Source: Gammaproteobacteria bacterium | Lineage (GTDB): Bacteria; Pseudomonadota; Gammaproteobacteria; Pseudomonadales; JAUIET01 | DNA: 64,000 nucleotides | Direction: 5' to 3' | Assembly (NCBI GenBank): GCA_030429735.1 | Contig: JAUIET010000001.1 | Span: 496,001-560,000, forward strand | Part shown: positions 1-64,000 of the stretch, one piece after another | Layout: each line of letters begins with the position of its first letter | How positions within the stretch are numbered: the stretch's first letter is position 1 | The notes under the pieces: generated by a model | Database searches by the model: none | What the model was told of the DNA's origin: nothing | Seen by the model: only the letters and a program-made list of their open reading frames with translations | Position numbers and translations under genes: made by a program

Positions 1-236
1 TTCCGGCCAAGCTTGGAGCGCGTTGGATGCCTGGATTATTCCCAGAAAAATGACTAATCGCTCCTGCCCCGGTTTATTTACAACAATATTCACGGCAGCG
101 TGGCATCCAATATCATCTGCAGCATAAATTCGATAAAGGGCGAAGATGTTGAATTGCAGCTAAAACACGACCAGCGCTGCAAGGTCGTTAAATGCGTGAG
201 ATAGCCGATTGATGGACATTCGGCAGGATTCTGACG

Positions 237-518
237 TTAACCGTTGTTTTCGTGCAATCTGCCCTCTACATACTTATGCAGAATACTAGCCACTAATGTC
301 TGATATGGAATTCCTTCCGCTAGGGCTCGTTTTTGCAATCCTCGCAAATCTTTCGAGGAAAGTCTGATATTAATGCGAGCATCTTTACGGAACATGGCTT
401 CTGCATATTCTTGATGTTGCTTCTGCGTTCTTTTTGCATTCCTGGACCGTTTTAGCTCGCCCTTCTCAAACGCTTCCAGAACTTCGTTCTCTTCACTTGA
501 TAATTTACTCATCTTCAT
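237..518 (-). CDS. CopG-like antitoxin of a BrnT-type toxin-antitoxin pair
   Basis: A 93-residue, highly charged protein. The C-terminal half (about residues 47-90, with INIRLSSKDLRGLQKRA and IPYQTLVASILHKY) reads like a ribbon-helix-helix DNA-binding domain of the CopG class. Its start overlaps the stop of the upstream toxin gene by four bases (ATGA), so the two are probably translationally coupled. In such pairs the antitoxin neutralises the toxin and represses the shared promoter. The order here is toxin first. The second Met (residue 3) is an equally good start. It lies outside the inferred mobile element, on its left flank. Family call is from visible pattern only. Confidence 0.72.
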   Translation of the reverse strand: MKMSKLSSEENEVLEAFEKGELKRSRNAKRTQKQHQEYAEAMFRKDARINIRLSSKDLRGLQKRALAEGIPYQTLVASILHKYVEGRLHENNG

Positions 519-787
519 TTTCCCACGTAAATCTTCGTCGCCTTTCGGCTGGGGATCACCGTTTTCAAAAATACCTCTTCCTCAGATTCCACGAATGGAA
601 CCAGATACACATATTCCTCAATGGCAATGGCATGAACTTTCTGTCCAGGATAGCGTTCCTGTTTGGGGTGGTCGAAGGTATCCAGAATATCGCCAGCCAT
701 AATATGAAACACCACATCCTCGAAAGACACGCCTCTTTCACGCTTCAATGAGGTATTTTTTTTTGCATTCCATGAAATGGGTTTCAT
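515..787 (-). CDS. BrnT-like toxin
   Basis: A 90-residue protein with the layout of BrnT/RelE-fold toxins: an early Trp-Asn-x-x-Lys-Asn segment, an RGVSFEDVVF segment (residues 18-27), a central beta-strand region and a late SRKATK basic motif (residues 80-85) where BrnT proteins carry an SAR/ATR motif. BrnT toxins are ribonucleases. It is the first gene of a two-gene unit with the CopG-like antitoxin. The Asp-rich centre differs from textbook BrnT, so the exact family (BrnT or DUF4258-like) is uncertain. Confidence 0.65.
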   Translation of the reverse strand: MKPISWNAKKNTSLKRERGVSFEDVVFHIMAGDILDTFDHPKQERYPGQKVHAIAIEEYVYLVPFVESEEEVFLKTVIPSRKATKIYVGK

Positions 788-1229
788 AGCCCAATTTTAG
801 CACAATGTGTGCCTTTTGTCATTCCCCAAAATTTGCCCTATATACAGGGTGAGATACGAGACGGGAAACTATAGTATCTTATCGATGACACCGAATACTG
901 GATGTTTACCAGTATCTAGTCCCGCAGGATGCACCGAATAACGGTCCGGCGGATCAGTCCGCAATTCTGCAGTAGTAGCGGAGTCATGCGGTCTCACTAA
1001 AACCTCCATCAAACTTAATGAGTTTGATTGATAGTTAAACGTGTTCAATGACCATTTGGCCGTATGCTGACTTCGCGACAGCGCCAAATCATGATTCGAC
1101 GACTGAAGGGTTTTATTGGACCAATGCCAATTCTATATCGATAGTAAACATCCCCCGGCAAAGCCGGGGGCTTTGGTTTTGTGAGCCGCTCAAAGCGGCA
1201 ATTACGGTGTCTTCCTCGGAGTCATACCC
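788..1229. other. Non-coding left flank
   Basis: No convincing gene; open frames on both strands here have no family features. It contains an inverted repeat with arms ATACTGG/CCAGTAT (895-901 and 909-915) and two compact GC hairpins at 1152-1170 and 1184-1198. It precedes the tandem tRNA-terminator copies. Confidence 0.5.
1152..1180 (+). terminator. GC hairpin, possible terminator
   Basis: Perfect 8-bp stem CCCCCGGC/GCCGGGGG with a three-base loop, followed by a T-rich tail (CTTTGGTTTT). A second hairpin, GCCGCT/AGCGGC, follows at once. It would stop rightward transcription, but no clear rightward gene lies just upstream. Confidence 0.45.
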
Positions 1230-1299
1230 TCATCATGACCCAAGGACTCACCATCCATAAAAAAGGCCCCTTACGGGACCTTTTGTATGGATGGCGCGC
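1230..1299. repeat. Left copy of 70-bp direct repeat (tRNA terminator plus tRNA 3' end)
   Basis: Matches 1405-1474 with three mismatches, spaced exactly 175 bp apart. Each copy holds a hairpin terminator and then the complement of the 3' end of tRNA-Arg. This copy keeps a longer stretch of tRNA 3' end: 1291-1310 is identical to 40224-40243. It looks like a tandem tRNA-Arg remnant or a scar of an earlier integration. Confidence 0.8.
1259..1284 (-). terminator. Displaced tRNA-Arg terminator, copy 1
   Basis: On the minus strand the stem AAAAGGTCCC/GGGGCCTTTT (one mismatch, loop GTAA) runs into a T stretch, directly downstream of the tRNA 3' end sequence. This is the layout of a tRNA terminator. 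The A/T-rich stem also makes it a partial barrier to rightward transcription. Confidence 0.7.
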
Positions 1300-1433
1300 C
1301 CTGAGAGATTGATTCGATCGGCCTAAGGGCCGCTCTCACCCCTTCGGGGCGTAGTCGCTTTGCTCCTACGTCCAAATTGCTAGCGCAATTTGTCGAAGGA
1401 GTTCTCATCATAACCCGAGGACTTACCATCCAT

Positions 1434-1459
1434 AAAAAAGGCCCCTTACGGGACCTTTT
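1434..1459 (-). terminator. Displaced tRNA-Arg terminator, copy 2
   Basis: Same hairpin as at 1259-1284. It is probably the original terminator of the tRNA-Arg gene that now lies 39 kb away at 40225-40301, separated from it by the integrated element. It also sits between any upstream promoter and the mob genes. Confidence 0.7.
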
Positions 1460-1465
1460 GTATGG

Positions 1466-1474
1466 ATGGCGCGC
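1466..1474. other. attL core of the integrated element
   Basis: ATGGCGCGC occurs here and at 40224-40232, inside the tRNA-Arg 3' end. Left of it the sequence continues as a tRNA terminator (chromosome-like); right of it begins element DNA. At the right end the pattern is reversed. The intact attB would thus join 1465 to 40224 onward, and attP would join 40223 to 1466 onward. A 9-bp core is short but is what the two flanks share. Confidence 0.75.
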
Positions 1475-1732
1475 AAGGATAAATTTTGTTCAAACGAAGT
1501 TTATCAGCAGCTAAAACGTTGGGAAAGCGTGCTCACAGCGGAGAACATTGATATTCCGCTCTTCCTAAAACGTGCCGGAATTGAAGATCGGGATCGGTCT
1601 GAAACACATCCAGAATCTACTGATTGCATGCCGACGACTAAGGGGCGCGGTAGGTCCATCGACCCGCCAATAGACTCCAATACTGCACCGTCCAGCCATC
1701 GCGATCCGAAACTGCGAGGGCCATCAAGATGA
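1466..1732 (+). CDS. Small frame starting in the att core; likely native recombinase tail
   Basis: 88 codons beginning with the ATG of the attachment core. There is no good ribosome-binding site in front of it, only the tRNA terminator. The first half (to about residue 45) looks like a helical domain; the rest is Ser/Pro/Arg-rich and probably disordered. Its frame is identical to the frame in which the serine recombinase (38703-40295) enters the core at the other end, so in the excised circle both would form one 595-codon gene. Its stop overlaps the mobC start (ATGA at 1729-1732). I infer that it is mainly a recombinase C-terminus and not an independent protein when integrated. Confidence 0.6.
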   Translation: MARKDKFCSNEVYQQLKRWESVLTAENIDIPLFLKRAGIEDRDRSETHPESTDCMPTTKGRGRSIDPPIDSNTAPSSHRDPKLRGPSR

Positions 1733-2172
1733 ATAAGACAAATTCTATTCAAGCATTTAATGATGTAGGGCTAGTTGAAGGTAAGCCGCCAAATTCCAAC
1801 CCTCCAAGCCATTCAGCGTCACCTCGCGTAACGCTGCGCCTAACACCTGATGAGCTTACCCAGCTCAAATATATGTCAGCGGGCGTATCCATGAGTGCCT
1901 ACATAAGAGAGTGCGTGTTCGGTGACGGTGCCGCTAAAAGAAAACGTCGCTCACATGTACCGGTGAAGGATCAGCAAGCGTTAGCATCCGCGCTCGCGCT
2001 GCTCGGCCAATCGCGTATGGCAAACAATCTGAACCAGATCGCCAAGCATGCCAATTGCGGCTCGCTTATTGTCGATGAGGATGTGGAACGCAAGATAGAA
2101 GAAGCCTATGGCCATATCTGTCACATGCGGGCCTCCCTGATAACAGCACTGGGGCTCATTGAAAACCAGTGA
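1729..2172 (+). CDS. mobC: MobC-like relaxosome accessory protein
   Basis: 147 residues. After a polar N-terminus comes a ribbon-helix-helix segment (VTLRLTPDELTQLKYMSAGVS, about residues 34-54) and then the MobC C-terminal pattern with SRMANNLNQIAKHAN (residues 97-111) and a helical end. MobC proteins bind oriT and help the relaxase melt DNA at the nick site. It overlaps the relaxase start by four bases and the upstream small frame by four bases, so all three are coupled. A GAGGG motif lies about nine bases before the ATG. Confidence 0.85.
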   Translation: MNKTNSIQAFNDVGLVEGKPPNSNPPSHSASPRVTLRLTPDELTQLKYMSAGVSMSAYIRECVFGDGAAKRKRRSHVPVKDQQALASALALLGQSRMANNLNQIAKHANCGSLIVDEDVERKIEEAYGHICHMRASLITALGLIENQ

Positions 2173-5000
2173 TACTCAAAGCCTCCCAAAGAGGTGGCGG
2201 AATGCAGCTTGCCCGCCATCTTATGAATCTGCACGACAATGACCATGTAGAGCTGCATGAGCTACGCGGGTTTGTGGGCAATGATCTTGATAGCGCCTTT
2301 AAAGAAGCTCATGCCATTTCAATGGGTACTAAATGCTCACAGTTTCTTTTCTCGCTCAGCCTCAATCCGCCCGAACTAGAAAACGTTTCTGTAGAGGTAT
2401 TTGAAGATGCAATTGAGCGTATTGAACAGAAGATCGGTTTAGTTGACCAGCCTCGCGCCATTGTTTTTCATGAAAAAAACGGACGCAGACATTGCCATGT
2501 CGTCTGGTCAAGAATAGATTCTATGAAGATGCGAAGCATCAACTTGCCGCATTTTAAAATGAAGCTACAGGATGTTTCGAGAGAGCTTTTTCTAGAGAAC
2601 AATTGGCAGATGCCAAATGGACTGCAACCAGATATGGAAGCAGATTCACTGAACTACTCCATTGCCGAGCACCAGCAAGCCAAACGGCAGAAAGTAGACC
2701 CCAAGGTTCTCAGAGCTTTGTTTCAGCAGTGTTGGGAACAGTCAGACTCTCAATCCGCATTCGCAGCGGCCTTGAAAGAACACGGCCTTATCCTGGCAAA
2801 AGGTGATCGGCGCGGTTTTGTCGCGGTAGATAATGCCGGTGAAGTCTATTCTATTTCTCGCTGGGTCGGCATCAAGGCAAGAGAGGTACGAGCTAGATTA
2901 GGTAGTCCTGATAACCTGCCCCGAGTTGATGAGGCCCTTGGGCTGCTCACAGCTTATTTACCTGAAGACTACACAGAAGCCTTATTATCTATCAAGGCCG
3001 ACTACCGGCAGAAACGAGAAGGTCTTGAGCAACAACGCAAAGCACTCGCGGCGGAGCATCTTAAAGCACGGACTGCACTGAGGCACGCGCAAGAGCAACG
3101 ATTAGTCAAAAAGTCCCGGCAACTGGTTGCCAGCCTTCTTACCGGCTTTAAAGCTGTCTGGGCCAAAATGACAGGTCAGTGTCAAGCGCTGCAAGACAAT
3201 CTGATTGCAGAATTAGAGGCGGAAAAATCTATCGCCCGAAATCAGCGCCTAGCCTTGATAGAGCAACAGCTTGCCGAGCGGCGCACACTGCAACAGGATA
3301 TTCGAGCGCTAGAGTTTGAAAATGAGATCAACGCCGAGTCACGTCGTCGTGATTGCGGCAAAGCACTGGCGGGTACGAATTTCAACTCCAGAACTGATCT
3401 CCACTTCCCTTCGATTGATCCACGTCAGCCACTCATTATTCCTGAGGATGAACAGGTACAAAGCCTCAAAGCCAAGATACGACGGCGTCCAAAGGCCATT
3501 CTTGATGTCATCACCAACAATAAAGCGAGCTTCACCAAGCGAGACATTGTCCGGGGATTGTCCAATTATATTGACGATCCTCTCGAACTAAAGGCCGCAA
3601 TCGATGAAGTCCTGACATCCAGCGACTTGATTGTTCTTGAGGAATCGCCAAAACTGATATTTACAACCAAAGAAATACAGAGCGTCAAGAAAGCCATTCG
3701 CAATCAGAGTAAAGACTTGTCAGCTTGCAAGTCTCATCATGTCAAGACCAGGCATATTGACGCAGCAATTGGCAGGCAGAATGCCAAGCTCAAGAAAATC
3801 GCTGGTGCGTCGCTGAGCGATGAGCAAGATAAAGCCATAAGACATGTTTTGGCGCCCGGCCAGCTTAAAGCGGTTGTTGGCTATGCCGGTGCGGGTAAAA
3901 GCACAATGCTGGAATCTGCAAAAACCGCCTTCGAGGCACAGGGTTATCGGGTACTGGGAGCCGCTATTTCAGGTAAGGCCGCTGACTCACTGGAAAAATC
4001 AGCAGGTATTGAAAGCCGAACACTAGCCTCGTTCGAGCATAGCTGGAAAAGCGGGTTTCATAAACTGGATAGCCGAGATGTGTTGATTATTGATGAAGCT
4101 GGAATGGTCGGCTCCAAGCAGCTATTGCGTTTTATCGAAGAAGCCAAAAACTCTGGCTGTAAATTGATAGTCGTTGGAGACTACGACCAAATTCAGCCAA
4201 TTGCCGCCGGTACGCCATTCAAAGACATTGTCCATCAAGTTGGCGCGTCTCGCCTGACAGAAATCCGTCGCCAGACAGAGGATTGGCAACGCGAAGCATC
4301 TTATGACTTGGCAAACCTAAGAACTGAACGAGCCATCGGGGCATACCGAAAACATGGGTTTGTGCACTCAGTAGAGGACAGGCTAAGCGCTATCACCAAG
4401 CTAGTAGAGGACTATGTTGGCGACATAAACGAACTCGGCAAAGATGACTCAAGATTGGCGCTCGCTCACCGACGTAAAGACGTCCATCTAATCAATCAAA
4501 GTATTCGAAAAGCCTTAAGGCAACAAGGGTCGCTCGCAGATGAAAAGCTCGTCAGTACAGATCATGGTCCACGCGCATTCTCAGCGGGAGACCGAATATT
4601 GTTTACCCGAAATGACAGAGAGCTTGGTATACGAAATGGAATGCTCGGAACCATTGAAGCCATAAATAGCAACGAAGTTGCGGTGAAGCTCGACTCAGAC
4701 GGCGGAAACACTGCGCGTCGGGTGACGTTTTCGCCCGATCAATATCGAAGTATTGAACATGGATATGCGACCACAATCCATAAATCGCAAGGAGCGACAA
4801 TAAATCGGGTTTTTGTGATTGCATCTAGTAAAATGGACGAGCATCTAACTTACGTTGCTCTTACGCGCCACAAAAACTGCATGAACTTCTATGCGGAAGT
4901 TAATACTCAAAGCAAAACATTTCCCCATGATAGAAAAACAGAGGATTTACTGCATCTTTCAAAGACACGTAAACGAAGATGTATGCAAAGGCCAACGTAG
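2169..5000 (+). CDS. Relaxase fused to a RecD/TraA-type helicase
   Basis: 943 residues. The N-terminal relaxase/mobilization-nuclease domain (residues 1-150) has the metal-binding triad H101, H108 and H110 (HEKNGRRHCHVVW) typical of the PF03432 class; the catalytic Tyr is not assigned by eye. A coiled region follows (about 270-400). The C-terminal superfamily I helicase has Walker A GYAGAGKST near residue 569, Walker B VLIIDEAGMVG near 637 and a late TTIHKSQGAT motif. The protein would nick oriT, stay bound to the strand and unwind it. Its stop is two bases from the end of the convergent exporter gene, suggesting that the microcin cargo was inserted directly behind it. Confidence 0.92.
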   Translation: MILKASQRGGGMQLARHLMNLHDNDHVELHELRGFVGNDLDSAFKEAHAISMGTKCSQFLFSLSLNPPELENVSVEVFEDAIERIEQKIGLVDQPRAIVFHEKNGRRHCHVVWSRIDSMKMRSINLPHFKMKLQDVSRELFLENNWQMPNGLQPDMEADSLNYSIAEHQQAKRQKVDPKVLRALFQQCWEQSDSQSAFAAALKEHGLILAKGDRRGFVAVDNAGEVYSISRWVGIKAREVRARLGSPDNLPRVDEALGLLTAYLPEDYTEALLSIKADYRQKREGLEQQRKALAAEHLKARTALRHAQEQRLVKKSRQLVASLLTGFKAVWAKMTGQCQALQDNLIAELEAEKSIARNQRLALIEQQLAERRTLQQDIRALEFENEINAESRRRDCGKALAGTNFNSRTDLHFPSIDPRQPLIIPEDEQVQSLKAKIRRRPKAILDVITNNKASFTKRDIVRGLSNYIDDPLELKAAIDEVLTSSDLIVLEESPKLIFTTKEIQSVKKAIRNQSKDLSACKSHHVKTRHIDAAIGRQNAKLKKIAGASLSDEQDKAIRHVLAPGQLKAVVGYAGAGKSTMLESAKTAFEAQGYRVLGAAISGKAADSLEKSAGIESRTLASFEHSWKSGFHKLDSRDVLIIDEAGMVGSKQLLRFIEEAKNSGCKLIVVGDYDQIQPIAAGTPFKDIVHQVGASRLTEIRRQTEDWQREASYDLANLRTERAIGAYRKHGFVHSVEDRLSAITKLVEDYVGDINELGKDDSRLALAHRRKDVHLINQSIRKALRQQGSLADEKLVSTDHGPRAFSAGDRILFTRNDRELGIRNGMLGTIEAINSNEVAVKLDSDGGNTARRVTFSPDQYRSIEHGYATTIHKSQGATINRVFVIASSKMDEHLTYVALTRHKNCMNFYAEVNTQSKTFPHDRKTEDLLHLSKTRKRRCMQRPT

Positions 5001-5001
5001 C

Positions 5002-7125
5002 CTATACTTCTAAGATGATCTTTTTGTCAGCCTGCGCAATTGTCTCGGGCCTGTGAGCAACGACAATTCGAGTAATTTTCAGGTTACCAATACTTTCGTT
5101 TATTTCTCTTTCGTTTGCGATATCCAGGTGACTGGTAGCCTCATCAAGAAACAGGATTCGAGGGTTTCTATACAATGCTCGTGCCAACATAATTCGTTGC
5201 TGCTGCCCACCACTGAGTCCAGACCCCATGTCCCCAACAAACGTGTTGTACTGCATAGGCAGTTGCATGATCTCATCATGAATCTTACACAATTGTGCGC
5301 ACTCCATGACGCGATCGAGATCAATATGGGCTTCAAAGCAACCAATATTCGAAGCAATGTCACCGCTCATGAGTTGGTCGTCCTGCATAACAGACCCAAT
5401 CTGGCTTCTAAACTCTCTTTGCTGAGCTAAAGGCAACCCATCAACGAGCACATCGCCTTCGGATGGCTGATAAAGGCCCATCAAGCACTTAATCAGACTT
5501 GTCTTTCCACAACCGCTCGGTCCAACGATAACGACACTCTCTCCAGCTTCAATACTGAGATGTATATCTCGGAAAACTGGCCGATCAAGTTCACCATACT
5601 GATAGGCTAGGGCTCGCGCCTCTATTTTGCCGACTATAGTGTTTGGCGCAGTGACAGAATACGAATCAGGTGAAGATAGTCTCGGTTGCAGGGAGTCGAC
5701 GTCCTCCGCCGGTGTAAACGCAATATCAGATAGACGATCGAGATGCAGTCCGAGCATTTTTAGCTCTATATACTTTCCAATTAGTCCTTCCATTGAGCTA
5801 ACAAAACGACCCTTAAAACTCATGAACGCAAAGAGCATTCCTACTGTAAGAGACGAACTCATGACGCTTAGCGCAGCAAAATACACAACGATGATATTCT
5901 CTAGACCAAAGAGAACTCCATTTGCAGCACCGTAACCAATATCCCATTTCGCAACGCGAATGTTTCGGTTGATGCCTCCTGCAAGGAGATTCTGCCACTG
6001 ACTTTGGCGGTCATTTTCTCGTTGGAATAGCTTAATCGTCTGAATGGCACGCATTGATTCCATAAAATGGGAGTCGTGCTTCGCCCATGCAACAATACTT
6101 TCCTCCGTAAGCCTGCGATACGGCGCATAGAGCGCAATTCTCAACGCCGCGTAAACAACGACGAAAAATATGACAATGAGCGCCAATTTCGAATCGTAAT
6201 AGAACATTGCGCCCAGAGTAATGAGGGCCATTACACCATCCACAATTGCTGCGACGAGTCCTGTCGTCAGCAACTCACGAACGTTCTCCAATGAGCCAAA
6301 GCGCGAGACAATGTCGCCCATGTGGCGCTTCGTGAAATAGTCCATTGGCAGCCGTATTAGATGGCGGAACAAATTCGCTGCCATCTGAATATTCAGTCGG
6401 CTGGACGCGCTAAGAATCACAAATTCACGTAGTGCCTCTGTTGCAGTTTGAATCAGCATCAGTAACCCGAATCCAAGAGCAAGCACCAGGAGTAGGTTCT
6501 TATCACTTCGCAAAATCACGTCATCCACAACAGTTTGCATGTACAGTGGAGACACGACTGCGAAGAGCTGTAGTACCAGGGACAAAAGCAAGATAATGCC
6601 AAGTGTGCGTTTTAAGCCGGTGATCTGGCTCCAAAACTGCCGCAGTCGAAGTTTCTGTCTGACCTCACGTTTCTCGAAATCTGCAGTTGGTGTAAGTTCA
6701 AGCGCAACGCCAGTGAAATGTTCATTGAACTCGTCCCAGCTGAGACTGCGGGCACCAATTGCGGGATCGTGAACAAGAATGCGTCGCGCGCCCACCTTTT
6801 TGAGTACAACAAAGTGATTCATGTCCCAATGCAAAATACAGGGCAACTGCAGCTGAGGCACCTCACCGGATTCTAAACTGAGAGCCCGCGAGGAAAGATG
6901 AAGCCTTCCGCCAAGTTCGATAAGGGACTTCAGCGACGTACCGTGATTAGAGACAGAAAATCTTCGCCGAATACTTGAGAGGTCTGTGACAAGGCCATGG
7001 AAACACAGAACCATCGCTAAGCATGCAAGTCCGCATTCCGCGGCTTCTGCTTGTATGATTACTGGTAGACGGTGCCCAGTACCGATCTGTTGCTCCGGTC
7101 GCTTATCGAACACAGCTTCATTCAT
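5002..7125 (-). CDS. C39 peptidase-containing ABC exporter for microcins
   Basis: 707 residues, the usual length of bacteriocin PCAT exporters such as CvaB. The N-terminal C39 peptidase has catalytic C31 (AECGLACLAM), H104 (DMNHFVVL) and D120 (VHDP). A six-helix membrane domain spans about 165-440. The ATPase has Walker A VGPSGCGKTS near 532, signature LSGGQQQR near 640 and Walker B ILFLDEATSHLD near 660. It cleaves double-glycine leaders and exports the peptide. It starts one base into the end of the HlyD-type gene and faces away from the two precursor genes at 8627 and 8813. Confidence 0.95.
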   Translation of the reverse strand: MNEAVFDKRPEQQIGTGHRLPVIIQAEAAECGLACLAMVLCFHGLVTDLSSIRRRFSVSNHGTSLKSLIELGGRLHLSSRALSLESGEVPQLQLPCILHWDMNHFVVLKKVGARRILVHDPAIGARSLSWDEFNEHFTGVALELTPTADFEKREVRQKLRLRQFWSQITGLKRTLGIILLLSLVLQLFAVVSPLYMQTVVDDVILRSDKNLLLVLALGFGLLMLIQTATEALREFVILSASSRLNIQMAANLFRHLIRLPMDYFTKRHMGDIVSRFGSLENVRELLTTGLVAAIVDGVMALITLGAMFYYDSKLALIVIFFVVVYAALRIALYAPYRRLTEESIVAWAKHDSHFMESMRAIQTIKLFQRENDRQSQWQNLLAGGINRNIRVAKWDIGYGAANGVLFGLENIIVVYFAALSVMSSSLTVGMLFAFMSFKGRFVSSMEGLIGKYIELKMLGLHLDRLSDIAFTPAEDVDSLQPRLSSPDSYSVTAPNTIVGKIEARALAYQYGELDRPVFRDIHLSIEAGESVVIVGPSGCGKTSLIKCLMGLYQPSEGDVLVDGLPLAQQREFRSQIGSVMQDDQLMSGDIASNIGCFEAHIDLDRVMECAQLCKIHDEIMQLPMQYNTFVGDMGSGLSGGQQQRIMLARALYRNPRILFLDEATSHLDIANEREINESIGNLKITRIVVAHRPETIAQADKKIILEV

Positions 7126-8378
7126 TAGATGCGACCTCGTAAGCTATGGATGGGCTCAAGAATCCACTGCAGTATCGTGCGGTTTTCAAGAACAACATCC
7201 GCAGATAAGGTCATTCCTGGCTTCAACGCGACTTCTCGGCCATATGCAGAGACATAATCATTGGACAATGACGCAGTGATCCGAAACACTGGCTCGCGCG
7301 CGGATACGGGTGACGTTCGCAATTCGCTGGGCAGGAAAACCGTATCAGATACCTTTGTTGCTGTTGCCTTGTAAAGTCCGAACTTCTGATATGGAAATGC
7401 ATCAAAGCGCACATCAAGGGTCTGGCCCGGCTTCACGAAACCGGATGCTCTGACTGGCGCTAGCGCGTGAAGCACAAGTCGCTCATCTTCGGGAACAACA
7501 TGCAGTAGCGGTTCACTGCTATCTATAATTTTCTTGCCATCTTTCGCTTGAAGATTGCTTACGATGCCGCTGCGCGGCGCACGAATAACAAATGTTTGCT
7601 GACCTTTTAGCTGCTCACTCTGCTGCAAAAGTTCGCTTTCCTCTAATTGGAATACGCTTAATTCATTGTCACGCTCTTGTGGAAGAAGCCTTTTCCGCGC
7701 CATAAGGTTTTCAAGCCTGTTTTCTAGCTCTACTTGATTTCTGCGTAATTCTTGCATGTCTGCTCTTACGGCCAAGCGCTGCCTGATTGCGTCGTCAAGT
7801 GCGGCCGTGGATACATGATTTTTACCCTCCAATGCGCGATAACGCTCTACCTGCTGTGTCAAGATGACAAGTTGTCCCCGTGTCGCCTCAAATTGCTCAC
7901 TTAGTAGCACAAGGTTTTTCCGCGTGCCCTGGATTTGCCGCTCTACGTCCTTTTCCCGCTGCGCGAATATGTTTGTGGTCCTTATGATGCGTTCTTCCAG
8001 AAGAGCTAGTTGGTTTTCATATTCAGCAATAATCGAGCCTTCAAGCTGGCGCCCATCCGCGAGCGTTCTAGTGTCTTCAAAAACAATAAGGGACTGGCCT
8101 TTTTCAACTTTTTGACCCTCTGAAATGAGTACCTTTTCTATTGTTCCAGCTTTGGAGGGATAGATTCGAATGAATCCTGTGGCCGGTTCTAACCATCCAA
8201 CAACAGTCTCTTTTCGTGCATACGTATTTGAGATCAACCAGACAATCACTAGCAATATCCATGCAACAAGAAGCGTCGTTAGAAGAGCATGTGAAACGCG
8301 AGGAAGGAGGAGCACTTCGCCTCGCAGGCGATTTGATTGGTTCTCGATCGCTTGTTTTCGAAATAAATTATTTGACAA
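7125..8378 (-). CDS. HlyD/CvaA-family periplasmic adaptor
   Basis: 417 residues: a cytoplasmic N-terminus, one membrane helix (about 30-50, LLTTLLVAWILLVIVWLIS), a lipoyl-like segment, a long coiled coil (about 120-250) and a beta-barrel end. This is the membrane-fusion partner of a type I exporter and would link the ABC protein to a TolC-type outer-membrane channel, which is not encoded in this window. It is co-transcribed with the exporter (one-base overlap). Confidence 0.92.
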   Translation of the reverse strand: MSNNLFRKQAIENQSNRLRGEVLLLPRVSHALLTTLLVAWILLVIVWLISNTYARKETVVGWLEPATGFIRIYPSKAGTIEKVLISEGQKVEKGQSLIVFEDTRTLADGRQLEGSIIAEYENQLALLEERIIRTTNIFAQREKDVERQIQGTRKNLVLLSEQFEATRGQLVILTQQVERYRALEGKNHVSTAALDDAIRQRLAVRADMQELRRNQVELENRLENLMARKRLLPQERDNELSVFQLEESELLQQSEQLKGQQTFVIRAPRSGIVSNLQAKDGKKIIDSSEPLLHVVPEDERLVLHALAPVRASGFVKPGQTLDVRFDAFPYQKFGLYKATATKVSDTVFLPSELRTSPVSAREPVFRITASLSNDYVSAYGREVALKPGMTLSADVVLENRTILQWILEPIHSLRGRI

Positions 8379-8542
8379 AACAATAACCTACGTAATCCAT
8401 GTGGGCTTGAAATTGCTGTTTCTAGTTTCCGGCCGAGCGAAATACTAACAATATTTTCTAGTCCTGCCGCCTCCGCTTATCCGTTAAACGAAATTCCATT
8501 TGTAAAATTTTAGAGAAAAACTATCGAACTAATAAAAAATGT

Positions 8543-8571
8543 TTGACAGCAGCATTGTACAAAAGTTAGCC
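8543..8571 (+). promoter_or_regulatory. Candidate promoter of the microcin genes
   Basis: A perfect -35 TTGACA (8543-8548) is followed after 17 bases by a poor -10 (TTAGCC, 8566-8571). It lies in the A/T-rich divergent region between the export genes and the precursors, 55 bases before the first precursor start. The weak -10 suggests an activator or that the true -10 is slightly shifted. Confidence 0.4.
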
Positions 8572-8626
8572 TATTAGAAAGATCAAGAAATGATCAGTTA
8601 ATAACTAAAGAGATTAGGGAAGATAA

Positions 8627-8770
8627 ATGCGAGAGATATCTCACAAAGAAGCAGAATTGGTTGTCGGCGGTCGCACCCTTACACAACCCTACTATCCCTT
8701 AAAAGTTCCAAATAGACTACCGAGGTCCGCACCATGGTGGCTGAACATTTGGAAAGGCCGGTATCGATAG
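8627..8770 (+). CDS. Short double-glycine microcin precursor
   Basis: 47 codons. The leader MREISHKEAELVVGG (residues 1-15) fits the class II microcin/bacteriocin leader pattern: hydrophobic residues at alternating sites, acidic residues, GG at the end. AGGGA about nine bases upstream gives a ribosome-binding site. The predicted core is 32 residues, strongly basic (six Arg, two Lys, no acidic residue) and rich in Pro and Trp (ending APWWLNIWKGRYR). It lacks Cys, so no disulfides or lanthionines are expected. No named microcin comes to mind. The neighbouring C39 exporter supports the call. Confidence 0.7.
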   Translation: MREISHKEAELVVGGRTLTQPYYPLKVPNRLPRSAPWWLNIWKGRYR

Positions 8771-8812
8771 ATCATTGATGCCGAAATCTAAAAATCTATA
8801 GGAATGGATATT

Positions 8813-9109
8813 ATGAAAGAGTTGACTTTGAATGAAGCAGGTTCAGTGTCTGGAGGTAATGATGTGATGTGGCTTGGCGGTGCTACGGCAGCGGGAGGCT
8901 TTAGCGTTGTTGCTGGTACGATCGCTAGAGGTGCCGGCTTATCGCTAGCCGCTTCTGCTGGTGTTGGGTTCGTAGGAGGTATTGCGCTCGGATACGCCAT
9001 ATATAAGGGATATCAGTTTGCTACTACATACAGCTCAGGCGGTCGTTGGTATGATCCGTGGTATGGACAAAGCAAGTTTTTGTATAGCGCACGCCCAAAA
9101 CAACCGTAG
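8813..9109 (+). CDS. Class II microcin precursor, Gly-rich pore-former type
   Basis: 98 codons from the ATG at 8813, preferred over 8804 because AGGAA at 8800-8804 is then correctly spaced and the leader becomes the canonical MKELTLNEAGSVSGG. Cleavage after GG leaves an 83-residue core. Its first 55 residues are Gly/Ala-rich and hydrophobic with GxxxG-like spacing (GATAAGG, GVGFVGGIALGYAIY), which suggests membrane insertion. The polar tail has Tyr and Trp. Two similar leaders in a row indicate two substrates for one exporter, or a two-peptide bacteriocin. Confidence 0.85.
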   Translation: MKELTLNEAGSVSGGNDVMWLGGATAAGGFSVVAGTIARGAGLSLAASAGVGFVGGIALGYAIYKGYQFATTYSSGGRWYDPWYGQSKFLYSARPKQP

Positions 9110-9131
9110 CATCCGCTGTATTTAGCAGATA

Positions 9132-9165
9132 GAACTACCCCGTGTCTTCAAGCATTGGGTAGTTC
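9132..9165 (+). terminator. Hairpin after the microcin gene
   Basis: Perfect 9-bp inverted repeat GAACTACCC/GGGTAGTTC with a 16-base loop, 23 bases after the precursor stop, with no strong T run. It could attenuate transcription so that the downstream small membrane genes are made at a lower level than the peptide, or it could stabilise the mRNA end. Confidence 0.45.
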
Positions 9166-9285
9166 ACATCATTATTAGTATACTTACGAGCAATAGTTAG
9201 GTAGCGAAGCTATTTGATAATGTTTCCAAACATATCTAGTCGCTAAATTGAAAAATTATATGATCTAGAGAATAGGTGAATTCGT

Positions 9286-9672
9286 GTGGATGAATTAATT
9301 AGGCGCATTGAAGATAGATACATTTCGACGCTAGTCCCAGGATGGCAAGAGTTTCTGACTAGCCTGAATTCAGAGAATATAACTAATATTAGAGGCAAGA
9401 TTCTAGAAAGAGCTCGCTACAATACCTTCGTAAGTAATTCTAACTTAAATTTAAAGGCGATAATATTTTGGCTTTTGGTTTTAGTAACTGCATGTGGTGC
9501 TGGCTTTCTACTAAAAAATTATTTTGATACTACAATCTTTCCTCCCATAATATTGGTTATTTTTTCAATAGGAATTGGTACCATTGTATGGAGGTTGTTT
9601 ATGCTTCGTTACATGGCGCCGAGTATTGGTGTAACAATCGAAACAGAGTCCCTGTGGGTGGATAAAGCATGA
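9286..9672 (+). CDS. Small two-helix membrane protein, candidate microcin immunity
   Basis: 128 codons from a GTG start. An amphipathic N-terminus (residues 1-58) is followed by two membrane helices (about 60-79 and 86-106) and a short tail. It is A/T-rich like the rest of the cluster. There is no recognised family. Position right after the precursor genes, small size and membrane location are the usual signs of bacteriocin immunity. It overlaps the next gene by four bases. Confidence 0.55.
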   Translation: MDELIRRIEDRYISTLVPGWQEFLTSLNSENITNIRGKILERARYNTFVSNSNLNLKAIIFWLLVLVTACGAGFLLKNYFDTTIFPPIILVIFSIGIGTIVWRLFMLRYMAPSIGVTIETESLWVDKA

Positions 9673-9881
9673 AATGGTTCTTTAAGAAAATGTCTAAACA
9701 GCAATCGCAATTTTACTTCACTTTCATCGCATCACTTTTAGTCGGAATGTTCGCTGTGTTGATTTACACAGGGATAATTTTTAATTTTGGCGTAGTCGCA
9801 TTCGTAAATCTAACCTTACTAATTACTGCACTGATGGCATTTGCCAAGTACTCCGTGATCAGACTCATAAAAGATAGCTAG
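9669..9881 (+). CDS. Small membrane protein, candidate second immunity protein
   Basis: 70 codons: a short basic N-terminus (MKWFFKKMSKQQ) and two membrane helices (about 17-39 and 44-65). Translationally coupled to the preceding gene (ATGA at 9669-9672). Two precursors and two small membrane proteins suggest one immunity protein per peptide, or one two-subunit immunity complex. No family is recognised. Confidence 0.55.
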   Translation: MKWFFKKMSKQQSQFYFTFIASLLVGMFAVLIYTGIIFNFGVVAFVNLTLLITALMAFAKYSVIRLIKDS

Positions 9882-10358
9882 CGATCAAGCTCGCGGCCTT
9901 AATCGGGAACATTTGGAGAAAGTCTAATTGCAACTGTAACCATCTGTTCTTTAGTGGTGCGCCAATTTGGAGCCCTGAAACCGTGTGTCAGATTTGCACC
10001 AATTTAACTGAATTCATCTGTCGTTTACTGGCGGTTTGGAAATTGGCAAGAGTACCGTAAGTATTGGTAGTGTCAATGATTTTGCGCACTTTTTCTTTGC
10101 AGCAGTCCCAGCCTCTGGTCATACCACTGCGTGAGTGGCTTCGTTATCCATCTCCGTTAATAACTTCATATCCATATACTTCCTCGCGCCCCAGCTGGTT
10201 GCTGACACATGCCGCAACCTGGCGACGACCAGCATGAGCGCAGAGTGCCAGAATGTTGTTGGAACACGAGGATGTGCTTCTCATGTATTTTCATAAATAC
10301 TAAGAACTGATGGATCTAGAATCTGCATCAAGTAATTCAGCGGAGGCTAAGTCTTATT
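9882..10358. other. Gap with decayed coding sequence
   Basis: No intact gene. On the minus strand, broken frames give protein-like but stop-interrupted stretches, for example between 10144 and 10284 (46 codons) and around 9990-10130. This looks like the remains of one or more inactivated genes, possibly of a transposon, at the edge of the microcin cluster. The family was not identified. Confidence 0.35.
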
Positions 10359-11123
10359 TTAGGCAGATACCTTGACAGACTGGGATGCTAGAGCTGCATA
10401 AAACTCCTTATAGCGTTTTAACTCTGAATCCTCAGAAGACAATCGGAACTTCTCGATCTTCAGAGAACGGTTGTTTAAAACAGTGGTAAGCGTGTATTTA
10501 TCATCGATGATGGAAAAATCTAAGCTAGGCGTTGAACTTACCCAATTTTTTAGGACTGTTGTGCCTTTTATTTTTTGCTTTGTAATGTAACGAACGTCAA
10601 TGTTTGCCTGAGCGTGAATTTTCATGAAAGGCATTAGTCGAGTGATATCTTTTTCGTCTCTACATACAAAAATTCTACGGATGCGTACTCCGCTCGAAAA
10701 AATCTTAGCCCTTTGTATTTCAAGTGCTTGCTGGTTATAGCCTGCAGAGGTATCTTGCTCATTTATTACTATGGTAGTGTCGTATGATGTTTGAATGTTC
10801 CACATCAACTCAATATAAACAGACGGAAACCTGTCTACCGAAAGATAGGCAACACCACTTCGCAGGAACAACCTTAAGATTGGACTAGAAGCACCGTCCA
10901 AGGAAACCGTTCTAAGAAGCGCCTGTGTCAGCTGCTGGCTAGTAGCTGTTTGTTTCTTTGCTCGTGAGCTATCGCCAATGGTCGAAGTGATAGTTGAAAG
11001 GGTTAATCCGATGAGAACATTTAATAGTGCTTCAGTGTTATCGGCTGGTGGCCAAAACTTGTATAGGATCAATGAAACTATGAGGCCGGGGCTCAATTCT
11101 AAGCATTTAGTTAACCAGCTCAT
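10359..11123 (-). CDS. Membrane-anchored protein of unknown function in a QueD/Nudix cluster
   Basis: 254 residues. One or two N-terminal membrane helices (about 8-25 and 31-48) precede a cytosolic alpha/beta domain. Motifs such as AKIFSSGVRIRRIFVCRD, IDVRYITKQ and LDFSIIDD recall inactive phospholipase-D-like folds, but no HKD motif is present. Third gene of a minus-strand run with the QueD-like gene (20 bases) and the Nudix-like gene. Function unknown; it may tether the cluster's product or its sensor to the membrane. Confidence 0.6.
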   Translation of the reverse strand: MSWLTKCLELSPGLIVSLILYKFWPPADNTEALLNVLIGLTLSTITSTIGDSSRAKKQTATSQQLTQALLRTVSLDGASSPILRLFLRSGVAYLSVDRFPSVYIELMWNIQTSYDTTIVINEQDTSAGYNQQALEIQRAKIFSSGVRIRRIFVCRDEKDITRLMPFMKIHAQANIDVRYITKQKIKGTTVLKNWVSSTPSLDFSIIDDKYTLTTVLNNRSLKIEKFRLSSEDSELKRYKEFYAALASQSVKVSA

Positions 11124-11143
11124 GACATTATTTCAGACTGTTC

Positions 11144-11593
11144 CTAGGAAGCCGGTTGCCCTGGTTGAAATGATGCATAGCAATTGGGTGTTTCGTGGAT
11201 ATCAATTCGACTAACTTCGATAGGCTCGTCTTTGAAAAGTCGAGATGCAACAGTAAAGAGTTCTATTGCAATGTTCTCCGAAGTCGGTGCAAGGTCCATA
11301 AAATAGACCGGCTTACCATACTTTTCGTTTGATTCTTGAATATACCGAATGGCGGGATCAGAATCACTGCGTTGTAAAATAGCGGTATGATCCCAATTAT
11401 TATCTATCCAATCCCCCAACAAGCTTTTGATGATCCCAAAATCGATGATCATTCCATCTTCTTTTACAGAACCCTTACATGTTATTTCTGCAACATAGCG
11501 ATGCCCATGATAAGCTCTGCACGCTCCTGTATGAAGTGGAACACGATGCATTGCATCCCACTCCAACACTCGGGTACATGTAACTTGCTCCAC
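11144..11593 (-). CDS. 6-carboxytetrahydropterin synthase-like protein (QueD/PTPS family)
   Basis: 149 residues, slightly longer than QueD. Zinc ligands H16, H29 and H31, candidate catalytic C25 (GACRAYHGH), D68-H69 (WDHTAIL), PTSENIA at 103-109 and E134 (HETP) match the 6-pyruvoyl/6-carboxy-tetrahydropterin synthase fold. QueD turns dihydroneopterin triphosphate into carboxytetrahydropterin on the way to 7-deazaguanine. Here there is no QueE, QueC or FolE beside it, so it is probably recruited for another small molecule or signal. Mid-operon on an element, 7 bases after the Nudix-like gene. Confidence 0.82.
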   Translation of the reverse strand: MEQVTCTRVLEWDAMHRVPLHTGACRAYHGHRYVAEITCKGSVKEDGMIIDFGIIKSLLGDWIDNNWDHTAILQRSDSDPAIRYIQESNEKYGKPVYFMDLAPTSENIAIELFTVASRLFKDEPIEVSRIDIHETPNCYASFQPGQPAS

Positions 11594-11600
11594 AATGCTT

Positions 11601-12140
11601 CTAATTCTTAAACTGCGGTAACACTGGCTCTATAAAGTTATCATAAGCATGTGAAAAAGGTGGCTTACCACGCCAAACCCCATGAGAAGGAAAGGCAGCT
11701 CCATCAAACCACTCCAAATCAACAACACCGTCAGGCAGATTGCCTGTTTGATCTACTCTAGCCACGACTATCGGTTCCATGTGCCAGTGATTCACGTCGT
11801 CAAGATATGAATAAACATGTACGACCCTTGTCAAGTCGATTGTCACACCAGCTTGTGCTTTTGCCAAACGTGCAGCACATTCTTCAAAAGACTCTCCAAA
11901 AAGCATTAAGCCATGAGGGAATCGCGTAGCCTTGGTGCCAGGCTGATCATGACGAGGCAATCCTTGTTCCCAGGTTATCATTGCCAACCTACTTCCATCG
12001 GTCATAATTACATGAGGAGCTAAATGAGCGCCGCCAACGACTTCTCTTGTCAAGGTCGGCCCAAAATTTGCCTCGCCCTCGAGAGGCTGAAATGGTGAAG
12101 CCAATTCTAATTCGTCAGTGTGATATCCCATAATTTTCAC
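11601..12140 (-). CDS. Nudix-fold protein with a degenerate catalytic box
   Basis: 179 residues. The segment GLMLFGE...RLAKAQAGV (starting near residue 77) follows the spacing of a Nudix box, but the REUXEE part reads RLAKAQ, so the metal-binding glutamates are missing. The flanking sequence (VVHVYSYLDD, LEWFDGAAF) resembles Nudix strands. It probably binds a nucleotide or pterin-like ligand without hydrolysing it, or has shifted its chemistry. First gene of the minus-strand trio; a methyltransferase gene diverges from it 77 bases away. Confidence 0.6.
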   Translation of the reverse strand: MKIMGYHTDELELASPFQPLEGEANFGPTLTREVVGGAHLAPHVIMTDGSRLAMITWEQGLPRHDQPGTKATRFPHGLMLFGESFEECAARLAKAQAGVTIDLTRVVHVYSYLDDVNHWHMEPIVVARVDQTGNLPDGVVDLEWFDGAAFPSHGVWRGKPPFSHAYDNFIEPVLPQFKN

Positions 12141-12216
12141 CTAAGCATTTCATTTGAACTGACCATACTGGTGTATGATGCCGTTACGACTCTAGCATAG
12201 TATAACTGTTAATCCA

Positions 12217-13083
12217 ATGATCGATAACGATCCTATTAGTGCAAACAGACGCTCTTGGGATAAAGCCAACAGGCAATTCAACGTTATTAAAGGAGATTTT
12301 GCCGAGTCAATTGTAAACGGATATTGCGCTATTCCAGGGGCTATCCTTAGAGGATTAGATATCGGGCCCGCGACCAATGTATTGCACCTCTGCTGTAACG
12401 ACGGAACTGAGGCTTGCTATCTTTCATTCAGCAAGAACTGCAAAGTCACCGGAGTGGATTTTAGCTCTTCAGCTATTGAATTTGCTCAAGAGCTATCTAC
12501 AAAACTAAACTTGGATAGCGAATTTGTCCATGCCGAAGTGATGGAGTATTTAACTTCTGTTGAATCTTTGCAGGACATTGATTTGATTTTTTTGTCTATG
12601 GGTACACTAAAATGGATATTGAACATCGACGCTTTTTTTGAAGCTATACGGCGAAAAGTATCAAAACGATGTTCCATTTTGGTCTGGGATTTTCACCCGC
12701 TTTTGGAGTGCTTCAATCAGGAAGGCATTTACTGCTACGACTATCCGATTTTTGACAATGGCTACTGGCGAGATCAGGGTGTTTATGGTTACAAAATAAA
12801 TGCGGAATCTTATGAGATGCCAGCTAGAAGGAAATTTGAGAACCCCCCGAAAAACTACATTAATGATCGGCCTGTTTACATTTCATGTTGGTCTCTGGGG
12901 AAGTTATTCAGCTCAGCACTTGACAATGGGTTTTGCGTCTCCTCTTTCGAGGAAATGAACTTTCTATTCGGTGAGAAATATCGCGACTGGATGATTGAAA
13001 CTGAACCAGGAGTTTTTTCTCATAAATCCGATAATCCCGTGATACCAATGTCCATGAAAATCGTTCTTTCCGTAAAATGTTGA
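12217..13083 (+). CDS. Class I SAM-dependent methyltransferase
   Basis: 288 residues. Motif I VLHLCCNDGTEACYLS (residues 55-70) and the following acidic strand VTGVDFSSSAIEFA (78-91) mark a Rossmann-type methyltransferase; LIFLSMGTLKWI is in the motif IV position. The C-terminal third (about 160-288) is unassigned and may recognise the substrate. It diverges from the Nudix/QueD/membrane trio, sharing its promoter region, which suggests one pathway or one defence-type unit. Substrate unknown. Confidence 0.8.
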   Translation: MIDNDPISANRRSWDKANRQFNVIKGDFAESIVNGYCAIPGAILRGLDIGPATNVLHLCCNDGTEACYLSFSKNCKVTGVDFSSSAIEFAQELSTKLNLDSEFVHAEVMEYLTSVESLQDIDLIFLSMGTLKWILNIDAFFEAIRRKVSKRCSILVWDFHPLLECFNQEGIYCYDYPIFDNGYWRDQGVYGYKINAESYEMPARRKFENPPKNYINDRPVYISCWSLGKLFSSALDNGFCVSSFEEMNFLFGEKYRDWMIETEPGVFSHKSDNPVIPMSMKIVLSVKC

Positions 13084-13304
13084 ACTCAATTGGCATAAAA
13101 TCTGCGATCCTTTTTCAAGACTAGAATAAGTTGCGGTATTTTTCCAAAGGATGCAACGGGGCTGAGCCCCTTGCCAAGTATGGTGTTGTCCGACAACACA
13201 CATCTTGCGGTCGGCGTTACCGCCTACTCACTTTCGGCTACCATCGCTGTCTGACGTTCTGTTTATTGTGTCAGCCTCGGTTCCACTTCGGTTCATGCAC
13301 CACC

Positions 13305-14384
13305 TCATATCAGTTCCAACCACTTGTCTGCCAGCTCATACTTTCGCGTCTTGTTGCTGGTGCCATGCTGCACCATGAACCCCTGCTCTACCCATTTACG
13401 GCACTCATTCAGCGCTGTACGCGGTCTCAGTTGCAATAGCTCAGCCACTTCTCGCGTCGTAATGAACCGGCTACTCTGAAACAACGAAAGCACTTGCTTC
13501 TGCCGAGCGTCCAGCTCCCGCAGGAGGGATGCCTGATCCACGTTACTCTGAGTAGCACTGCTGCTAGCCTTGGCTCGGATCGTGCCAAAAGCATCAGCCA
13601 TACCGGTGCAAAAAAACTCTATCCAGCCCGTAATATCCGCCTCAACGCGCCCAAAATAGTAGTTATGCGACTCACCAATAGTTAGAGCCTTGTAGTAGGC
13701 CTGCAGGTCGCGGGCATAATATTCTTCGAGCGAGTAGATACCTTTCAGGCCATAACCTGCATTATGTAATACGAGGTTTGTCAGCAGTCGCGCTGTCCGA
13801 CCATTTCCATCGTAATAAGGGTGGATGGTGGCATATTGGTAGTGCGCAATCGCTGCCACTAGTGGCACAGGCAGATTGGAGGACTCAAACTCCGCATTGA
13901 TCCAGATTACCAGTTCACTCATCAGCTGAGGCACGTCTTTGGCTTCGGGAGGCATGTAGACAATGGCACCACTGCCACTGTCCTTTATGACGTTCTGCCC
14001 GTCGCGGTAGCCTGATGCGCTCCGCTTGCCTTCCATCACCAGCCCATGAAGAACCTGGATGTCATGCTCGGCAATGGCTTTTTCGGGAGAGCTAATGAGC
14101 TGATCAAGATAATCCAGGGCAAGATAGTAGTTCTTTACCTCGCGCTCGTCGCGCTCTCGGTTGGGAAAGCTCCCGCCCTTTAGAACGTCTTGCACCTGCT
14201 CCTGCGTGAGCCTGTTCCCCTCGATCTGGGTGGAGTAATGAGTAGAGACGAGGCGTGCCGACTCTCGCAAAGAGGTCAATACCTGCACTGTGATCGGCAG
14301 GTTTTCAACGGCCTGTCTGCTGGCCTCGATGTCCATCAGCATCTTGGTCAGCGTAGGCGTGATTTGGAAATTCGGCGTAAACAT
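13305..14384 (-). CDS. Fic family protein with N-terminal inhibitory motif
   Basis: 359 residues. The Fic active-site loop HPYYDGNGR is intact at 188-196 (catalytic H188). The inhibitory-helix motif STQIEG at 51-56 matches (S/T)xxxE(G/N), so this is a self-inhibited Fic enzyme with the inhibitory helix before the Fic core. The C-terminus (about 285-350) looks like a winged helix (RFITTREVAELLQLRPRTAL). Such proteins transfer AMP or related groups to Ser/Thr/Tyr of target proteins. It lies between the methyltransferase cluster and the reverse transcriptase, in the cargo. Confidence 0.92.
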   Translation of the reverse strand: MFTPNFQITPTLTKMLMDIEASRQAVENLPITVQVLTSLRESARLVSTHYSTQIEGNRLTQEQVQDVLKGGSFPNRERDEREVKNYYLALDYLDQLISSPEKAIAEHDIQVLHGLVMEGKRSASGYRDGQNVIKDSGSGAIVYMPPEAKDVPQLMSELVIWINAEFESSNLPVPLVAAIAHYQYATIHPYYDGNGRTARLLTNLVLHNAGYGLKGIYSLEEYYARDLQAYYKALTIGESHNYYFGRVEADITGWIEFFCTGMADAFGTIRAKASSSATQSNVDQASLLRELDARQKQVLSLFQSSRFITTREVAELLQLRPRTALNECRKWVEQGFMVQHGTSNKTRKYELADKWLELI

Positions 14385-14545
14385 GCTTAGAAATGGCCTC
14401 TCAGCACCAACTTAGCATGATTCGGATAAACTGCCAATAAAATTCCGATAAAGAACGGATAAAATACTGATAGACGGGGTAAGAAAAGCTTAGCCGCAAT
14501 AACTTACCCCGATATAACGCAAAGATCTTTCCCCAGCAGGCAACA

Positions 14546-15991
14546 CTATGCATTGATGGGATCAAGTGCACGCAGTAGTTCCTTTTTAATTGTCCGTTCG
14601 ATAAAGGCTTCAAGGTTCCTGAGCTGTCGCTGAATCTTCCGACCATTGTCATCAAACTTACCTGAGGCACGTAGAGCATATGTCCAAAATGTCCAACCCT
14701 GATAGCTGTCCACGCTGTCAAAGTCTTTCACGCGAAGAAAACGTTGCTTGAACTCATCCACTCCGTATTTCTCAATCAAATATGCACTGTCCCTATTCTG
14801 GTATCGCTTGACTGTTTTTTTCGCATGGCTTCGTGCCGCGTGGGCAATTTTTCTGTGAAGTCGGGAAATTGTATTGTTGCGAATGTAAGTTTGCTCGCCA
14901 TCAAATCGAAAGCCTAAATATTCGAGGCCATTTTTACCCTGTTGCCCTGAGACATAGCGGTAGGTGAGCCGCCCGTTTTCATTCACTTCATAACAACCGA
15001 CACATGTTTTACTGTCCTTAATTTCCAGCTCGCTGCCGAAATCCTTTATTAGATTTGATGTAAAATGTTTAGCCTGCAACGCCTCTTCTTCATTGCCGGG
15101 CAAGACAATAATGAGGTCGTCGGAATATCTGAAATAAAAGCCATTGTGCTTCTTCGTAAACTCATTCATCTGAACATCAAAGTCCAGTAGATACAGGTTC
15201 GCAAGCAAGTCTGATATTGGCGACCCTTGTGGTATGCCATGGCTATTCGCGTTTTTGTTAAGGAGTTCTGGATGCGCTGCAACGAGCTTTCGAAACTGCG
15301 TGGGTGTGCAGAGCTGCAATGGCACTTCGTTTTTGGGTATTTGGTAGTCATACCTAGTTATTCCCGAAAAGTCTTTTCGTCTCTCAAGGAATCCTAACGC
15401 TTCGTATAGATCATTCCGATCGACGTATGAATAGGCAGTTACGGCTTTAAACACCGCAAAGTGATCTTTTGGTAAGCGATCCATTCCGATCAACTTGCAC
15501 CAACTCTCCTTCAATTGCTGGTGATCTATACACTCGAAATAGCTACGAATGTCCAGGGTAACAACGCTGCAATTCTGCACCGACTTGATTAAGCTAAAGG
15601 CATCTGCCGCAAAATCAATGTTGCACTTCCCTCGGTTTGCATTGCCATCGCTTGGGATCTTTCTATAGGCTAGTACACACGACGAGACATCCATCTCCGC
15701 AAGTCTGCTCTCATATCGGGATGACAGTTTATGCCTGTAGTATTTAAGTACCGCGGAATCGCGCCGACAGGCGTAGCGAATTGGCCTCTCTTTAAACGCT
15801 CTGGAAACCTGACGTTCGCCGAACGGCATCCATCTATCCATATACTGTAGGAATGGAAAGAAGCGGTGCTCTGCTACGCGATCAGGATCCGACGCGTGGC
15901 TTTCTAACTCCTCCAGAGATGTCAGACCATCAAAATGGGGGTACCGCTTCAGATCTTTCTCAGTGAGAACTTGTTCGCTTTTTGTTTGCAT
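14546..15991 (-). CDS. Unknown-group (defence-type) reverse transcriptase
   Basis: 481 residues from the ATG at 15991. An upstream in-frame GTG at 16024 would extend it, but lies inside a strong hairpin. RT motifs: RPIRYACRRDS (69-79), motif A LDIRSYFECIDH with D147, GIPQGSPISD (252-261), and YSDD at 289-292 in place of the usual YADD, then EYLGFRF and a helical C-terminus with no endonuclease. The pattern of an HFAVFKAVTAYSYVD helix region and a single stand-alone gene resembles the UG/DRT antiphage enzymes, closest in my reading to the DRT2 type, but only a tree would decide. It is not a group II intron maturase (no HNH, no intron RNA seen) and not a canonical retron. Confidence 0.88.
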   Translation of the reverse strand: MQTKSEQVLTEKDLKRYPHFDGLTSLEELESHASDPDRVAEHRFFPFLQYMDRWMPFGERQVSRAFKERPIRYACRRDSAVLKYYRHKLSSRYESRLAEMDVSSCVLAYRKIPSDGNANRGKCNIDFAADAFSLIKSVQNCSVVTLDIRSYFECIDHQQLKESWCKLIGMDRLPKDHFAVFKAVTAYSYVDRNDLYEALGFLERRKDFSGITRYDYQIPKNEVPLQLCTPTQFRKLVAAHPELLNKNANSHGIPQGSPISDLLANLYLLDFDVQMNEFTKKHNGFYFRYSDDLIIVLPGNEEEALQAKHFTSNLIKDFGSELEIKDSKTCVGCYEVNENGRLTYRYVSGQQGKNGLEYLGFRFDGEQTYIRNNTISRLHRKIAHAARSHAKKTVKRYQNRDSAYLIEKYGVDEFKQRFLRVKDFDSVDSYQGWTFWTYALRASGKFDDNGRKIQRQLRNLEAFIERTIKKELLRALDPINA

Positions 15992-16378
15992 GCGGCCCAG
16001 TGAAAGAGAGCAGGAGCACCGCACGCGCTGCGGTTATGCCCCTGCTCTTCACTTTTTTAGCGAACGATCGGATATGTTGTCTACCTTCCCATTCTGATGC
16101 GCGTCGTTTTACAACGGAATGTTGTATGCTGGTTCAGTGGCGTTCACATGGCGTGTACACCCTGGACAGTGCCTAAACCGAGTAGTCATCAATATGAAAA
16201 TACATATCGTAACAATATCAGTCACAGGCCTTGTCAAAGCAAACAACTAACTCGCAGGCCCAAAGTCCCGCGATTTGGTAGATCTGGGGGCTCTTTATCA
16301 GATTTCAAGACCATTAGTTGAATTAATGGTCAAAAAGCCTCTGCAATAACCGCCTCTAAGCTACCGATAAGCTAATAT
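15992..16378 (-). ncRNA. Candidate structured RNA leader of the reverse transcriptase
   Basis: 387 bases with no credible gene lie upstream of the reverse transcriptase. A two-part hairpin occupies 16007-16048: outer stem AGAGCAGG/CCTGCTCT (8 bp) and inner stem ACCGCA/TGCGGT (6 bp) around a five-base loop. Known DRT2 and DRT9 systems carry an adjacent non-coding RNA that is the template or partner of the enzyme, so an RNA here is expected by analogy. Its ends cannot be placed from sequence alone. Confidence 0.35.
16007..16048. repeat. Long hairpin in front of the reverse transcriptase
   Basis: 8-bp outer and 6-bp inner perfect stems separated by a small asymmetric internal loop. On the plus strand it is followed by TTCACTTTTTT, so it could also end a rightward transcript, but no rightward gene is present. 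Confidence 0.7.
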
Positions 16379-16633
16379 TCAATCAATCAGCCGGATGTGC
16401 TGGCGCCGTTCCTGCGCCGAAAGCTCGCTTAAACACTCTCCCAGAAATGCCTCCCTCAGTAATGTACGCATATCGTCGATGTTGCTTTGGGGCGGGGTAT
16501 CGAGTGCTTCCAGTATTTCCGTGGCTTCAAGCAAGGCTTTAGCCAGCTCGTTACGCGTGGCATCTGACGGAGTCTCTGTCAGCTCGCAAGCTTGGCGCAA
16601 TAGATACCGGTCGCGTGGCGTTAAATTGGACAT
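16379..16633 (-). CDS. Small acidic helical protein of unknown function
   Basis: 84 residues, almost all predicted helix and rich in Leu, Glu and Arg, with no Cys. It follows the ParB gene and its terminator on the same strand and precedes the reverse transcriptase leader. No family is recognised. It could be an accessory protein of the element's core or of the reverse transcriptase unit. Confidence 0.5.
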   Translation of the reverse strand: MSNLTPRDRYLLRQACELTETPSDATRNELAKALLEATEILEALDTPPQSNIDDMRTLLREAFLGECLSELSAQERRQHIRLID

Positions 16634-16664
16634 AGCTTGTTCATAGCATTTTGTTACTGCTTCG

Positions 16665-16706
16665 ACAACAACAAAACCGCCCGATGGCGCTGAGCCATCG
16701 GGCGGT
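16665..16706 (-). terminator. Terminator of the ParB gene
   Basis: Perfect 13-bp stem ACCGCCCGATGGC/GCCATCGGGCGGT with a five-base loop. On the minus strand it is followed by TTTTGTTGTTG, 22 bases after the ParB stop. It is the clearest intrinsic terminator in the element. Confidence 0.85.
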
Positions 16707-16727
16707 CGGATTTCGGCGAGTTGTGGA

Positions 16728-18446
16728 CTAATTGTAGTGCTTTTTGATTGCCTTCCAATTGTCCATCGCAGTGATGCCGCCGTTCTTGGTATAGCCTTTC
16801 ATCGGAAATGCCATGTATCGAGCTTGCCAGTCTTTCTTGCCACCTTTTCTCTCGCCATTCAAAGCCTGACCAATCACTTGTTTTTGAACTTTAGCGGTGG
16901 AGGCGATGTGAGCATCGGCAGTAGCCTTACCTGCTACTTCCTTAAGCATGGCATTAATGGCCTGCTTGTCGCGCATCAGATCAAAGAACGCATCATCGGG
17001 TTGCCACTGGTTGGCCATGTCCACACACAGCATATGACCCAAGGCCTCAACCATTGCGCTCCCACATGGTAAGGTTTCGGCAACAGCAAATGTCAGAATG
17101 CGCGCAACGTCATCTTCACTTAAAGACAGCAGGGTCCCAAACAAGGCATGCAGGTCGTGTGGTTGCTCCCAATCCCCTTTGGCAGGTACAAGCGAATTTT
17201 GATCATTACCATCTATGCCAAGAAGACTGAATATCTGTTTGCGTTCTTCGGCAAATAGTTCTTCGGCTTTGTTATCTTGCAAGGAATCCGCAATCTTGTC
17301 AGAGGTTGCTTTTTGCGGATCAGCCTGTACCGTCCACAAAGATGAACCCGCAATTATCTGGGCAACTGCCAAGCGCAAGGCGACTCCAGTGTGACGTAGC
17401 AACTGGCTCCGAACCGCGCTATGACGATGCAGATCAAGATAATTTTGCATGGCTTGCGTGATTTCCGGTTTGGCCGGCGGTTGATTTGTGTCGCCCTCTC
17501 CGTCCTTTCCTTTCTTGGCTTTCGCATGCACAGCTTGGCGCGACAATTGGCCTTCGTAGAAAGAGACTTCTCCATCGTGCGATGCACTAATATAGACCTT
17601 ACCGCCATCTTTCTTGGCCGTGTCCAAATAGTCATAGGCAGGAAAATATTCGCCGATCTCCAGCACGATCACTTCGCTCCATCCATCCGCCAGATAGTTT
17701 TCCTTGGCTTTTGCTATCGCTTGGTTTTGCAGTGTCCAGAATTTCGACGCATCATCAAAATAGCTGTCCTCACCAAATAGATCGGTGACAATTCCACCTT
17801 CATAAGTGGAGACATCAAACAGCGCGTTGGACACTGGTATGTTTGCGCCACCAAACAGCCAGCTTTTGAGCTGGTAGCCTTCGGGGGCATAATATTCGTC
17901 ACTACGAAGTAAATCCAACCATGCCTTTTGTTGCTTTTTGGTCGCCATGGTCAGAATGCGCAAAGTTTCAGGTTCGATATCACCCTTCGAATAAGCCGTT
18001 AAGATAGGCGATATTAGATTGGCAATCGCCAAGCGTTGTGTCACCAGCTTTTTTGTCACGCCAAACTGACTGGCAATATCGTCACTGCTTAAACCTTGCT
18101 TGATGAGTTGAGCGAAAGCTCTATATTGATCGATTTCATCCATCGGCAATCGCGCAATGTTTTCGGCGAGTGATGCCTCCACGGCTTTGACATCATCACC
18201 CTCGCTCATCACCAGACACGGCACAGGTTCTTTGACGCCTTCCTCGGCAAGCTGTTCAAGCGCATGATAGCGTCTTTGCCCTGCGACAATTTCAAAGCCT
18301 TCGCAGTTTTTGCGAACTAATAAAGGCTGAATAAGGCCAAGTGAGCGAATGCTCGGCACAAGATCGCTGGTTTCCTTGGCGCGTTTTTTACGCACATTAA
18401 GCGGTGCGGGTTTCAGATTTTCTAATTCGATATGTTGTAGTTCCAT
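16728..18446 (-). CDS. ParB/Spo0J-type partition protein
   Basis: 572 residues. An N-terminal ParB nuclease-fold domain (about 1-100) has the GQRRYHALEQL motif, then a helix-turn-helix segment (SSDDIASQFGVTKKLVTQRLAIANL, about 119-143). The long C-terminal part is not assigned. This version is typical of plasmids and integrative elements and is much longer than chromosomal ParB. No ParA gene is next to it, so it may act in maintenance or gene control of the excised element and not in classical partition. Confidence 0.88.
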   Translation of the reverse strand: MELQHIELENLKPAPLNVRKKRAKETSDLVPSIRSLGLIQPLLVRKNCEGFEIVAGQRRYHALEQLAEEGVKEPVPCLVMSEGDDVKAVEASLAENIARLPMDEIDQYRAFAQLIKQGLSSDDIASQFGVTKKLVTQRLAIANLISPILTAYSKGDIEPETLRILTMATKKQQKAWLDLLRSDEYYAPEGYQLKSWLFGGANIPVSNALFDVSTYEGGIVTDLFGEDSYFDDASKFWTLQNQAIAKAKENYLADGWSEVIVLEIGEYFPAYDYLDTAKKDGGKVYISASHDGEVSFYEGQLSRQAVHAKAKKGKDGEGDTNQPPAKPEITQAMQNYLDLHRHSAVRSQLLRHTGVALRLAVAQIIAGSSLWTVQADPQKATSDKIADSLQDNKAEELFAEERKQIFSLLGIDGNDQNSLVPAKGDWEQPHDLHALFGTLLSLSEDDVARILTFAVAETLPCGSAMVEALGHMLCVDMANQWQPDDAFFDLMRDKQAINAMLKEVAGKATADAHIASTAKVQKQVIGQALNGERKGGKKDWQARYMAFPMKGYTKNGGITAMDNWKAIKKHYN

Positions 18447-18503
18447 GATATTTCCTTTCAGGGTCTTTTAAGTTTTGACGGTAGCGGAATTGCCACCTCG
18501 AAA

Positions 18504-18530
18504 CCCCCGCTTGTTACTATTTTGCGGGGG
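18504..18530 (-). terminator. Hairpin between ardA-like and parB-like genes
   Basis: Perfect CCCCCGC/GCGGGGG stem with a 13-base loop, 20 bases beyond the ArdA-like stop on the minus strand. The T tail is short (TTT), so termination may be partial and ParB could be read through. Confidence 0.4.
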
Positions 18531-18549
18531 CTTGAAGCTGGTCAGTCCG

Positions 18550-19041
18550 CTACCCGCACGAATAAATCAAGCGTTCGCCATTTATCACGGTGTCGCTGTA
18601 TTCAATTTCCAAGTCACGCGCGATAACGTCATAGTCGATGTAAGACGCGAGGCTTTCAGGGACGTTACCAAAGAGACCCTCATCGACAAATCGAAAGGCT
18701 AAGTCACGGTAACTGTCTTCCTCATAAATAGTGATATCAAAATCACTGGCTTGTGTGTCAGCGTTGAAGTCATACCCGCATTCCCCAACCGCAACAATGA
18801 CGTGGATTTTTTCCCACTCTTCCCATTCATCAACACAAGCAAAATACTGCGCCAGATTGGCTTGACTGATATCAATCGCTTTGGCCAGATCACAATCAAT
18901 GCTGTCGCCATCAATAAACTGGATTTCAAATTCTTCAACTGGATCGCCATAGCTATTTTTTGAGGGCTTTGGCTTGTCGATCGTATTCTTCGATTGAAGA
19001 AAAATAAAAGCCTGTCGCCGATATGTCGTAAGGCTGTGCAT
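18550..19041 (-). CDS. ArdA-like antirestriction protein
   Basis: 163 residues and acidic, as expected for a DNA mimic. The C-terminal half follows the ArdA pattern: acidic ECGYDFN region, RDLAFRFVDEGLFGNVPES, IDYDVIARDLEIEY (137-150) and a final GERLIYSC. ArdA proteins mimic B-DNA and block type I restriction enzymes, protecting a mobile element as it enters a new host. It lies just upstream of ParB in the element's core region. The N-terminal third is less conserved. Confidence 0.75.
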   Translation of the reverse strand: MHSLTTYRRQAFIFLQSKNTIDKPKPSKNSYGDPVEEFEIQFIDGDSIDCDLAKAIDISQANLAQYFACVDEWEEWEKIHVIVAVGECGYDFNADTQASDFDITIYEEDSYRDLAFRFVDEGLFGNVPESLASYIDYDVIARDLEIEYSDTVINGERLIYSCG

Positions 19042-19152
19042 GTAATATCAATGTCACTGGTTCAACTCCCAAACTTGTTTCAAGGTTTCAATCACGCTTG
19101 GAGAGTTCTTTGTTAAACACCTCCCGCGCATGAACCCTTGCCCAGCGGCGAG

Positions 19153-19217
19153 CGTCCAAACAAAAAAAAAGGAGACAAGTTGCGCCGGGCCAAGCACGGC
19201 GCATCCTTTTTTGGACG
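19153..19217. terminator. Nested inverted repeat, likely bidirectional terminator
   Basis: Outer arms CGTCC...GGACG, an A stretch paired with TTTTTT, GGA/TCC, and an inner GC hairpin. Either strand gives a GC stem followed by T residues. It separates the ArdA/ParB unit from sequences to the right. Confidence 0.55.
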
Positions 19218-19383
19218 AGAGATCAAACCTTTCCGGGGATGTGTCCATCATTTTTGTGGGGGACCGCTTAGCCCTTCCCCATGAGCGTCAGCGAACGGCT
19301 GGAAGGTCTTGCGGGTAAAAATGATTGACACACAGTGCCAGCGTCGCCGGATTTGATATAAGCTGGTATTGGGGTTCGAGCGC

Positions 19384-19434
19384 AGGTCAGCTGACCTTGC
19401 GCGTCAATTGAAGAGAAGCGGCAGGCATGCCGCT
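19384..19434. promoter_or_regulatory. Pair of palindromes, candidate protein-binding site
   Basis: Perfect 14-bp palindrome at 19384-19397, then a 7-bp hairpin with a four-base loop at 19417-19434. The first is a typical dimer-binding operator or parS-like site; the second could be a nick-region hairpin. Assignment is open. Confidence 0.35.
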
Positions 19435-19696
19435 ACAAACCTATTTTTATTGGGGTTCTTTAAGAATTGAGGCCGGGTACCACCGCTGTACGAGAAATGT
19501 CTTTGGCCTACTGTCAAGCATAGTAATATTCAAGTCTGTTCTATTGAACGGCCTCAGCAGAATCGTCGATCGAGAATTGACCCTTCTCCGATCCGTTGCT
19601 CGATATAGGATAGTGCAAAAATCGTACCATACACAAAACACCGGCCTTTCTGATTTTCAGACTCTAACTACAAAAACCATGTCTTGATGAACACTA

Positions 19697-20293
19697 TTAA
19701 CTGCTTTGGGAGTGATCTTGCTCCCAAATAGGAACGAAATGCAGTCCCGTCAAACCAGACAATTCGTATTTCATCTTAAAATCCATATCTTCGTCTGAAA
19801 ACACCCCTGAGAGTATCAACATCTCGGTTAGCACCGTCTCGGGTATCTTAAACGCCGAACAGCCAGGCAACCTTTCTTCCACAAAAATATATTCTTCAAT
19901 ACCGAGCTTTTGGTTTGTTTTCCCATCGACACGCCATGTAGTTCTTCCTTTGTCGAGACAATTGACACATTCCAGGATATTCCAAATGAAATAATCTTCC
20001 TCGCAATCCTCTATATTAACTGGCAGGAGCTCTCCTGAGTAATAGACGATTGATTTAAGTGACTCTACAGCACGTTCACTAATCACAAAAACGCCGTCCA
20101 ATAAACCGAAAAAGTCTGGCCTAGGTAACAACGGATTTAGAACCCAAAATTCTACGGGCATCCAAGTCTCTTGATGCTTCGTAGTATCGAACTTTCTCCA
20201 TAATTCGACAGCCAGTTCATCAGAAAACTTTAAGAGTTGGTAGTCGTCTACGAGTGCAACAGGTCGATATATTTTAGTTTTATCAGTAGCCAT
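19697..20293 (-). CDS. Imm11-like (DUF1629) immunity protein
   Basis: 198 residues, cytosolic. Motifs MPVEFWVLNP, RPDFFGLLDGVFVISERAVESLK (71-93) and FIWNILECVNCLD (125-137) follow the pattern of Imm11/DUF1629 immunity proteins of polymorphic-toxin systems. It lies 98 bases downstream of the AHH-nuclease gene on the same strand, the usual toxin-then-immunity order. It would bind and block the nuclease in the producing cell. Confidence 0.75.
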   Translation of the reverse strand: MATDKTKIYRPVALVDDYQLLKFSDELAVELWRKFDTTKHQETWMPVEFWVLNPLLPRPDFFGLLDGVFVISERAVESLKSIVYYSGELLPVNIEDCEEDYFIWNILECVNCLDKGRTTWRVDGKTNQKLGIEEYIFVEERLPGCSAFKIPETVLTEMLILSGVFSDEDMDFKMKYELSGLTGLHFVPIWEQDHSQSS

Positions 20294-20391
20294 GAAATAT
20301 GTAGAATCTAAGATTATTCTTTAAAGTGTATTGAATTAGTATCTCAAGGTCTACAGTTTGTGGCTCTCATATTGAGTCGATGCCTTCTAGT

Positions 20392-21984
20392 TTAAAAAAA
20401 TGTATTGCTGAGTAGATCACTTCTAATGGCCGCTAACTCTGCACGAACTGCCGCTCTTCTCGCTATGATATTTGAACCAGCTTGCAGTTCCGCCTGGTTA
20501 AGTCGATTGAAGACCATTATTTCGTATGCATTCGTGTACGTAGCAGAGTGATGAGTAACAGTCCTAGTAGCAGAAAGCTTGGCAGATGTACTGCCGTGTG
20601 GAAGAGGCACTCCATTAGCAGCATGATCTATTCTAACCCCATTCCGGGATATAATTTGTCTAGAAAGCACAGATTGTTGTGTGCGCCCCTTTATTGGCAC
20701 GATATGGTGAGGCACCCAACCTTCTGGCACTTCGTAACCATGCCTCTCTAGGTTTTTGCGCAATGTTTTTGCGCTTCCTCCTTCACCAGCTTTTGGGGAT
20801 TTTTCGCCATTTCCTTCAGGGTCATCTGGATTAAAACCAGGTGGAGGAAATCCAAATGTATCTGGATCATCACCTCCGCTCATCTCAGCTAACACCAAAG
20901 TCGGCGCGTTGGGGACCTGAACCATTCCGTTGTCGCTCGGCGTAAGCCAAGGAGTTGAATTGGAAGTTAAAATAACTGGAATAAGAATCTGCGATACTGT
21001 AACTGCATCACTAAAATCTAACTCACCTGAGGCTACCGCACTCGCCAATATAAGCCCCATTCTTGCCAACGCCGCCTCGGAAATAACTCCGGTAACTCTC
21101 GGCAGAATAACTGACAGAGGATGAGCCGTCGCATTGTTGGCTACGACATTGTCATAACAAGTTGTACCGCAATCCTTTATACCATTATCGTCTTCAATCA
21201 TGAGCTCTCCGTCAGTAACATCGGCAAGCCCATTTACTAGCTCAACATATGGATCAAAGTTGTTCGTTGTCTGAAACTCGCAATCGACTACAACACTAAC
21301 CTGGAAGCCAAAAAACAAATCAAATAGATCAAAACCCAGGTCTTGAAGTAAAGCTGCGCTGACTGTGTCAGTCGCAGACACTATCGCTCCACCATTACAA
21401 GTGATGGTGGCATTCTCCATAAAAGTCGTCTCGGGCCTAGAGAGCGTTCTGTAGTACAAATCTGCTAAGTTTTGCAAATCTTCATCTACCGGTAAAAGCT
21501 TAAGTGGTGTAGCGCCGGTAACCGGAGATGCATAGATAATAAGCTCATTGATATCAGTCGAAAAAATATCAATAACATCTGTTGCAAGCTCGACAACTAA
21601 GTCCAATGCCCCATCAAAATTAAAATCATCTAGCGATAAATTAGTGTCTGATTCAGGCCATAGTCTGTAATCCTCTTTCTCTTCTGGAGTAATATTGTCA
21701 ACCTGATGGAAGGTTCCGTCCTGCTGCTGCTCCAATATGAACTCACCGGCGGTTAGGTCTGCTGATTCACCATTCTCAAATTCCCCAACCACGATCGGAG
21801 TCGCGATATTCCCATGTAGAAAAACGACTTTTGTTTTATTGGCAGTCACAAAGAGGTCGGTCATACCGTCCCCGTTGTGATCGCCCATGCGGGCTACATA
21901 TCTATCACTAAAGGAGCCTGCAGAAACAGCGCTGCTCAATATTGAGAGTCCTATTATGAACATGGTGTGAGTTAGTAGTCTCAT
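20392..21984 (-). CDS. Secreted VCBS/FG-GAP protein with C-terminal AHH nuclease toxin
   Basis: 530 residues. A signal peptide (about 1-22, ending SAVSAGS) is followed by Ca-binding FG-GAP-like turns (DHNGDGMTDLFV, FNFDGALDLVV), a middle region and, after a Gly/Pro-rich linker (about 375-400), an AHH-type HNH nuclease domain: WVPHHIVPIKG, then GVRIDHAANGVPLP and a late TVTHHSATY motif. AHH domains are DNase/RNase warheads of polymorphic toxins. The first residue of the motif is Pro instead of Ala. The secretion route is presumably Sec plus an unknown release step. It pairs with the Imm11-like gene. Confidence 0.8.
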   Translation of the reverse strand: MRLLTHTMFIIGLSILSSAVSAGSFSDRYVARMGDHNGDGMTDLFVTANKTKVVFLHGNIATPIVVGEFENGESADLTAGEFILEQQQDGTFHQVDNITPEEKEDYRLWPESDTNLSLDDFNFDGALDLVVELATDVIDIFSTDINELIIYASPVTGATPLKLLPVDEDLQNLADLYYRTLSRPETTFMENATITCNGGAIVSATDTVSAALLQDLGFDLFDLFFGFQVSVVVDCEFQTTNNFDPYVELVNGLADVTDGELMIEDDNGIKDCGTTCYDNVVANNATAHPLSVILPRVTGVISEAALARMGLILASAVASGELDFSDAVTVSQILIPVILTSNSTPWLTPSDNGMVQVPNAPTLVLAEMSGGDDPDTFGFPPPGFNPDDPEGNGEKSPKAGEGGSAKTLRKNLERHGYEVPEGWVPHHIVPIKGRTQQSVLSRQIISRNGVRIDHAANGVPLPHGSTSAKLSATRTVTHHSATYTNAYEIMVFNRLNQAELQAGSNIIARRAAVRAELAAIRSDLLSNTFF

Positions 21985-22305
21985 TTTATGTCTGCCTTCA
22001 GTTAAGCGAGCCCACCAGCGCCGCGTAATTTAGTAAATCAATTAGAAAGTTGAAGTAGTTTTAGCTCTATATTTGAATACAGAAACTCTAAGACGGCCTC
22101 ACTTGTCGGTGGCAGCCCTTGCGCTCTAACAAATAGAGGTCAAGGACTGAGCTCAACCACCGACACACCCATCGTAGTCTTATTGCATTCCTGACGCACA
22201 CCCAGGTAACCTTTTCAATTCTAAAAAAAGACAAGGATATCCGGACAGTGAATAACGATTCCGCTCCTGCAGATTGCGGTTGTGAACAAGCTTTAGCTAC
22301 TACAC
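21985..22305. other. Non-coding region with a strong multi-stem hairpin
   Basis: No gene seen. It carries the 62-base structure at 22104-22165 described separately. It lies between the AHH toxin start and the small secreted protein. Confidence 0.5.
22104..22165. repeat. 62-bp imperfect hairpin with 22 paired positions
   Basis: Stacked arms TGTCGGTGG/CCACCGACA, CAG/CTG, CCTTG/CAAGG and CTCTA/TAGAG around a five-base loop, with small bulges on one side. There is no T run, so a simple terminator is unlikely. It may be a structured RNA in the 5' leader of the toxin gene or a single-strand recombination site. Confidence 0.7.
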
Positions 22306-22656
22306 CTATTCAATTTTTACTGAGAAACCGTCATTGCAGTCATTACTCAACGTATACAGCGTCACAGTAGAGCCAGCTACTGCAGCAGCAGTTACGAGAG
22401 TAAAATTTCGCTCATACTGTGCGGGAGAAGGGTGAGTGGCGATTAGATAGCCAATTTGAATTGGCGCACTTTGATTGGTATTGCCACCGCAGGGTGTTCC
22501 GGTCCAACCTGGCTTCAAAGTCACGAAGTAATTGTCACCGGTCAAGTAAGAGTTAAGTACCGAATCCACCTCGCCTCTTACCGAGGCGGCCTTCAGATTC
22601 ATAGACATTCCAAAAACAAACAAACATAAAATAGAATTTATACACTTTTTCATCAC
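22306..22656 (-). CDS. Small secreted protein of unknown function
   Basis: 116 residues with a signal peptide (about 1-23, ending NLKAA). The mature part is beta-rich with two Cys (in TPCGG and DCND) that could form a disulfide. No family is recognised. It lies 20 bases after another small secreted protein on the same strand, upstream of the AHH toxin, and may be part of that toxin locus. Confidence 0.55.
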   Translation of the reverse strand: MMKKCINSILCLFVFGMSMNLKAASVRGEVDSVLNSYLTGDNYFVTLKPGWTGTPCGGNTNQSAPIQIGYLIATHPSPAQYERNFTLVTAAAVAGSTVTLYTLSNDCNDGFSVKIE

Positions 22657-22676
22657 GATATCACCTCTAACTTTCT

Positions 22677-22937
22677 TTACTTCTCAGATTCATTAAATTT
22701 GTTTCTTCGTGTACTAGATTCAACGATCTCGGCACAAGAAATCTGCTCATAGTTGCCGTACTTAACGTCTTCGCTCTGGACTCGCTTTGCTTTCTCACAC
22801 GCCTTATTTAGCTTTTTTCTTACCTCAGTTTTTTCCGACACAGTTAGCGATCTCTCAGTCTGCGAAAATGCGGGATGCGATAACGCCGCAATGAATGCAA
22901 CTAAAACTAAGTGGAAAGAGTATCGTTTTGCTTTCAT
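22677..22937 (-). CDS. Small secreted basic protein of unknown function
   Basis: 86 residues with a signal peptide (about 1-25, ending HPAFSQ) and a charged helical mature part with two Cys. It resembles the many small periplasmic proteins of marine Gammaproteobacteria but no family is assigned. It is the promoter-proximal gene of a pair with the next secreted protein. Confidence 0.5.
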   Translation of the reverse strand: MKAKRYSFHLVLVAFIAALSHPAFSQTERSLTVSEKTEVRKKLNKACEKAKRVQSEDVKYGNYEQISCAEIVESSTRRNKFNESEK

Positions 22938-23177
22938 ACTGATTATTTCCTATTCGTTTGCTTGATTAATAGAACTACAAACAACTTAATGCTTGATCTG
23001 AAGCGCAATTGAAACACAATGCAAACCCTGATTTAGCTCAGTTTCTACGGAGAAACGCCCAATATCATCGTAAAGCTAGATATAGCTCGATACTTCAATA
23101 TCGATCAATGCTGCGTCTTAACATTTTCAATCAGGGCTGCGAAAGTTACTGCCTGAAAGATAAGAAGCGTTAGATTG

Positions 23178-23609
23178 CTAGCTAATCTCGAACTCGAGTT
23201 GCGCTAGTAGCTTTCTTTTATAGTCGCGCATACTTATCCCCATTATCGACTTGAAAGTACGACGCATCGTGGATTCGCTAGCTATTCCAACTTTGGAGCA
23301 AACCAAGCTTGCCGGTATATTGCTTTTCTCAATAATTCTCGCTGCCGAGATTACTTTTTGCGCGGCGATCCAGCGATGAAGATTTTGCCCTGTGGCTCGC
23401 TTAAAGTATTCAGACAAATGATTTGGTGTTACTGCCACTAGCTCAGCAAGCGTGTTAACAGTCACTCGCTCTTCCATTCTGCTTAATACGTAAGATTGAA
23501 TCTTTTTTATACGCTTGTCGTACCTAAGAACATGTTCACTAATTCGATACTCACTCTCTATCGACGAAACGAGGTCATTGGCCATTTTTAACTTCCATTT
23601 AATTTTCAA
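23178..23609 (-). CDS. AraC-family transcriptional regulator, short form
   Basis: 143 residues. The C-terminal 100 residues form the two helix-turn-helix AraC/XylS DNA-binding domain (VTVNTLAELVAVTPNHLSEY for the first, IPASLVCSKVGIASESTMRR for the second). The N-terminus is only about 35 residues, with no sensing domain, so it may be a stand-alone binder or a shortened regulator. It is upstream of, and on the same strand as, the small secreted genes and the toxin, and may control them. Confidence 0.88.
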   Translation of the reverse strand: MKIKWKLKMANDLVSSIESEYRISEHVLRYDKRIKKIQSYVLSRMEERVTVNTLAELVAVTPNHLSEYFKRATGQNLHRWIAAQKVISAARIIEKSNIPASLVCSKVGIASESTMRRTFKSIMGISMRDYKRKLLAQLEFEIS

Positions 23610-24202
23610 CGAGAAATGTTTTAAGAACTACCTATTTCTACCCAACCAAAATGAGGCGCGAGGATCATAACGGATAATTGTAGGCGTGTAGATATGCAAA
23701 CAAATTTATTTGCTTTAATGATCGTTTGAATCAAGAACAGTAGTATTATTAGTCTGCCAAGGTTTTCGAGGTTAACCAACGCTGTATCTTCCTATATCAG
23801 ACAATAACTTTGTTGCCTCTTAAGGTGTGTTAGGATTTCAATGGAAGTACATGTAAGTACACTGGTAGTCTCGTGGCCGGAAACTAGCTAGCTCCCGCCG
23901 GTAAGTTCCATCGTTTACGAATTACACTAGATTCAGTGATCGCGGCTGTGATCTTCAAATTATTAGGCAGTTAATGTGGGAGCTTGATTTGCCTGCCGGA
24001 CTACGGCAAGTGTGGTGCAGGAAACGATATGCAGTCTACCGCGTTAGCGCTCGCAAGATTTTTCTCCTAGAGGGCCATTTGGTTCGTCTTGGTACCGCTC
24101 TAAGGAATATTTTTTCGAGGTTGTGGAAACGTTGGCTCAGTTTTATTTTATTTGGGTACTTGCTGTTTCCGCAAATCAATTCATGGCTGCAGCCGAATTG
24201 TG
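23610..24202. other. 593-bp region without a supported gene
   Basis: An open frame on the plus strand (23974-24237) has no family features and no ribosome-binding site, and overlaps the end of the next gene. Small dyads such as TGGCCGGAAAC and CTAGCTAG are present. I see nothing else. Confidence 0.4.
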
Positions 24203-24931
24203 TCAAGGAATCATCGCAGTGCGGATACTACTTTTGACAGCTTTTACTGGCGAAATGGCAGACTGCTCGGCAGTATTGGTTGTGACGGATGCTTCCGTCG
24301 CTTCAATCCCGGGAGTATGTTCACGCACTCTGCCAGGCATGACTTCCAACAAGTCATCATCCAGTTCTTCCAACTCCGCTTCCGAAATCTCTCCTTCAGA
24401 AACCCGCTCTCGAGCATCATCGAGTTTTTGTTGGTACTCGAACAGGCCTTCTCGCTCAGCCACTAAATTGGCGCGTTCCTCTAAGCCGCGACTGAATGAC
24501 TTCCAAGTGGGTGCCTTGTTGTCGATCAATTCAAAATCAAGCTCATCCGGCGTTACCTCCACACCGTGTTCATCAAAGACTTGCGTTCCATCCTCGGTCT
24601 TGAAGACGCGGCGACCATCCTCCATGACATAGGCTTCAGCCAACATAGCCTCTATGCGCGCATTGACGATATCAAGTTGTTTTTGATTCTCCATGAGGGC
24701 AGTAACAGTGGCAACTTCATAGGCATCGAGTTTTGCTTCGAACTCCCTGATCTGAATCTCGGTCGCCATAACGACCTCCATACCCATCGCTGCAAGATCG
24801 TCTTCCAGTTTTTCGGTGCGCTCGGCGCGTTTTCCCCGATCTTCTCTTGCCTTGATAAACCATTGACGTTGACGCAGCCACTCCGAGTGGCGCGTTTCAT
24901 TACGTCGAAAATGGGTTCCAAGGTTAATCAT
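24203..24931 (-). CDS. Coiled-coil protein of the element core
   Basis: 242 residues. A basic N-terminus (RRNETRHSEWLRQRQWF) is followed by two coiled-coil stretches (about 30-95 and 150-190) and an acidic, disordered C-terminus. Between them lies a beta-rich stretch (RRVFKTEDGTQVFDEHGVEVTPDELDF in two parts, about 107-135). Its start directly abuts the stop of the gene upstream. No family is recognised; position and composition suggest a structural or transfer-related role. Confidence 0.6.
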   Translation of the reverse strand: MINLGTHFRRNETRHSEWLRQRQWFIKAREDRGKRAERTEKLEDDLAAMGMEVVMATEIQIREFEAKLDAYEVATVTALMENQKQLDIVNARIEAMLAEAYVMEDGRRVFKTEDGTQVFDEHGVEVTPDELDFELIDNKAPTWKSFSRGLEERANLVAEREGLFEYQQKLDDARERVSEGEISEAELEELDDDLLEVMPGRVREHTPGIEATEASVTTNTAEQSAISPVKAVKSSIRTAMIP

Positions 24932-25309
24932 TTACGCACCGCACTCTTTCTTTATCAGGACGTATAGCAATGGCTCAACCATTTTCTCTTTATGGCGGGA
25001 GAACCATGCCTCAATTCGACCCCAAGCTTTCTTTGTATCGGCGTGGTACCAATCGTAAATACAATTCATGCCGTCTTTATCCGGCTTGTCCCGCAAATAG
25101 CGAGAATACGCCAGCCCGCCAACAACGCCGGCGATATAGCTATATTGTTCTTTACCATCCATCTTATTCAACACATCGTCAGCCGTTAAGGCTTGCGCCT
25201 CCTCCGGCTTCAGCACCATTACCGCTCCTATAGCGAACATTCCAATCAGAATTAATTTTGCAGGAAATTTGTTAATAACCTCTGAATATCTTGAATATTT
25301 TTCTAACAT
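24932..25309 (-). CDS. Single-helix membrane protein of the element core
   Basis: 125 residues from the ATG at 25309; a TTG at 25360 would add 17 basic residues but would cover the operator-like repeat. One membrane helix or signal (about 17-37, LILIGMFAIGAVMVL, then PEEAQA) is followed by a soluble domain with two Cys. It forms a two-gene unit with the coiled-coil protein downstream. No function assigned. Confidence 0.55.
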   Translation of the reverse strand: MLEKYSRYSEVINKFPAKLILIGMFAIGAVMVLKPEEAQALTADDVLNKMDGKEQYSYIAGVVGGLAYSRYLRDKPDKDGMNCIYDWYHADTKKAWGRIEAWFSRHKEKMVEPLLYVLIKKECGA

Positions 25310-25319
25310 TATCGATCGT

Positions 25320-25350
25320 TTGCGCGTAAGTTTGTTTTGGATACGCGCAA
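25320..25350 (-). promoter_or_regulatory. Operator-like inverted repeat
   Basis: Perfect 9-bp arms TTGCGCGTA/TACGCGCAA separated by 13 bases, immediately before the leftward gene. On the minus strand a TATAAT sequence lies a few bases upstream. The layout is that of a repressor site over a transcription start. Confidence 0.55.
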
Positions 25351-25442
25351 TTTGATACAATTATAAAACAGGAAAGGAAAATCAATGACTTACCAATTGG
25401 TCGCGCAATGATTGCAAGGCCAATTGAGATCGACGCAGAGGG

Positions 25443-25459
25443 GATCAATTTTGTTGATC
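25443..25459. promoter_or_regulatory. GATCAA dyad before the resolvase gene
   Basis: Arms GATCAA/TTGATC spaced by five bases, 41 bases before the resolvase start. It could be a res subsite or an autoregulatory operator. Confidence 0.35.
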
Positions 25460-25499
25460 TCACAGCCCTCCCACTCGACTAGTAAGGCACTGATATACA

Positions 25500-26078
25500 A
25501 TGAAAATAGGATATTTACGCGTCAGCACAGAAGAACAGAATGAGAACCGGCAAATCGATGCGCTCTTACCGATTTGCGATGAAATCCATATTGAAAAGCT
25601 CTCGGCAACGGCCAAATCAAGGCCAATATTCGAAACTGTATTAAAGAAGCTCAAACGCGAAGACTCCCTGGTGGTCTGGAGCCTTGATCGCGCATTTCGC
25701 TCAGTGAAGGACGCACTTCATCACGTTGACCTGCTTAAAGAGCGCGGCATCAGTTTTCAGATCATCAGCCTCGGCGTAGATACGGCGACTGCCGATGGTA
25801 GGCTTGCTTTCACAGTGGTTGCCGCTGTTGCTGAACATGAAAGCAACCGGCTTTCGGAAAGAACAAAACAGGGATTGGCAGCAGCACGCAAGCGTGGTAA
25901 AAAGTTGGGTGCCAAACGCAAGTTAAGCGATCGGCAAATACGGCGTGCCATAAAGCGGCTTGAGGCGGGCGAAAAAATCAAGCATGTCGCCTATGACTAT
26001 AAGGTGCACCCCTGGACATTGACGCGTAACATTAACCGTTTTTTGGAAACAAGATCTGCGTTAAAAAATGAAGTGTGA
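25500..26078 (+). CDS. Small serine recombinase (resolvase/invertase family)
   Basis: 192 residues. The catalytic Ser is in YLRVSTEEQ (Ser9). The regulatory part has VVWSLDRAFRS and AAVAEHESNRLSERTKQGLAAAR, and a C-terminal helix-turn-helix (about 140-185) binds DNA. It would resolve or invert DNA at short sites and is separate from the large integrase at the right end. It may keep the circular element monomeric or mark an older transposon inside the element. Confidence 0.93.
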   Translation: MKIGYLRVSTEEQNENRQIDALLPICDEIHIEKLSATAKSRPIFETVLKKLKREDSLVVWSLDRAFRSVKDALHHVDLLKERGISFQIISLGVDTATADGRLAFTVVAAVAEHESNRLSERTKQGLAAARKRGKKLGAKRKLSDRQIRRAIKRLEAGEKIKHVAYDYKVHPWTLTRNINRFLETRSALKNEV

Positions 26079-26232
26079 AAAACGAACGACATTTAGATCC
26101 TTCAAGGAAAAAGCCCTGTCAAATAAGCATGTTCGACATGAGTATGAGAGGTTAGCTAAGCCCCAATTGGAAGAAAAGGAGCGGCTAGAGAAGGACAGAC
26201 GCGGTAGCAGGGATCACACGCACAACGAGTAG
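26068..26232 (+). CDS. Short antitoxin-like fragment overlapping the resolvase end
   Basis: 54 codons, starting inside the last codons of the resolvase in another frame. FRSFKEKALSNKHVRHEYERL recalls the N-terminus of HigA-type antitoxins (phrases such as 'FKEKAL...VRAEYE.L'), but the helix-turn-helix that should follow is replaced by a short charged tail. It is either a truncated antitoxin or a chance frame, and no toxin gene is next to it. Confidence 0.35.
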   Translation: MKCEKRTTFRSFKEKALSNKHVRHEYERLAKPQLEEKERLEKDRRGSRDHTHNE

Positions 26233-26316
26233 TGTCCATTTTACTGGTTGATGCCCAATAAAACGTCCGTCATAAATTCAAGGGATATCTAATTACATTC
26301 CAGCGAAATCATGTTC

Positions 26317-29300
26317 CTACGATCGCATATAGGCTTCGGCAATAAGTTGCATCGTAAAGTCTGTACTGTATGGACCGATAAACGGAATCGGTACGTTGAA
26401 AAGATCGAATAGGTATCTTTGCACTCTGCTTCTTTGCGCTTGTGTAGCAACCAACTCAAGGCAACTCTTCACAATAAATTTGGCGACATAATGAGCAGCA
26501 AGCTGCTCTACAGCCATCCTTCTACGCAGCATCTGGGTTACATACTGAAAATGCGGAAGGTCATCATTGCGCGGGAGAGCATATGAAACAATATTTGTGA
26601 GGACACCAATATTTGTCACAAAATTGATGGATGAAAGTTTATTTTTAAAAAAGTAATCAATTTTTGTCTCAGATGCATCAGTAGACATCAGATATAAAAG
26701 TACTGAGGAGGGAATGGACGAAGGAATGAGGCACGAATTCGTCATCCGAACAAATGCCTCAGGCAGATCTTTCTCGTTGAGAGAAGTGCTGAGCAAACCC
26801 ATTGTTCCAAGGAGTTCTAAACTGTTGCTTACACGGATACCTAGCGCTTCCGCGCTCCGCCTTATCACTGGATCATCGGATACCAAAATCCTACATTCAT
26901 AGCCATAGCATGCATAAACTGCATCGCGTGTTGCTGGGTCGAACAGCTCAATAAGTTGTAGATATCCATCTGGCAGGTCGCGTGACGGAATAGGCTGTAG
27001 CTCATGAATACACTTGTCTGAGAGTAAATCAAGAAACGACTCTATTGTACGACATACCTCCTCCGCACTAGCGGGAGAATCATCAATTACCACGCGATCG
27101 TGGTCTTGATCCCAGTAAAGCTTTCCACTTGGCGTTTTTTTTAGGTCATCACGCAAATCACGGAAAGAAGACGCGACTGCCGGTACGGTTGCTATTAATC
27201 CGGGCGCGCTCTTAAGTTGATGTGAAATATTGCCCTGCAAAACGATACTGCTGGCACTAGAAGGATCAAGAACCAGAAAATCTCCTTTTGCTTGTTTTAG
27301 CCTAGGAATCACAGCTCCGCAGTTAGTTGGTAGGTTGCAGCTAGCGCTGCTGCTTAAGACTTCGATCCATTCTTTTAGCGGGTTTTGATTCTCTCTCGCC
27401 ATCAGAGTCAAGACACCAATTTTCCCGCTTGTCGCTGTCCGAATAAGCTCACGTCTGTGCTGCTCTGCTGATCGCACATGCTCGATGATCTGATCTACAT
27501 TTTGCTCGGGGCTCGACGCCTGAAAGACCCAAATCGCGCTTTGCTCAGGCCGTTTTGTCAGCTCGCCCAACGTGTGACGGGCAAGCCACACGTATGGGTG
27601 TATAATTTCACGAATGGTTTGATCACAATTCTTGTAGGATACCGAATCTCCTGGCTTTTTTCCGATCCATGGTCTGACCAATTCATCGTGCGACAAGATA
27701 TACAGTGTTGAGCGCATTCCCCGCAGACTATCATCAATCAGTATCGTTTCGCCGCTGCTCAAAACAACGCCGCAGCGCTCGTTAACCTCAGTTGAAGACG
27801 ATGGAAGGTGCGACTGTCCTCGCATGGTGTCTTCCATGAAGACTCGAAAGCAAGCACGCTGAATTTGAAACGATCTAGGGTTTTCGTGGAAAAGCCTGTA
27901 GAGTGTTTGATAGATATCTCGTGGGCCGGTAAGTTGCGATACGAGAGACAAATAATCTGCTTGATCTCCGGGTGGTCCCGGTGGAGATAGACCCCAACTT
28001 TCTATACTCTTGTGCGCATCATTCAATTCTCCTGTCTCGATTACTTGCTTTAACCATGCGATCTTGAACCAGATATGGTCAGTCTGATCAATTGCGTTAC
28101 TCAACTCTTCGATTGATGCAGATATTCCTTTCGTCGCGGTTGTGAACTGAACGAAAAAGAATGTCAGTGGCTGATACGAGAAAATCTGCTCACGAGCGAA
28201 AGGCGTTAATTTCTGACTTACCCGATTGCGATATCCGCAAATGAAGAGGAGGCGCAAGTAGTTTACATAGTGAATGCCGAATCCGGATTCTTTATCGGTA
28301 AAAACAACCTCATAGATGTCTAGCGCCTCTTTATCACAGTCGCATTCGTTAAGGGCGTTTGCGAGAAGGAGCTTGTCGTGATCATCGGCAGGATCAGCAT
28401 CCTTTAAATACCGTAGTGCTTCTTCATCATTATTCTTGGTATATCGATGAACTGCGATTTGTACAGCAAAAAAGAAATCTGTTACATCTTCCAAGTTTTG
28501 TTGGCCCTCGCCAAGAACGTAATCCTCATCTAGAACACGCCGCAAACTTTCGGGTACATTCGAAATTTCCCGCGCGCGATCACATTGTGACTGGTTAATC
28601 AGGGCAATGAATTTGAGGCTCGCCAATTCCTCCGCTAGTTCCTTAGGAATATTTGTGAGTAGCTTCTCGAGACCTTCCCAATCACCCAGTGATTGATAGT
28701 TGTTCGCAAGATTGATGAAGTCCTGTCGATCAAGCCTTTTAATACCTTCAAGAGGGATGGTTTCAATCGCATCTGCCGGCCTACTTAGTAACCCCAGAAT
28801 CAATGATTTAATTGCACATGCATCGATAAATTCGTGGGCATTCTTCTTCGCGCATTCAATAATGTCGCTAACATCTGAAAGCATGTCATGAAGCTCAGAC
28901 CATTCAGTAAGCGTAATATGGTCTTTGGATGCCAGAAGCGACGACTGAAGTAATGCCTTTATACGAAAATTGAGCTTCAAGTAACGAAGTTTGTACCGCT
29001 CGACCTCACCATGCGGCTCTACAAGTGCTACGAGATTCGCGCCTTCTGTTTCGCTCCCCTCGAGACACCTCTTGTGGGCAAAAGAAAGTATGGGGATACG
29101 AAATTTACCAATAATCTCTGAATTCGCCTCATCGGTTATTTCCTTGATCAGTCTTGAGGCCAGTTCACGTAGGGGGCTATCGGGAGCTTGTAGCCCAAGA
29201 TGAATTATAGTAGGTGAATCTTGGTAAGCTTTAAGTAGACCGTGAAGATCGTCGAGTTTAGAGTCATCACCTTCTAGGAATTGAAGCCAAATCGACCATG

Positions 29301-29709
29301 CTCGAACGATTTTGTCATCTGCAAGTTCCTGTGGAAGCTCGGATAAGTACTTCTGAGCTTCATCAAATTGGTTATTGGCTGCCAGGTATTCGCAATATGC
29401 CGAGATGGCAATACGTTTTTTCTCGTATGAAAGTAGATCAAATATACCTGGTGCAACAATTTGCGTCAGTAGCGCAGCGCCTTCGTGTGGCTTGTCTTTA
29501 ATAATTAGCTCTTGCGCTTGAATGAGCAGATTTGCCATTGCGCTCGTCGCAGGATCATTATCTCCAGGGATACCGTTAAACGTGCAACCAATGTAAGTAT
29601 TTGTGGTATCCCTCGCGTGGACGACCAAGCTTTCAATGTTCTGCGTTGCATTACCAGCAACGCCTTCATTGACTTGACTACCAGAAATTGAATCAGCCGA
29701 AATATCCAT
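26317..29709 (-). CDS. TPR-GreAB_C-PIN conflict-system protein
   Basis: 1130 residues. The N-terminal 35 residues carry a motif shared with the small gene upstream (Q-x-NE-x-x-x-G-x-x-T-x-N). A long alpha-helical TPR-like region follows (about 60-630). Around 640-720 there is a GreA/B C-terminal-like domain (WIGKKPGDSVSYKN, with I-x-x-I). The C-terminal part from about 800 looks like a PIN nuclease, with acidic residues in FLVLDPSSAS and ILVSDDPVIR. TPR-GreAB_C-PIN proteins have been described as RNA-targeting effectors in bacterial conflict systems. Catalytic residues are assigned by eye only. Confidence 0.68.
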   Translation of the reverse strand: MDISADSISGSQVNEGVAGNATQNIESLVVHARDTTNTYIGCTFNGIPGDNDPATSAMANLLIQAQELIIKDKPHEGAALLTQIVAPGIFDLLSYEKKRIAISAYCEYLAANNQFDEAQKYLSELPQELADDKIVRAWSIWLQFLEGDDSKLDDLHGLLKAYQDSPTIIHLGLQAPDSPLRELASRLIKEITDEANSEIIGKFRIPILSFAHKRCLEGSETEGANLVALVEPHGEVERYKLRYLKLNFRIKALLQSSLLASKDHITLTEWSELHDMLSDVSDIIECAKKNAHEFIDACAIKSLILGLLSRPADAIETIPLEGIKRLDRQDFINLANNYQSLGDWEGLEKLLTNIPKELAEELASLKFIALINQSQCDRAREISNVPESLRRVLDEDYVLGEGQQNLEDVTDFFFAVQIAVHRYTKNNDEEALRYLKDADPADDHDKLLLANALNECDCDKEALDIYEVVFTDKESGFGIHYVNYLRLLFICGYRNRVSQKLTPFAREQIFSYQPLTFFFVQFTTATKGISASIEELSNAIDQTDHIWFKIAWLKQVIETGELNDAHKSIESWGLSPPGPPGDQADYLSLVSQLTGPRDIYQTLYRLFHENPRSFQIQRACFRVFMEDTMRGQSHLPSSSTEVNERCGVVLSSGETILIDDSLRGMRSTLYILSHDELVRPWIGKKPGDSVSYKNCDQTIREIIHPYVWLARHTLGELTKRPEQSAIWVFQASSPEQNVDQIIEHVRSAEQHRRELIRTATSGKIGVLTLMARENQNPLKEWIEVLSSSASCNLPTNCGAVIPRLKQAKGDFLVLDPSSASSIVLQGNISHQLKSAPGLIATVPAVASSFRDLRDDLKKTPSGKLYWDQDHDRVVIDDSPASAEEVCRTIESFLDLLSDKCIHELQPIPSRDLPDGYLQLIELFDPATRDAVYACYGYECRILVSDDPVIRRSAEALGIRVSNSLELLGTMGLLSTSLNEKDLPEAFVRMTNSCLIPSSIPSSVLLYLMSTDASETKIDYFFKNKLSSINFVTNIGVLTNIVSYALPRNDDLPHFQYVTQMLRRRMAVEQLAAHYVAKFIVKSCLELVATQAQRSRVQRYLFDLFNVPIPFIGPYSTDFTMQLIAEAYMRS

Positions 29710-29730
29710 TCAGCAGGAGTCTCTCCAAAT

Positions 29731-30066
29731 TCAGCCGAGAAGCGCGATCAAACCGCTCAGGAAAGTGGTGGCACCGGCTCCATACTTGATCGCGAGTTCG
29801 CCAGCTTCATCGATCGCTTTGAGCTTCTTGTAGTATTCGATCAGCCGTTGCTTTATTCCTTCTTGATTTTCCTCTGACGGAGTAGTTTCCAGTAGTTCAC
29901 TTAGCTCGCGATCTTGAAAATCACTATTTTTAGCAATTTCCTGTACATGAACTAACAGGTTTCTCACGTCATCACACTGCAAGCCAACATTCATGGTGAC
30001 GTCACCAGTTATTGACTCATTAATTTGTACATTTTGCAGATTGGGGTTTCCTGTAAACTTAACCAC
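29731..30066 (-). CDS. Small partner of the TPR-PIN protein with C-terminal membrane helix
   Basis: 111 residues. The N-terminus (GNPNLQNVQINESITGDV, then TMN) shares its pattern with the start of the 1130-residue protein. A helical middle is followed by a Gly-rich hydrophobic end (about 93-111, GAGATTFLSGLIALLG) that may insert in the membrane. It lies 21 bases upstream of the large gene. The shared N-terminal module suggests homotypic binding between the two proteins, as in effector-associated-domain systems. Confidence 0.6.
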   Translation of the reverse strand: MVKFTGNPNLQNVQINESITGDVTMNVGLQCDDVRNLLVHVQEIAKNSDFQDRELSELLETTPSEENQEGIKQRLIEYYKKLKAIDEAGELAIKYGAGATTFLSGLIALLG

Positions 30067-30204
30067 GGCAGCCTCCAGATAAATTCAGATAATTGAGAGT
30101 CGATAGGTTAGCTTGAATTCTGGCTGATGTCGCGCTCTAGAACGCTTTGATCGAGACCAGATGGGTAACGAGCCAATTGCCAACTAACATGCCCAACTAG
30201 TAAT

Positions 30205-30648
30205 TTATCTCGGCTTAGGCTTGAATGACAAAACATCTGCCTTTGTCTTTCCTTCATCCTCACGCCTGATTGCTTCCAGTTCCTGCATCGACTCAGGATA
30301 AGTTGCGTCCATGACAACCTCAAATATCTCCTGGTTCTGCGTATAGTCCAGCATATCGACAGGCCTCCGGCCAAAAGCATCCTTGAGCCGGGCATCGGTT
30401 TTGGGGTGCTGAGCCAGCACAGTCACCAATTCTTCGTTTTGTCTGAAAATGGCAATATGCAGTGCTGTCAGACCGCTATGCGGGTCTTGTCTGTTTATTT
30501 GGTCGGGATCTTCCTCAATGAGGGCCAGGGCCTTATCCGTGTCGTCGTTGTAAGCGGCTATTATTAGCCGGTAAAGCTTCCTGTCGATCCCGCTATCATC
30601 AAAGTAGCCGAGTGTCCGTGCCATCTTCTCCTGCAAATTCGTTTTCAT
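30205..30648 (-). CDS. Ankyrin-repeat protein
   Basis: 147 residues with two or three ankyrin repeats (about 25-110): ALIEEDPDQINRQDPHSGLTALHIAI and VLAQHPKTDARLKDAFGRRP in successive repeats. It probably mediates protein binding. It starts inside the stop of the upstream 361-residue gene (ATGA, 30645-30648), so the two are coupled. There is no signal or membrane helix. Confidence 0.82.
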   Translation of the reverse strand: MKTNLQEKMARTLGYFDDSGIDRKLYRLIIAAYNDDTDKALALIEEDPDQINRQDPHSGLTALHIAIFRQNEELVTVLAQHPKTDARLKDAFGRRPVDMLDYTQNQEIFEVVMDATYPESMQELEAIRREDEGKTKADVLSFKPKPR

Positions 30649-31730
30649 AGTAATTCGCCTATAGAGAGAGGGTTGTCAATGACTTTCTGGAACTGCTCGG
30701 TGTTTGCGACATCGGGCCTGATAAAGTGCAACTCAGGATCGCGCAGGAAATCTGCGGGTTTTCGGTGATAGACATGCTCGCGGCCAAACACCATGCCGAC
30801 CAGATTTTTCAAGTAAGGCACGGGCGATACCCAAACTTGCACTGGACCGGAGAGATAATATTCTGCCTCCAATGACAGCGCGTATTCTTTTTTGAGTGCT
30901 TCAATATCACTCTCAGGTAGTTGTTGCCATTCTTGCCTCACGCCTTCGGTGCCGGGTGGCAAATAAAATGACAGACCAAACGGATTATTTTTGTGAGTTG
31001 CAGTTTTCTTGTTGATCAAAATCGCATGGGTTTTAGGGACGCGTGATAGGCATTCGCGCAGCTTGATTTGAATAGAGTTGGACGACACAACGCCGACGCC
31101 TTCATAAGTCATTTTGATGCAGCCCGTTTCAAAGGCTTTTGGAAACAGAGCCGACATCGGAATTTCAGCGGCATAGAAAAAATAGCCCGATGTGCGTTGC
31201 AATACCAAAATCGAACGCTCGGCAATATATTGTTTGATATCAAGCGTTCGCCCCTTTTGCTCGATATGGGGCATGGCTTTGTAATCGCGATACCATTCGC
31301 GCAAGAAACTTAAAGGCAAAAAACTGCTCTTGTCATAGGCGGGCGCGCACAAATAGACACCTGCATATTGCTCCAGAATTTGTTCATCGAGTTCTTCGAG
31401 CAGATTATCCGGCGAGACGTGAAAATAGTAATCACGCGCCGATAAGCCCATCTCGCCGAAGATTGACTGCACACTCAAACGCTGACGTATATCAGGCTCG
31501 AAACTCTGTTCCAGCCATCGTACAATGATCTCTGTAACGGGATCGCTTAGCTTGCCGTCACGCAGGCGATAAAAATTGTTGCGCTGAAAATCCGGCCCGT
31601 TCCACTCACTGATAGCGTCCGCCATCGTAGACCAATTCAAGTCTTTCTTTGACGCTATCAGATCGCTCAGGATGCGAAACAATCTCTGGCGCGCATACGC
31701 ATCATAAGAAGGCGCTGCCAGATCAGGCAT
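30645..31730 (-). CDS. Unknown soluble protein, possible regulator of the transfer operon
   Basis: 361 residues. The N-terminal 80 residues (LNWSTMADAISEWNGPDFQRNNFYRLRDGKLSDPVTEIIVRW, in parts) look helix-turn-helix-like. The remaining 270 residues are a mixed alpha/beta domain with no recognised family, containing an FYAAEIPMSALF-like core and a beta-rich end. It diverges from the transfer operon at 31844 across a region with tandem 11-bp repeats, and could bind there. Confidence 0.55.
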   Translation of the reverse strand: MPDLAAPSYDAYARQRLFRILSDLIASKKDLNWSTMADAISEWNGPDFQRNNFYRLRDGKLSDPVTEIIVRWLEQSFEPDIRQRLSVQSIFGEMGLSARDYYFHVSPDNLLEELDEQILEQYAGVYLCAPAYDKSSFLPLSFLREWYRDYKAMPHIEQKGRTLDIKQYIAERSILVLQRTSGYFFYAAEIPMSALFPKAFETGCIKMTYEGVGVVSSNSIQIKLRECLSRVPKTHAILINKKTATHKNNPFGLSFYLPPGTEGVRQEWQQLPESDIEALKKEYALSLEAEYYLSGPVQVWVSPVPYLKNLVGMVFGREHVYHRKPADFLRDPELHFIRPDVANTEQFQKVIDNPLSIGELL

Positions 31731-31750
31731 GCGCGATCCCCCTAACGCTT

Positions 31751-31772
31751 GCTGTTACACCGCTGTTACACC
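31751..31772. repeat. Two tandem 11-bp repeats in the transfer promoter region
   Basis: GCTGTTACACC occurs twice, head to tail, between the divergent regulator-like gene and the transfer operon. One helical turn apart on the same face, it looks like an iteron or activator site. It also overlaps where a -35 would be expected. Confidence 0.65.
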
Positions 31773-31843
31773 TGTGTCGGACAAGTGCTCTAGGCTTCCT
31801 CCCATTGAGTTCGGAAAACAACGCACTAAAGCGGAGAGAGACC

Positions 31844-33112
31844 ATGTCCAATAATCCAAATATGTCAGACGCCCATCATAACGAAAGGGTGAAGCTTCGA
31901 CGAGATAAGAAACCGGGTCGGCCCATCGAGGAAACATTGATTGCCGTGCTGGGTGTGTTTTCGGCGCTAATGCTGGGCATCTCGCTGAGCATCTTGAGCC
32001 CTGAGTCCGGCCCCATGGCAACCATCAAGGTATTGTTGGTAACAGCGAGCGCCGGACTGGTGGCCTTTGCCGTCAACCATTTCGCCATTACAAAAGGGGC
32101 GAAACAGGCCGCGATCGGTTTTGGGTTAGCAGGCGTGATATCGGTGGCCGGTATATTGCTGGCCGGTAGCGGCATGTATATCGGTGCGTATTCCGGCCTT
32201 GTTCATGATGGCGTGCATGAGCGTACGCTCGAAGATAATGGCGCGGCGCTGAGCAAGTATATGGCACAAGCCAACCGTGTGACCTTGGAAGCCGGGCGCG
32301 CTGCCCCTGCCCTGAAACTCATTGCCGATGAGCTGGAAGGTTATGCGGTATGCGAAGCTAAGTCCTCATGCCTCAGCCAAGTCGGTCGGGGCGGTTACGG
32401 TCCTGTTGCGTCTGTCATGCACAAGCTGGCCTCACGCTCAGGTTCCATTGCCTCTGCCTTTGAAGAAGGTGACGGGCAGCGCAAGAATTTACTGCCTGAG
32501 CTGAACCGGTTCCATACGCGCTATCAGCTGGTACTGGCCAAAGAGGAGCTTGGGCTGGATAAGAAGCGCGCGCAGCTTCAGACCGTCCATATCAACATCA
32601 GCCAGACCGGCGCAGCGCTTATGGAAGCTTTGCCCGTGGGATTGCTGGCCGGGTATGTCGATGAGCTGGATAAGGGTGTTTATATTGCGGGAAACCGCGG
32701 TGCCACTGCCCGCATCAACGCTATCTTGCGTGAACACGCCAAGACACTCAGAGATATATTGGTAACTCTGGAAGGTGAGGCGATTGAGGCTCCGAGCTTT
32801 CCCAAGCGTCCGGGGATGACGGATTCACTGCGTTACTTATTGGACTTCGCAGCCTTTGCCGCCGTGATCTTTGTCGCCGAACTGGTGCTGCCGATCACTT
32901 TTTGGGTGCTGGCCTATTTGCGTCACGTCTGGGACATCGAACGCCAATTGCCGCCCGCCGAGCATGATCAACCTGCGCCAACGCCGGGCTCTGTTCCCAC
33001 AACAGCTCCTTCGAGCGTGGTGTCTTTACCGCCGCAGATTACTGAACGCTATGTGCCGCCCGAGGACGACAGCGCAACTGATGCAGCAGACACTGCGAGG
33101 AGCGCGCAATGA
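31844..33112 (+). CDS. Multi-pass membrane protein of the transfer operon
   Basis: 422 residues. The ATG at 31844 is chosen because GGAGAGAG stands just before it; an upstream in-frame start would run across the promoter region. About three membrane helices lie at 38-125, then a large helical domain (about 130-330), one or two more helices (about 333-370) and a Pro/Thr-rich tail. It is the first gene of a tightly overlapping operon leading to the coupling ATPase. No family is assigned; it may form part of a DNA-transfer pore. Confidence 0.72.
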   Translation: MSNNPNMSDAHHNERVKLRRDKKPGRPIEETLIAVLGVFSALMLGISLSILSPESGPMATIKVLLVTASAGLVAFAVNHFAITKGAKQAAIGFGLAGVISVAGILLAGSGMYIGAYSGLVHDGVHERTLEDNGAALSKYMAQANRVTLEAGRAAPALKLIADELEGYAVCEAKSSCLSQVGRGGYGPVASVMHKLASRSGSIASAFEEGDGQRKNLLPELNRFHTRYQLVLAKEELGLDKKRAQLQTVHINISQTGAALMEALPVGLLAGYVDELDKGVYIAGNRGATARINAILREHAKTLRDILVTLEGEAIEAPSFPKRPGMTDSLRYLLDFAAFAAVIFVAELVLPITFWVLAYLRHVWDIERQLPPAEHDQPAPTPGSVPTTAPSSVVSLPPQITERYVPPEDDSATDAADTARSAQ

Positions 33113-33735
33113 AGCTTTTTAAAAAATCAGGGGCGCAAACCACGACCGGTCGCAGACAAGGCTGGATGGCGGTTATTCGTTTCATGACACGCATCGGCGC
33201 TCTCAGCATCGTGGCTTTCGGGCTGCTTGCCATGGTGTTCTGGAACGCTAATTTTTATGCCGCTCGTGATCGCTGGGAGCATTTCAAGCTGGCCGCCTTT
33301 GGCGATTGGACTGATACAGGCTGGTGTCCGCCCGGTCACCGCGCCGATAAGTGCCGGCCGCTGACCTCATTAGAAGAGGCTCTGGCACGCGCCGACAGCC
33401 TGCATTTTTTCAAATCCGTACCGATTGAAGGCACGGACCTGCAGGTGACCACAGGCGCGGTTTTTGCCGATACACAAGACATTATCGAAGGCAACGCTGC
33501 CATGCAGTGGTGCTACATCGCTGCCGGGCAAGGCGTGCTGCGCAGTCATATCGAGCTTGGCAGTCAATTGGGACGGGATGCGCCCGTTTATACGGAAGCG
33601 CATGAATTGGAAAAGGCAGCTAAGACGCCTCCCCTGAGCGAGGCAGGTCTCAAAGGCGCGCAGTTGCAGTCGCTTGCCCGTAGCCATTGCCGCTTTGGCG
33701 CGTTTAACCGCGCGGGCGATGACCCTGCCCTGTAA
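33109..33735 (+). CDS. Single-pass membrane protein of the transfer operon
   Basis: 208 residues: a basic N-terminus, a membrane helix (about 24-46, IGALSIVAFGLLAMVFW) and a soluble domain with several Cys (GWCPPGHRADKCRP, MQWCYIAAG, SHCRFGAF), probably periplasmic with disulfides. It overlaps the previous gene by four bases. No family recognised. Confidence 0.7.
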   Translation: MKLFKKSGAQTTTGRRQGWMAVIRFMTRIGALSIVAFGLLAMVFWNANFYAARDRWEHFKLAAFGDWTDTGWCPPGHRADKCRPLTSLEEALARADSLHFFKSVPIEGTDLQVTTGAVFADTQDIIEGNAAMQWCYIAAGQGVLRSHIELGSQLGRDAPVYTEAHELEKAAKTPPLSEAGLKGAQLQSLARSHCRFGAFNRAGDDPAL

Positions 33736-33756
33736 CTACCTCGGAGAGAAAAATAC

Positions 33757-34275
33757 ATGTTTGATACCAACAATTTACCCATTAGTGGCGGCCTGATTAT
33801 TGCGGGCGCGCTGTATGTCGGACTGTCTGTGTTTGTGCTGGGGCCGGTCGTAGCCACCCGCACCATTGAAAAGTCCAATTGGCAAGAAACCTGTCAGCAC
33901 GCGCTGATTGCCGAAGTGGAAGCCACGCGCAAAGCCCCGAAAGTGATCCCGCGCATGGATTGTCAGTCTTTGGTAGGCAGTTTTATGCCGAGCCTGTCGC
34001 AGCTGTGCAATCAGTATGGCAATCCGGATTTTGGCGGAGGCGCCACGGCGGTCTTACAGGCTCAGGAAAAAGCACGCCGGGCGATGGAAGACAAAAGAAT
34101 GGCTCTGGCCATCGAAAAGACAACCACCTCATGCGCGTGTGCCGCTGCAGTTACTGCCCAAGATACAGCCTGGGCCATTCATGCCGGCAGCTTGCGTTTG
34201 ATGACGCCACCACCGGTGGCACAGCTCACAAGCACGCTGAATACCGCGCTTGACTCACCCCACTGCAAAGCATGA
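33757..34275 (+). CDS. Single-pass membrane protein of the transfer operon
   Basis: 172 residues with an N-terminal membrane helix (about 10-32) and a periplasmic domain with Cys residues (ETCQHA, MDCQSL, LSQLCNQYG, SCACAAA). A GGAGAG motif precedes the start. It resembles its neighbour at 33109 in plan, suggesting two related envelope subunits. Confidence 0.68.
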   Translation: MFDTNNLPISGGLIIAGALYVGLSVFVLGPVVATRTIEKSNWQETCQHALIAEVEATRKAPKVIPRMDCQSLVGSFMPSLSQLCNQYGNPDFGGGATAVLQAQEKARRAMEDKRMALAIEKTTTSCACAAAVTAQDTAWAIHAGSLRLMTPPPVAQLTSTLNTALDSPHCKA

Positions 34276-34291
34276 AACAGGAACACACATC

Positions 34292-34666
34292 ATGATTATT
34301 GGTTTCGTTAAAGTTGAAGACGGTACGGTTCTCACCCATCGCGACTCATTCATTCTGGACAGCGTATCAGTAGTTAGCGTGCGTCGTCCCTATTTGGCAG
34401 GCAGCCTGTTATTGAGCAGCGCTCTACTGGGCTTTTCTGCCTCATTTGCCGACCTGCTCTATATGGGCGAAATGCTCACCTTAGCCGCCTTGTCTGTAGC
34501 GATTGCCATCATCGGTCTGATGACCGGCCATCTCACCCTGTTATCTCGGGACTTAAAAGGCTCCGAGCTTTCCAGTGCCGTCTGGGGAACGCCGCGCGCG
34601 TTGCAACAGATCAGACAGTGCATCGTTATCGAGCGTCAAAAATCACAGGCGAGGAAAGAGTCATGA
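34292..34666 (+). CDS. Two-helix membrane protein of the transfer operon
   Basis: 124 residues from the ATG at 34292, chosen so that it does not run back into the preceding gene. A short beta-like N-terminus (about 1-35) precedes two adjacent membrane helices (about 38-78) and a cytosolic tail. It may belong to the DUF6232-like class, but I am not sure. It overlaps the next gene by four bases. Confidence 0.62.
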   Translation: MIIGFVKVEDGTVLTHRDSFILDSVSVVSVRRPYLAGSLLLSSALLGFSASFADLLYMGEMLTLAALSVAIAIIGLMTGHLTLLSRDLKGSELSSAVWGTPRALQQIRQCIVIERQKSQARKES

Positions 34667-35001
34667 GCGTTGATGTTAATCACACCATTCAAAGCTCAGT
34701 CGGTCAGATCATCAGGATCAATTGGGGCTTGCTGCAGTCTTTCAGCTTTGGATTTTTGGCCTGGGTGATTTGGCCGGACAAGTTGCTGAGCTACGAGCTT
34801 ACCCAAGGGTGGGGCTGGGCGTTTTTGGGCGTGGTCTGCATATTGGTGTCACTGGCCAGTTTGGTTGGCAGCGTGCAAGCAATGGTCAGGTTATACAACC
34901 GCGACAAGGCCTTGGCCCGGTTCATGGAACAGGGTTCCGGCCCGAAATCCTCGGGTCTTGCTTCCGGTGAGGCTCTGGATCAGGCGGGGATGCACGAATG
35001 A
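34663..35001 (+). CDS. Two-helix membrane protein directly before the coupling ATPase
   Basis: 112 residues. Two membrane helices (about 20-37 and 47-70) are followed by a polar cytosolic tail. Start and stop overlap both neighbours by four bases. Because the ATPase downstream has no membrane anchor of its own, this protein is the best candidate to supply it. Confidence 0.65.
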   Translation: MSVDVNHTIQSSVGQIIRINWGLLQSFSFGFLAWVIWPDKLLSYELTQGWGWAFLGVVCILVSLASLVGSVQAMVRLYNRDKALARFMEQGSGPKSSGLASGEALDQAGMHE

Positions 35002-36368
35002 ACGCGCCAACAAAACGTCTGCTTGGCATGGGCTTTGACGGCAAACCGATATTTGCGCCGCGTCATGCGCACAGTCTTTTGTTATCGGCAGCCGGTGGCG
35101 GGAAAACCACCTGCGGGGCCATGATCTGGTTGCAGTCCTTACTGGCTGATACCTCACGCGCCATCATTATCACCGACAGTAAAGACGGCGAAATCGCCGC
35201 GCAGGCCACGCAAATGTGCATCAAGGCCGGACGCAAAGTAGCCCACGTTGATGAGTTCGGCGTACTGGGTAAAGACAACCCGTACGGTATATCACTGAAC
35301 CCCTATGGTGGGGTAATTGAAGCGTTCGCCCAACAAAAAGGCGAGCTGATCTTTGCCACGGAAAATGCCTGTCATGCCACCATTGAAGAACCTTCGGGTG
35401 ATGCACGCAATCAGTACTGGCGTGACGAGCCGCGCACCTTAATCGAGTTTGCGCAAAACACGCTGCTGTCTCGCAATCCCAGACTGGCCACACCGGGCGG
35501 AGTCTGGTCCATGATCAGCAACCCTGATTTGCTGATAAAAACCGCCAAGCTCGAAGTGCTAGAAGGCGATACGTACTTGCAAGCCCTGGCGCATCACGTC
35601 ATCGGCATGACCAAAAACGAAGAGCATTTTCCTCAGCATCGCGCCGCTGCCGCTAAAGCCATGCGCATTTACGCCGCTACGTCCGCGTTGCATCACGCGG
35701 GTGTGGACAGCGTCCATACCCACGAAAAGCTCATTGATGATCGCTATGTCGTCTTTTTGATCGGCCCCGTGCGTTACATGGAACGGCTCGGCGCTGATTA
35801 CGCGTTGCAACTGCAAAGCTTCATGGAAGTGGTGCTGTCGGGCGGTCATGCACCGGTCAGTTTCATCCTGGATGAATTTACCAACGCGCCGCTCAAAGCA
35901 TTGATTTCACAGCTGACCACCATGCGCGGCTATGGTGGCACCTGCCACATGATTGCGCAGTCACGCTCGGAGATCGAACGTAAATACGGCCAAAAAGAAA
36001 CCAACACCCTGGAAGAGAATGCGGTCATTAAGCAGTGGTTCGGCTTTTCCTCATTCGAGGAAGCCGAGAAAGTCAGCCGCGCCATGGGCGAGTCATTGAG
36101 CGTGTCTTCCAGCATCGGCATCAGCTCCAACAAGTCGGAGTTCTCAGGGAATTTCTCAACCGGCAAAGAGCGGCTCTATACGCCGGACATGTTGATGAGC
36201 CTACCGCCCGACGAGCAAATACTGCACGTTAAAGACGTTGGCTTTATTCATGCCAAGAAGATCCGTCAAAACGAAGTGGCCCCTTACTGCTTTGATTTGA
36301 GCGACAACCCGCTCGAAGGCGCACGGCTTAAGCCCAATCCCAAAGTCACCCTGAGAACGGTTCACTAA
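34998..36368 (+). CDS. VirD4/TraG-type coupling ATPase without membrane anchor
   Basis: 456 residues. Walker A SAAGGGKTT (30-38) and Walker B FILDEFTNAPLK near residue 290, followed by a TraG-like MRGYGGTCHMIAQSRSEIE motif, identify a type IV coupling protein. It begins almost directly with the nucleotide-binding fold; the two N-terminal helices of VirD4 are absent. It would deliver the relaxase-DNA complex to a mating channel. No VirB4 or VirB6-10 gene is visible in the element. Confidence 0.88.
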   Translation: MNAPTKRLLGMGFDGKPIFAPRHAHSLLLSAAGGGKTTCGAMIWLQSLLADTSRAIIITDSKDGEIAAQATQMCIKAGRKVAHVDEFGVLGKDNPYGISLNPYGGVIEAFAQQKGELIFATENACHATIEEPSGDARNQYWRDEPRTLIEFAQNTLLSRNPRLATPGGVWSMISNPDLLIKTAKLEVLEGDTYLQALAHHVIGMTKNEEHFPQHRAAAAKAMRIYAATSALHHAGVDSVHTHEKLIDDRYVVFLIGPVRYMERLGADYALQLQSFMEVVLSGGHAPVSFILDEFTNAPLKALISQLTTMRGYGGTCHMIAQSRSEIERKYGQKETNTLEENAVIKQWFGFSSFEEAEKVSRAMGESLSVSSSIGISSNKSEFSGNFSTGKERLYTPDMLMSLPPDEQILHVKDVGFIHAKKIRQNEVAPYCFDLSDNPLEGARLKPNPKVTLRTVH

Positions 36369-36381
36369 AAGGAGATTTTCG

Positions 36382-36642
36382 ATGAGACGTGTTTGGCCTG
36401 TTCGACCCAGCTACTTTATCTGGACGCTTGTACCCATAGCCCTTTGGTTGGCCTATACCACCTACGGCCTACCGCATATGAAATGGTCTTACAGCTGGCG
36501 CGATACCGGCCAAGGCTATGACATTTCAGCGACACGCTATTACACGCGCTGCACTTATATCGGCCCTTATGGTGAATTTACGATCATCCCGCTGAATGGG
36601 CGTTGTGACTTTCTTCTGTTCCGCAAAAAGGAGACGGGCTAA
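36382..36642 (+). CDS. Small membrane protein after the coupling ATPase
   Basis: 86 residues with one N-terminal membrane helix (about 10-29) and an outward domain with two Cys (RCTYIG and GRCDFL). An AAGGAG motif precedes it. No family recognised; probably the last gene of the transfer operon before a convergent gene. Confidence 0.6.
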   Translation: MRRVWPVRPSYFIWTLVPIALWLAYTTYGLPHMKWSYSWRDTGQGYDISATRYYTRCTYIGPYGEFTIIPLNGRCDFLLFRKKETG

Positions 36643-36899
36643 TGGCTTTCGACCGGTTTCAACCACGGGGCCAATTCGCGATGTTTCAGATCGAACTTCT
36701 TAGTCAACTCAATGCGCGCGCAGCCTTTGAGTACATACAGCATGGTCTCAGGGTTCACACCTTCTTTTACGAGCTGCTCATCACAAGAGGCTTTGTCCTG
36801 AATGTCCAGCTCAAAGGGTGTAACCGTATACCAAAAGCCCGGATAGTCCATGGGCTCCAGCCAGTCTTCAACATCTTCAATGGTTTTGAATGTTTGCAT
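36639..36899 (-). CDS. Small soluble protein on the opposite strand
   Basis: 86 residues from the ATG at 36899 (11 more if an upstream start is used). Acidic and compact: QTFKTIEDVEDWLEPMDYPG, SCDEQLVKEGVNPE, then VLKGCARIELTKKF. The minus strand shows a protein-like composition, whereas the overlapping plus-strand frame does not. It overlaps the convergent membrane gene by four bases. Function unknown. Confidence 0.55.
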   Translation of the reverse strand: MQTFKTIEDVEDWLEPMDYPGFWYTVTPFELDIQDKASCDEQLVKEGVNPETMLYVLKGCARIELTKKFDLKHRELAPWLKPVESH

Positions 36900-36961
36900 G
36901 CTTTTAAAGCTAGCACGTCCGGATTCGGTCAATCAAGTAAATTCGTTAGGAGGGATAGCCC

Positions 36962-37459
36962 ATGCCTTTTGATATCACCAAAGAGCTGAAACGCACCTTT
37001 GATCTGGCCGATATGCGCCACAAGACGAGAGGTTTTCGCAAAGCCGAAGATTGGGAGCAAGGCCGCGCCATCATGGCGAAGTACCAACGTCAGGCCAAAG
37101 TGCAGACCCAAAGCTACTACGCCCAGTATGACACGCGTGTCAGTCAGGCCTTGCAGCGCCTGATGGATAAAGCAGGCACGCCCAAGAAGACCTTGACCAA
37201 TCGCTTCTTTCAAACCGATCAGTTCAATAAAGATCTGCTGCTCAGGCAAGCCCATAAAGATGTGCAGCAAGATCATCATCGGCGGATTTCGCGCATCGAA
37301 CACAATGAGGCTAAAGAGCTTGGCGTCTTGATTGAAAAGATCGAACGGCGCGATGCCAAACGCGAAGAAATGAAGCAGAGCTTTAATAGAAGCGCTGATA
37401 AACAGAAGGCCAAGGTGCCTTTGAAAGATCAACCCCGGCGCGGTCCCCGTCGCCAATAA
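36962..37459 (+). CDS. Basic coiled-coil protein of the element
   Basis: 165 residues, very rich in Arg, Lys and Gln, mostly helical, ending in a disordered basic tail. GGAGGG is placed nine bases before the ATG. The opposite-strand open frame of the same length is its shadow. Such proteins often accompany transfer genes and may bind nucleic acid. Confidence 0.65.
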   Translation: MPFDITKELKRTFDLADMRHKTRGFRKAEDWEQGRAIMAKYQRQAKVQTQSYYAQYDTRVSQALQRLMDKAGTPKKTLTNRFFQTDQFNKDLLLRQAHKDVQQDHHRRISRIEHNEAKELGVLIEKIERRDAKREEMKQSFNRSADKQKAKVPLKDQPRRGPRRQ

Positions 37460-37490
37460 ACCCGTCACTTATATAAAGGAGACTTTAAAG

Positions 37491-38186
37491 ATGAACCATT
37501 TCTACGACAATCAGGAACGTGAACGCTTAGGCCATGCGCGCGAAAGCTATTCAGGCCGCCTGCTCACGGACGCCCAATTTGATGAAGCCGTTGCCATTAC
37601 CGGTGTACTGGAGCGCGAAATTCTCAAAAGCGGCAAGTTCAAAGAAAAGCTGGGTGATTACGCGTATGCGTTTTCGCGCACCGAAAAGTTCGATGCGCTC
37701 AAAGGCGAAGAGATTATTCGCGATTTGTTTAAAGCCCGCACCGGCCAAACCATGAACCAACTGCGCGAGGGATTGATGGCGCGTGAAAATGACATTGATC
37801 GCCGCGATGATACCGGCCTTGACGGGAATACCGAAGGCCTGCGCGATCTGTCCTTAAGCGTCGCAGAAAAAGATCATGCCTACAGGGCAGCGACTGACGC
37901 GGGCCGCATGGTGAAAGAAGGCAATAAGATGCCCTGGCACCGCGCCTATCGCCATCAGGCAGCAGCGCTTGCGCGCGAGCTGGGGACGACGGATCAGTTT
38001 GCCGGCACGGTTATGGATAACCAATTCCGCCACGCGGAAAACCAGCCGCTTTATGACTGGGGCAAGGCACTGGAAGAACAATACTATCGTCCTCAGATTG
38101 AGGCCGAGGCAAAAGCCCGTGAAGCGAAACGCAATCAAGAAACGGTGACGCGCGAAACGCTTACCCACGCCCGCTCTCGCCAGTAA
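37491..38186 (+). CDS. Charged helical protein of the element
   Basis: 231 residues, all helical and charged, without membrane segments. AAGGAG lies 14 bases before the start. It lies 31 bases after the basic coiled-coil gene and ends before a strong hairpin at 38231-38266. No family recognised. Confidence 0.65.
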   Translation: MNHFYDNQERERLGHARESYSGRLLTDAQFDEAVAITGVLEREILKSGKFKEKLGDYAYAFSRTEKFDALKGEEIIRDLFKARTGQTMNQLREGLMARENDIDRRDDTGLDGNTEGLRDLSLSVAEKDHAYRAATDAGRMVKEGNKMPWHRAYRHQAAALARELGTTDQFAGTVMDNQFRHAENQPLYDWGKALEEQYYRPQIEAEAKAREAKRNQETVTRETLTHARSRQ

Positions 38187-38230
38187 TAGATAACTTTGTG
38201 AGTCCCGGCGTACAAACAACGAAATAATCT

Positions 38231-38266
38231 GACTCAGATAGGGCTTGCCAAGCCTATCTCCGAGTC
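38231..38266. terminator. Hairpin after the charged helical gene
   Basis: Arms GACTC/GAGTC, AGATAGG/CCTATCT and CTT/AAG stack into a 36-base hairpin with a small loop. No T run follows, so it may be a processing or attenuation site and not a clean terminator. Confidence 0.5.
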
Positions 38267-38282
38267 CCTACAACGTTCCTCT

Positions 38283-38303
38283 TATGTTCGAAAAGAGAAC
38301 ATA
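38283..38303 (+). promoter_or_regulatory. Operator-like dyad before the recombinase operon
   Basis: TATGTTC (38283-38289) and GAACATA (38297-38303) form a perfect 7-bp inverted repeat with a seven-base spacer; a further half site GAACAT follows at 38308. It stands 29 bases before the first gene of the recombinase operon, where a repressor controlling excision would bind. Confidence 0.6.
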
Positions 38304-38331
38304 GAGTGAACATGAAACGAATGGAGACAGA

Positions 38332-38706
38332 ATGAAGACATCCAAAGATAGTGACCCAACAATGTGTAACGATTTTGAAAGTACTACCGAATACCGAACA
38401 CGACCGATTATTGCCGTTGATTATGATCGCTATCTGCATCACCTCGAAGACTCTGATATTGACGAGTCTCAAAAACGTGAGTTTATTGATGCCTTGTGGT
38501 CTGTCATCGTCGCCTTTGTCGATTTGGGATTTGGTGTACATCCGCTGCAGCAAGTTGACCCGCAAGACGATGGTGCTTACGAGTATCTGCTCACACCGGA
38601 TGCCAAAGACATGCTGGTAAAAAACGATGGCGTCGGCGAGGAAATTGAGCTGCTCAATAACCGGCTCAAAAGCATCACAACAAATAAAGAAGGGAGTAAA
38701 GAATGA
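38332..38706 (+). CDS. Small acidic protein coupled to the recombinase, possible directionality factor
   Basis: 124 residues and acidic (many Asp and Glu), with a helical core (DESQKREFIDALWSVIVAFVDLG, in parts, about 43-66). The family is unknown. Its stop overlaps the recombinase start by four bases. Serine integrases need a partner protein to excise, and such factors are often encoded next door; this gene is the obvious candidate by position, not by homology. Confidence 0.6.
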   Translation: MKTSKDSDPTMCNDFESTTEYRTRPIIAVDYDRYLHHLEDSDIDESQKREFIDALWSVIVAFVDLGFGVHPLQQVDPQDDGAYEYLLTPDAKDMLVKNDGVGEEIELLNNRLKSITTNKEGSKE

Positions 38707-40295
38707 GCGATATAAAACATCAGAAAAAGGCACTGATCTATTGCCGCGTTTCCAGTGTCAAGCAGGCCACGTCCGGTCACGGACTGGCCTCTCAGGAATC
38801 ACGCTGCCGCGAATATGCGAATGCAAAAGGCTATGACGTTGAGGCGGTGTTTCCTGATGACGTATCGGGCGCGGGGAATTTTATGAACCGTCCCGGCATG
38901 GTTGCCCTGCTCAGTTATCTGGATGCGCAAGCCGACAATAACTATGTCGTGATCTTTGACGACCTGAAACGGTTTGCCAGGGACATCGAGTTTCACATCA
39001 AGCTGCGTCGCGCGTTTCAAACGCGCTGCGTTGCCATCGAATGTCTAAACTACAAATTTGATGACAGCCCCGAAGGCCGCTTCATTGAAAATGTGCTGGC
39101 CGCGCAAGGTGCTCTGGAGAGGGAACAAAACGGACGCCAGACCGTGCAGCGTATGCGCGCCCGTATGATGAATGGCTACTACGCCCTTCAAAGGCCGCTG
39201 GGCTATGAATATGTCGCGGAGAAAGGCAACGGCAAAGTACTCAAGCGTAAAGAACCTTTTGCGAGCATCATTCAGGAAGCTCTGGAAGGGTTTGCCAGCG
39301 GGCGTTTTGATTCACAAGCCGAAGTTGCGCGCTTCTTACAATCACAGCCCGCCTTCCCAAAAGACAAATACGGACGCGTCACACAGCAGCGCGCCATGAG
39401 TATTTTGACGCACCCGGTGTACGCCGGATACATTGTGCATGAACCCTGGGAGATCAATTGGGTGAAGGGGCATCACGATGGCCTTATCTCTTTGGAGACT
39501 TTCGAAGCGATCCAGAAAAAACGGGCGGGCGCACGCCTTGCTCCGGCGCGCATGGACATCAATCTGGATTTCCCCTTGCGCGGATTTGTCGAGTGTAATG
39601 ATTGTCACAAGCCACTGACGGCCTGTTGGTCCAAAGGGCAGTATAAGAAATACCCTTACTATTTTTGCTTCACCAAAGGTTGTGAGAGTGAGCGGAAATC
39701 CATTCCGCGCGACAAGTTGGAGGCGGAATTTGATGAGGTCATGCGTAGTCTGCAACCCACCACGAAGCTGTTTGCTTTGGCCGCCGACATGTTCAAGGTT
39801 GCCTGGCAGGCCAGAACAGACCAGGCCGAAAAACTGTTAGATGGCACCCGCGCCGAGCTTAAAAAAGTCGAGCGCAAGATCGAGGATTTACTCGACCGGA
39901 TTGTGGATGCCGGCAGCCCAACAGTGGTGTCTGCGTATGAAGAACGTATCGAAAAACTGGAGCGCGAGAGACGTGTTTTGAACGAAAAACTGGCCAAAAC
40001 GCCTGCTCAGGAAGACACACGCAACAAGGTGTTCGAACGGGCGATGCATTTTCTCGCAAACCCATGGAATCTATGGGAAAAAGGTGATCACATGATGAAG
40101 AAAGTGGTGCTTAGACTGGCGTTTTCTGAGCGGATTGCGTACTGCCGAAAAAGAGGACTTCGAACTCCAAAAACCACCTTACCTTTCAAGGTGTTAGCGC
40201 AGTTTGGGGAGCAAGGAATGGAAATGGCGCGCCCTGAGAGATTCGAACTCCCGACCACCTGGTTCGAAGCCAGGTACTCTATCCAGCTGAGCTAA
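38703..40295 (+). CDS. Large serine recombinase (integrase) of the element
   Basis: 530 residues as integrated. Resolvase domain with catalytic Ser17 in YCRVSSVKQ, the recombinase domain (about 160-280), a zinc-ribbon-like part with VECNDCHKP and CFTKGCES, and a coiled coil (about 355-440). Residues 508-530 (from MARPERFELP onward) are antisense translation of tRNA-Arg: the host gene supplies this tail. In the excised circle the frame would continue into the 88-codon frame at 1466. It transcribes head-on into the tRNA with no terminator in between. Confidence 0.95.
   Translation: MSDIKHQKKALIYCRVSSVKQATSGHGLASQESRCREYANAKGYDVEAVFPDDVSGAGNFMNRPGMVALLSYLDAQADNNYVVIFDDLKRFARDIEFHIKLRRAFQTRCVAIECLNYKFDDSPEGRFIENVLAAQGALEREQNGRQTVQRMRARMMNGYYALQRPLGYEYVAEKGNGKVLKRKEPFASIIQEALEGFASGRFDSQAEVARFLQSQPAFPKDKYGRVTQQRAMSILTHPVYAGYIVHEPWEINWVKGHHDGLISLETFEAIQKKRAGARLAPARMDINLDFPLRGFVECNDCHKPLTACWSKGQYKKYPYYFCFTKGCESERKSIPRDKLEAEFDEVMRSLQPTTKLFALAADMFKVAWQARTDQAEKLLDGTRAELKKVERKIEDLLDRIVDAGSPTVVSAYEERIEKLERERRVLNEKLAKTPAQEDTRNKVFERAMHFLANPWNLWEKGDHMMKKVVLRLAFSERIAYCRKRGLRTPKTTLPFKVLAQFGEQGMEMARPERFELPTTWFEARYSIQLS
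40224..40232. other. attR core inside the tRNA-Arg 3' end
   Basis: ATGGCGCGC, identical to 1466-1474. To its right the tRNA gene continues unbroken; to its left is element DNA. The core covers the CCA and the end of the acceptor stem, so integration leaves the tRNA functional. Confidence 0.75.
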
Positions 40296-40301
40296 GGGCG
40301 C
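40225..40301 (-). tRNA. tRNA-Arg (anticodon TCG)
   Basis: 77 bases. The acceptor stem GCGCCCT pairs with AGGGCGC, followed by discriminator G and an encoded CCA. The anticodon loop CTTCGAA, closed by CCTGG/CCAGG, gives anticodon TCG, which reads CGA. The T-arm GTTCGAATC is intact. It is the integration site of the element, and its natural terminator now lies at 1434-1459, far away, so the transcript end in the integrated state is unclear. Confidence 0.96.
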
Positions 40302-40331
40302 TGAGAAACTGTATTCTATCGCATTCATTGC

Positions 40332-40373
40332 CGAAGCCAGGTACTCTCTTAATATCGAGCTGAGCTAAGGGCG
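40332..40373 (-). pseudogene. Degenerate 5' half of a second tRNA-Arg
   Basis: 40332-40347 matches the tRNA anticodon region and 40358-40373 matches its 5' acceptor and D-arm start (AGCTGAGCTAAGGGCG), with a changed middle. It lies 31 bases upstream of the intact tRNA. It is the counterpart of the extra 3' fragment at 1291-1310 and points to a former tandem tRNA array or repeated integration. Confidence 0.75.
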
Positions 40374-40401
40374 AATTACGGCCACGCACTATACACGAAT
40401 T

Positions 40402-41532
40402 CTACTCGTCGAAAAATAAGCGGATCTCGTTTTCCAGTTCCATGGTGTCCTCGTAGCCATACTGGATCAGTTCTTTGCAAAATTCGCTTTCGAATAACAG
40501 ATAGCTGGCCAAACTGGCGCCGCCGCCTTTGCCTGTGGCGCCGATAATTCGCATTAGCGTGCGCATGGCGGGTGGCAGGTCTGGCACGTGCTTGGCTGCC
40601 AGTTCGTCAAATTCGATGGATGGGTTGATCGCCAGTAGATCAATGGTTTTAAGGCCATCCGTATCGGCGTAAGGGTTTTCCAGTTGGATCATGCCAAGCA
40701 AATTATTGATGCGCATCAAGTGTTCAAGGTCAGCTTCCATGCTGTCAATAAACGCGCTTTTGAATACATGACCAATCATCTGCGCCAGGGATGGCGAGTG
40801 CTTTTCTTCGTCATGACGAATGGGAACCCTGGCATTGCCACTGACGCCAATCACCAGCAGGCGATTGGCACCCAAGCGTATCGCCGGGTTTAGTGGTGTC
40901 AGCTGGCGCAGGGCGCCGTCGCCGAAGTACTCACGGCTCAGCCTTTCCGCGGGAAAAATGGCTGGAATAGCGCTGGATGCGAGCAGGTGGCTAACGCTTA
41001 AGTCGGCCGGCACACCCACATGGCGCAACCTGCGCCACTTGTCCATCTCCGGTCTTCCCTCAAAAAAGGTAACGCACTCACCTGATTGATAACCGGTAGC
41101 TGTGACCGCAACCGCATCGAGATATCCCGCGTCGATGCGGCGGCGTATGTTGCCAAACTTAACTCGCTGCTGGAGCAACTGGCGCAGTGGGTCATTGTCT
41201 AATAGAGCAACGGGGCGGGTTTTACCAACCCCGTCGTTGAACAGCGAGCCAAACAAACGCGCCACGCTATAAGCCACGTCTCTGCGCTGGGCTTTATAGA
41301 TCAAATCAACATGCAGGCTGTTCCACAAGCGCTCTACTTTCTTTACGGCCAGGCGAAAGTTGTTGGCCGATGAGGCTAAAGCAACAGCATTAATTGCACC
41401 GCTGGAGGTGCCGCTGATAATGGAGAAAGGATTGTGGGCATGCTTGGGGCGCAGGTCACCAATCGCCTTCAATACGCCTACTTGATAAGCACCGCGCGCA
41501 CCACCACCCGACAATACCAGGCCGGTTTTCAC
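40402..41532 (-). CDS. Patatin-like phospholipase
   Basis: 376 residues. Oxyanion-hole motif SGGGARGAYQ (8-17), nucleophile elbow GTSSG near residues 40-44 and catalytic-dyad motif DGALR near 208 match the patatin family. It would hydrolyse acyl lipids in the cytoplasm or at the inner membrane. It follows the small secreted-protein gene with a two-base gap, so it is the second gene of an operon. Confidence 0.92.
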   Translation of the reverse strand: MKTGLVLSGGGARGAYQVGVLKAIGDLRPKHAHNPFSIISGTSSGAINAVALASSANNFRLAVKKVERLWNSLHVDLIYKAQRRDVAYSVARLFGSLFNDGVGKTRPVALLDNDPLRQLLQQRVKFGNIRRRIDAGYLDAVAVTATGYQSGECVTFFEGRPEMDKWRRLRHVGVPADLSVSHLLASSAIPAIFPAERLSREYFGDGALRQLTPLNPAIRLGANRLLVIGVSGNARVPIRHDEEKHSPSLAQMIGHVFKSAFIDSMEADLEHLMRINNLLGMIQLENPYADTDGLKTIDLLAINPSIEFDELAAKHVPDLPPAMRTLMRIIGATGKGGGASLASYLLFESEFCKELIQYGYEDTMELENEIRLFFDE

Positions 41533-41534
41533 AC

Positions 41535-42020
41535 TTACTTCAGTTTGAAGCTTTTGTGAATGTCCTTGGCAAGCGCAATGTTCACTTCATCCATGCCCTG
41601 CAATGCGTAATTTGCCGTAATCAGCTTGCCGCTGCAGTACATGTAAAAGTCCACATTGGTGCCTTCTTTCTCTGGCTTGAAATAGGCCAGATAATCCACC
41701 GTGCACCCTTTGCGCTTGTAGCGGGCTGATTCCTGAATATTGCCGCCGCGTGCTTTCACTTCTCGTGTTGCTTCGCCAATCAGCTCCGCGCTTAGCTGGT
41801 CTGTGTACTCTTTGTCTTTCTGTTTACCTATATGGAACAACACAAACGCTTTGTCTTCGCGGTTGCCGTAACTGTAGTAGTACTTCTGGTCGTCTTGGCC
41901 GGCGGTCATTTCAGACCAGCCAGGACCCATATTGATTTTGAATACGCGGTTTTCAGTTGCCTGTGCCTGCGCTTGCATTGCCACCAGGCAGACAATAAAA
42001 AATACTCTAACTAGTCTCAT
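41535..42020 (-). CDS. Small exported protein of unknown function
   Basis: 161 residues with a signal peptide (about 1-21, ending QAQAQA). The mature part is alpha/beta with a Cys pair (KGCTVD and MYCSGK). No family recognised. Co-transcribed with the patatin gene, so it may act on the same membrane process. Confidence 0.75.
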   Translation of the reverse strand: MRLVRVFFIVCLVAMQAQAQATENRVFKINMGPGWSEMTAGQDDQKYYYSYGNREDKAFVLFHIGKQKDKEYTDQLSAELIGEATREVKARGGNIQESARYKRKGCTVDYLAYFKPEKEGTNVDFYMYCSGKLITANYALQGMDEVNIALAKDIHKSFKLK

Positions 42021-42127
42021 GAGTGCAGTCTCCGCTGTTCACAGATGCCAAGTATATGGCAAGCAACGGGCGGTTTTGAGTGCAGAGTTCGGCATTACTT
42101 CGCAGCCCGCGAGATGCAGGCGCGAAT

Positions 42128-42949
42128 TCAGTGAAGCGCTTGCATACTGCGGAAAAATTCATCAGTGGCGCTGTCGCCAGGGTAAAATGCTTCAACGCGC
42201 AGTTCGTCGGCGGTAATATCTTGCGCCGTACCAAAGGTTGAGATCACTGAAAATAAACTGAGCTTTAAATCATCTTGCTCCAGTTCCAAAGGTAAAACAG
42301 GCAATAGCTGCTCGTCGGGCAAATCGCTTGATTCAATTGGGCCCGCCAGATCCAGCAACTTGTTCAGTAGCTTGCCGTACTCTGCATCACCACTTTCCAG
42401 GGCTTCACGTTTCAGCCGGCGCACGAATGTTGGCGCTGCCTGCTCCCAGTTAGTGATGAATTGCCGGAAACCCCCAGGGTGTAAGGTCAGTGCTGCCATA
42501 TTGTGCCGCGCTGACTCACCCATATCCGCAATGTAATCGTCGCTGGGCTCGGCCATGCCGAATAACAGCTCACCCGCGGTATTCATCATTACCACATTCC
42601 AGAAACGATCCACCACCACGGCCGGTAAGGGGTTGTGATGCTCAAGCACCCGATTAAGTGCATCCAGTACCGGTGCCATATCAGGCTCCTGCAAGCTGCG
42701 CTCTGAATACACCGCGGCAAAACCTGCGGCTCGCAACAGCTTGTTCCTTTCACGTAACGGGATATCCAAAGCCTCAGCCAAACGGATCACCATTTCCCGG
42801 CTGGGCTTGCTGCGGCCGGTTTCAAGCCAGCTGATGTGTCGTTGTGACACGTTAGCTTCCATGGCCAACTCCAATTGTGACAGCTTCCGATACTGCCGCC
42901 ATTGGCGACAGTGTGACGGAAACGCTTGCCCTGCTGCCTGTGCCGCCAT
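42128..42949 (-). CDS. XRE-family regulator with MmyB-like ligand domain
   Basis: 273 residues from the ATG at 42949, which has GGAG six bases before it; longer starts are possible. Helix-turn-helix about 20-75 (LSQLELAMEANVSQRHISWLE). The rest is the PAS-like MmyB ligand-binding domain (AVVVDRFWNVVMMNTAGELLFG). Such regulators often control neighbouring dehydrogenase or fatty-acid genes. It diverges from the small membrane gene at 43079, a possible target. Confidence 0.9.
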   Translation of the reverse strand: MAAQAAGQAFPSHCRQWRQYRKLSQLELAMEANVSQRHISWLETGRSKPSREMVIRLAEALDIPLRERNKLLRAAGFAAVYSERSLQEPDMAPVLDALNRVLEHHNPLPAVVVDRFWNVVMMNTAGELLFGMAEPSDDYIADMGESARHNMAALTLHPGGFRQFITNWEQAAPTFVRRLKREALESGDAEYGKLLNKLLDLAGPIESSDLPDEQLLPVLPLELEQDDLKLSLFSVISTFGTAQDITADELRVEAFYPGDSATDEFFRSMQALH

Positions 42950-43078
42950 TCGCCGCTCCAACCTTCCTGATACCAGTGATTCTTGACGCAAAGTGTACCT
43001 GTTTCAATAACCTTGGAGGTAATTGATGTCATTCAGCTACCAAGCCACACTGAAGACTCAACAAACGGAGCGAATACA

Positions 43079-43363
43079 ATGAACATGAAACCCATCGCGC
43101 TTACCCTGCTGATTCCCTTTCTTGCGCTCACCATTTACGCCATTATGGATGTAGGTTACATCGGCATATTCGAATATCACCGCCACAGTTCTGCGGGCTG
43201 GCAGGTATTTGCCGACCTGGTTATCGGCATGATTCTGATAATTATCTGGATGTACCACGACGCAAAAAAGAACGGCAGCAATCCTTGGCCGTACATCGTC
43301 GCTACCTGCTTTGTTGGCTCAATAGCGCCGCTGGTCTACCTGATATTGCGAAAACAGCAATAA
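43079..43363 (+). CDS. Small membrane protein (DUF2834-like)
   Basis: 94 residues with three hydrophobic helices (about 5-25, 37-56 and 69-90) and the phrase WMYHDAKKNG between the last two, as in DUF2834 proteins. The ATG at 43079 is preferred to an in-frame start near the XRE promoter. Function unknown. It diverges from the XRE/MmyB gene. Confidence 0.75.
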   Translation: MNMKPIALTLLIPFLALTIYAIMDVGYIGIFEYHRHSSAGWQVFADLVIGMILIIIWMYHDAKKNGSNPWPYIVATCFVGSIAPLVYLILRKQQ

Positions 43364-43390
43364 GCACTGGCGCCATGGGCAGACCTACGC

Positions 43391-44227
43391 TCAGGCAGAG
43401 GTTTGCACAAACGTGCCACTTTGCGATTCAAACCGCAAGCTCAAGAATTGAGCACCCAGCAGAAAGCCGGTATCGGCACTGACGCAATGCGCAATACGGG
43501 CAACACCAGTGAACGCGGCGTTCTCTACTTTGATGACATGTCCGGCATGCAGCGGGTGGGTGAAGCGCAGCTTAAGCCCATGCAAGGATAAATCGACCAG
43601 AACAGCTTGCTGCTTCTCGCCCGGCCAGAAAGGCCAAACATCAAGTGGGCTATTGCGCGGCTGACGCTGGATCGAGCGATTACCCGATGACTCCATGGCA
43701 TCAGGGTTTAACTTCTTTAGCGGGCTGGCGCAGTTTGTACAATCAGATTCTGCGCCGGGGCTATCGCGGTAGACTGCTTTACAGAAAAAACAGCTGTTGT
43801 CGGGCACCTGTTCGTCATTGGCGCTGTGTGCATGCTGCGCCGCACCCTGTGGCTCATGATTCTGTTGCTCAGTGTGTGGCTCGCTGTGCCTTGTGTCCGC
43901 CTGGCTTGATTCATCCCGCGATTTTGCGTCTGATTGGGCATGCTCTTTCTGTTCGGCATTGCCACCATCGCGCTGTTCTTCATTTTGCTGGCCGGCATCG
44001 GCCATGGTGCGTTCGCGCAAGAGGCGGGTGTCGTACGCGGCGCGCAGTTTTTTATCTGACAATACCGCATACGCCTCATTGATGACCGATGCATCCCATT
44101 CATCGCCACCCAAATCGGGATGCTTTTTCAGTTTTTGCATAATCGTGCGATACGACATTTTTATCAGCTCTACCGGCGCATCCGGTTGCACGTGCAAAAT
44201 TCGATAATAATTCCGTTTGTTTTTCAT
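43391..44227 (-). CDS. J-domain and PilZ-domain fusion protein
   Basis: 278 residues. The N-terminal J domain (about 5-68) has the HPD motif (KKHPDLGG), which would stimulate DnaK. A polar, His/Gln/Glu-rich linker (about 70-140) leads to a C-x2-C-type segment (DCTNCASPL) and a PilZ-like domain (about 185-275) with VDLSLHGLKL, though the basic RxxxR c-di-GMP motif is not clear (RNSPLDVW instead). A DnaJ-PilZ fusion suggests chaperone recruitment tied to cell-surface or c-di-GMP control. Confidence 0.8.
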   Translation of the reverse strand: MKNKRNYYRILHVQPDAPVELIKMSYRTIMQKLKKHPDLGGDEWDASVINEAYAVLSDKKLRAAYDTRLLRERTMADAGQQNEEQRDGGNAEQKEHAQSDAKSRDESSQADTRHSEPHTEQQNHEPQGAAQHAHSANDEQVPDNSCFFCKAVYRDSPGAESDCTNCASPLKKLNPDAMESSGNRSIQRQPRNSPLDVWPFWPGEKQQAVLVDLSLHGLKLRFTHPLHAGHVIKVENAAFTGVARIAHCVSADTGFLLGAQFLSLRFESQSGTFVQTSA

Positions 44228-44517
44228 AGTGCGGCAAGTGGGCTGATCATGTGACTTATTACAGTTATATCGCCCTATTGTGCGTTTCGCTGAAGCAATT
44301 CAGCCGCTATTCAGATTAAAAGCCATAAAGTGCGAACAATTTCACAGAATGCGAGGCAAACAGCGTAGCTGCATTGGTAAGTTTTCACGTAAAATCAGCG
44401 CATTATTGCCAACTTGGCGATTGGGTGTGCCGAGCGCAGTACTGAGCACACCTACCAAGGGAAAAGTGGAACACGCTGTCGCGCTCTTCGCGACATATAA
44501 GGGAGTTTGAAAATCGA

Positions 44518-44619
44518 ATGAAACAACTGAGCGCATTAGTTGACGTAGCCGCTGTAGCGGCATTTGCGTACGCGGTTTGGGTCGTAGTGTCAGAAACCTA
44601 TTCTCTACTGATTTTGTAG
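44518..44619 (+). CDS. Candidate 33-residue membrane peptide
   Basis: Starts with GGGAG ten bases ahead. The peptide is MKQLSALVDVAAVAAFAYAV, then WVVVSETYSLLIL: a single hydrophobic helix. A strong terminator on the same strand follows at 44724-44757, which supports a real rightward transcript. It may instead be a non-coding RNA that happens to contain this frame. Confidence 0.4.
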   Translation: MKQLSALVDVAAVAAFAYAVWVVVSETYSLLIL

Positions 44620-44723
44620 TCAGTAGCACCTGTTTTACCTGCCGGGCCTTACGGTAAGGCCGTGAAATCGCCGGCTCTCTGTTATCGATAGCAGACGATC
44701 AGCGTGCTGTTTTCACTCTCATA

Positions 44724-44759
44724 CTGCGAACCCCGTTTTGGGGTTCGCAGATTTTTTTT
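44724..44759 (+). terminator. Strong intrinsic terminator
   Basis: Perfect 11-bp stem CTGCGAACCCC/GGGGTTCGCAG with a five-base loop and then ATTTTTTTT. It is oriented to the right and lies next to the end of the leftward SDR gene. The transcript it ends must come from about 44250-44620. Confidence 0.88.
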
Positions 44760-45639
44760 ACATCTGTGGTATCGACGCTAAATCCAGTGGCAGCTCAGCA
44801 CGGCCATATCGCTGCGCGCGATCAGCTAGCTGCGCTTCTGCATCTTCCACGTTGATCATGATGATGAAACGCTGGTCCAGCACGCCTTGAACGGCGTACT
44901 TACCCAGTTCATCCAGATCCTGAAAATTCAGCTCCATACCGGCATCACTCGCTGCCTTCTTGAAGTCTTCTATTTTAGGTGCCGGAATACCGGGCTTTTC
45001 ACGCTTTAGCTCGGCCGGGCGATTGCGCTCGGTAGTCCAGATACCAGTATCCAACATGCCACCGGACGGGTAAAAGATTGACGCGCGCAAATTGGTACCT
45101 TCAGTTTCAAGCTGAGCACCCAGGCACTCGGTAATGATTGAAACTGCAGCTTTGCTCGACGCGTACACACTTTGATACGGCAATGGCGAAATTCCACCGT
45201 CGCCTGACGAGGTGTTAATCACGTGGCCGCCTTCGCCAGATTCAATCATGCGTGGCACAAACGACTGAATGCCGTGCATAACACCCATTACGTTAACACC
45301 GTGTACCCAGCGCCAATCATTGGGGGTGGTTTCCCATACATTGGCAGACGGTGCCGCCACGCCGGCATTGTTCCACAAGGCATGGCACGCGCCGTGCAGC
45401 TCATACACATGCTTGGCCAGGGACTCAACGGATTCCGCGCTGGACACGTCCACCACAAAACCACTGGCGGCATCCGTATTCAGTTCCGCCAGCGTGGCAT
45501 CCAGTGCTGATTGCTCAACGTCTGCAATAACCACTTTCGCACCCTCGCCAAGCAGGGCTTTGACAATACCTTTGCCAATACCACCCGCACCTCCGGTCAC
45601 AACTGCGACCTTGCCATTAAAATTGTCTATCCCGGCCAT
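44758..45639 (-). CDS. Short-chain dehydrogenase/reductase
   Basis: 293 residues from the ATG at 45639 (GAGGG precedes it). NAD(P)-binding TGGAGGIGKG, NNAG, a Ser and YQSVYASSK catalytic Tyr-x3-Lys are intact. IADVEQS after the second strand (Asp at its end) favours NAD over NADP. The C-terminal extension (about 200-293) is longer than in minimal SDRs. Substrate unknown. Confidence 0.9.
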   Translation of the reverse strand: MAGIDNFNGKVAVVTGGAGGIGKGIVKALLGEGAKVVIADVEQSALDATLAELNTDAASGFVVDVSSAESVESLAKHVYELHGACHALWNNAGVAAPSANVWETTPNDWRWVHGVNVMGVMHGIQSFVPRMIESGEGGHVINTSSGDGGISPLPYQSVYASSKAAVSIITECLGAQLETEGTNLRASIFYPSGGMLDTGIWTTERNRPAELKREKPGIPAPKIEDFKKAASDAGMELNFQDLDELGKYAVQGVLDQRFIIMINVEDAEAQLADRAQRYGRAELPLDLASIPQM

Positions 45640-45743
45640 ATTGCCCTCATGTGTGTTCAATAAAATCTGTTTGGATTCTAACAAAGGCAGGGTCGGAACT
45701 TCGTGTCCGAATGTTTATTGGATTTCCGTCAATTCGCGGCGCG

Positions 45744-46754
45744 CTAGGGCGCGGTCGCCGTCAGTACGGCACGCCGCGGGGCCGGGTATCCTTCAATGGT
45801 TTTTGTAGGGTTATTCGGGTCTAGAAAATCGCTCAGCGATTCAAAGCGCATCCATTCAGTGCCGCGTTGCTCTTCACTGCTTGTCAACGTGACATCCACC
45901 GTTGTAACGTCTCTAAAACGCAATTTTCGCAACCAGGTCTCCAGGCTGCGAACGCTGGGTATAAACCAGACATTGCCCATTTTCGCGTAACGCCCTTCCG
46001 GCACCAGGCAATCACCCTCTGACTCATCAATCACCAGGGTTTCCAGCACCAGTTGCCCGCCCGGCTTGAGTGAGTCTCTCAGTGCCTGTAAATGTTCAAA
46101 CGGTGCTCGCCGGTGATACAAAATACCCATTGAGAACACAGTGTCAAAAGCGCGTAAATTGGCAGGTACCTGCTCCATTCGCTGCGGCACCACCCACACT
46201 CGCAGGTTTTGTATATAGCGTTGCAATGCCCAGTACTGCATCACAAATAGTGGCGATGGCTCAATACCAATCGCAAGTGCTGCACCGGCGCCCGCCATAC
46301 GCCAGCAGTGATAGCCACTACCACAACCCACATCCAGAACAGTTCGGCCGGAAAGCGGTTCTATGTGATTAATCAAGCGATCCCATTTCAAATCTGAGCG
46401 CCATTCGGTATCGATTGTGACGCCAGCCAGCTCAAACGGGCCTTTGCGCCACGGATGCAGCTTCATCAAGACTTCTTTCAAGGCGCTTTTTTCTGCCGCG
46501 AGCAACTCCGTTGCGGGCTTTACTGTGATGAAGCGGCCTGCAAGCTCAACACTCTCAATATCCAGTGCGGGCAGTTGCGCCAATGCCTGCTGCCAGCCGG
46601 GCAAATCGCCATACCGCGACACACTTAAATTGTCAGGCAACTGCAGGGTAAGAGCATTTGCCCAGGCTTGCAATGGCGTGCCCTGCAAGCCATTAATCAG
46701 CGGCGAATAATCAGTCCCGCTGAAATCACCAAAGACGCTAGCCGCAGAAAGCAT
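45744..46754 (-). CDS. cmoB: tRNA U34 carboxymethyltransferase CmoB
   Basis: 336 residues, close to the family length. The SAM/carboxy-SAM site is LDVGCGSGYHCWRMAGAGA (about 138-156); GILYHRRAPFEHL and a W-rich N-terminus fit CmoB. It transfers a carboxymethyl group from carboxy-SAM to 5-hydroxyuridine 34 of tRNAs, giving cmo5U. It starts with the last base of the cmoA stop (TAATG), so the pair is coupled. Confidence 0.95.
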   Translation of the reverse strand: MLSAASVFGDFSGTDYSPLINGLQGTPLQAWANALTLQLPDNLSVSRYGDLPGWQQALAQLPALDIESVELAGRFITVKPATELLAAEKSALKEVLMKLHPWRKGPFELAGVTIDTEWRSDLKWDRLINHIEPLSGRTVLDVGCGSGYHCWRMAGAGAALAIGIEPSPLFVMQYWALQRYIQNLRVWVVPQRMEQVPANLRAFDTVFSMGILYHRRAPFEHLQALRDSLKPGGQLVLETLVIDESEGDCLVPEGRYAKMGNVWFIPSVRSLETWLRKLRFRDVTTVDVTLTSSEEQRGTEWMRFESLSDFLDPNNPTKTIEGYPAPRRAVLTATAP

Positions 46755-47485
46755 TACTTAAACGCCACCAGTGAGGCAAAATTCAGACACTGAAACCAGA
46801 GTTCCACCCGCGCAAAGCCTGCCGAGCGTAAGCGCTGCTGATGCACTTCCAAGGTTTCCGGCACTAACACATTCTCTAATGCAGCGCGCTTTTGACTAAT
46901 TTCCAAATCACTATAGCCTTTGCTGCGTTTAAAATCATGATGCAAGTCAGTGAACAACTCTGTGAGTTGTTCGTCATCAAACGCAATCTTTTCAGACAGA
47001 ATCAACACACCGCCGCTATTCATGCCACTGGCCAATCGGCTTAGCAGGCCTTCACGTTGACCCAGCTCTATAAACTGCAAAGTATAATTCAATGCCACAA
47101 CCGAAGCGTTACTTAGCTCTACGTCGTTAATGTCAGCGCATAACAAAGAAATATTAGGGTGGTCGCTATTGCTCGCCAGCAAGTTGCGTGCTTTTTCCAG
47201 CATAGCCTTCGAATTGTCAACGCCGATCACCTCGCAGTGGCTTTGCTCCGGCCCCAAGGCCTTGGCCATTGCCAAGCTGGTCGCCCCCAGGGAGCAGCCA
47301 AGATCGTAAAGCCGTGTACCCGGCGTTGCAAAACGCTGCGCAAGAAAGCCGCTCATGGCGACTGCGCTGGCATAACCCGGAACGGAGCGCTGGATCATAT
47401 CCGGAAAAACGTCTGCTACGGCAGAGTCAAACTCAAACCCACTAAGGTCCGCGTGAGGACGTGCAAATAAATCGTCTTTACCCAT
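46754..47485 (-). CDS. cmoA: Carboxy-SAM synthase CmoA
   Basis: 243 residues from the ATG at 47485; longer starts run into the upstream gene. N-terminus FARPHADLSGFEFDSAVADVF, then DMIQRSVPGY, and the LYDLGCSLGATSLAMA motif are diagnostic. It makes carboxy-S-adenosylmethionine from SAM and prephenate for CmoB. It lies four bases after the YgiQ stop. Confidence 0.95.
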   Translation of the reverse strand: MGKDDLFARPHADLSGFEFDSAVADVFPDMIQRSVPGYASAVAMSGFLAQRFATPGTRLYDLGCSLGATSLAMAKALGPEQSHCEVIGVDNSKAMLEKARNLLASNSDHPNISLLCADINDVELSNASVVALNYTLQFIELGQREGLLSRLASGMNSGGVLILSEKIAFDDEQLTELFTDLHHDFKRSKGYSDLEISQKRAALENVLVPETLEVHQQRLRSAGFARVELWFQCLNFASLVAFK

Positions 47486-47489
47486 TGCC

Positions 47490-49655
47490 TTATTTTTTAC
47501 GCTTCCCCGAAGGCCGGGAACTCCACTGGCTACCGCGCGCAGGTTTGAGGTGTTTACTGCCGCGCCCAATACGCTTTACACCCTCATGCGGCACAAGGTG
47601 ATTATCGCCGTCACCAATCAAATCCTGGCGCTTCATGCGCACCAAAGATTCGCGCAAATAACCCCAGTTTTTTTCATCGTGATAGCGCAAAAATGCCTTC
47701 TGACGCCGGCGCTGATCCAGGTCGCGCGCTGCAAACACACGCTCGCCCCGCTTGTAGTTTAATTTTTTTAGCGGGTTGCGACCCGAATGATACATGGCGG
47801 TTGCCAACGCCATCGGCGACGGATAAAACGTCTGCACCTGATCAACCCGAAATTTATTTTTCTTTAGCCATATCGCCAGGTTCAACATGTCTTCATCCGT
47901 ACAACCCGGATGCGCTGCAATAAAGTACGGAATCAAATATTGTTGCTTACCCGCTTGTTTGGAGTACTTGTCAAACAGGCGTTTGAACTCATAGTAAGAG
48001 CCCATGCCCGGCTTCATCATCTTAGACAAGGTATGATCTTCACTGTGCTCGGGTGCAATTTTTAAGTAACCACCCACATGGTGGGTCACCAGCTCTTTTA
48101 CATACTCCTGATCCAGCACCGCCAGGTCGTAACGCAAGCCAGATGCAATCAAAATTCGCTTGATGCCTGGAATAGCGCGCGCCTTGCGGTATAACTGGGT
48201 GGTTGGTGCGTGATTGGTTTCCAGATTTTTGCAGATTGTTGGGTACACGCAACTCAATCGCCTGCAGTTAGCCTGCGTAACATCGTCCTTGCAGTTAAGC
48301 TTGTACATATTCGCCGTTGGGCCGCCAAGGTCCGAGATGCTGCCGGTAAAGCCGGGCACCTTATCGCGTATGGCTTCCACCTCGCGCAATATCGATTCTT
48401 CCGACCGACTTTGAATCACACGCCCTTCATGCTCGGTAATCGAACAAAACGTGCAGCCACCAAAGCAACCACGCATGATATTCACAGACGTTTTAATCAT
48501 GTCGTAGGCGGGAATAGCCTGGTCACCGTACGAAGGGTGCGGCACACGCTGGTAAGGCAAATCAAACACCGCGTCCATCTCTTCCGTGCTGAGTGGTATT
48601 GGTGGCCTGGTCACCCAGATTTCCTTGGTGCCGTGTTTTTGTACCAACACGCGCGCATTGTGCGGATTACTTTCCTGGTGCAATACTCTGGATGCATGCG
48701 CATACAACACCGCGTCGCTCTTGACCTTCTCATAGGAGGGCAGGCGCACATACACCTGTTCGGTAGAGCCCAGCTTGCCAAGCTCCTTGGTGCTCAACGG
48801 CATAGGAATAATACGTACAGGTGATGCTTGTTCCGAACTGGCGATGGTCGTGCTGTCAGCAGTTGAAGCGTCTGTCGTTTCCGCTTTATTAAACTGATAG
48901 GGATCAGGTATTTGGTCAATTCGCCCAGGCCAGTCGATTCGCGTCGAATCCACTTCTATCCACTGTGGTGGCACGTCATCCAACACCAGGGTTAGGCCGC
49001 GCACATCCCTCAGATCGTGTTTGGTTTTTCCATTGGCAAAACACGCCGCCACCTCAGCCATGGCCCGTTCGGCGTTGCCATACAGCAGCACATCAGCCCC
49101 GGAATCGATCAGCACCGAACGCCGTACTTCATCATCCCAATAATCGTACTGCGCTATGCGGCGCAGGCTCGCTTCAATACCGCCGATGACAATAGGACAC
49201 TCTTTATAAGCCTCTCTGCACCGCTGACTGTACACAATCACCGAACGATCCGGCCGCTGCCCACCTTCACCACCCGGTGTGTACGCATCGTCACTGCGCA
49301 TGCGCCGGTCAGCGGTGTATCGATTAATCATCGAGTCCATATTGCCAGCGGTCACACCGAAAAACAGATTAGGTTTACCAAGCGTTGTAAACGCGTCGGC
49401 ACTGCGCCAGTCTGGTTGACTGATAATGCCCACCCGATAACCCTGAGCTTCCAGAAACCGCCCGATCACCGCCATGCCAAAGCTGGGGTGGTCCACATAG
49501 GCATCACCAGTCACAATAATAATGTCGCAACTGTCCCAGCCCAGCTCGTCCATTTCTGCCCTGGACATCGGCAAGAAGGGGGCCGTGCCATAGCACTCCG
49601 CCCAATACTTTGGGTGGGAGAATAGGTCTTTTGCGGTGCTGGGCTGGATTAGCAT
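47490..49655 (-). CDS. ygiQ: YgiQ family radical SAM protein
   Basis: 721 residues from the ATG at 49655. The radical SAM cluster motif is [17 protein letters not shown] (CxxxCxxC). N-terminal B12-like/UPF0313 part has [17 protein letters not shown]; the C-terminus is basic and disordered. A 4Fe-4S enzyme conserved across bacteria; the substrate is unknown. First gene of the ygiQ-cmoA-cmoB run. Confidence 0.93.
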
Positions 49656-49741
49656 CGTGCCATTAATCGTCGCACGAGAGCAGTCTGCTCTCAAGCTCCT
49701 GAGTGAGGTGACAAAAATTCTACTGAACTAAGGCTTTATTG

Positions 49742-49831
49742 AACACGCGGCTCCCGGAACTGTTGAAAAGATGGACCTTTTCAACAAGCCCCCATGGATG
49801 GGTTAACGGCGTGTTCCGGGAGCCGCGTGTT
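49742..49831. repeat. 90-bp double inverted repeat
   Basis: Perfect 19-bp outer arms AACACGCGGCTCCCGGAAC (49742-49760) and its complement (49813-49831) enclose a second perfect hairpin GTTGAAAAG/CTTTTCAAC (49762-49770, 49777-49785). The segment CCCATGGATGGGTT follows. It is a REP/MITE-like unit in an intergenic region between ygiQ and the monooxygenase gene. Confidence 0.85.
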
Positions 49832-49908
49832 TAATAGAGCCGATGATGCAGTCACTATCTCCCGGCAATGCGACCCCGGTACGAAAAAGGGTATGAAAGA
49901 CAGGCAGG

Positions 49909-51087
49909 TTACAGAAAGAAGTCCTGATTATCCATCCCAAGATTCACCGCACCCAGATTTCTCGCAAAACCAACCGGATTATTGGCCACGTGAGCACGCG
50001 CGGTATGCACATCCAGGAAGCGCTGCTGAATCTCACTGCCTATAAACACAGAACGACCACCAGCCACTTCAAACAGACTGTCGATGATGTTTATTGACTT
50101 CTCAATCACCAGCGACGCCTGGTAGCGGTATTTAACCCGATCATTCAGTGGAATTTCTTCACCCGCATTCACGCAGGCCATGATGTGCTCATAGTTGCGC
50201 TGCATCACCACTTCCAATTCATCAATCGCGTTAACCGCCTTTGCCACTCGCTCATGAGTAGCTATGTCGCCCGCCAATTTGGTTGGGTCGCCGCTTGCGC
50301 TGCCCGTCACCGCCTGTTTATACAGCTCCAGTGCAGCCTTGCACGCACCGATCGCGGGTGTGCACACAGTACGAATAAAAATTTGTGCCCAGGGTACTCG
50401 GTAAAGCGGTGCAGTGTTTTCAGCAAGGCCCGGATTGGTATTTACCAGGAACCCGTCCATCTGCTTATGGGTGCGGTGTTCCGGCACGAAACACCCTTCA
50501 ATCACAATGTCGTTACTGCCCGTACCCTGCAAGCCCATCGCGTTCCAGGTGTCTTCAATCACATAATCGCCCTTGGGCACTAAAAACGTCCGGTAACCCT
50601 CACCGGGAATGATGCCGCCCAGTAGTACCCAGGTGCAATGATCTGAACCACTGGACCATCCCCACCGGCCGCTAAAGTTAAAGCCGCCTTCAACAACCTC
50701 CACTTTACCCATTGGCGCGTACGATGAACTCACCCGGGTATGAATACTCTCACCCCAGACGTCTTTTTGAGCCTGATCAGGCATCAATGCCAATTGAAAT
50801 GCATGCACCGCGATAATGCCGCAGGCCCAGGCGGATGACATACAGGCCTCGGAGATAGCAATCGACATCTTGAAAAAGTCCTGCGGGTCCAGTTCGTACC
50901 CGCCCCAACGCTCCGGTTGCAGAGCCAGGAAGAAGCCTATCTCCTGCAATTCGTCTACGGTGGCTTGCACCACTTTCCGGTCAGCCTTGGTTTGCGCTGC
51001 ACGTTCGCGTATTTTTGGCTGCATTTCGATGATAGATTGCAGCATTTTCGCTGCTATTTCTTTCTTTTTGGCATCATTCGCGGCCAT
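49909..51087 (-). CDS. Acyl-CoA-dehydrogenase-fold flavin monooxygenase (HsaA/HpaB-C2-like)
   Basis: 392 residues from the ATG at 51087 (AGGAGA before it). Acyl-CoA dehydrogenase fold with an ALQPERWGGYELDP start and FSGRWGWSSGSDHCTWVLLG in the middle, and no catalytic base of true dehydrogenases. It resembles flavin-dependent hydroxylases such as HsaA (steroid ring A) and 4-hydroxyphenylacetate hydroxylase C2. Reductase partner not in the window. Single gene. Confidence 0.78.
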   Translation of the reverse strand: MAANDAKKKEIAAKMLQSIIEMQPKIRERAAQTKADRKVVQATVDELQEIGFFLALQPERWGGYELDPQDFFKMSIAISEACMSSAWACGIIAVHAFQLALMPDQAQKDVWGESIHTRVSSSYAPMGKVEVVEGGFNFSGRWGWSSGSDHCTWVLLGGIIPGEGYRTFLVPKGDYVIEDTWNAMGLQGTGSNDIVIEGCFVPEHRTHKQMDGFLVNTNPGLAENTAPLYRVPWAQIFIRTVCTPAIGACKAALELYKQAVTGSASGDPTKLAGDIATHERVAKAVNAIDELEVVMQRNYEHIMACVNAGEEIPLNDRVKYRYQASLVIEKSINIIDSLFEVAGGRSVFIGSEIQQRFLDVHTARAHVANNPVGFARNLGAVNLGMDNQDFFL

Positions 51088-51282
51088 TGGTATCTCCTGT
51101 TTTGGGCGTCGCACTCTGTGCCCGACGCAAATCAATCAGGTATGGTAAAAGAACTTACACCGGATTACATCAGTCTGTCTTATACGCAATGCTTTCTTAT
51201 ACGCAATGCTTGGTCGCAAAGATCAGCGGGTTTACAATTACCCGGCATCTACACCCCGCTAACACTATAAGAGGTCAAAAAG

Positions 51283-51888
51283 ATGAAATTCCTCAAGTTC
51301 ATCCTTGGCTTGATCGTTGTTTTACTGTTGATTGGCCTGTTTTTACCGTCCAGCACAACCTTTGAACGCTCAGTCACTATTAATGCACCCCAGGAGCTGG
51401 TGTATGAATACGTTAACAGCATGCCGCGGTTCAACGAATGGTCACCGTGGCATTCCATCGATCCGAACACGAAGTACACATTTACCGGCCCGGAATCGGG
51501 CGTTGGCCACAAAATGTCCTGGCAAAGTGATCACGAGAATGTAGGCAGTGGCTCGCAGGAAATTGTAGAAGTGTTGCCACCCAGCAAAGTGGTGACGTTC
51601 CTCGACTTTGGGCCAATGGGCACCGCGAATGCGGCCTTTACGCTGGACACTCTGGGCGAAGGTACCAAGGTGGTTTGGTCATTTTACGACGAACATGGTT
51701 GGGCTATTCACGACCGCTACTTTGGCTTAATGACGGAAAAATTCGTTGGGCCGATGTACGAAAGCGGGCTGAGCAAGTTCAAAACAGTGGCAGAAAGAGC
51801 AGTGACAGAAAGAGCAGCCGCAGAAAAAGCGGCTGCTGCAATGCAGGGGGCGGCCGCTCGGGGTGAAGCGGCAAACACCGAGCTTTAG
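51283..51888 (+). CDS. SRPBCC/polyketide-cyclase family protein with N-terminal membrane anchor
   Basis: 201 residues. One membrane helix (about 5-24) is followed by the START/SRPBCC fold (about 28-165; FERSVTINAPQELVYEYVNSMPRFNEWSPW in parts). The last 35 residues are an Ala/Glu repeat-like tail (AERAVTERAAAEKAAAAM). Binds a hydrophobic ligand presumably; no known ligand. Confidence 0.85.
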   Translation: MKFLKFILGLIVVLLLIGLFLPSSTTFERSVTINAPQELVYEYVNSMPRFNEWSPWHSIDPNTKYTFTGPESGVGHKMSWQSDHENVGSGSQEIVEVLPPSKVVTFLDFGPMGTANAAFTLDTLGEGTKVVWSFYDEHGWAIHDRYFGLMTEKFVGPMYESGLSKFKTVAERAVTERAAAEKAAAAMQGAAARGEAANTEL

Positions 51889-51892
51889 CCAA

Positions 51893-52195
51893 TTAATCCA
51901 AGCGCTTGAGAGTTAGTTCCTCACCCGCTTTCGTTTTATGTACCTTGCACAGGGTTTTGATGCGTTCGTCGCCGGTGCGCAGCTTTAACCACACGCGCAT
52001 GTAGCGCCCCGCCTGGCTCATTTGCCAGAAGCGGGCGTCTGAGCGGTCTATCTGATATTGCTCGGAGGCCTGCTCAATGCATTGATCAATCGCTCGATTG
52101 GTACGGTCTCCAGCGTTAGCTGAGCTGGTCGCTGCGCCCATCAGCAACGCTACTGCAATCACACTGTTCCTTCGTCCTATTTGATGCAATTTCAT
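51893..52195 (-). CDS. Small secreted protein of unknown function
   Basis: 100 residues with a signal peptide (about 1-28, ending SSANA) and a basic mature domain with two Cys. No family recognised. Ends four bases from the stop of the convergent SRPBCC gene. Confidence 0.7.
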   Translation of the reverse strand: MKLHQIGRRNSVIAVALLMGAATSSANAGDRTNRAIDQCIEQASEQYQIDRSDARFWQMSQAGRYMRVWLKLRTGDERIKTLCKVHKTKAGEELTLKRLD

Positions 52196-52324
52196 GGTTG
52201 TGTCCTCATCGATATGCGTCGAGTTTTAGAATAGTGTGTGCAATATCAATCGTATATAGTCTATACTGCATTCTGATGGTGCATATATGCACGACCGCGC
52301 GTATTAGTCATAAATGAGACCGTT

Positions 52325-53272
52325 ATGCAGAATCTTGACTGGAATGATTTGAGCTATTGCCTGGCCATCGTTGATGAAGGGTCTGTTACGGCAGCCGCGA
52401 AAAAACTGGGGGTAAACCACACTACCGTCAGCCGCAGAGTGACTGCACTGGAAGCACAATTGGGCGCACCTCTGTTCGATCGCTCCAACTCAGGCTGGCT
52501 CATAACGCCCTTGGGCGAATCCATTTTGCCGGAAGCCATACAAATGCGAGAGTCAGCCCAGGCGATCAGCCGCTTGGTAACGGCTGATCGCAAGGAACTG
52601 AGCGGCGTTATCCGGGTAACCACAATTGATACGTTTATGCAGGGTGCCATTGGCCCTGCGCTGCAAGACTTCACCCGCCAATACCCGGACATCGACATTG
52701 AATTGATTCTGGCTGATGAAGTACTGGACCTGGCTAACCACGACGCCGACATTGCGTTTCGCGGCACCGATTCCCCACCGCCCAATGTGGTGGGCACTCG
52801 GTTGGGGCAATTTGCAACCTGCGTTTATTGCACACCCGCTATCTACGAGCAATTCCAGCAAGATCCGACGTCTGTCTCATGCATTTCCTGGCGCGGCGAC
52901 GGCAAGTCGCTCCCGGATTGGATGAATCAATATTTTCCTGGTTTGCGACTTCGCTACCGCGTTAGCTCGATGAACATTCTCTATGATTTGACCCGGCAAG
53001 GCTTTGGCATTGCGCAATTGCCCTGCGGGCTGGGCGACGCATCACATCGCTTGATGCGCATGCCTGGTATACCGGTAGGGAAAGGGCCGGGTTTGTGGGT
53101 GCTGTCACATATCGACCTTCGCACAACCGCTCGTATTCGTATCTTCAGAGATTTCATGATTGAGGCTCTGGAAAAACGCATGCCTTTGCTGGAAGGCAAG
53201 CGCGAGGGCTACTGGAAAAGCCAGCCAAAGTACGCCGTTGACGCCCTTACGGAGACCATTGATATTCCTTGA
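52325..53272 (+). CDS. LysR-family transcriptional regulator
   Basis: 315 residues. Helix-turn-helix VTAAAKKLGVNHTTVSRRVTA near 20-40, then a LysR substrate-binding domain. The AHH..TVSRRV segment groups it with regulators of small auxiliary genes. Its 3' end overlaps the convergent alkyltransferase-like gene by 26 bases. No neighbouring target is obvious; the small secreted gene at 51893-52195 diverges from it. Confidence 0.93.
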   Translation: MQNLDWNDLSYCLAIVDEGSVTAAAKKLGVNHTTVSRRVTALEAQLGAPLFDRSNSGWLITPLGESILPEAIQMRESAQAISRLVTADRKELSGVIRVTTIDTFMQGAIGPALQDFTRQYPDIDIELILADEVLDLANHDADIAFRGTDSPPPNVVGTRLGQFATCVYCTPAIYEQFQQDPTSVSCISWRGDGKSLPDWMNQYFPGLRLRYRVSSMNILYDLTRQGFGIAQLPCGLGDASHRLMRMPGIPVGKGPGLWVLSHIDLRTTARIRIFRDFMIEALEKRMPLLEGKREGYWKSQPKYAVDALTETIDIP

Positions 53273-53555
53273 GGCTGACCCGGCCGTTCACCAGGGTAAC
53301 GCCATCTGCCGCTAACATTGCTGCCTGACGATCAAACGAGGGGCCTTGCGGAAGCGATATTCGACCTTGTGAATTAATCACCCTGAACCAGGGCAGCGAG
53401 CTTCCGGCCGGCAGCTCACGCAGGCAACGACCGACCTGCCTGGCGCCACGCCCAATATCTGCAAGTTCTGCAATTTGTCCGTAGGTTGCTACTTTGCCAG
53501 GGGGGATACTGGCAATGACCTGCCATATACGCTCACGACGCTCTACAGCGTCCAT
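53247..53555 (-). CDS. Alkyltransferase-like protein (MGMT family without active Cys)
   Basis: 102 residues, the compact MGMT DNA-binding domain. IPPGKVATYGQIAELAD and RQVGRCLRELP are typical. The active-site motif PCHRV reads PWFRV here, so it cannot remove alkyl groups; ATL proteins with Trp in this place flag O6-alkylguanine for nucleotide excision repair. The change of the His to Phe is also unusual. Confidence 0.9.
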   Translation of the reverse strand: MDAVERRERIWQVIASIPPGKVATYGQIAELADIGRGARQVGRCLRELPAGSSLPWFRVINSQGRISLPQGPSFDRQAAMLAADGVTLVNGRVSLKEYQWSP

Positions 53556-53561
53556 TACGTG

Positions 53562-54679
53562 TTATTGCAAGCCGGCCGCTTGCGCCACCCAATTATCGCG
53601 CCTGGCCCTGCCTTTAAATGCAGTCAGGTTGTCGTCAACCCAGTTCAGATCTTTCAACGTGAACATCGCTATTTGCTCAAACTGATAGATACCAAGATCA
53701 TTGAGCATGGTTTCCAGTTTAGGGCCGATGCCTTTAATGCGTTTGAGGTTGTCAACGCGTAGCGGTCGCTCGGTAAACAGTTTGGATTCTGTGGCAATAC
53801 CGTCGTCATCCGGAATCTCAATTTCCACCTGCTGTGGTACTGGCTGCTGAACGGACGAGGCAGACTGGGCTTGAGCACGCGCCTGCTCGCACTCCTGCAG
53901 TGCTGCCCGTAAGTCTTCAATGGTGCGTTTTTGGTGTTCCAACTCTGCGCTATTGCCCGGTGCTTCAGAGGCCTGTGCCACAGGTGCCGGCCTTGCGCGC
54001 AAGGCATCCAGCTCTCGCTGCAGGTTTTCCTTTGCCTGCAAGGCAGAATCGGTTTTTGAAGTCTGGCTTGCCAGTAACAGTTCCGCTGAGCGAATTTTCT
54101 TGTCTTTGCCCTGTGCGGCAACGGTCAGGTCAGCGTGCTCACGCTGCAGCGCATTGTATTGCTCCTGAATTTGTTCTAGCTTTGCCTCGTAATCGCGTAT
54201 TTCGGTTTCCAGCAGCGGCATGCGACCCTCGCTGGCCGCCTGCGTTTTTTCCAGATCCGCAATGGTGTCCTGCAGTTTGCCTATTTCAGACTGCAATAAT
54301 GGCGCCTGCTTTTGCCAATACCGAGACTCTTTTTCGATGACTGTGATTCGCTGCTCTTTGCCGGTTAGGGAATTGTTCAGCTCAATGATTTCGGCACGGC
54401 AATTATCCAGCTCATCCATTTGCTCTGCCGTGGCTTTTTCAAGTGTGATACAGCGCTGGCTTACCTGTGCCCGCTCGGCTTCCGCTTCTTCAAGGCGCGC
54501 TTTTGCGCGTCGATATTCACCTTCTGTATCCGCCAGGCGACCATTGGCAACCCGCAGGTCTTCCTGCAAAAATGCTTCGCGTGTTCGCGCCGCACTGGAC
54601 CTGAGCCACCAGCCAAACACCGCGCCCAATAGCAGCGCCAGGATAAGGCATACCAGGATCTGCCCGATCAAATATGTCA

Positions 54680-54680
<1 letters not shown>
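53562..54680 (-). CDS. Membrane-anchored coiled-coil protein with helix-hairpin-helix end
   Basis: 372 residues: an N-terminal membrane helix (about 5-26), a long coiled coil (about 35-240), a disordered linker and a C-terminal helix-hairpin-helix domain (about 310-370; LKRIKGIGPKLETMLNDLGI). The last domain resembles those that follow envelope or ribosomal scaffolds and may bind DNA. Overlaps by one base the OmpA/BON gene upstream. Confidence 0.85.
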
Positions 54681-55969
<1,289 letters not shown>

Positions 55970-56065
55970 AGTGTCGCCCCACGATATTTGTGCAGATCAT
56001 ACCGCGCTCAACCGCGCGCTGAAACACCTTGCAATGGAGTCTGTGGTGAGTGTGCGTATTCCACA

Positions 56066-57886
56066 CTACGCCAGTGCGCGGCTGGCTCTTTTTCGCTCGT
56101 GCTCCTTGAGCAGTTTTTTTCGTAAGCGAATCGAGACTGGTGTTATCTCAACCAATTCATCGTCTTGAATAAACTCAATCGCCTGCTCAAGACTGAATTG
56201 AACCGGTGGCGTGAGGTTAATATTCTCATCCGTACCCGCTGCGCGAACATTGGTCAACTGCTTGGCCTTGGTTGGGTTCACAACCAGGTCGTTGCCTCGG
56301 CTGTGTAAGCCCATGATCATACCTTCATACACGTCAACACCGGGTTTTATGAACAAGCGCCCCCGCTCCTGCAGCATAAACAGTGCATAACCCAGCGTTT
56401 TTCCGCTGACCATCGACACCAATACGCCATTTTGGCGGCGAGCTACCGGTCCTTCCTTGAGCCGCGCATAGTGGTCGAACACATGGGTCATGATGCCACT
56501 ACCGGAAGACATGGTCAGAAATTGCGAACGAAAACCAATCAGCCCACGCGCCGGCACAATAAACTCTAGCCTTACCCGGCCCTTGCCGTCAGGCTCCATG
56601 TTCTTAAGTTCAGCGCGGCGCGTACCAAGTTCTTCCATAATTGCACCCTGATGCTCGCTTTCGCAGTCAACCAACAGGTGTTCATACGGTTCATGAATTT
56701 CGCCATCTACTTCTTTTTGGATCACTTCCGGTCTGGAGACGCCTAGCTCATACCCTTCGCGGCGCATGCTCTCAATCAGTACACCCAGATGCAGCTCACC
56801 ACGCCCAGACACAACGAACTTGTCTGGCGTATCGCCTTGCTCTACTCGCAGTGCGACGTTGTGCACTAATTCGCGTTCCAGGCGCTCCTTGATATTGCGG
56901 CTGGTAACGTACTTGCCTTCCTTGCCCGCAAAGGGTGAATCGTTCACCTGAAAAGTCATGCTAACCGTTGGCTCATCCACGCTCAGCGGCGGCAAGGCCT
57001 CCACGGCGTCTGGCGAACACAATGTATCCGAGATGTTCAGGCCCTCAATACCGGTGATGGAAATAATATCGCCGGCCTCGGCCTGCTCGACATCCACCCG
57101 TTCCAGGCCACGATAAGTCATCACGCTAAGCACGCGGCCATTGCGGGTTTTGCCCTCAGCGTCCACGATCACGGTTTGCTCATTGCGGCGAATCACGCCT
57201 CGATTAACCCGACCTACGCCGATTACGCCCACATAGCTGCTGTAATCCAACGCGCTGATTTGCATTTGCAACGGCCCGTCGATACTGACGTCAGGCGCTG
57301 GCACCTGATCAATAATCATCTCTAACAGAGGCGTCATGTCGTCTGCCATCTGATCAGTCTCAAGCCCGGCAATGCCTTCCAGTGCCGAGGCATACACCAC
57401 CGGAAAATCAAGCTGTTCGTCGCTCGCGCCCAGGCGATCAAACAGATCAAACACCTGATCAATCACCCAATGCGGTCTTGCACCCGGCCGGTCTACCTTG
57501 TTGACGACCACAATCGGCTTTAGTCCTTGAGCAAACGCTTTTTGGGTGACGAAGCGTGTTTGCGGCATGGGCCCTTCCACCGCATCAACCAGCAGCAAGA
57601 CGCAATCAACCATGGACAGCACGCGCTCAACTTCACCACCGAAATCAGCGTGGCCTGGGGTATCAACAATATTAATTCGATGGTCGCGCCAATTCAGAGC
57701 CGTGTTTTTAGCCAGAATGGTGATACCGCGCTCACGCTCCTGGTCGTTTGAATCCATAATGCGCTCGGCATCCAGGTTCTTGCGGTCCAGTGTGCCGGAT
57801 TGCGCCAATAGCTTGTCAACCAATGTGGTTTTACCATGGTCAACGTGCGCGATAATCGCGATATTACGGAGATGTTCTTGATTCAA
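56066..57886 (-). CDS. typA: GTP-binding ribosome-associated protein TypA/BipA
   Basis: 606 residues, full length. G1 [10 protein letters not shown] at 14-23, G2/G3 ([13 protein letters not shown]), G4 NKVD and the C-terminal BipA-specific domain are all present. A translation-factor GTPase needed for ribosome assembly at low temperature and for stress responses. Single gene. Confidence 0.97.
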
Positions 57887-57937
57887 AACGGGTAGCCGGC
57901 AGTCGGGGGCGCGGCATTATACAGGAACGGCCGGGAC

Positions 57938-60187
57938 TTAAAAGTTCACTACGTTGGCGCCCAGCAGTAATTCGCGAAATTCGCTGGCTGGAACCGGCCG
58001 GCTGAAGTAAAAACCCTGCGCCTGATAACACCCTTTCTGGATCAGTTTCGACACTTGCTGCTGGTTTTCCACTCCTTCTGCAATAACGCCCAGCTGCAAG
58101 CTCTTGGCCAGCGCGATCACCGCGGCAATAATGGAGTCAGCGTTCGGCGACACACCCAGGTCATTAACAAAGGATTTATCGATTTTAAGCCGGTTGAGTG
58201 GGAAATTCTTCAGGTTACCCAGCGACGAATAACCAGTACCAAAGTCGTCAATGGCAATCTCACAACCCAGTGCTTGCAGGCCTTTAAGGTTTTCAATGGC
58301 CAACTGCTCAGAGCTGGCGATTGCACTCTCAGTGATCTCTATCTCCAGCTGCTTACCGCTAACCCCGTATTTACTCAGTATCGTGGCCACACTGTCCACA
58401 AATTCCGGTTTCACCAACTGCCGACGTGATACGTTCACAGATAGTACGCAATTCATTGGTGAGCGCGAATTCCAGATAGCTAATTGCCGGCATGCATTTT
58501 CCATCACCCAGGCGCCTATCGCCTCAATCTGACCCGTGCGTTCAGCCAGCGGAATAAATGCCGCCGGGGATATCATGCCATGCGCCTCGTTGTCCCAGCG
58601 CAGCAATACTTCAGCGCCGATTATCTCGCGGCTGCGCATATCGTATTGTGGCTGGTAGGCCAGGAAAAACTCCTCGCGCTCAATGGCTTTACGCAACTGC
58701 ACTTCCAGATTGAATTTCTTCATCGCGTTGTGCGTTAGCTTGGTGGTGTAAAAACGATACGTGTTCTTACCGTCTTCCTTGGCCGAATACATGGCCGTGT
58801 CCGCTTGCTTGGTTAACGCTTCTGAGGTTTCGCCGTCATCAGGAAACAGGCTTATCCCCATACTGCAAGTGACATTGAATTCCTGATTTTCGAGTGTAAA
58901 TGGCTTCTCAAACTCTTGAAGAATTCGCTCAGCCACCAGCTGCGCTTCTTCGGCTCGCTCCAGGTGTTCTACTACCAGGGTAAATTCATCACCGCCAATT
59001 CGCGAAATCAACTCGCTTTTGCGGAAGGTATTTTTTAGTCGTGCGGCAATTTCCAGCAATAAAGCGTCACCCGCCGCATGGCCCAACGTGTCATTAATCG
59101 CCTTGAAGTTATCAAGGTCCATAAAGAACACGGCGCCGGAGTGTTTGGTACGCTGTGTTCGTTCAATGGCCGCTTCCAAATGGGTATTGAACAGATCGCG
59201 GTTGGGCAGGCCGGTTAACTGGTCATGCGTTGCGTAGTACACAAGGTGTTCTTGCGAGCGCTTCAACTGCGAGATGTCACGAATCAGCGCCAGATAGTGA
59301 CTGATTTGGCCATCGGCGTCCTGTACGGTATCCACTGCTAACCAGATTGGCAGCTTATCTTGTCCGCCGTCTTGCGCCAGGTACGCTTCCCCGCACCAGG
59401 AATGAGCATAATAAACGTTCTGCCAGATTTCAGCCGTTTTTGATTCACCGTCGGCATTCAAAAAATCGATGCCTTGCTCAATTTCTTTTTCAGACAAACC
59501 GACAATACGCTCGAAAGCCTTGTTGTAGAACATCGGTAACTGAGACTTATCCAGTAGCAGCATACCTTCGCTGGACGATTCAAACAGGCTTTTAATCAGG
59601 CGGTCCTGACGCAACAGGTACTCATCGCCTGTTGTGTTACGAATAACAACACTGGCCAGATCTGGCGAATTATCCAGGCACTGGATTCGTGCTTCAAAAT
59701 ACTGCTTGTTTTGACTGGCATTCAGCACGAAGTGAATGGTTCGACCTTGCTTTTCATGCAAGGCATTCGACACGCTTTCCAGTACGCTGTTACACGCTTG
59801 CTGCTCAAGAACGTTTTGAAGTTTGAACTTACCACTGACAGGCTGCTGGGTCAGCAAATTCATATTGCAGGACTCGCGCACCAGACCCTGCTTGTCCATC
59901 ACCAGAACAGCGTCCATCATGGCGGCCGCCAGCAGGCTTGAGCCCGGAATGGTTCCCGGCGTTAAGGTCGGTATGTCGGCAGCATGTATTGCGTTGTTGG
60001 CGGCAGGTTGTGCCTTTCTCTCTTCCGCGTACTCAAGTGCTTTTTCCAGCGTATAACGCTCGTTGTCTGAGGCGCGGTAATCAATACTTAAACCATTGAT
60101 AAAATTTGCCCACAGTCCAAGGTTACTCGGCACAGTATCCAGTGTCAGGCCGGCGGCCTTTAAGCGTGCTTTGAGAGAGGGGTGCAT
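57938..60187 (-). CDS. PAS-GGDEF-EAL cyclic-di-GMP protein
   Basis: 749 residues from the ATG at 60187. A PAS/PAC pair (about 210-320) is followed by a GGDEF domain with intact RIGGDEFTLV and an EAL domain with EVLLRW, EITESAI and DDFGTGYSSL. Both catalytic centres look conserved, so it may make and break c-di-GMP, with one activity controlled by the other. There is no membrane segment. The N-terminal 200 residues are unassigned. Confidence 0.93.
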   Translation of the reverse strand: MHPSLKARLKAAGLTLDTVPSNLGLWANFINGLSIDYRASDNERYTLEKALEYAEERKAQPAANNAIHAADIPTLTPGTIPGSSLLAAAMMDAVLVMDKQGLVRESCNMNLLTQQPVSGKFKLQNVLEQQACNSVLESVSNALHEKQGRTIHFVLNASQNKQYFEARIQCLDNSPDLASVVIRNTTGDEYLLRQDRLIKSLFESSSEGMLLLDKSQLPMFYNKAFERIVGLSEKEIEQGIDFLNADGESKTAEIWQNVYYAHSWCGEAYLAQDGGQDKLPIWLAVDTVQDADGQISHYLALIRDISQLKRSQEHLVYYATHDQLTGLPNRDLFNTHLEAAIERTQRTKHSGAVFFMDLDNFKAINDTLGHAAGDALLLEIAARLKNTFRKSELISRIGGDEFTLVVEHLERAEEAQLVAERILQEFEKPFTLENQEFNVTCSMGISLFPDDGETSEALTKQADTAMYSAKEDGKNTYRFYTTKLTHNAMKKFNLEVQLRKAIEREEFFLAYQPQYDMRSREIIGAEVLLRWDNEAHGMISPAAFIPLAERTGQIEAIGAWVMENACRQLAIWNSRSPMNCVLSVNVSRRQLVKPEFVDSVATILSKYGVSGKQLEIEITESAIASSEQLAIENLKGLQALGCEIAIDDFGTGYSSLGNLKNFPLNRLKIDKSFVNDLGVSPNADSIIAAVIALAKSLQLGVIAEGVENQQQVSKLIQKGCYQAQGFYFSRPVPASEFRELLLGANVVNF

Positions 60188-60292
60188 GGGCGCTTGGTCA
60201 GGTTCCTTTTGAAAGCGATTGCCAGATGCCAGTGCCAAACACAGAGTCATCCCGCTTCTATAAGGTTAGAGCACCATCACGCTAGTAAGCAG

Positions 60293-61756
60293 TCATGCAG
60301 ACGGGCGGTATACTGCAATATTTTTGTGACCCGCATCACATAAATAGCTCGCATGCAGCCGACTCATAAGACCTTGCTCGCAGTACAGATAATAGGTCTT
60401 ATCAGGCGCCAGTGACGCAAACCGGCTGTTCAGCTCGTAGAAAGGTATGCTGTGAATGGTTGCACTCTCTATTCGTAACGGACGGCTGATTTGTTCTTCC
60501 GGGTGGCGAATATCAAGCACGTCACTCTCTGCAGGCAACTCGCTCACCAGGACAGGTTCAGCACTGGCGGTAGAGCACGCTGGCGTATCACCCAGATCTT
60601 TCAGTAACTCGCACTGCGCGGCTGCGATTGCTGCATCCAGAACAGCATCGTCAAACATTGTCTCTTGCGCCAAAACGGCAGGCAACTTGGCCCGCGTCTT
60701 GGGTCGAACAGACACCGCACCACAGTATTCCGGGACGAATTTGGAAAAGTCTTCCGTGCCAATTTTACGGGCCAGATCCACAATGTCCATTTTGTCCATA
60801 AATGCCAGCGGTCGCAGTACAAGCATGTCGCTGGCTTTATCGATCACGGCCAGATTCGGCATGGTTTGGCTGCTCACTTGCGCAATGGCCTCACCAGTGA
60901 CCAGGGCTCTGATCCCCTGTTTTTTGGCAATCTGCTGCGCGGCTCGTAACATCATGCGTTTTAAGATAATGCCGGTATAGCCAACTTCCGTGCTGCGTTG
61001 AATTTCGCTCACAACCTCTTCAAAAGGAACCGTGATGAACTTCAGTGCTTGCGCCGGTGCGTATTGCATCCATAGATAGGCAGCAATTTCTTGCACAGCA
61101 ACCCGATGCTCTTCGCCGCCGAGGCTGAAAAACAGAAAATGCACTTCCAGACCACGGCGCATGGCCAGGTAACTGGCCACTGTTGAGTCGAACCCGCCGG
61201 ATATCAGCGCCAGAACAGGGTCCAGGCTGCCCATTGGGAAACCACCCGCACCGGCAATGCGCTGACGGGTCACGAACAAATGTTCACCGCGAATATCAAG
61301 CCGAACCACAATATCGGGGGTTTTCAGCTTCACTCGCGCGTTATTGGCGTGCTGCAGCAATCGCCCGCCCAGCTCGCGCTCTATCTCGCCGGAGCTAAAG
61401 CTATGGGTACCCACCCGCCGGCATCGCACGGCGAAGCTCTTACCATCCAATAATGGCAGATACTCTTTGGCGACCGCGGTATAAATTGCGTCCATATCGC
61501 CCAGCGGGTATTCAATCACCACCAGAAAGTACGCAATTCCTGTGCATTGGCGAATGCGGTCCAAACAACGTTCTACCTCATCCGCCCGGGGGTTAATATC
61601 AATATCCAACCTGTCCCATCGAGCGGTAACCTTGCATTGTTCATCGAACGGCTTTAGCAGCACGCGTAAATTCCGTACCAGCTGCTGACAAATCCGGGTG
61701 CGAACAGGCCTGCTTTTGATAGTGACTTCGGCAGAGTATTTAACAATCAATTGCAT
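60293..61756 (-). CDS. thiI: tRNA 4-thiouridine synthase ThiI with rhodanese domain
   Basis: 487 residues from the ATG at 61756. THUMP domain (about 60-165), PP-loop ALISGGFDST near residue 180, and a C-terminal rhodanese domain with active Cys in LYCEQG near the end. It makes s4U8 in tRNA and delivers sulfur to thiazole synthesis. Single gene, divergent from glnA. Confidence 0.96.
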   Translation of the reverse strand: MQLIVKYSAEVTIKSRPVRTRICQQLVRNLRVLLKPFDEQCKVTARWDRLDIDINPRADEVERCLDRIRQCTGIAYFLVVIEYPLGDMDAIYTAVAKEYLPLLDGKSFAVRCRRVGTHSFSSGEIERELGGRLLQHANNARVKLKTPDIVVRLDIRGEHLFVTRQRIAGAGGFPMGSLDPVLALISGGFDSTVASYLAMRRGLEVHFLFFSLGGEEHRVAVQEIAAYLWMQYAPAQALKFITVPFEEVVSEIQRSTEVGYTGIILKRMMLRAAQQIAKKQGIRALVTGEAIAQVSSQTMPNLAVIDKASDMLVLRPLAFMDKMDIVDLARKIGTEDFSKFVPEYCGAVSVRPKTRAKLPAVLAQETMFDDAVLDAAIAAAQCELLKDLGDTPACSTASAEPVLVSELPAESDVLDIRHPEEQISRPLRIESATIHSIPFYELNSRFASLAPDKTYYLYCEQGLMSRLHASYLCDAGHKNIAVYRPSA

Positions 61757-61813
61757 GGAGAGATTATACGCGACAGGCACAACTGCCTGGAGCAAGGCAA
61801 ATTCACCCATTAA

Positions 61814-61851
61814 TGCACCATTTTAAGGCATTACGCACCATAAAAGGGCGC
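61814..61851 (+). promoter_or_regulatory. Two NtrC-like sites upstream of glnA
   Basis: TGCACCA-TTTTAAGGCA at 61814-61830 and GCACCATAAAAGGGCGC at 61835-61851 follow the GCACCA half of the NtrC consensus with imperfect second halves. Twenty-one bases apart (same helix face), 80-120 bases before the sigma54 promoter, as expected for an enhancer. Confidence 0.55.
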
Positions 61852-61932
61852 AAAAAACAGAGCTTGCGCAACTTCCCTAACTAGCGCTTTGAAAAATCAG
61901 TGGTTTGTGGAATTATTACGGCGCGATCGGCG

Positions 61933-61948
61933 TGGCATATTCCTTGCT
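61933..61948 (+). promoter_or_regulatory. sigma54 promoter of glnA
   Basis: TGGCAT-ATTCC-TTGCT: the GG at -24 and GC at -12 are 12 bases apart as the consensus requires. Upstream stand NtrC-like sites and downstream is glnA. Expression would rise under nitrogen limitation. Confidence 0.88.
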
Positions 61949-62057
61949 GACACTCTTGTCGAGAACGTATCGACTAACCTCGAGAAATTCATTGGTAAAC
62001 CCCTTGCGTGTCGCCAAAGCAGCGGCAGGCATTTAAACCCTTAATCGGAGACAACAT

Positions 62058-63464
62058 ATGTCAGAGAAAACTCTGAAATTAATCAAAGACAACGACGTAA
62101 CGTGGGTAGACCTGCGATTCACAGACACCAAGGGTAAAGAGCAACACGTTTCCATACCTTCAACAGAGATAGATGCCGACTTTTTCGAGAAAGGCAAAAT
62201 GTTCGATGGTTCATCCATTGCCGGATGGAAGGGTATCAACGAATCTGACATGGTACTGGTACCAGACGATGACTCCTCAGTTCTTGACCCGTTCACCGAC
62301 GAAAACACCGTAAACCTGCGCTGCTCGGTTGCTGAACCGTCCACCATGCAGGCCTATGATCGCGACCCGCGCTCATTGGCCGGTCGTGCGGAAGAGTATT
62401 TGAAATCAACCGGCATTGGCGATACAGCATACTTTGGCCCGGAGCCTGAGTTTTTCGTGTTTGATGACGTTAAATGGAACGCAGACATGTCTGGCGCCAT
62501 GTACAAGATCAACTCCGAGGAAGCGGCATGGGCATCAGCTGACAATTTTGCGGAAGGCAACATAGGTCACCGACCCGGCGTAAAAGGCGGCTACTTCCCA
62601 GTACCTCCAGTAGACTCATCGCATGATCTGCGCGCTGCCATGTGCGCGGCCATGACCCAGATGGGGCTTGAAGTTGAAGTACATCACCACGAAGTGGGCA
62701 CGGCCTGCCAAAACGAAATTGGTGTGAAATTCAACACGCTGGTGCGCAAGGCTGACGAGGTACAGATACTGAAGTACTGCGTACATAATGTAGCCCATGC
62801 GTATGGCAAAACAGCCACATTTATGCCTAAACCTCTGGTTGGCGACAATGGTAGCGGCATGCACGTTCACATGTCACTGTCCAAAGGCGGAGACAACATT
62901 TTCTCGGGCGACGGCTACGGCGGCCTGTCAGAAACCGCGCTGTACTACATTGGCGGCATCATCAAGCACTCGCGTGCAATTAACGCGTTTGCCAATGCCT
63001 CTACCAACTCCTACAAGCGTCTGGTACCTGGCTTTGAGGCACCGGTTATTCTGGCTTACTCAGCGCGTAACCGCTCTGCGTCAATTCGTATTCCTTTTGA
63101 GAGCAATCCGAAGGGCCGTCGTATTGAAGTGCGCTACCCAGACCCAACCGCCAACCCATACCTGGCATTTGCTGCCATGTTAATGGCCGGCCTTGACGGC
63201 ATTCAGAACAAGATCAACCCGGGCGATGCCGCGGACAAGGACTTGTATGACCTGCCTGCCGAGCAGTTGGAAGAGTACCCCACCGTGGCCTCTAGCCTGG
63301 AGCAGGCACTTGCTGCACTGGATGCTGACCGCGGCTTCCTGACGGCTGGCAATGTATTCACCGACGACATGATCGACGGTTATATTGCGCTGAAGTCTGA
63401 AGAAGTAGAGAAACTGAACATGACCACTCACCCGGTTGAGTTCGGCATGTACTACAGCTGCTAA
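62058..63464 (+). CDS. glnA: Glutamine synthetase, type I
   Basis: 468 residues, the usual GSI length. Motifs [35 protein letters not shown] and the adenylylation region near NMTTHPVEF identify GSI-beta. Condenses ammonia with glutamate. Controlled at the transcript level by the sigma54 promoter; a GGAG motif stands before the start. Confidence 0.98.
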
Positions 63465-63504
63465 TCACCCGCTGTTTATTAGCTGATCGCCCAACAGGGC
63501 GACG

Positions 63505-63530
63505 AAAAGCCCGCTTTCGCGGGCTTTTTT
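63505..63530 (+). terminator. Terminator of glnA
   Basis: Perfect stem AGCCCGC/GCGGGCT with loop TTTC, followed by TTTTT, 41 bases after the stop. Confidence 0.93.
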
Positions 63531-63626
63531 GTGCCTGAAACACCGTTTTACAGCAATTAGTTGCATGCAGCGAACCCAGCGGTTTTACTTTAGTCTAAAG
63601 TAGTAGTACTGACCTGGAGTTCTGTT

Positions 63627-64000
63627 TTGCGCACTTATCCCTCACTTTTGATCGCCCTGCTTGGCCTGCTGTTAAGCCTGCCAAGCCTGGCCGATATTTA
63701 CAAAACGGTGGACAAAGACGGTAACGTTATTTACACCGATCAGGCACCTGTTGGGGATAAAAAGACAGAAAAAGTAACCTTAAAGCCCTCAAACAGCGTA
63801 CCGGCGGTTGAAACACCGGGTATCAAACTCAGCCCCACTACTGCCGACACCGCCGCCGACCCCAGCAAACCGTTCAAATACAAAACGGTGCGCATTGTGT
63901 CGCCCGAGAACGACAGCGCTATTGAGCATGGGCCGGGTAATTTTTCAGTCAGCGCCACTATCAGACCGGAGCTTCGCAATAGCGATACGGTTCAGCTCTT
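63627..64000 (+). CDS. DUF4124 domain protein, 3' end outside the window
   Basis: Starts with TTG, with GGAG eight bases earlier. A signal peptide (about 1-22, ending PSLA) is followed by the DUF4124 pattern DIYKTVDKDGNVIYTDQAP, then a Pro/Thr-rich linker and a beta-like stretch. At least 124 residues before the window ends; function unknown. Its place behind glnA is commonly seen in Gammaproteobacteria, often ahead of ntrBC. Confidence 0.85.
   Translation, partial: MRTYPSLLIALLGLLLSLPSLADIYKTVDKDGNVIYTDQAPVGDKKTEKVTLKPSNSVPAVETPGIKLSPTTADTAADPSKPFKYKTVRIVSPENDSAIEHGPGNFSVSATIRPELRNSDTVQL

What the first reader, a model, noticed from the sequence alone, without database searches (positions are those of the whole stretch)
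14546..16378. Defence-type reverse transcriptase with a structured leader
A stand-alone reverse transcriptase with YSDD in place of YADD follows a 387-base gene-free region that holds a 42-nt two-stem hairpin. Known DRT2 and DRT9 systems pair such enzymes with a nearby non-coding RNA. The RNA here would be a new variant.
Basis: partly seen in the sequence, partly recalled or inferred. Interest (0 to 1): 0.8.

Follow-up and report, generated by a model that had tools for sequence, protein, structure and literature searches.

The report
Hidden repeat-gene antiviral RNA system
This stretch looks like a bacterial antivirus system in which an enzyme copies a small RNA over and over into a new gene that exists nowhere in the genome, and related copies in many bacteria show how a little-studied branch of these systems probably builds that gene.

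Summary
The enzyme (14546-15991, minus strand, YSDD) is a divergent UG2/DRT2 reverse transcriptase: best PADLOC model Drt2 (447 bits), best fold DRT2 (9c0i); it scores below NCBI's Drt2 cut-off and falls in a well-supported separate, mostly alphaproteobacterial clade. The leader carries a conserved RNA: a covariance model built without the window finds it at 16000-16139(-), the one match (E<=0.001) in the 5-Mb genome. Across the clade the RNA holds a template whose reverse complement, joined head to tail, has a length divisible by three and is stop-free in the same frame in 44 of 46 loci; two conserved hexamers then face each other as TTGACA-17-TATACT. This is the signature of DRT2 'neo' gene synthesis, with the join marked by GT(T/C), not ACA. 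Tang et al. 2024 wrote that Neo annotation in divergent DRT2 clades was 'more challenging' and suggested alternative mechanisms. In the window the unit is 129 nt (16116-16244, 43 codons), but promoter and ribosome site are weaker than in most relatives. Transcription, cDNA and defence are untested.

The parts
14546..15991 (-). UG2/DRT2-type reverse transcriptase, 481 aa, catalytic YSDD
   Evidence: PADLOC Drt2 446.8 bits; NCBIfam Drt2 366.1 bits, below cut-off 390; PDB 9lje/9c0i DRT2 E 6e-62/9e-62; AF2 pLDDT 85.8, Foldseek top 9c0i; tree
16000..16331 (-). predicted non-coding RNA (ends approximate)
   Evidence: conserved upstream block in an alignment of 40 loci; fold z -6.4; model R1 built without the window hits 16000-16139(-) at 30.1 bits
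16309..16331 (-). hairpin at the likely 5' edge of the RNA; may instead belong to the end of the upstream gene
   Evidence: fold z -3.9; not conserved as sequence in the clade, which mostly shares TTGA just after it
16252..16273 (-). 5' hairpin, candidate 5' handle
   Evidence: z -2.8, 2 of 200 shuffles as good; one search lists it as terminator-like
16116..16244 (-). template region of the RNA, 129 nt
   Evidence: aligned junction positions across the clade
16242..16244 (-). GTT, first alignment triplet (start of template)
16113..16115 (-). GTT, second alignment triplet (just 3' of template)
16116..16244 (+). predicted neo repeat unit, 43 codons, stop-free across the junction: GMLYAGSVAFTWRVHPGQCLNRVVINMKIHIVTISVTGLVKAN
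16231..16236 (+). -35 hexamer TTGTCA of the junction promoter
16125..16130 (+). -10 hexamer TATGCT; 17 bp from the -35 only when repeats are joined
16194..16196 (+). in-frame ATG of the neo repeat, codon 27, at the clade's start position; weak ribosome site
16000..16115 (-). 3' scaffold of the RNA
   Evidence: R1 match
   Evidence: 7 consensus pairs, 6 with at least one sequence changed on both sides, 34 sequences

Best explanation
The locus is a two-part antiphage system of the UG2/DRT2 kind. The reverse transcriptase binds the RNA made from its own leader. On phage infection it copies the 129-nt template and, at the template's end, the new cDNA end (AAC) slips from one GTT to the second GTT just beyond the template start, so copying restarts and a tandem-repeat cDNA grows. 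After second-strand synthesis each junction brings a -35 and a -10 together at 17 bp, RNA polymerase transcribes the repeats, and ribosomes read a stop-free frame into a repetitive, hydrophobic, probably helical Neo protein that arrests the cell. Shown here by computation: family membership in the wide sense, a conserved RNA, the multiple-of-three unit, the common stop-free frame, the promoter geometry and the start position across the clade. Inferred from the Klebsiella system: binding, rolling-circle copying, phage trigger, toxicity.
For: 45 loci plus L055: unit length divisible by 3 in 44 of 46 and frame 0 open in all 44; frames 1 and 2 are open in only 2 and 1 of 43. Control distances in the same RNAs keep no phase: 3' scaffold 11/11/12 and 5' part 12/15/7 over remainders 0/1/2, n=34. 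29 non-redundant units divisible by three: shuffles expect 5.3 open in frame 0, 29 seen. TTGACA exact in 38 of 45; with the junction fixed the spacing is 17 by rule, and a free search of 15-19 still prefers 17 in 40 of 45 (15 in the other 5, four of them ties). Best in-frame start 14-17 codons before the repeat end in 41 of 41 units (33 ATG), ribosome-site match of 4 or more in 37 (no shuffle control). Neo frame hydrophobic: GRAVY over 0 in 39 of 41, against 6 of 82 in the other two frames. Three loci outside the model's training (G088, L055, L034) give divisible units open in frame 0 alone. Positive control: L002 gives the published pattern, ACA/120 nt/TTGACA-17-TATAAT. Enzyme. One Neo repeat is predicted as two helices at low confidence.
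Against: The window taken alone is one of the weaker cases: promoter hexamers 5 and 4 of 6, ribosome-site score 3, chance of an open frame 0 of 0.11 in shuffles and a second frame also open, model match only 30 bits. A 132-nt unit with a 5-nt repeat ACAAC (16111-16115, 16243-16247) is also open, but gives a 20-bp spacing. Homology at the junction is short: the GT pair matches in 90% of 31 non-redundant loci against 91% expected from column make-up, so it is conserved but not shown to co-vary; three bases starting one earlier match in 39% against 27% expected. L048 and L060 break the rule of three and have stops in every frame. In the 141-nt units differences by codon position are near even (546/695/672) and the synonymous share is 234 of 762 against 25.5% expected, so protein-level constraint is weak. 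No sigma-70-like promoter for the RNA itself was found in 15900-16700. The pairing that closes the template in the window's register holds in only 56% of cells, fewer than in two shifted registers (68% and 61%). The junction was chosen after looking at the data, among three possible phases.
Confidence: 0.8

Rival explanations
1. The window copy is a decaying member: the enzyme still reads, but junction promoter and ribosome site have drifted so that no useful Neo is made.
For: Weaker -35, -10 and ribosome site than most relatives; long lone branch in the tree (0.91). Broken enzymes occur in the clade: internal stops or frameshifts in 7 of 44 translated relatives (L020, L024, L028, L032, L045, L052, L057; a stop in L018 lies at its end), and G088 is split with a TGA.
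Against: Enzyme intact, invariant residues kept, good fold; unit still divisible by three and open; spacing 17.
Confidence: 0.12
2. The RNA is a template and guide, but the cDNA acts as DNA (as in DRT9 poly-dA or DRT10 repeats); the open frame is incidental.
For: Other ncRNA-dependent DRTs work through non-coding DNA (PMC12483538, passages; PMC12632851, start of abstract in the listing only).
Against: Phase kept over lengths from 99 to 150 nt, one common stop-free frame, a ribosome site and start at one place, hydrophobic product.
Confidence: 0.06
3. The window's true unit is 132 nt, joined on ACAAC, not 129 nt on GTT.
For: 5-nt direct repeat, also divisible by three and open.
Against: Promoter spacing would be 20; the 129-nt join matches the aligned position in the clade and is the window's top solution in the scan (which allowed spacings of 16-18 only).
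Confidence: 0.15
4. An ordinary retroelement: group II intron or retron enzyme with its own RNA.
For: Distant similarity to both.
Against: Drt2 leads the next non-Drt2 PADLOC model by over 350 bits; closest fold is DRT2; no Rfam match at gathering score here, and only a weak snoRNA match (E 0.29) below it.
Confidence: 0.01

Closest known systems
DRT2 of Klebsiella pneumoniae (UG2; Wilkinson 2024 PMC12039810: abstract, sections 4, 10, 23, 41 read; Tang 2024 PMC11100668: abstract, sections 7, 10, 11 read, plus passages)
   Same: RT of the same fold; RNA just upstream; template between a 5' hairpin and a 3' scaffold; unit divisible by three; stop-free frame; -35 and -10 brought to 17 bp at the junction; hydrophobic repeat protein
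   Different: 29% identity in the fold alignment to 9c0i (that 9c0i is the Klebsiella protein is recalled); YSDD, not YCDD; 481 against 425 aa; junction marked by GT(T/C), not ACA; units 99-150 nt; start codon 51-84 nt after the -10 (63 in the window; worked out), where the Klebsiella ribosome site and start are given as 13 nt downstream; the scaffold model of this clade did not match 17 other DRT2 loci
DRT9 (SenDRT9, PMC12483538, passages read)
   Same: single RT with upstream ncRNA, repetitive product
   Different: U-rich template for poly-dA, no coding role, hexamer; Drt9 model only 53.7 bits here
Group II intron reverse transcriptases
   Same: palm and fingers fold
   Different: 73.6 bits against a cut-off of 300

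Membership tests
UG2/DRT2 (wide sense) | UG2/Drt2-type reverse transcriptase as best family match | tested here: met
   PADLOC PDLC03757 Drt2 3e-134, next non-Drt2 6e-24; nearest solved structure DRT2
NCBIfam NF041746 antiviral RT Drt2 (equivalog) | score at or above curated cut-off 390 bits | tested here: not met
   366.1 bits; so not filed as this equivalog, only as a divergent UG2 clade
DRT2 | conserved structured ncRNA directly upstream of the RT | tested here: met
DRT2 | template unit divisible by three with a stop-free frame across the junction | tested here: met
   window 129 nt; clade 44 of 46
DRT2 | promoter reconstituted across the junction, 17 bp spacing | tested here: met
   window TTGTCA-17-TATGCT, 9 of 12; clade most often TTGACA-17-TATACT, 11 of 12
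Klebsiella-type DRT2 | template flanked by two ACA motifs | tested here: not met
   GT(T/C) at the aligned junction in most of the clade, GTT in the window; ACA pattern found by the same method in L002
DRT2 | ribosome site and in-frame start codon in the repeat | tested here: inconclusive
   clade 37 of 41 with ribosome-site match of 4 or more; window only 3; no shuffle control was run
DRT2 | pseudoknot and tower/buttress helices of the RNA | tested here: inconclusive
   one covarying helix found; pseudoknot not tested
DRT2 | phage-triggered concatemeric cDNA, Neo protein, growth arrest | not testable with these tools
   needs cells and phage
Group II intron RT | TIGR04416 cut-off 300 bits | tested here: not met
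   73.6 bits

The most novel reading that the evidence does not exclude
A separate, mostly alphaproteobacterial branch of DRT2 enzymes builds hidden neo genes by the same rolling-circle principle but with the sequence parts exchanged: a GT-based alignment triplet instead of ACA, an RNA scaffold that does not match other DRT2 loci, a Neo repeat ending in LDSxN (not compared with Klebsiella Neo, whose sequence I did not have), and a start codon placed deep in the repeat behind a Shine-Dalgarno. That would make hidden-gene synthesis ancestral to both branches, not a speciality of the Klebsiella group, and would supply the Neo annotation reported as 'more challenging' for divergent clades.
Probability: 0.7. 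Interest if true: 0.65.

Novelty: new variant of a known kind. Interest (0 to 1): 0.58.

Why it matters
In DRT2 a gene exists only after reverse transcription. Whether its distant relatives also make such genes was left open in print (Tang 2024, section 10, read). The clade here gives exact, testable junctions in 46 loci, shows what is kept (phase, promoter geometry, start position) and what turns over (alignment triplet, scaffold), and offers a simple search rule for hidden genes: conserved phase and hexamer spacing across a virtual junction.

Tried and rejected
A 132-nt unit in the window on the ACAAC repeat was my first reading (noted); rejected because of its 20-bp spacing and the clade alignment. 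Single-protein scans of the genome and viral contig sets found nothing; the alignment query did. Rfam gave nothing DRT2-like. One fixed pairing register closing the template was not supported across the clade. Substitution bias by codon position gave only weak support for protein-level selection. Same-genus genome G001 matched the region only over 45 bases, so no empty site could be read. A DNA-level search of the leader in plasmids gave no match. In 398 genomes the RNA model at E<=1e-4 matched only G088, which is also the only genome of that sample besides G000 with a close enzyme (44% identity; G366 has a 34% one); G000 itself was not found there (E 7e-4 when searched alone, and stricter filters apply). 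In one search, 150 of 409 first-look candidates were scored.

Rows dropped before counts: L054, L058, L062, L063 (28-32% identity, other DRT2s) and L035 (upstream cut off by the contig end). L043, L053, L056 lacked the first anchor pattern, and L055 was left out of the first list by oversight; L034 and G088 came from model hits; all six were added later. For L034 the first automatic try gave only a 161-nt candidate, not divisible by three, and its 5' end was then picked by eye. For L055 the first automatic try gave no candidate; both ends were then taken from motifs, the 3' one agreeing with the model hit. The 46 loci include near copies (L012/L022, L024/L061, L036/L059 among them); one search used 31 non-redundant ones out of 40. 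In the scan the top row has the aligned unit's length in 36 of 44 loci (L043, L053 and L056 were defined by that scan); the others are L018, L030, L034, L038, L048, L050, L052, L060.

Full report
What is there. The minus-strand ORF 14546-15991 encodes a 481-aa reverse transcriptase with RYSDD. Its best families are the two PADLOC Drt2 models (446.8 and 327 bits; next RT_UG17 82.6). NCBIfam's Drt2 equivalog is the best there too but below its cut-off (366.1 against 390). Sequence and fold searches of solved structures both put DRT2 first, well before group II introns. So the enzyme is a divergent UG2/DRT2 enzyme.

Relatives. A three-sequence profile found 44 loci in the species-genome collection (two sequence patterns only, so a lower bound) and 3 in viral contigs; two plasmid copies were added. 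By record title most are Alphaproteobacteria; two are labelled Gammaproteobacteria (L034, L050), one Solirubrobacterales (L017), one Acidobacteria (L055); L054 and L058 are other DRT2s from Firmicutes. In a tree of 52 DRT2-type enzymes the 34 clade members, window included, sit on one side of a branch (support 100/99), away from 18 other DRT2s with the PDB chain among them. The window is a long lone branch inside it.

The RNA. Aligning 430 bases upstream in 40 loci (window included) shows a conserved block that ends at the RT start. Two short motifs stand out: ACTGTCAAGG near the 5' end of a variable middle part and ACAGTATA near its 3' end; then comes a scaffold with a helix that covaries (6 of 7 pairs with both sides changed in at least one sequence). 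A covariance model from 33 loci without the window finds the window RNA at 16000-16139(-) (30.1 bits, E 2.4e-5 in 169 kb; the one match at E<=0.001 in the genome), G088 (72.7 bits), L034 (20.3) and, later, L055 (20.9), each just upstream of its RT. It matches none of 17 other DRT2 loci given (L002, L003, L015, L054, L058, L062-L073; L066 holds only 82 bases before its match), nor L035, whose upstream part is cut off; so the scaffold is particular to this clade at that sensitivity.

The hidden gene. Read as cDNA, ACTGTCAAGG is CCTTGACAGT and AGTATA is TATACT: a -35 and a -10 in the wrong order. If the template is joined end to start at GTT (8 bases before TGTCAA) and GT(C/T) (16 bases after the start of CAGTATA), they face each other at 17 bp. 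With that single rule applied to aligned positions, 38 of 40 loci have a length divisible by three and all 38 are stop-free in the same frame. Adding L043, L053, L056, L034 and G088 gives 43 of 45, and L055 44 of 46. The two exceptions, L048 (142 nt) and L060 (130 nt), have stops in every frame. Lengths run from 99 to 150 nt. Other distances in the same RNAs show no phase (11/11/12 and 12/15/7, n=34). Among 31 non-redundant templates 29 are divisible; shuffles expect 5.3 of the 29 open in frame 0 and all 29 are. These loci share ancestry, so such numbers overstate independence; the varied lengths in steps of three are the sturdier point. The phase test fixes the length only modulo three; the exact join rests on the spacing and on the conserved GT, which is not itself shown to co-vary.

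The product. The repeats align, with a Tyr where the -10 lies (invariant in 29 aligned repeats) and mostly LDSxN at the end. They are hydrophobic (mean GRAVY 0.61, 39 of 41 above zero; the other two frames mean -0.62, 6 of 82 above zero), as reported for Klebsiella Neo (PMC12039810). The in-frame start with the best ribosome site lies 14-17 codons before the repeat end in 41 of 41 loci (33 of them ATG), usually behind GGAG-like letters (37 of 41 with a match of 4 or more; best start taken per locus, no shuffle control). AlphaFold gives one window repeat as two helices, at low confidence (pLDDT 67.8, pTM 0.33), in line with the helical Neo models of PMC11100668.

The window itself. Unit 16116-16244, 129 nt; TTGTCA at 16231-16236 and TATGCT at 16125-16130 join at 17 bp; ATG at 16194; repeat GMLYAGSVAFTWRVHPGQCLNRVVINMKIHIVTISVTGLVKAN. 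A scan of the leader alone, without the alignment, ranks this unit first (it had a promoter-spacing limit of 16-18). Each part is weaker than in most relatives, two frames are open, and alone it would not convince (p 0.11); its case rests on homology to the clade.

Positive control. The same search with ACA flanks on L002, a DRT2 from a genome of the window's order, returns the published arrangement exactly: 120 nt, TTGACA-17-TATAAT, open frame. Of six loci tried that way only L002 gave a good promoter; L070 gave a weak one (7 of 12) and four gave none. L064 shows a 111-nt unit with TTGACA-17-TATAAT on another repeat than ACA, so ACA may not be universal even near Klebsiella.

Compared with print. 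Tang et al. [quoted passage not shown] The later DRT2 paper PMC12596737 (passages only) aligned closely related RNAs. Searches listed no other paper whose title or abstract start describes Neo in such a clade; supplementary files and most subscription papers could not be read, so this is not proof of absence.

Limits. No expression, cDNA or defence data; no promoter for the RNA was found; the pairing that closes the template is register-dependent in the clade, with shifted registers scoring higher than the window's; the pseudoknot was not tested.

Noticed in passing
window 16728-21984: Neighbours upstream of the system: a ParB-like protein (16728-18446), an ArdA antirestriction-like protein (18550-19041), an Imm11-like immunity protein (19697-20293) and an AHH-nuclease-domain protein (20392-21984), which looks like a mobile or conflict island; nine ORFs further along gave no PADLOC match.
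   Followed up: partly
window 13305-14384: Fic-domain protein next to the RT, PADLOC SoFic 180 bits but far below NCBI's SoFic cut-off.
   Followed up: no
L020, L024, L028, L032, L045, L052, L057, L014/L016: RT genes with internal stops or frameshifts whose template units are still divisible by three and open; recent decay and sequencing error not told apart.
   Followed up: no
L002 (G040): A genome of the window's order carries a Klebsiella-type DRT2 with the published ACA/120-nt/promoter pattern.
   Followed up: partly
L055: Acidobacteria MAG with the shortest unit (99 nt, 33 codons) and a 6-nt junction repeat GTTGAA.
   Followed up: partly
L072: Candidatus Megaera plasmid RT (507 aa, YSDD) is the nearest outside relative of the clade in the tree, on a long branch; its RNA was not resolved.
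   Followed up: no
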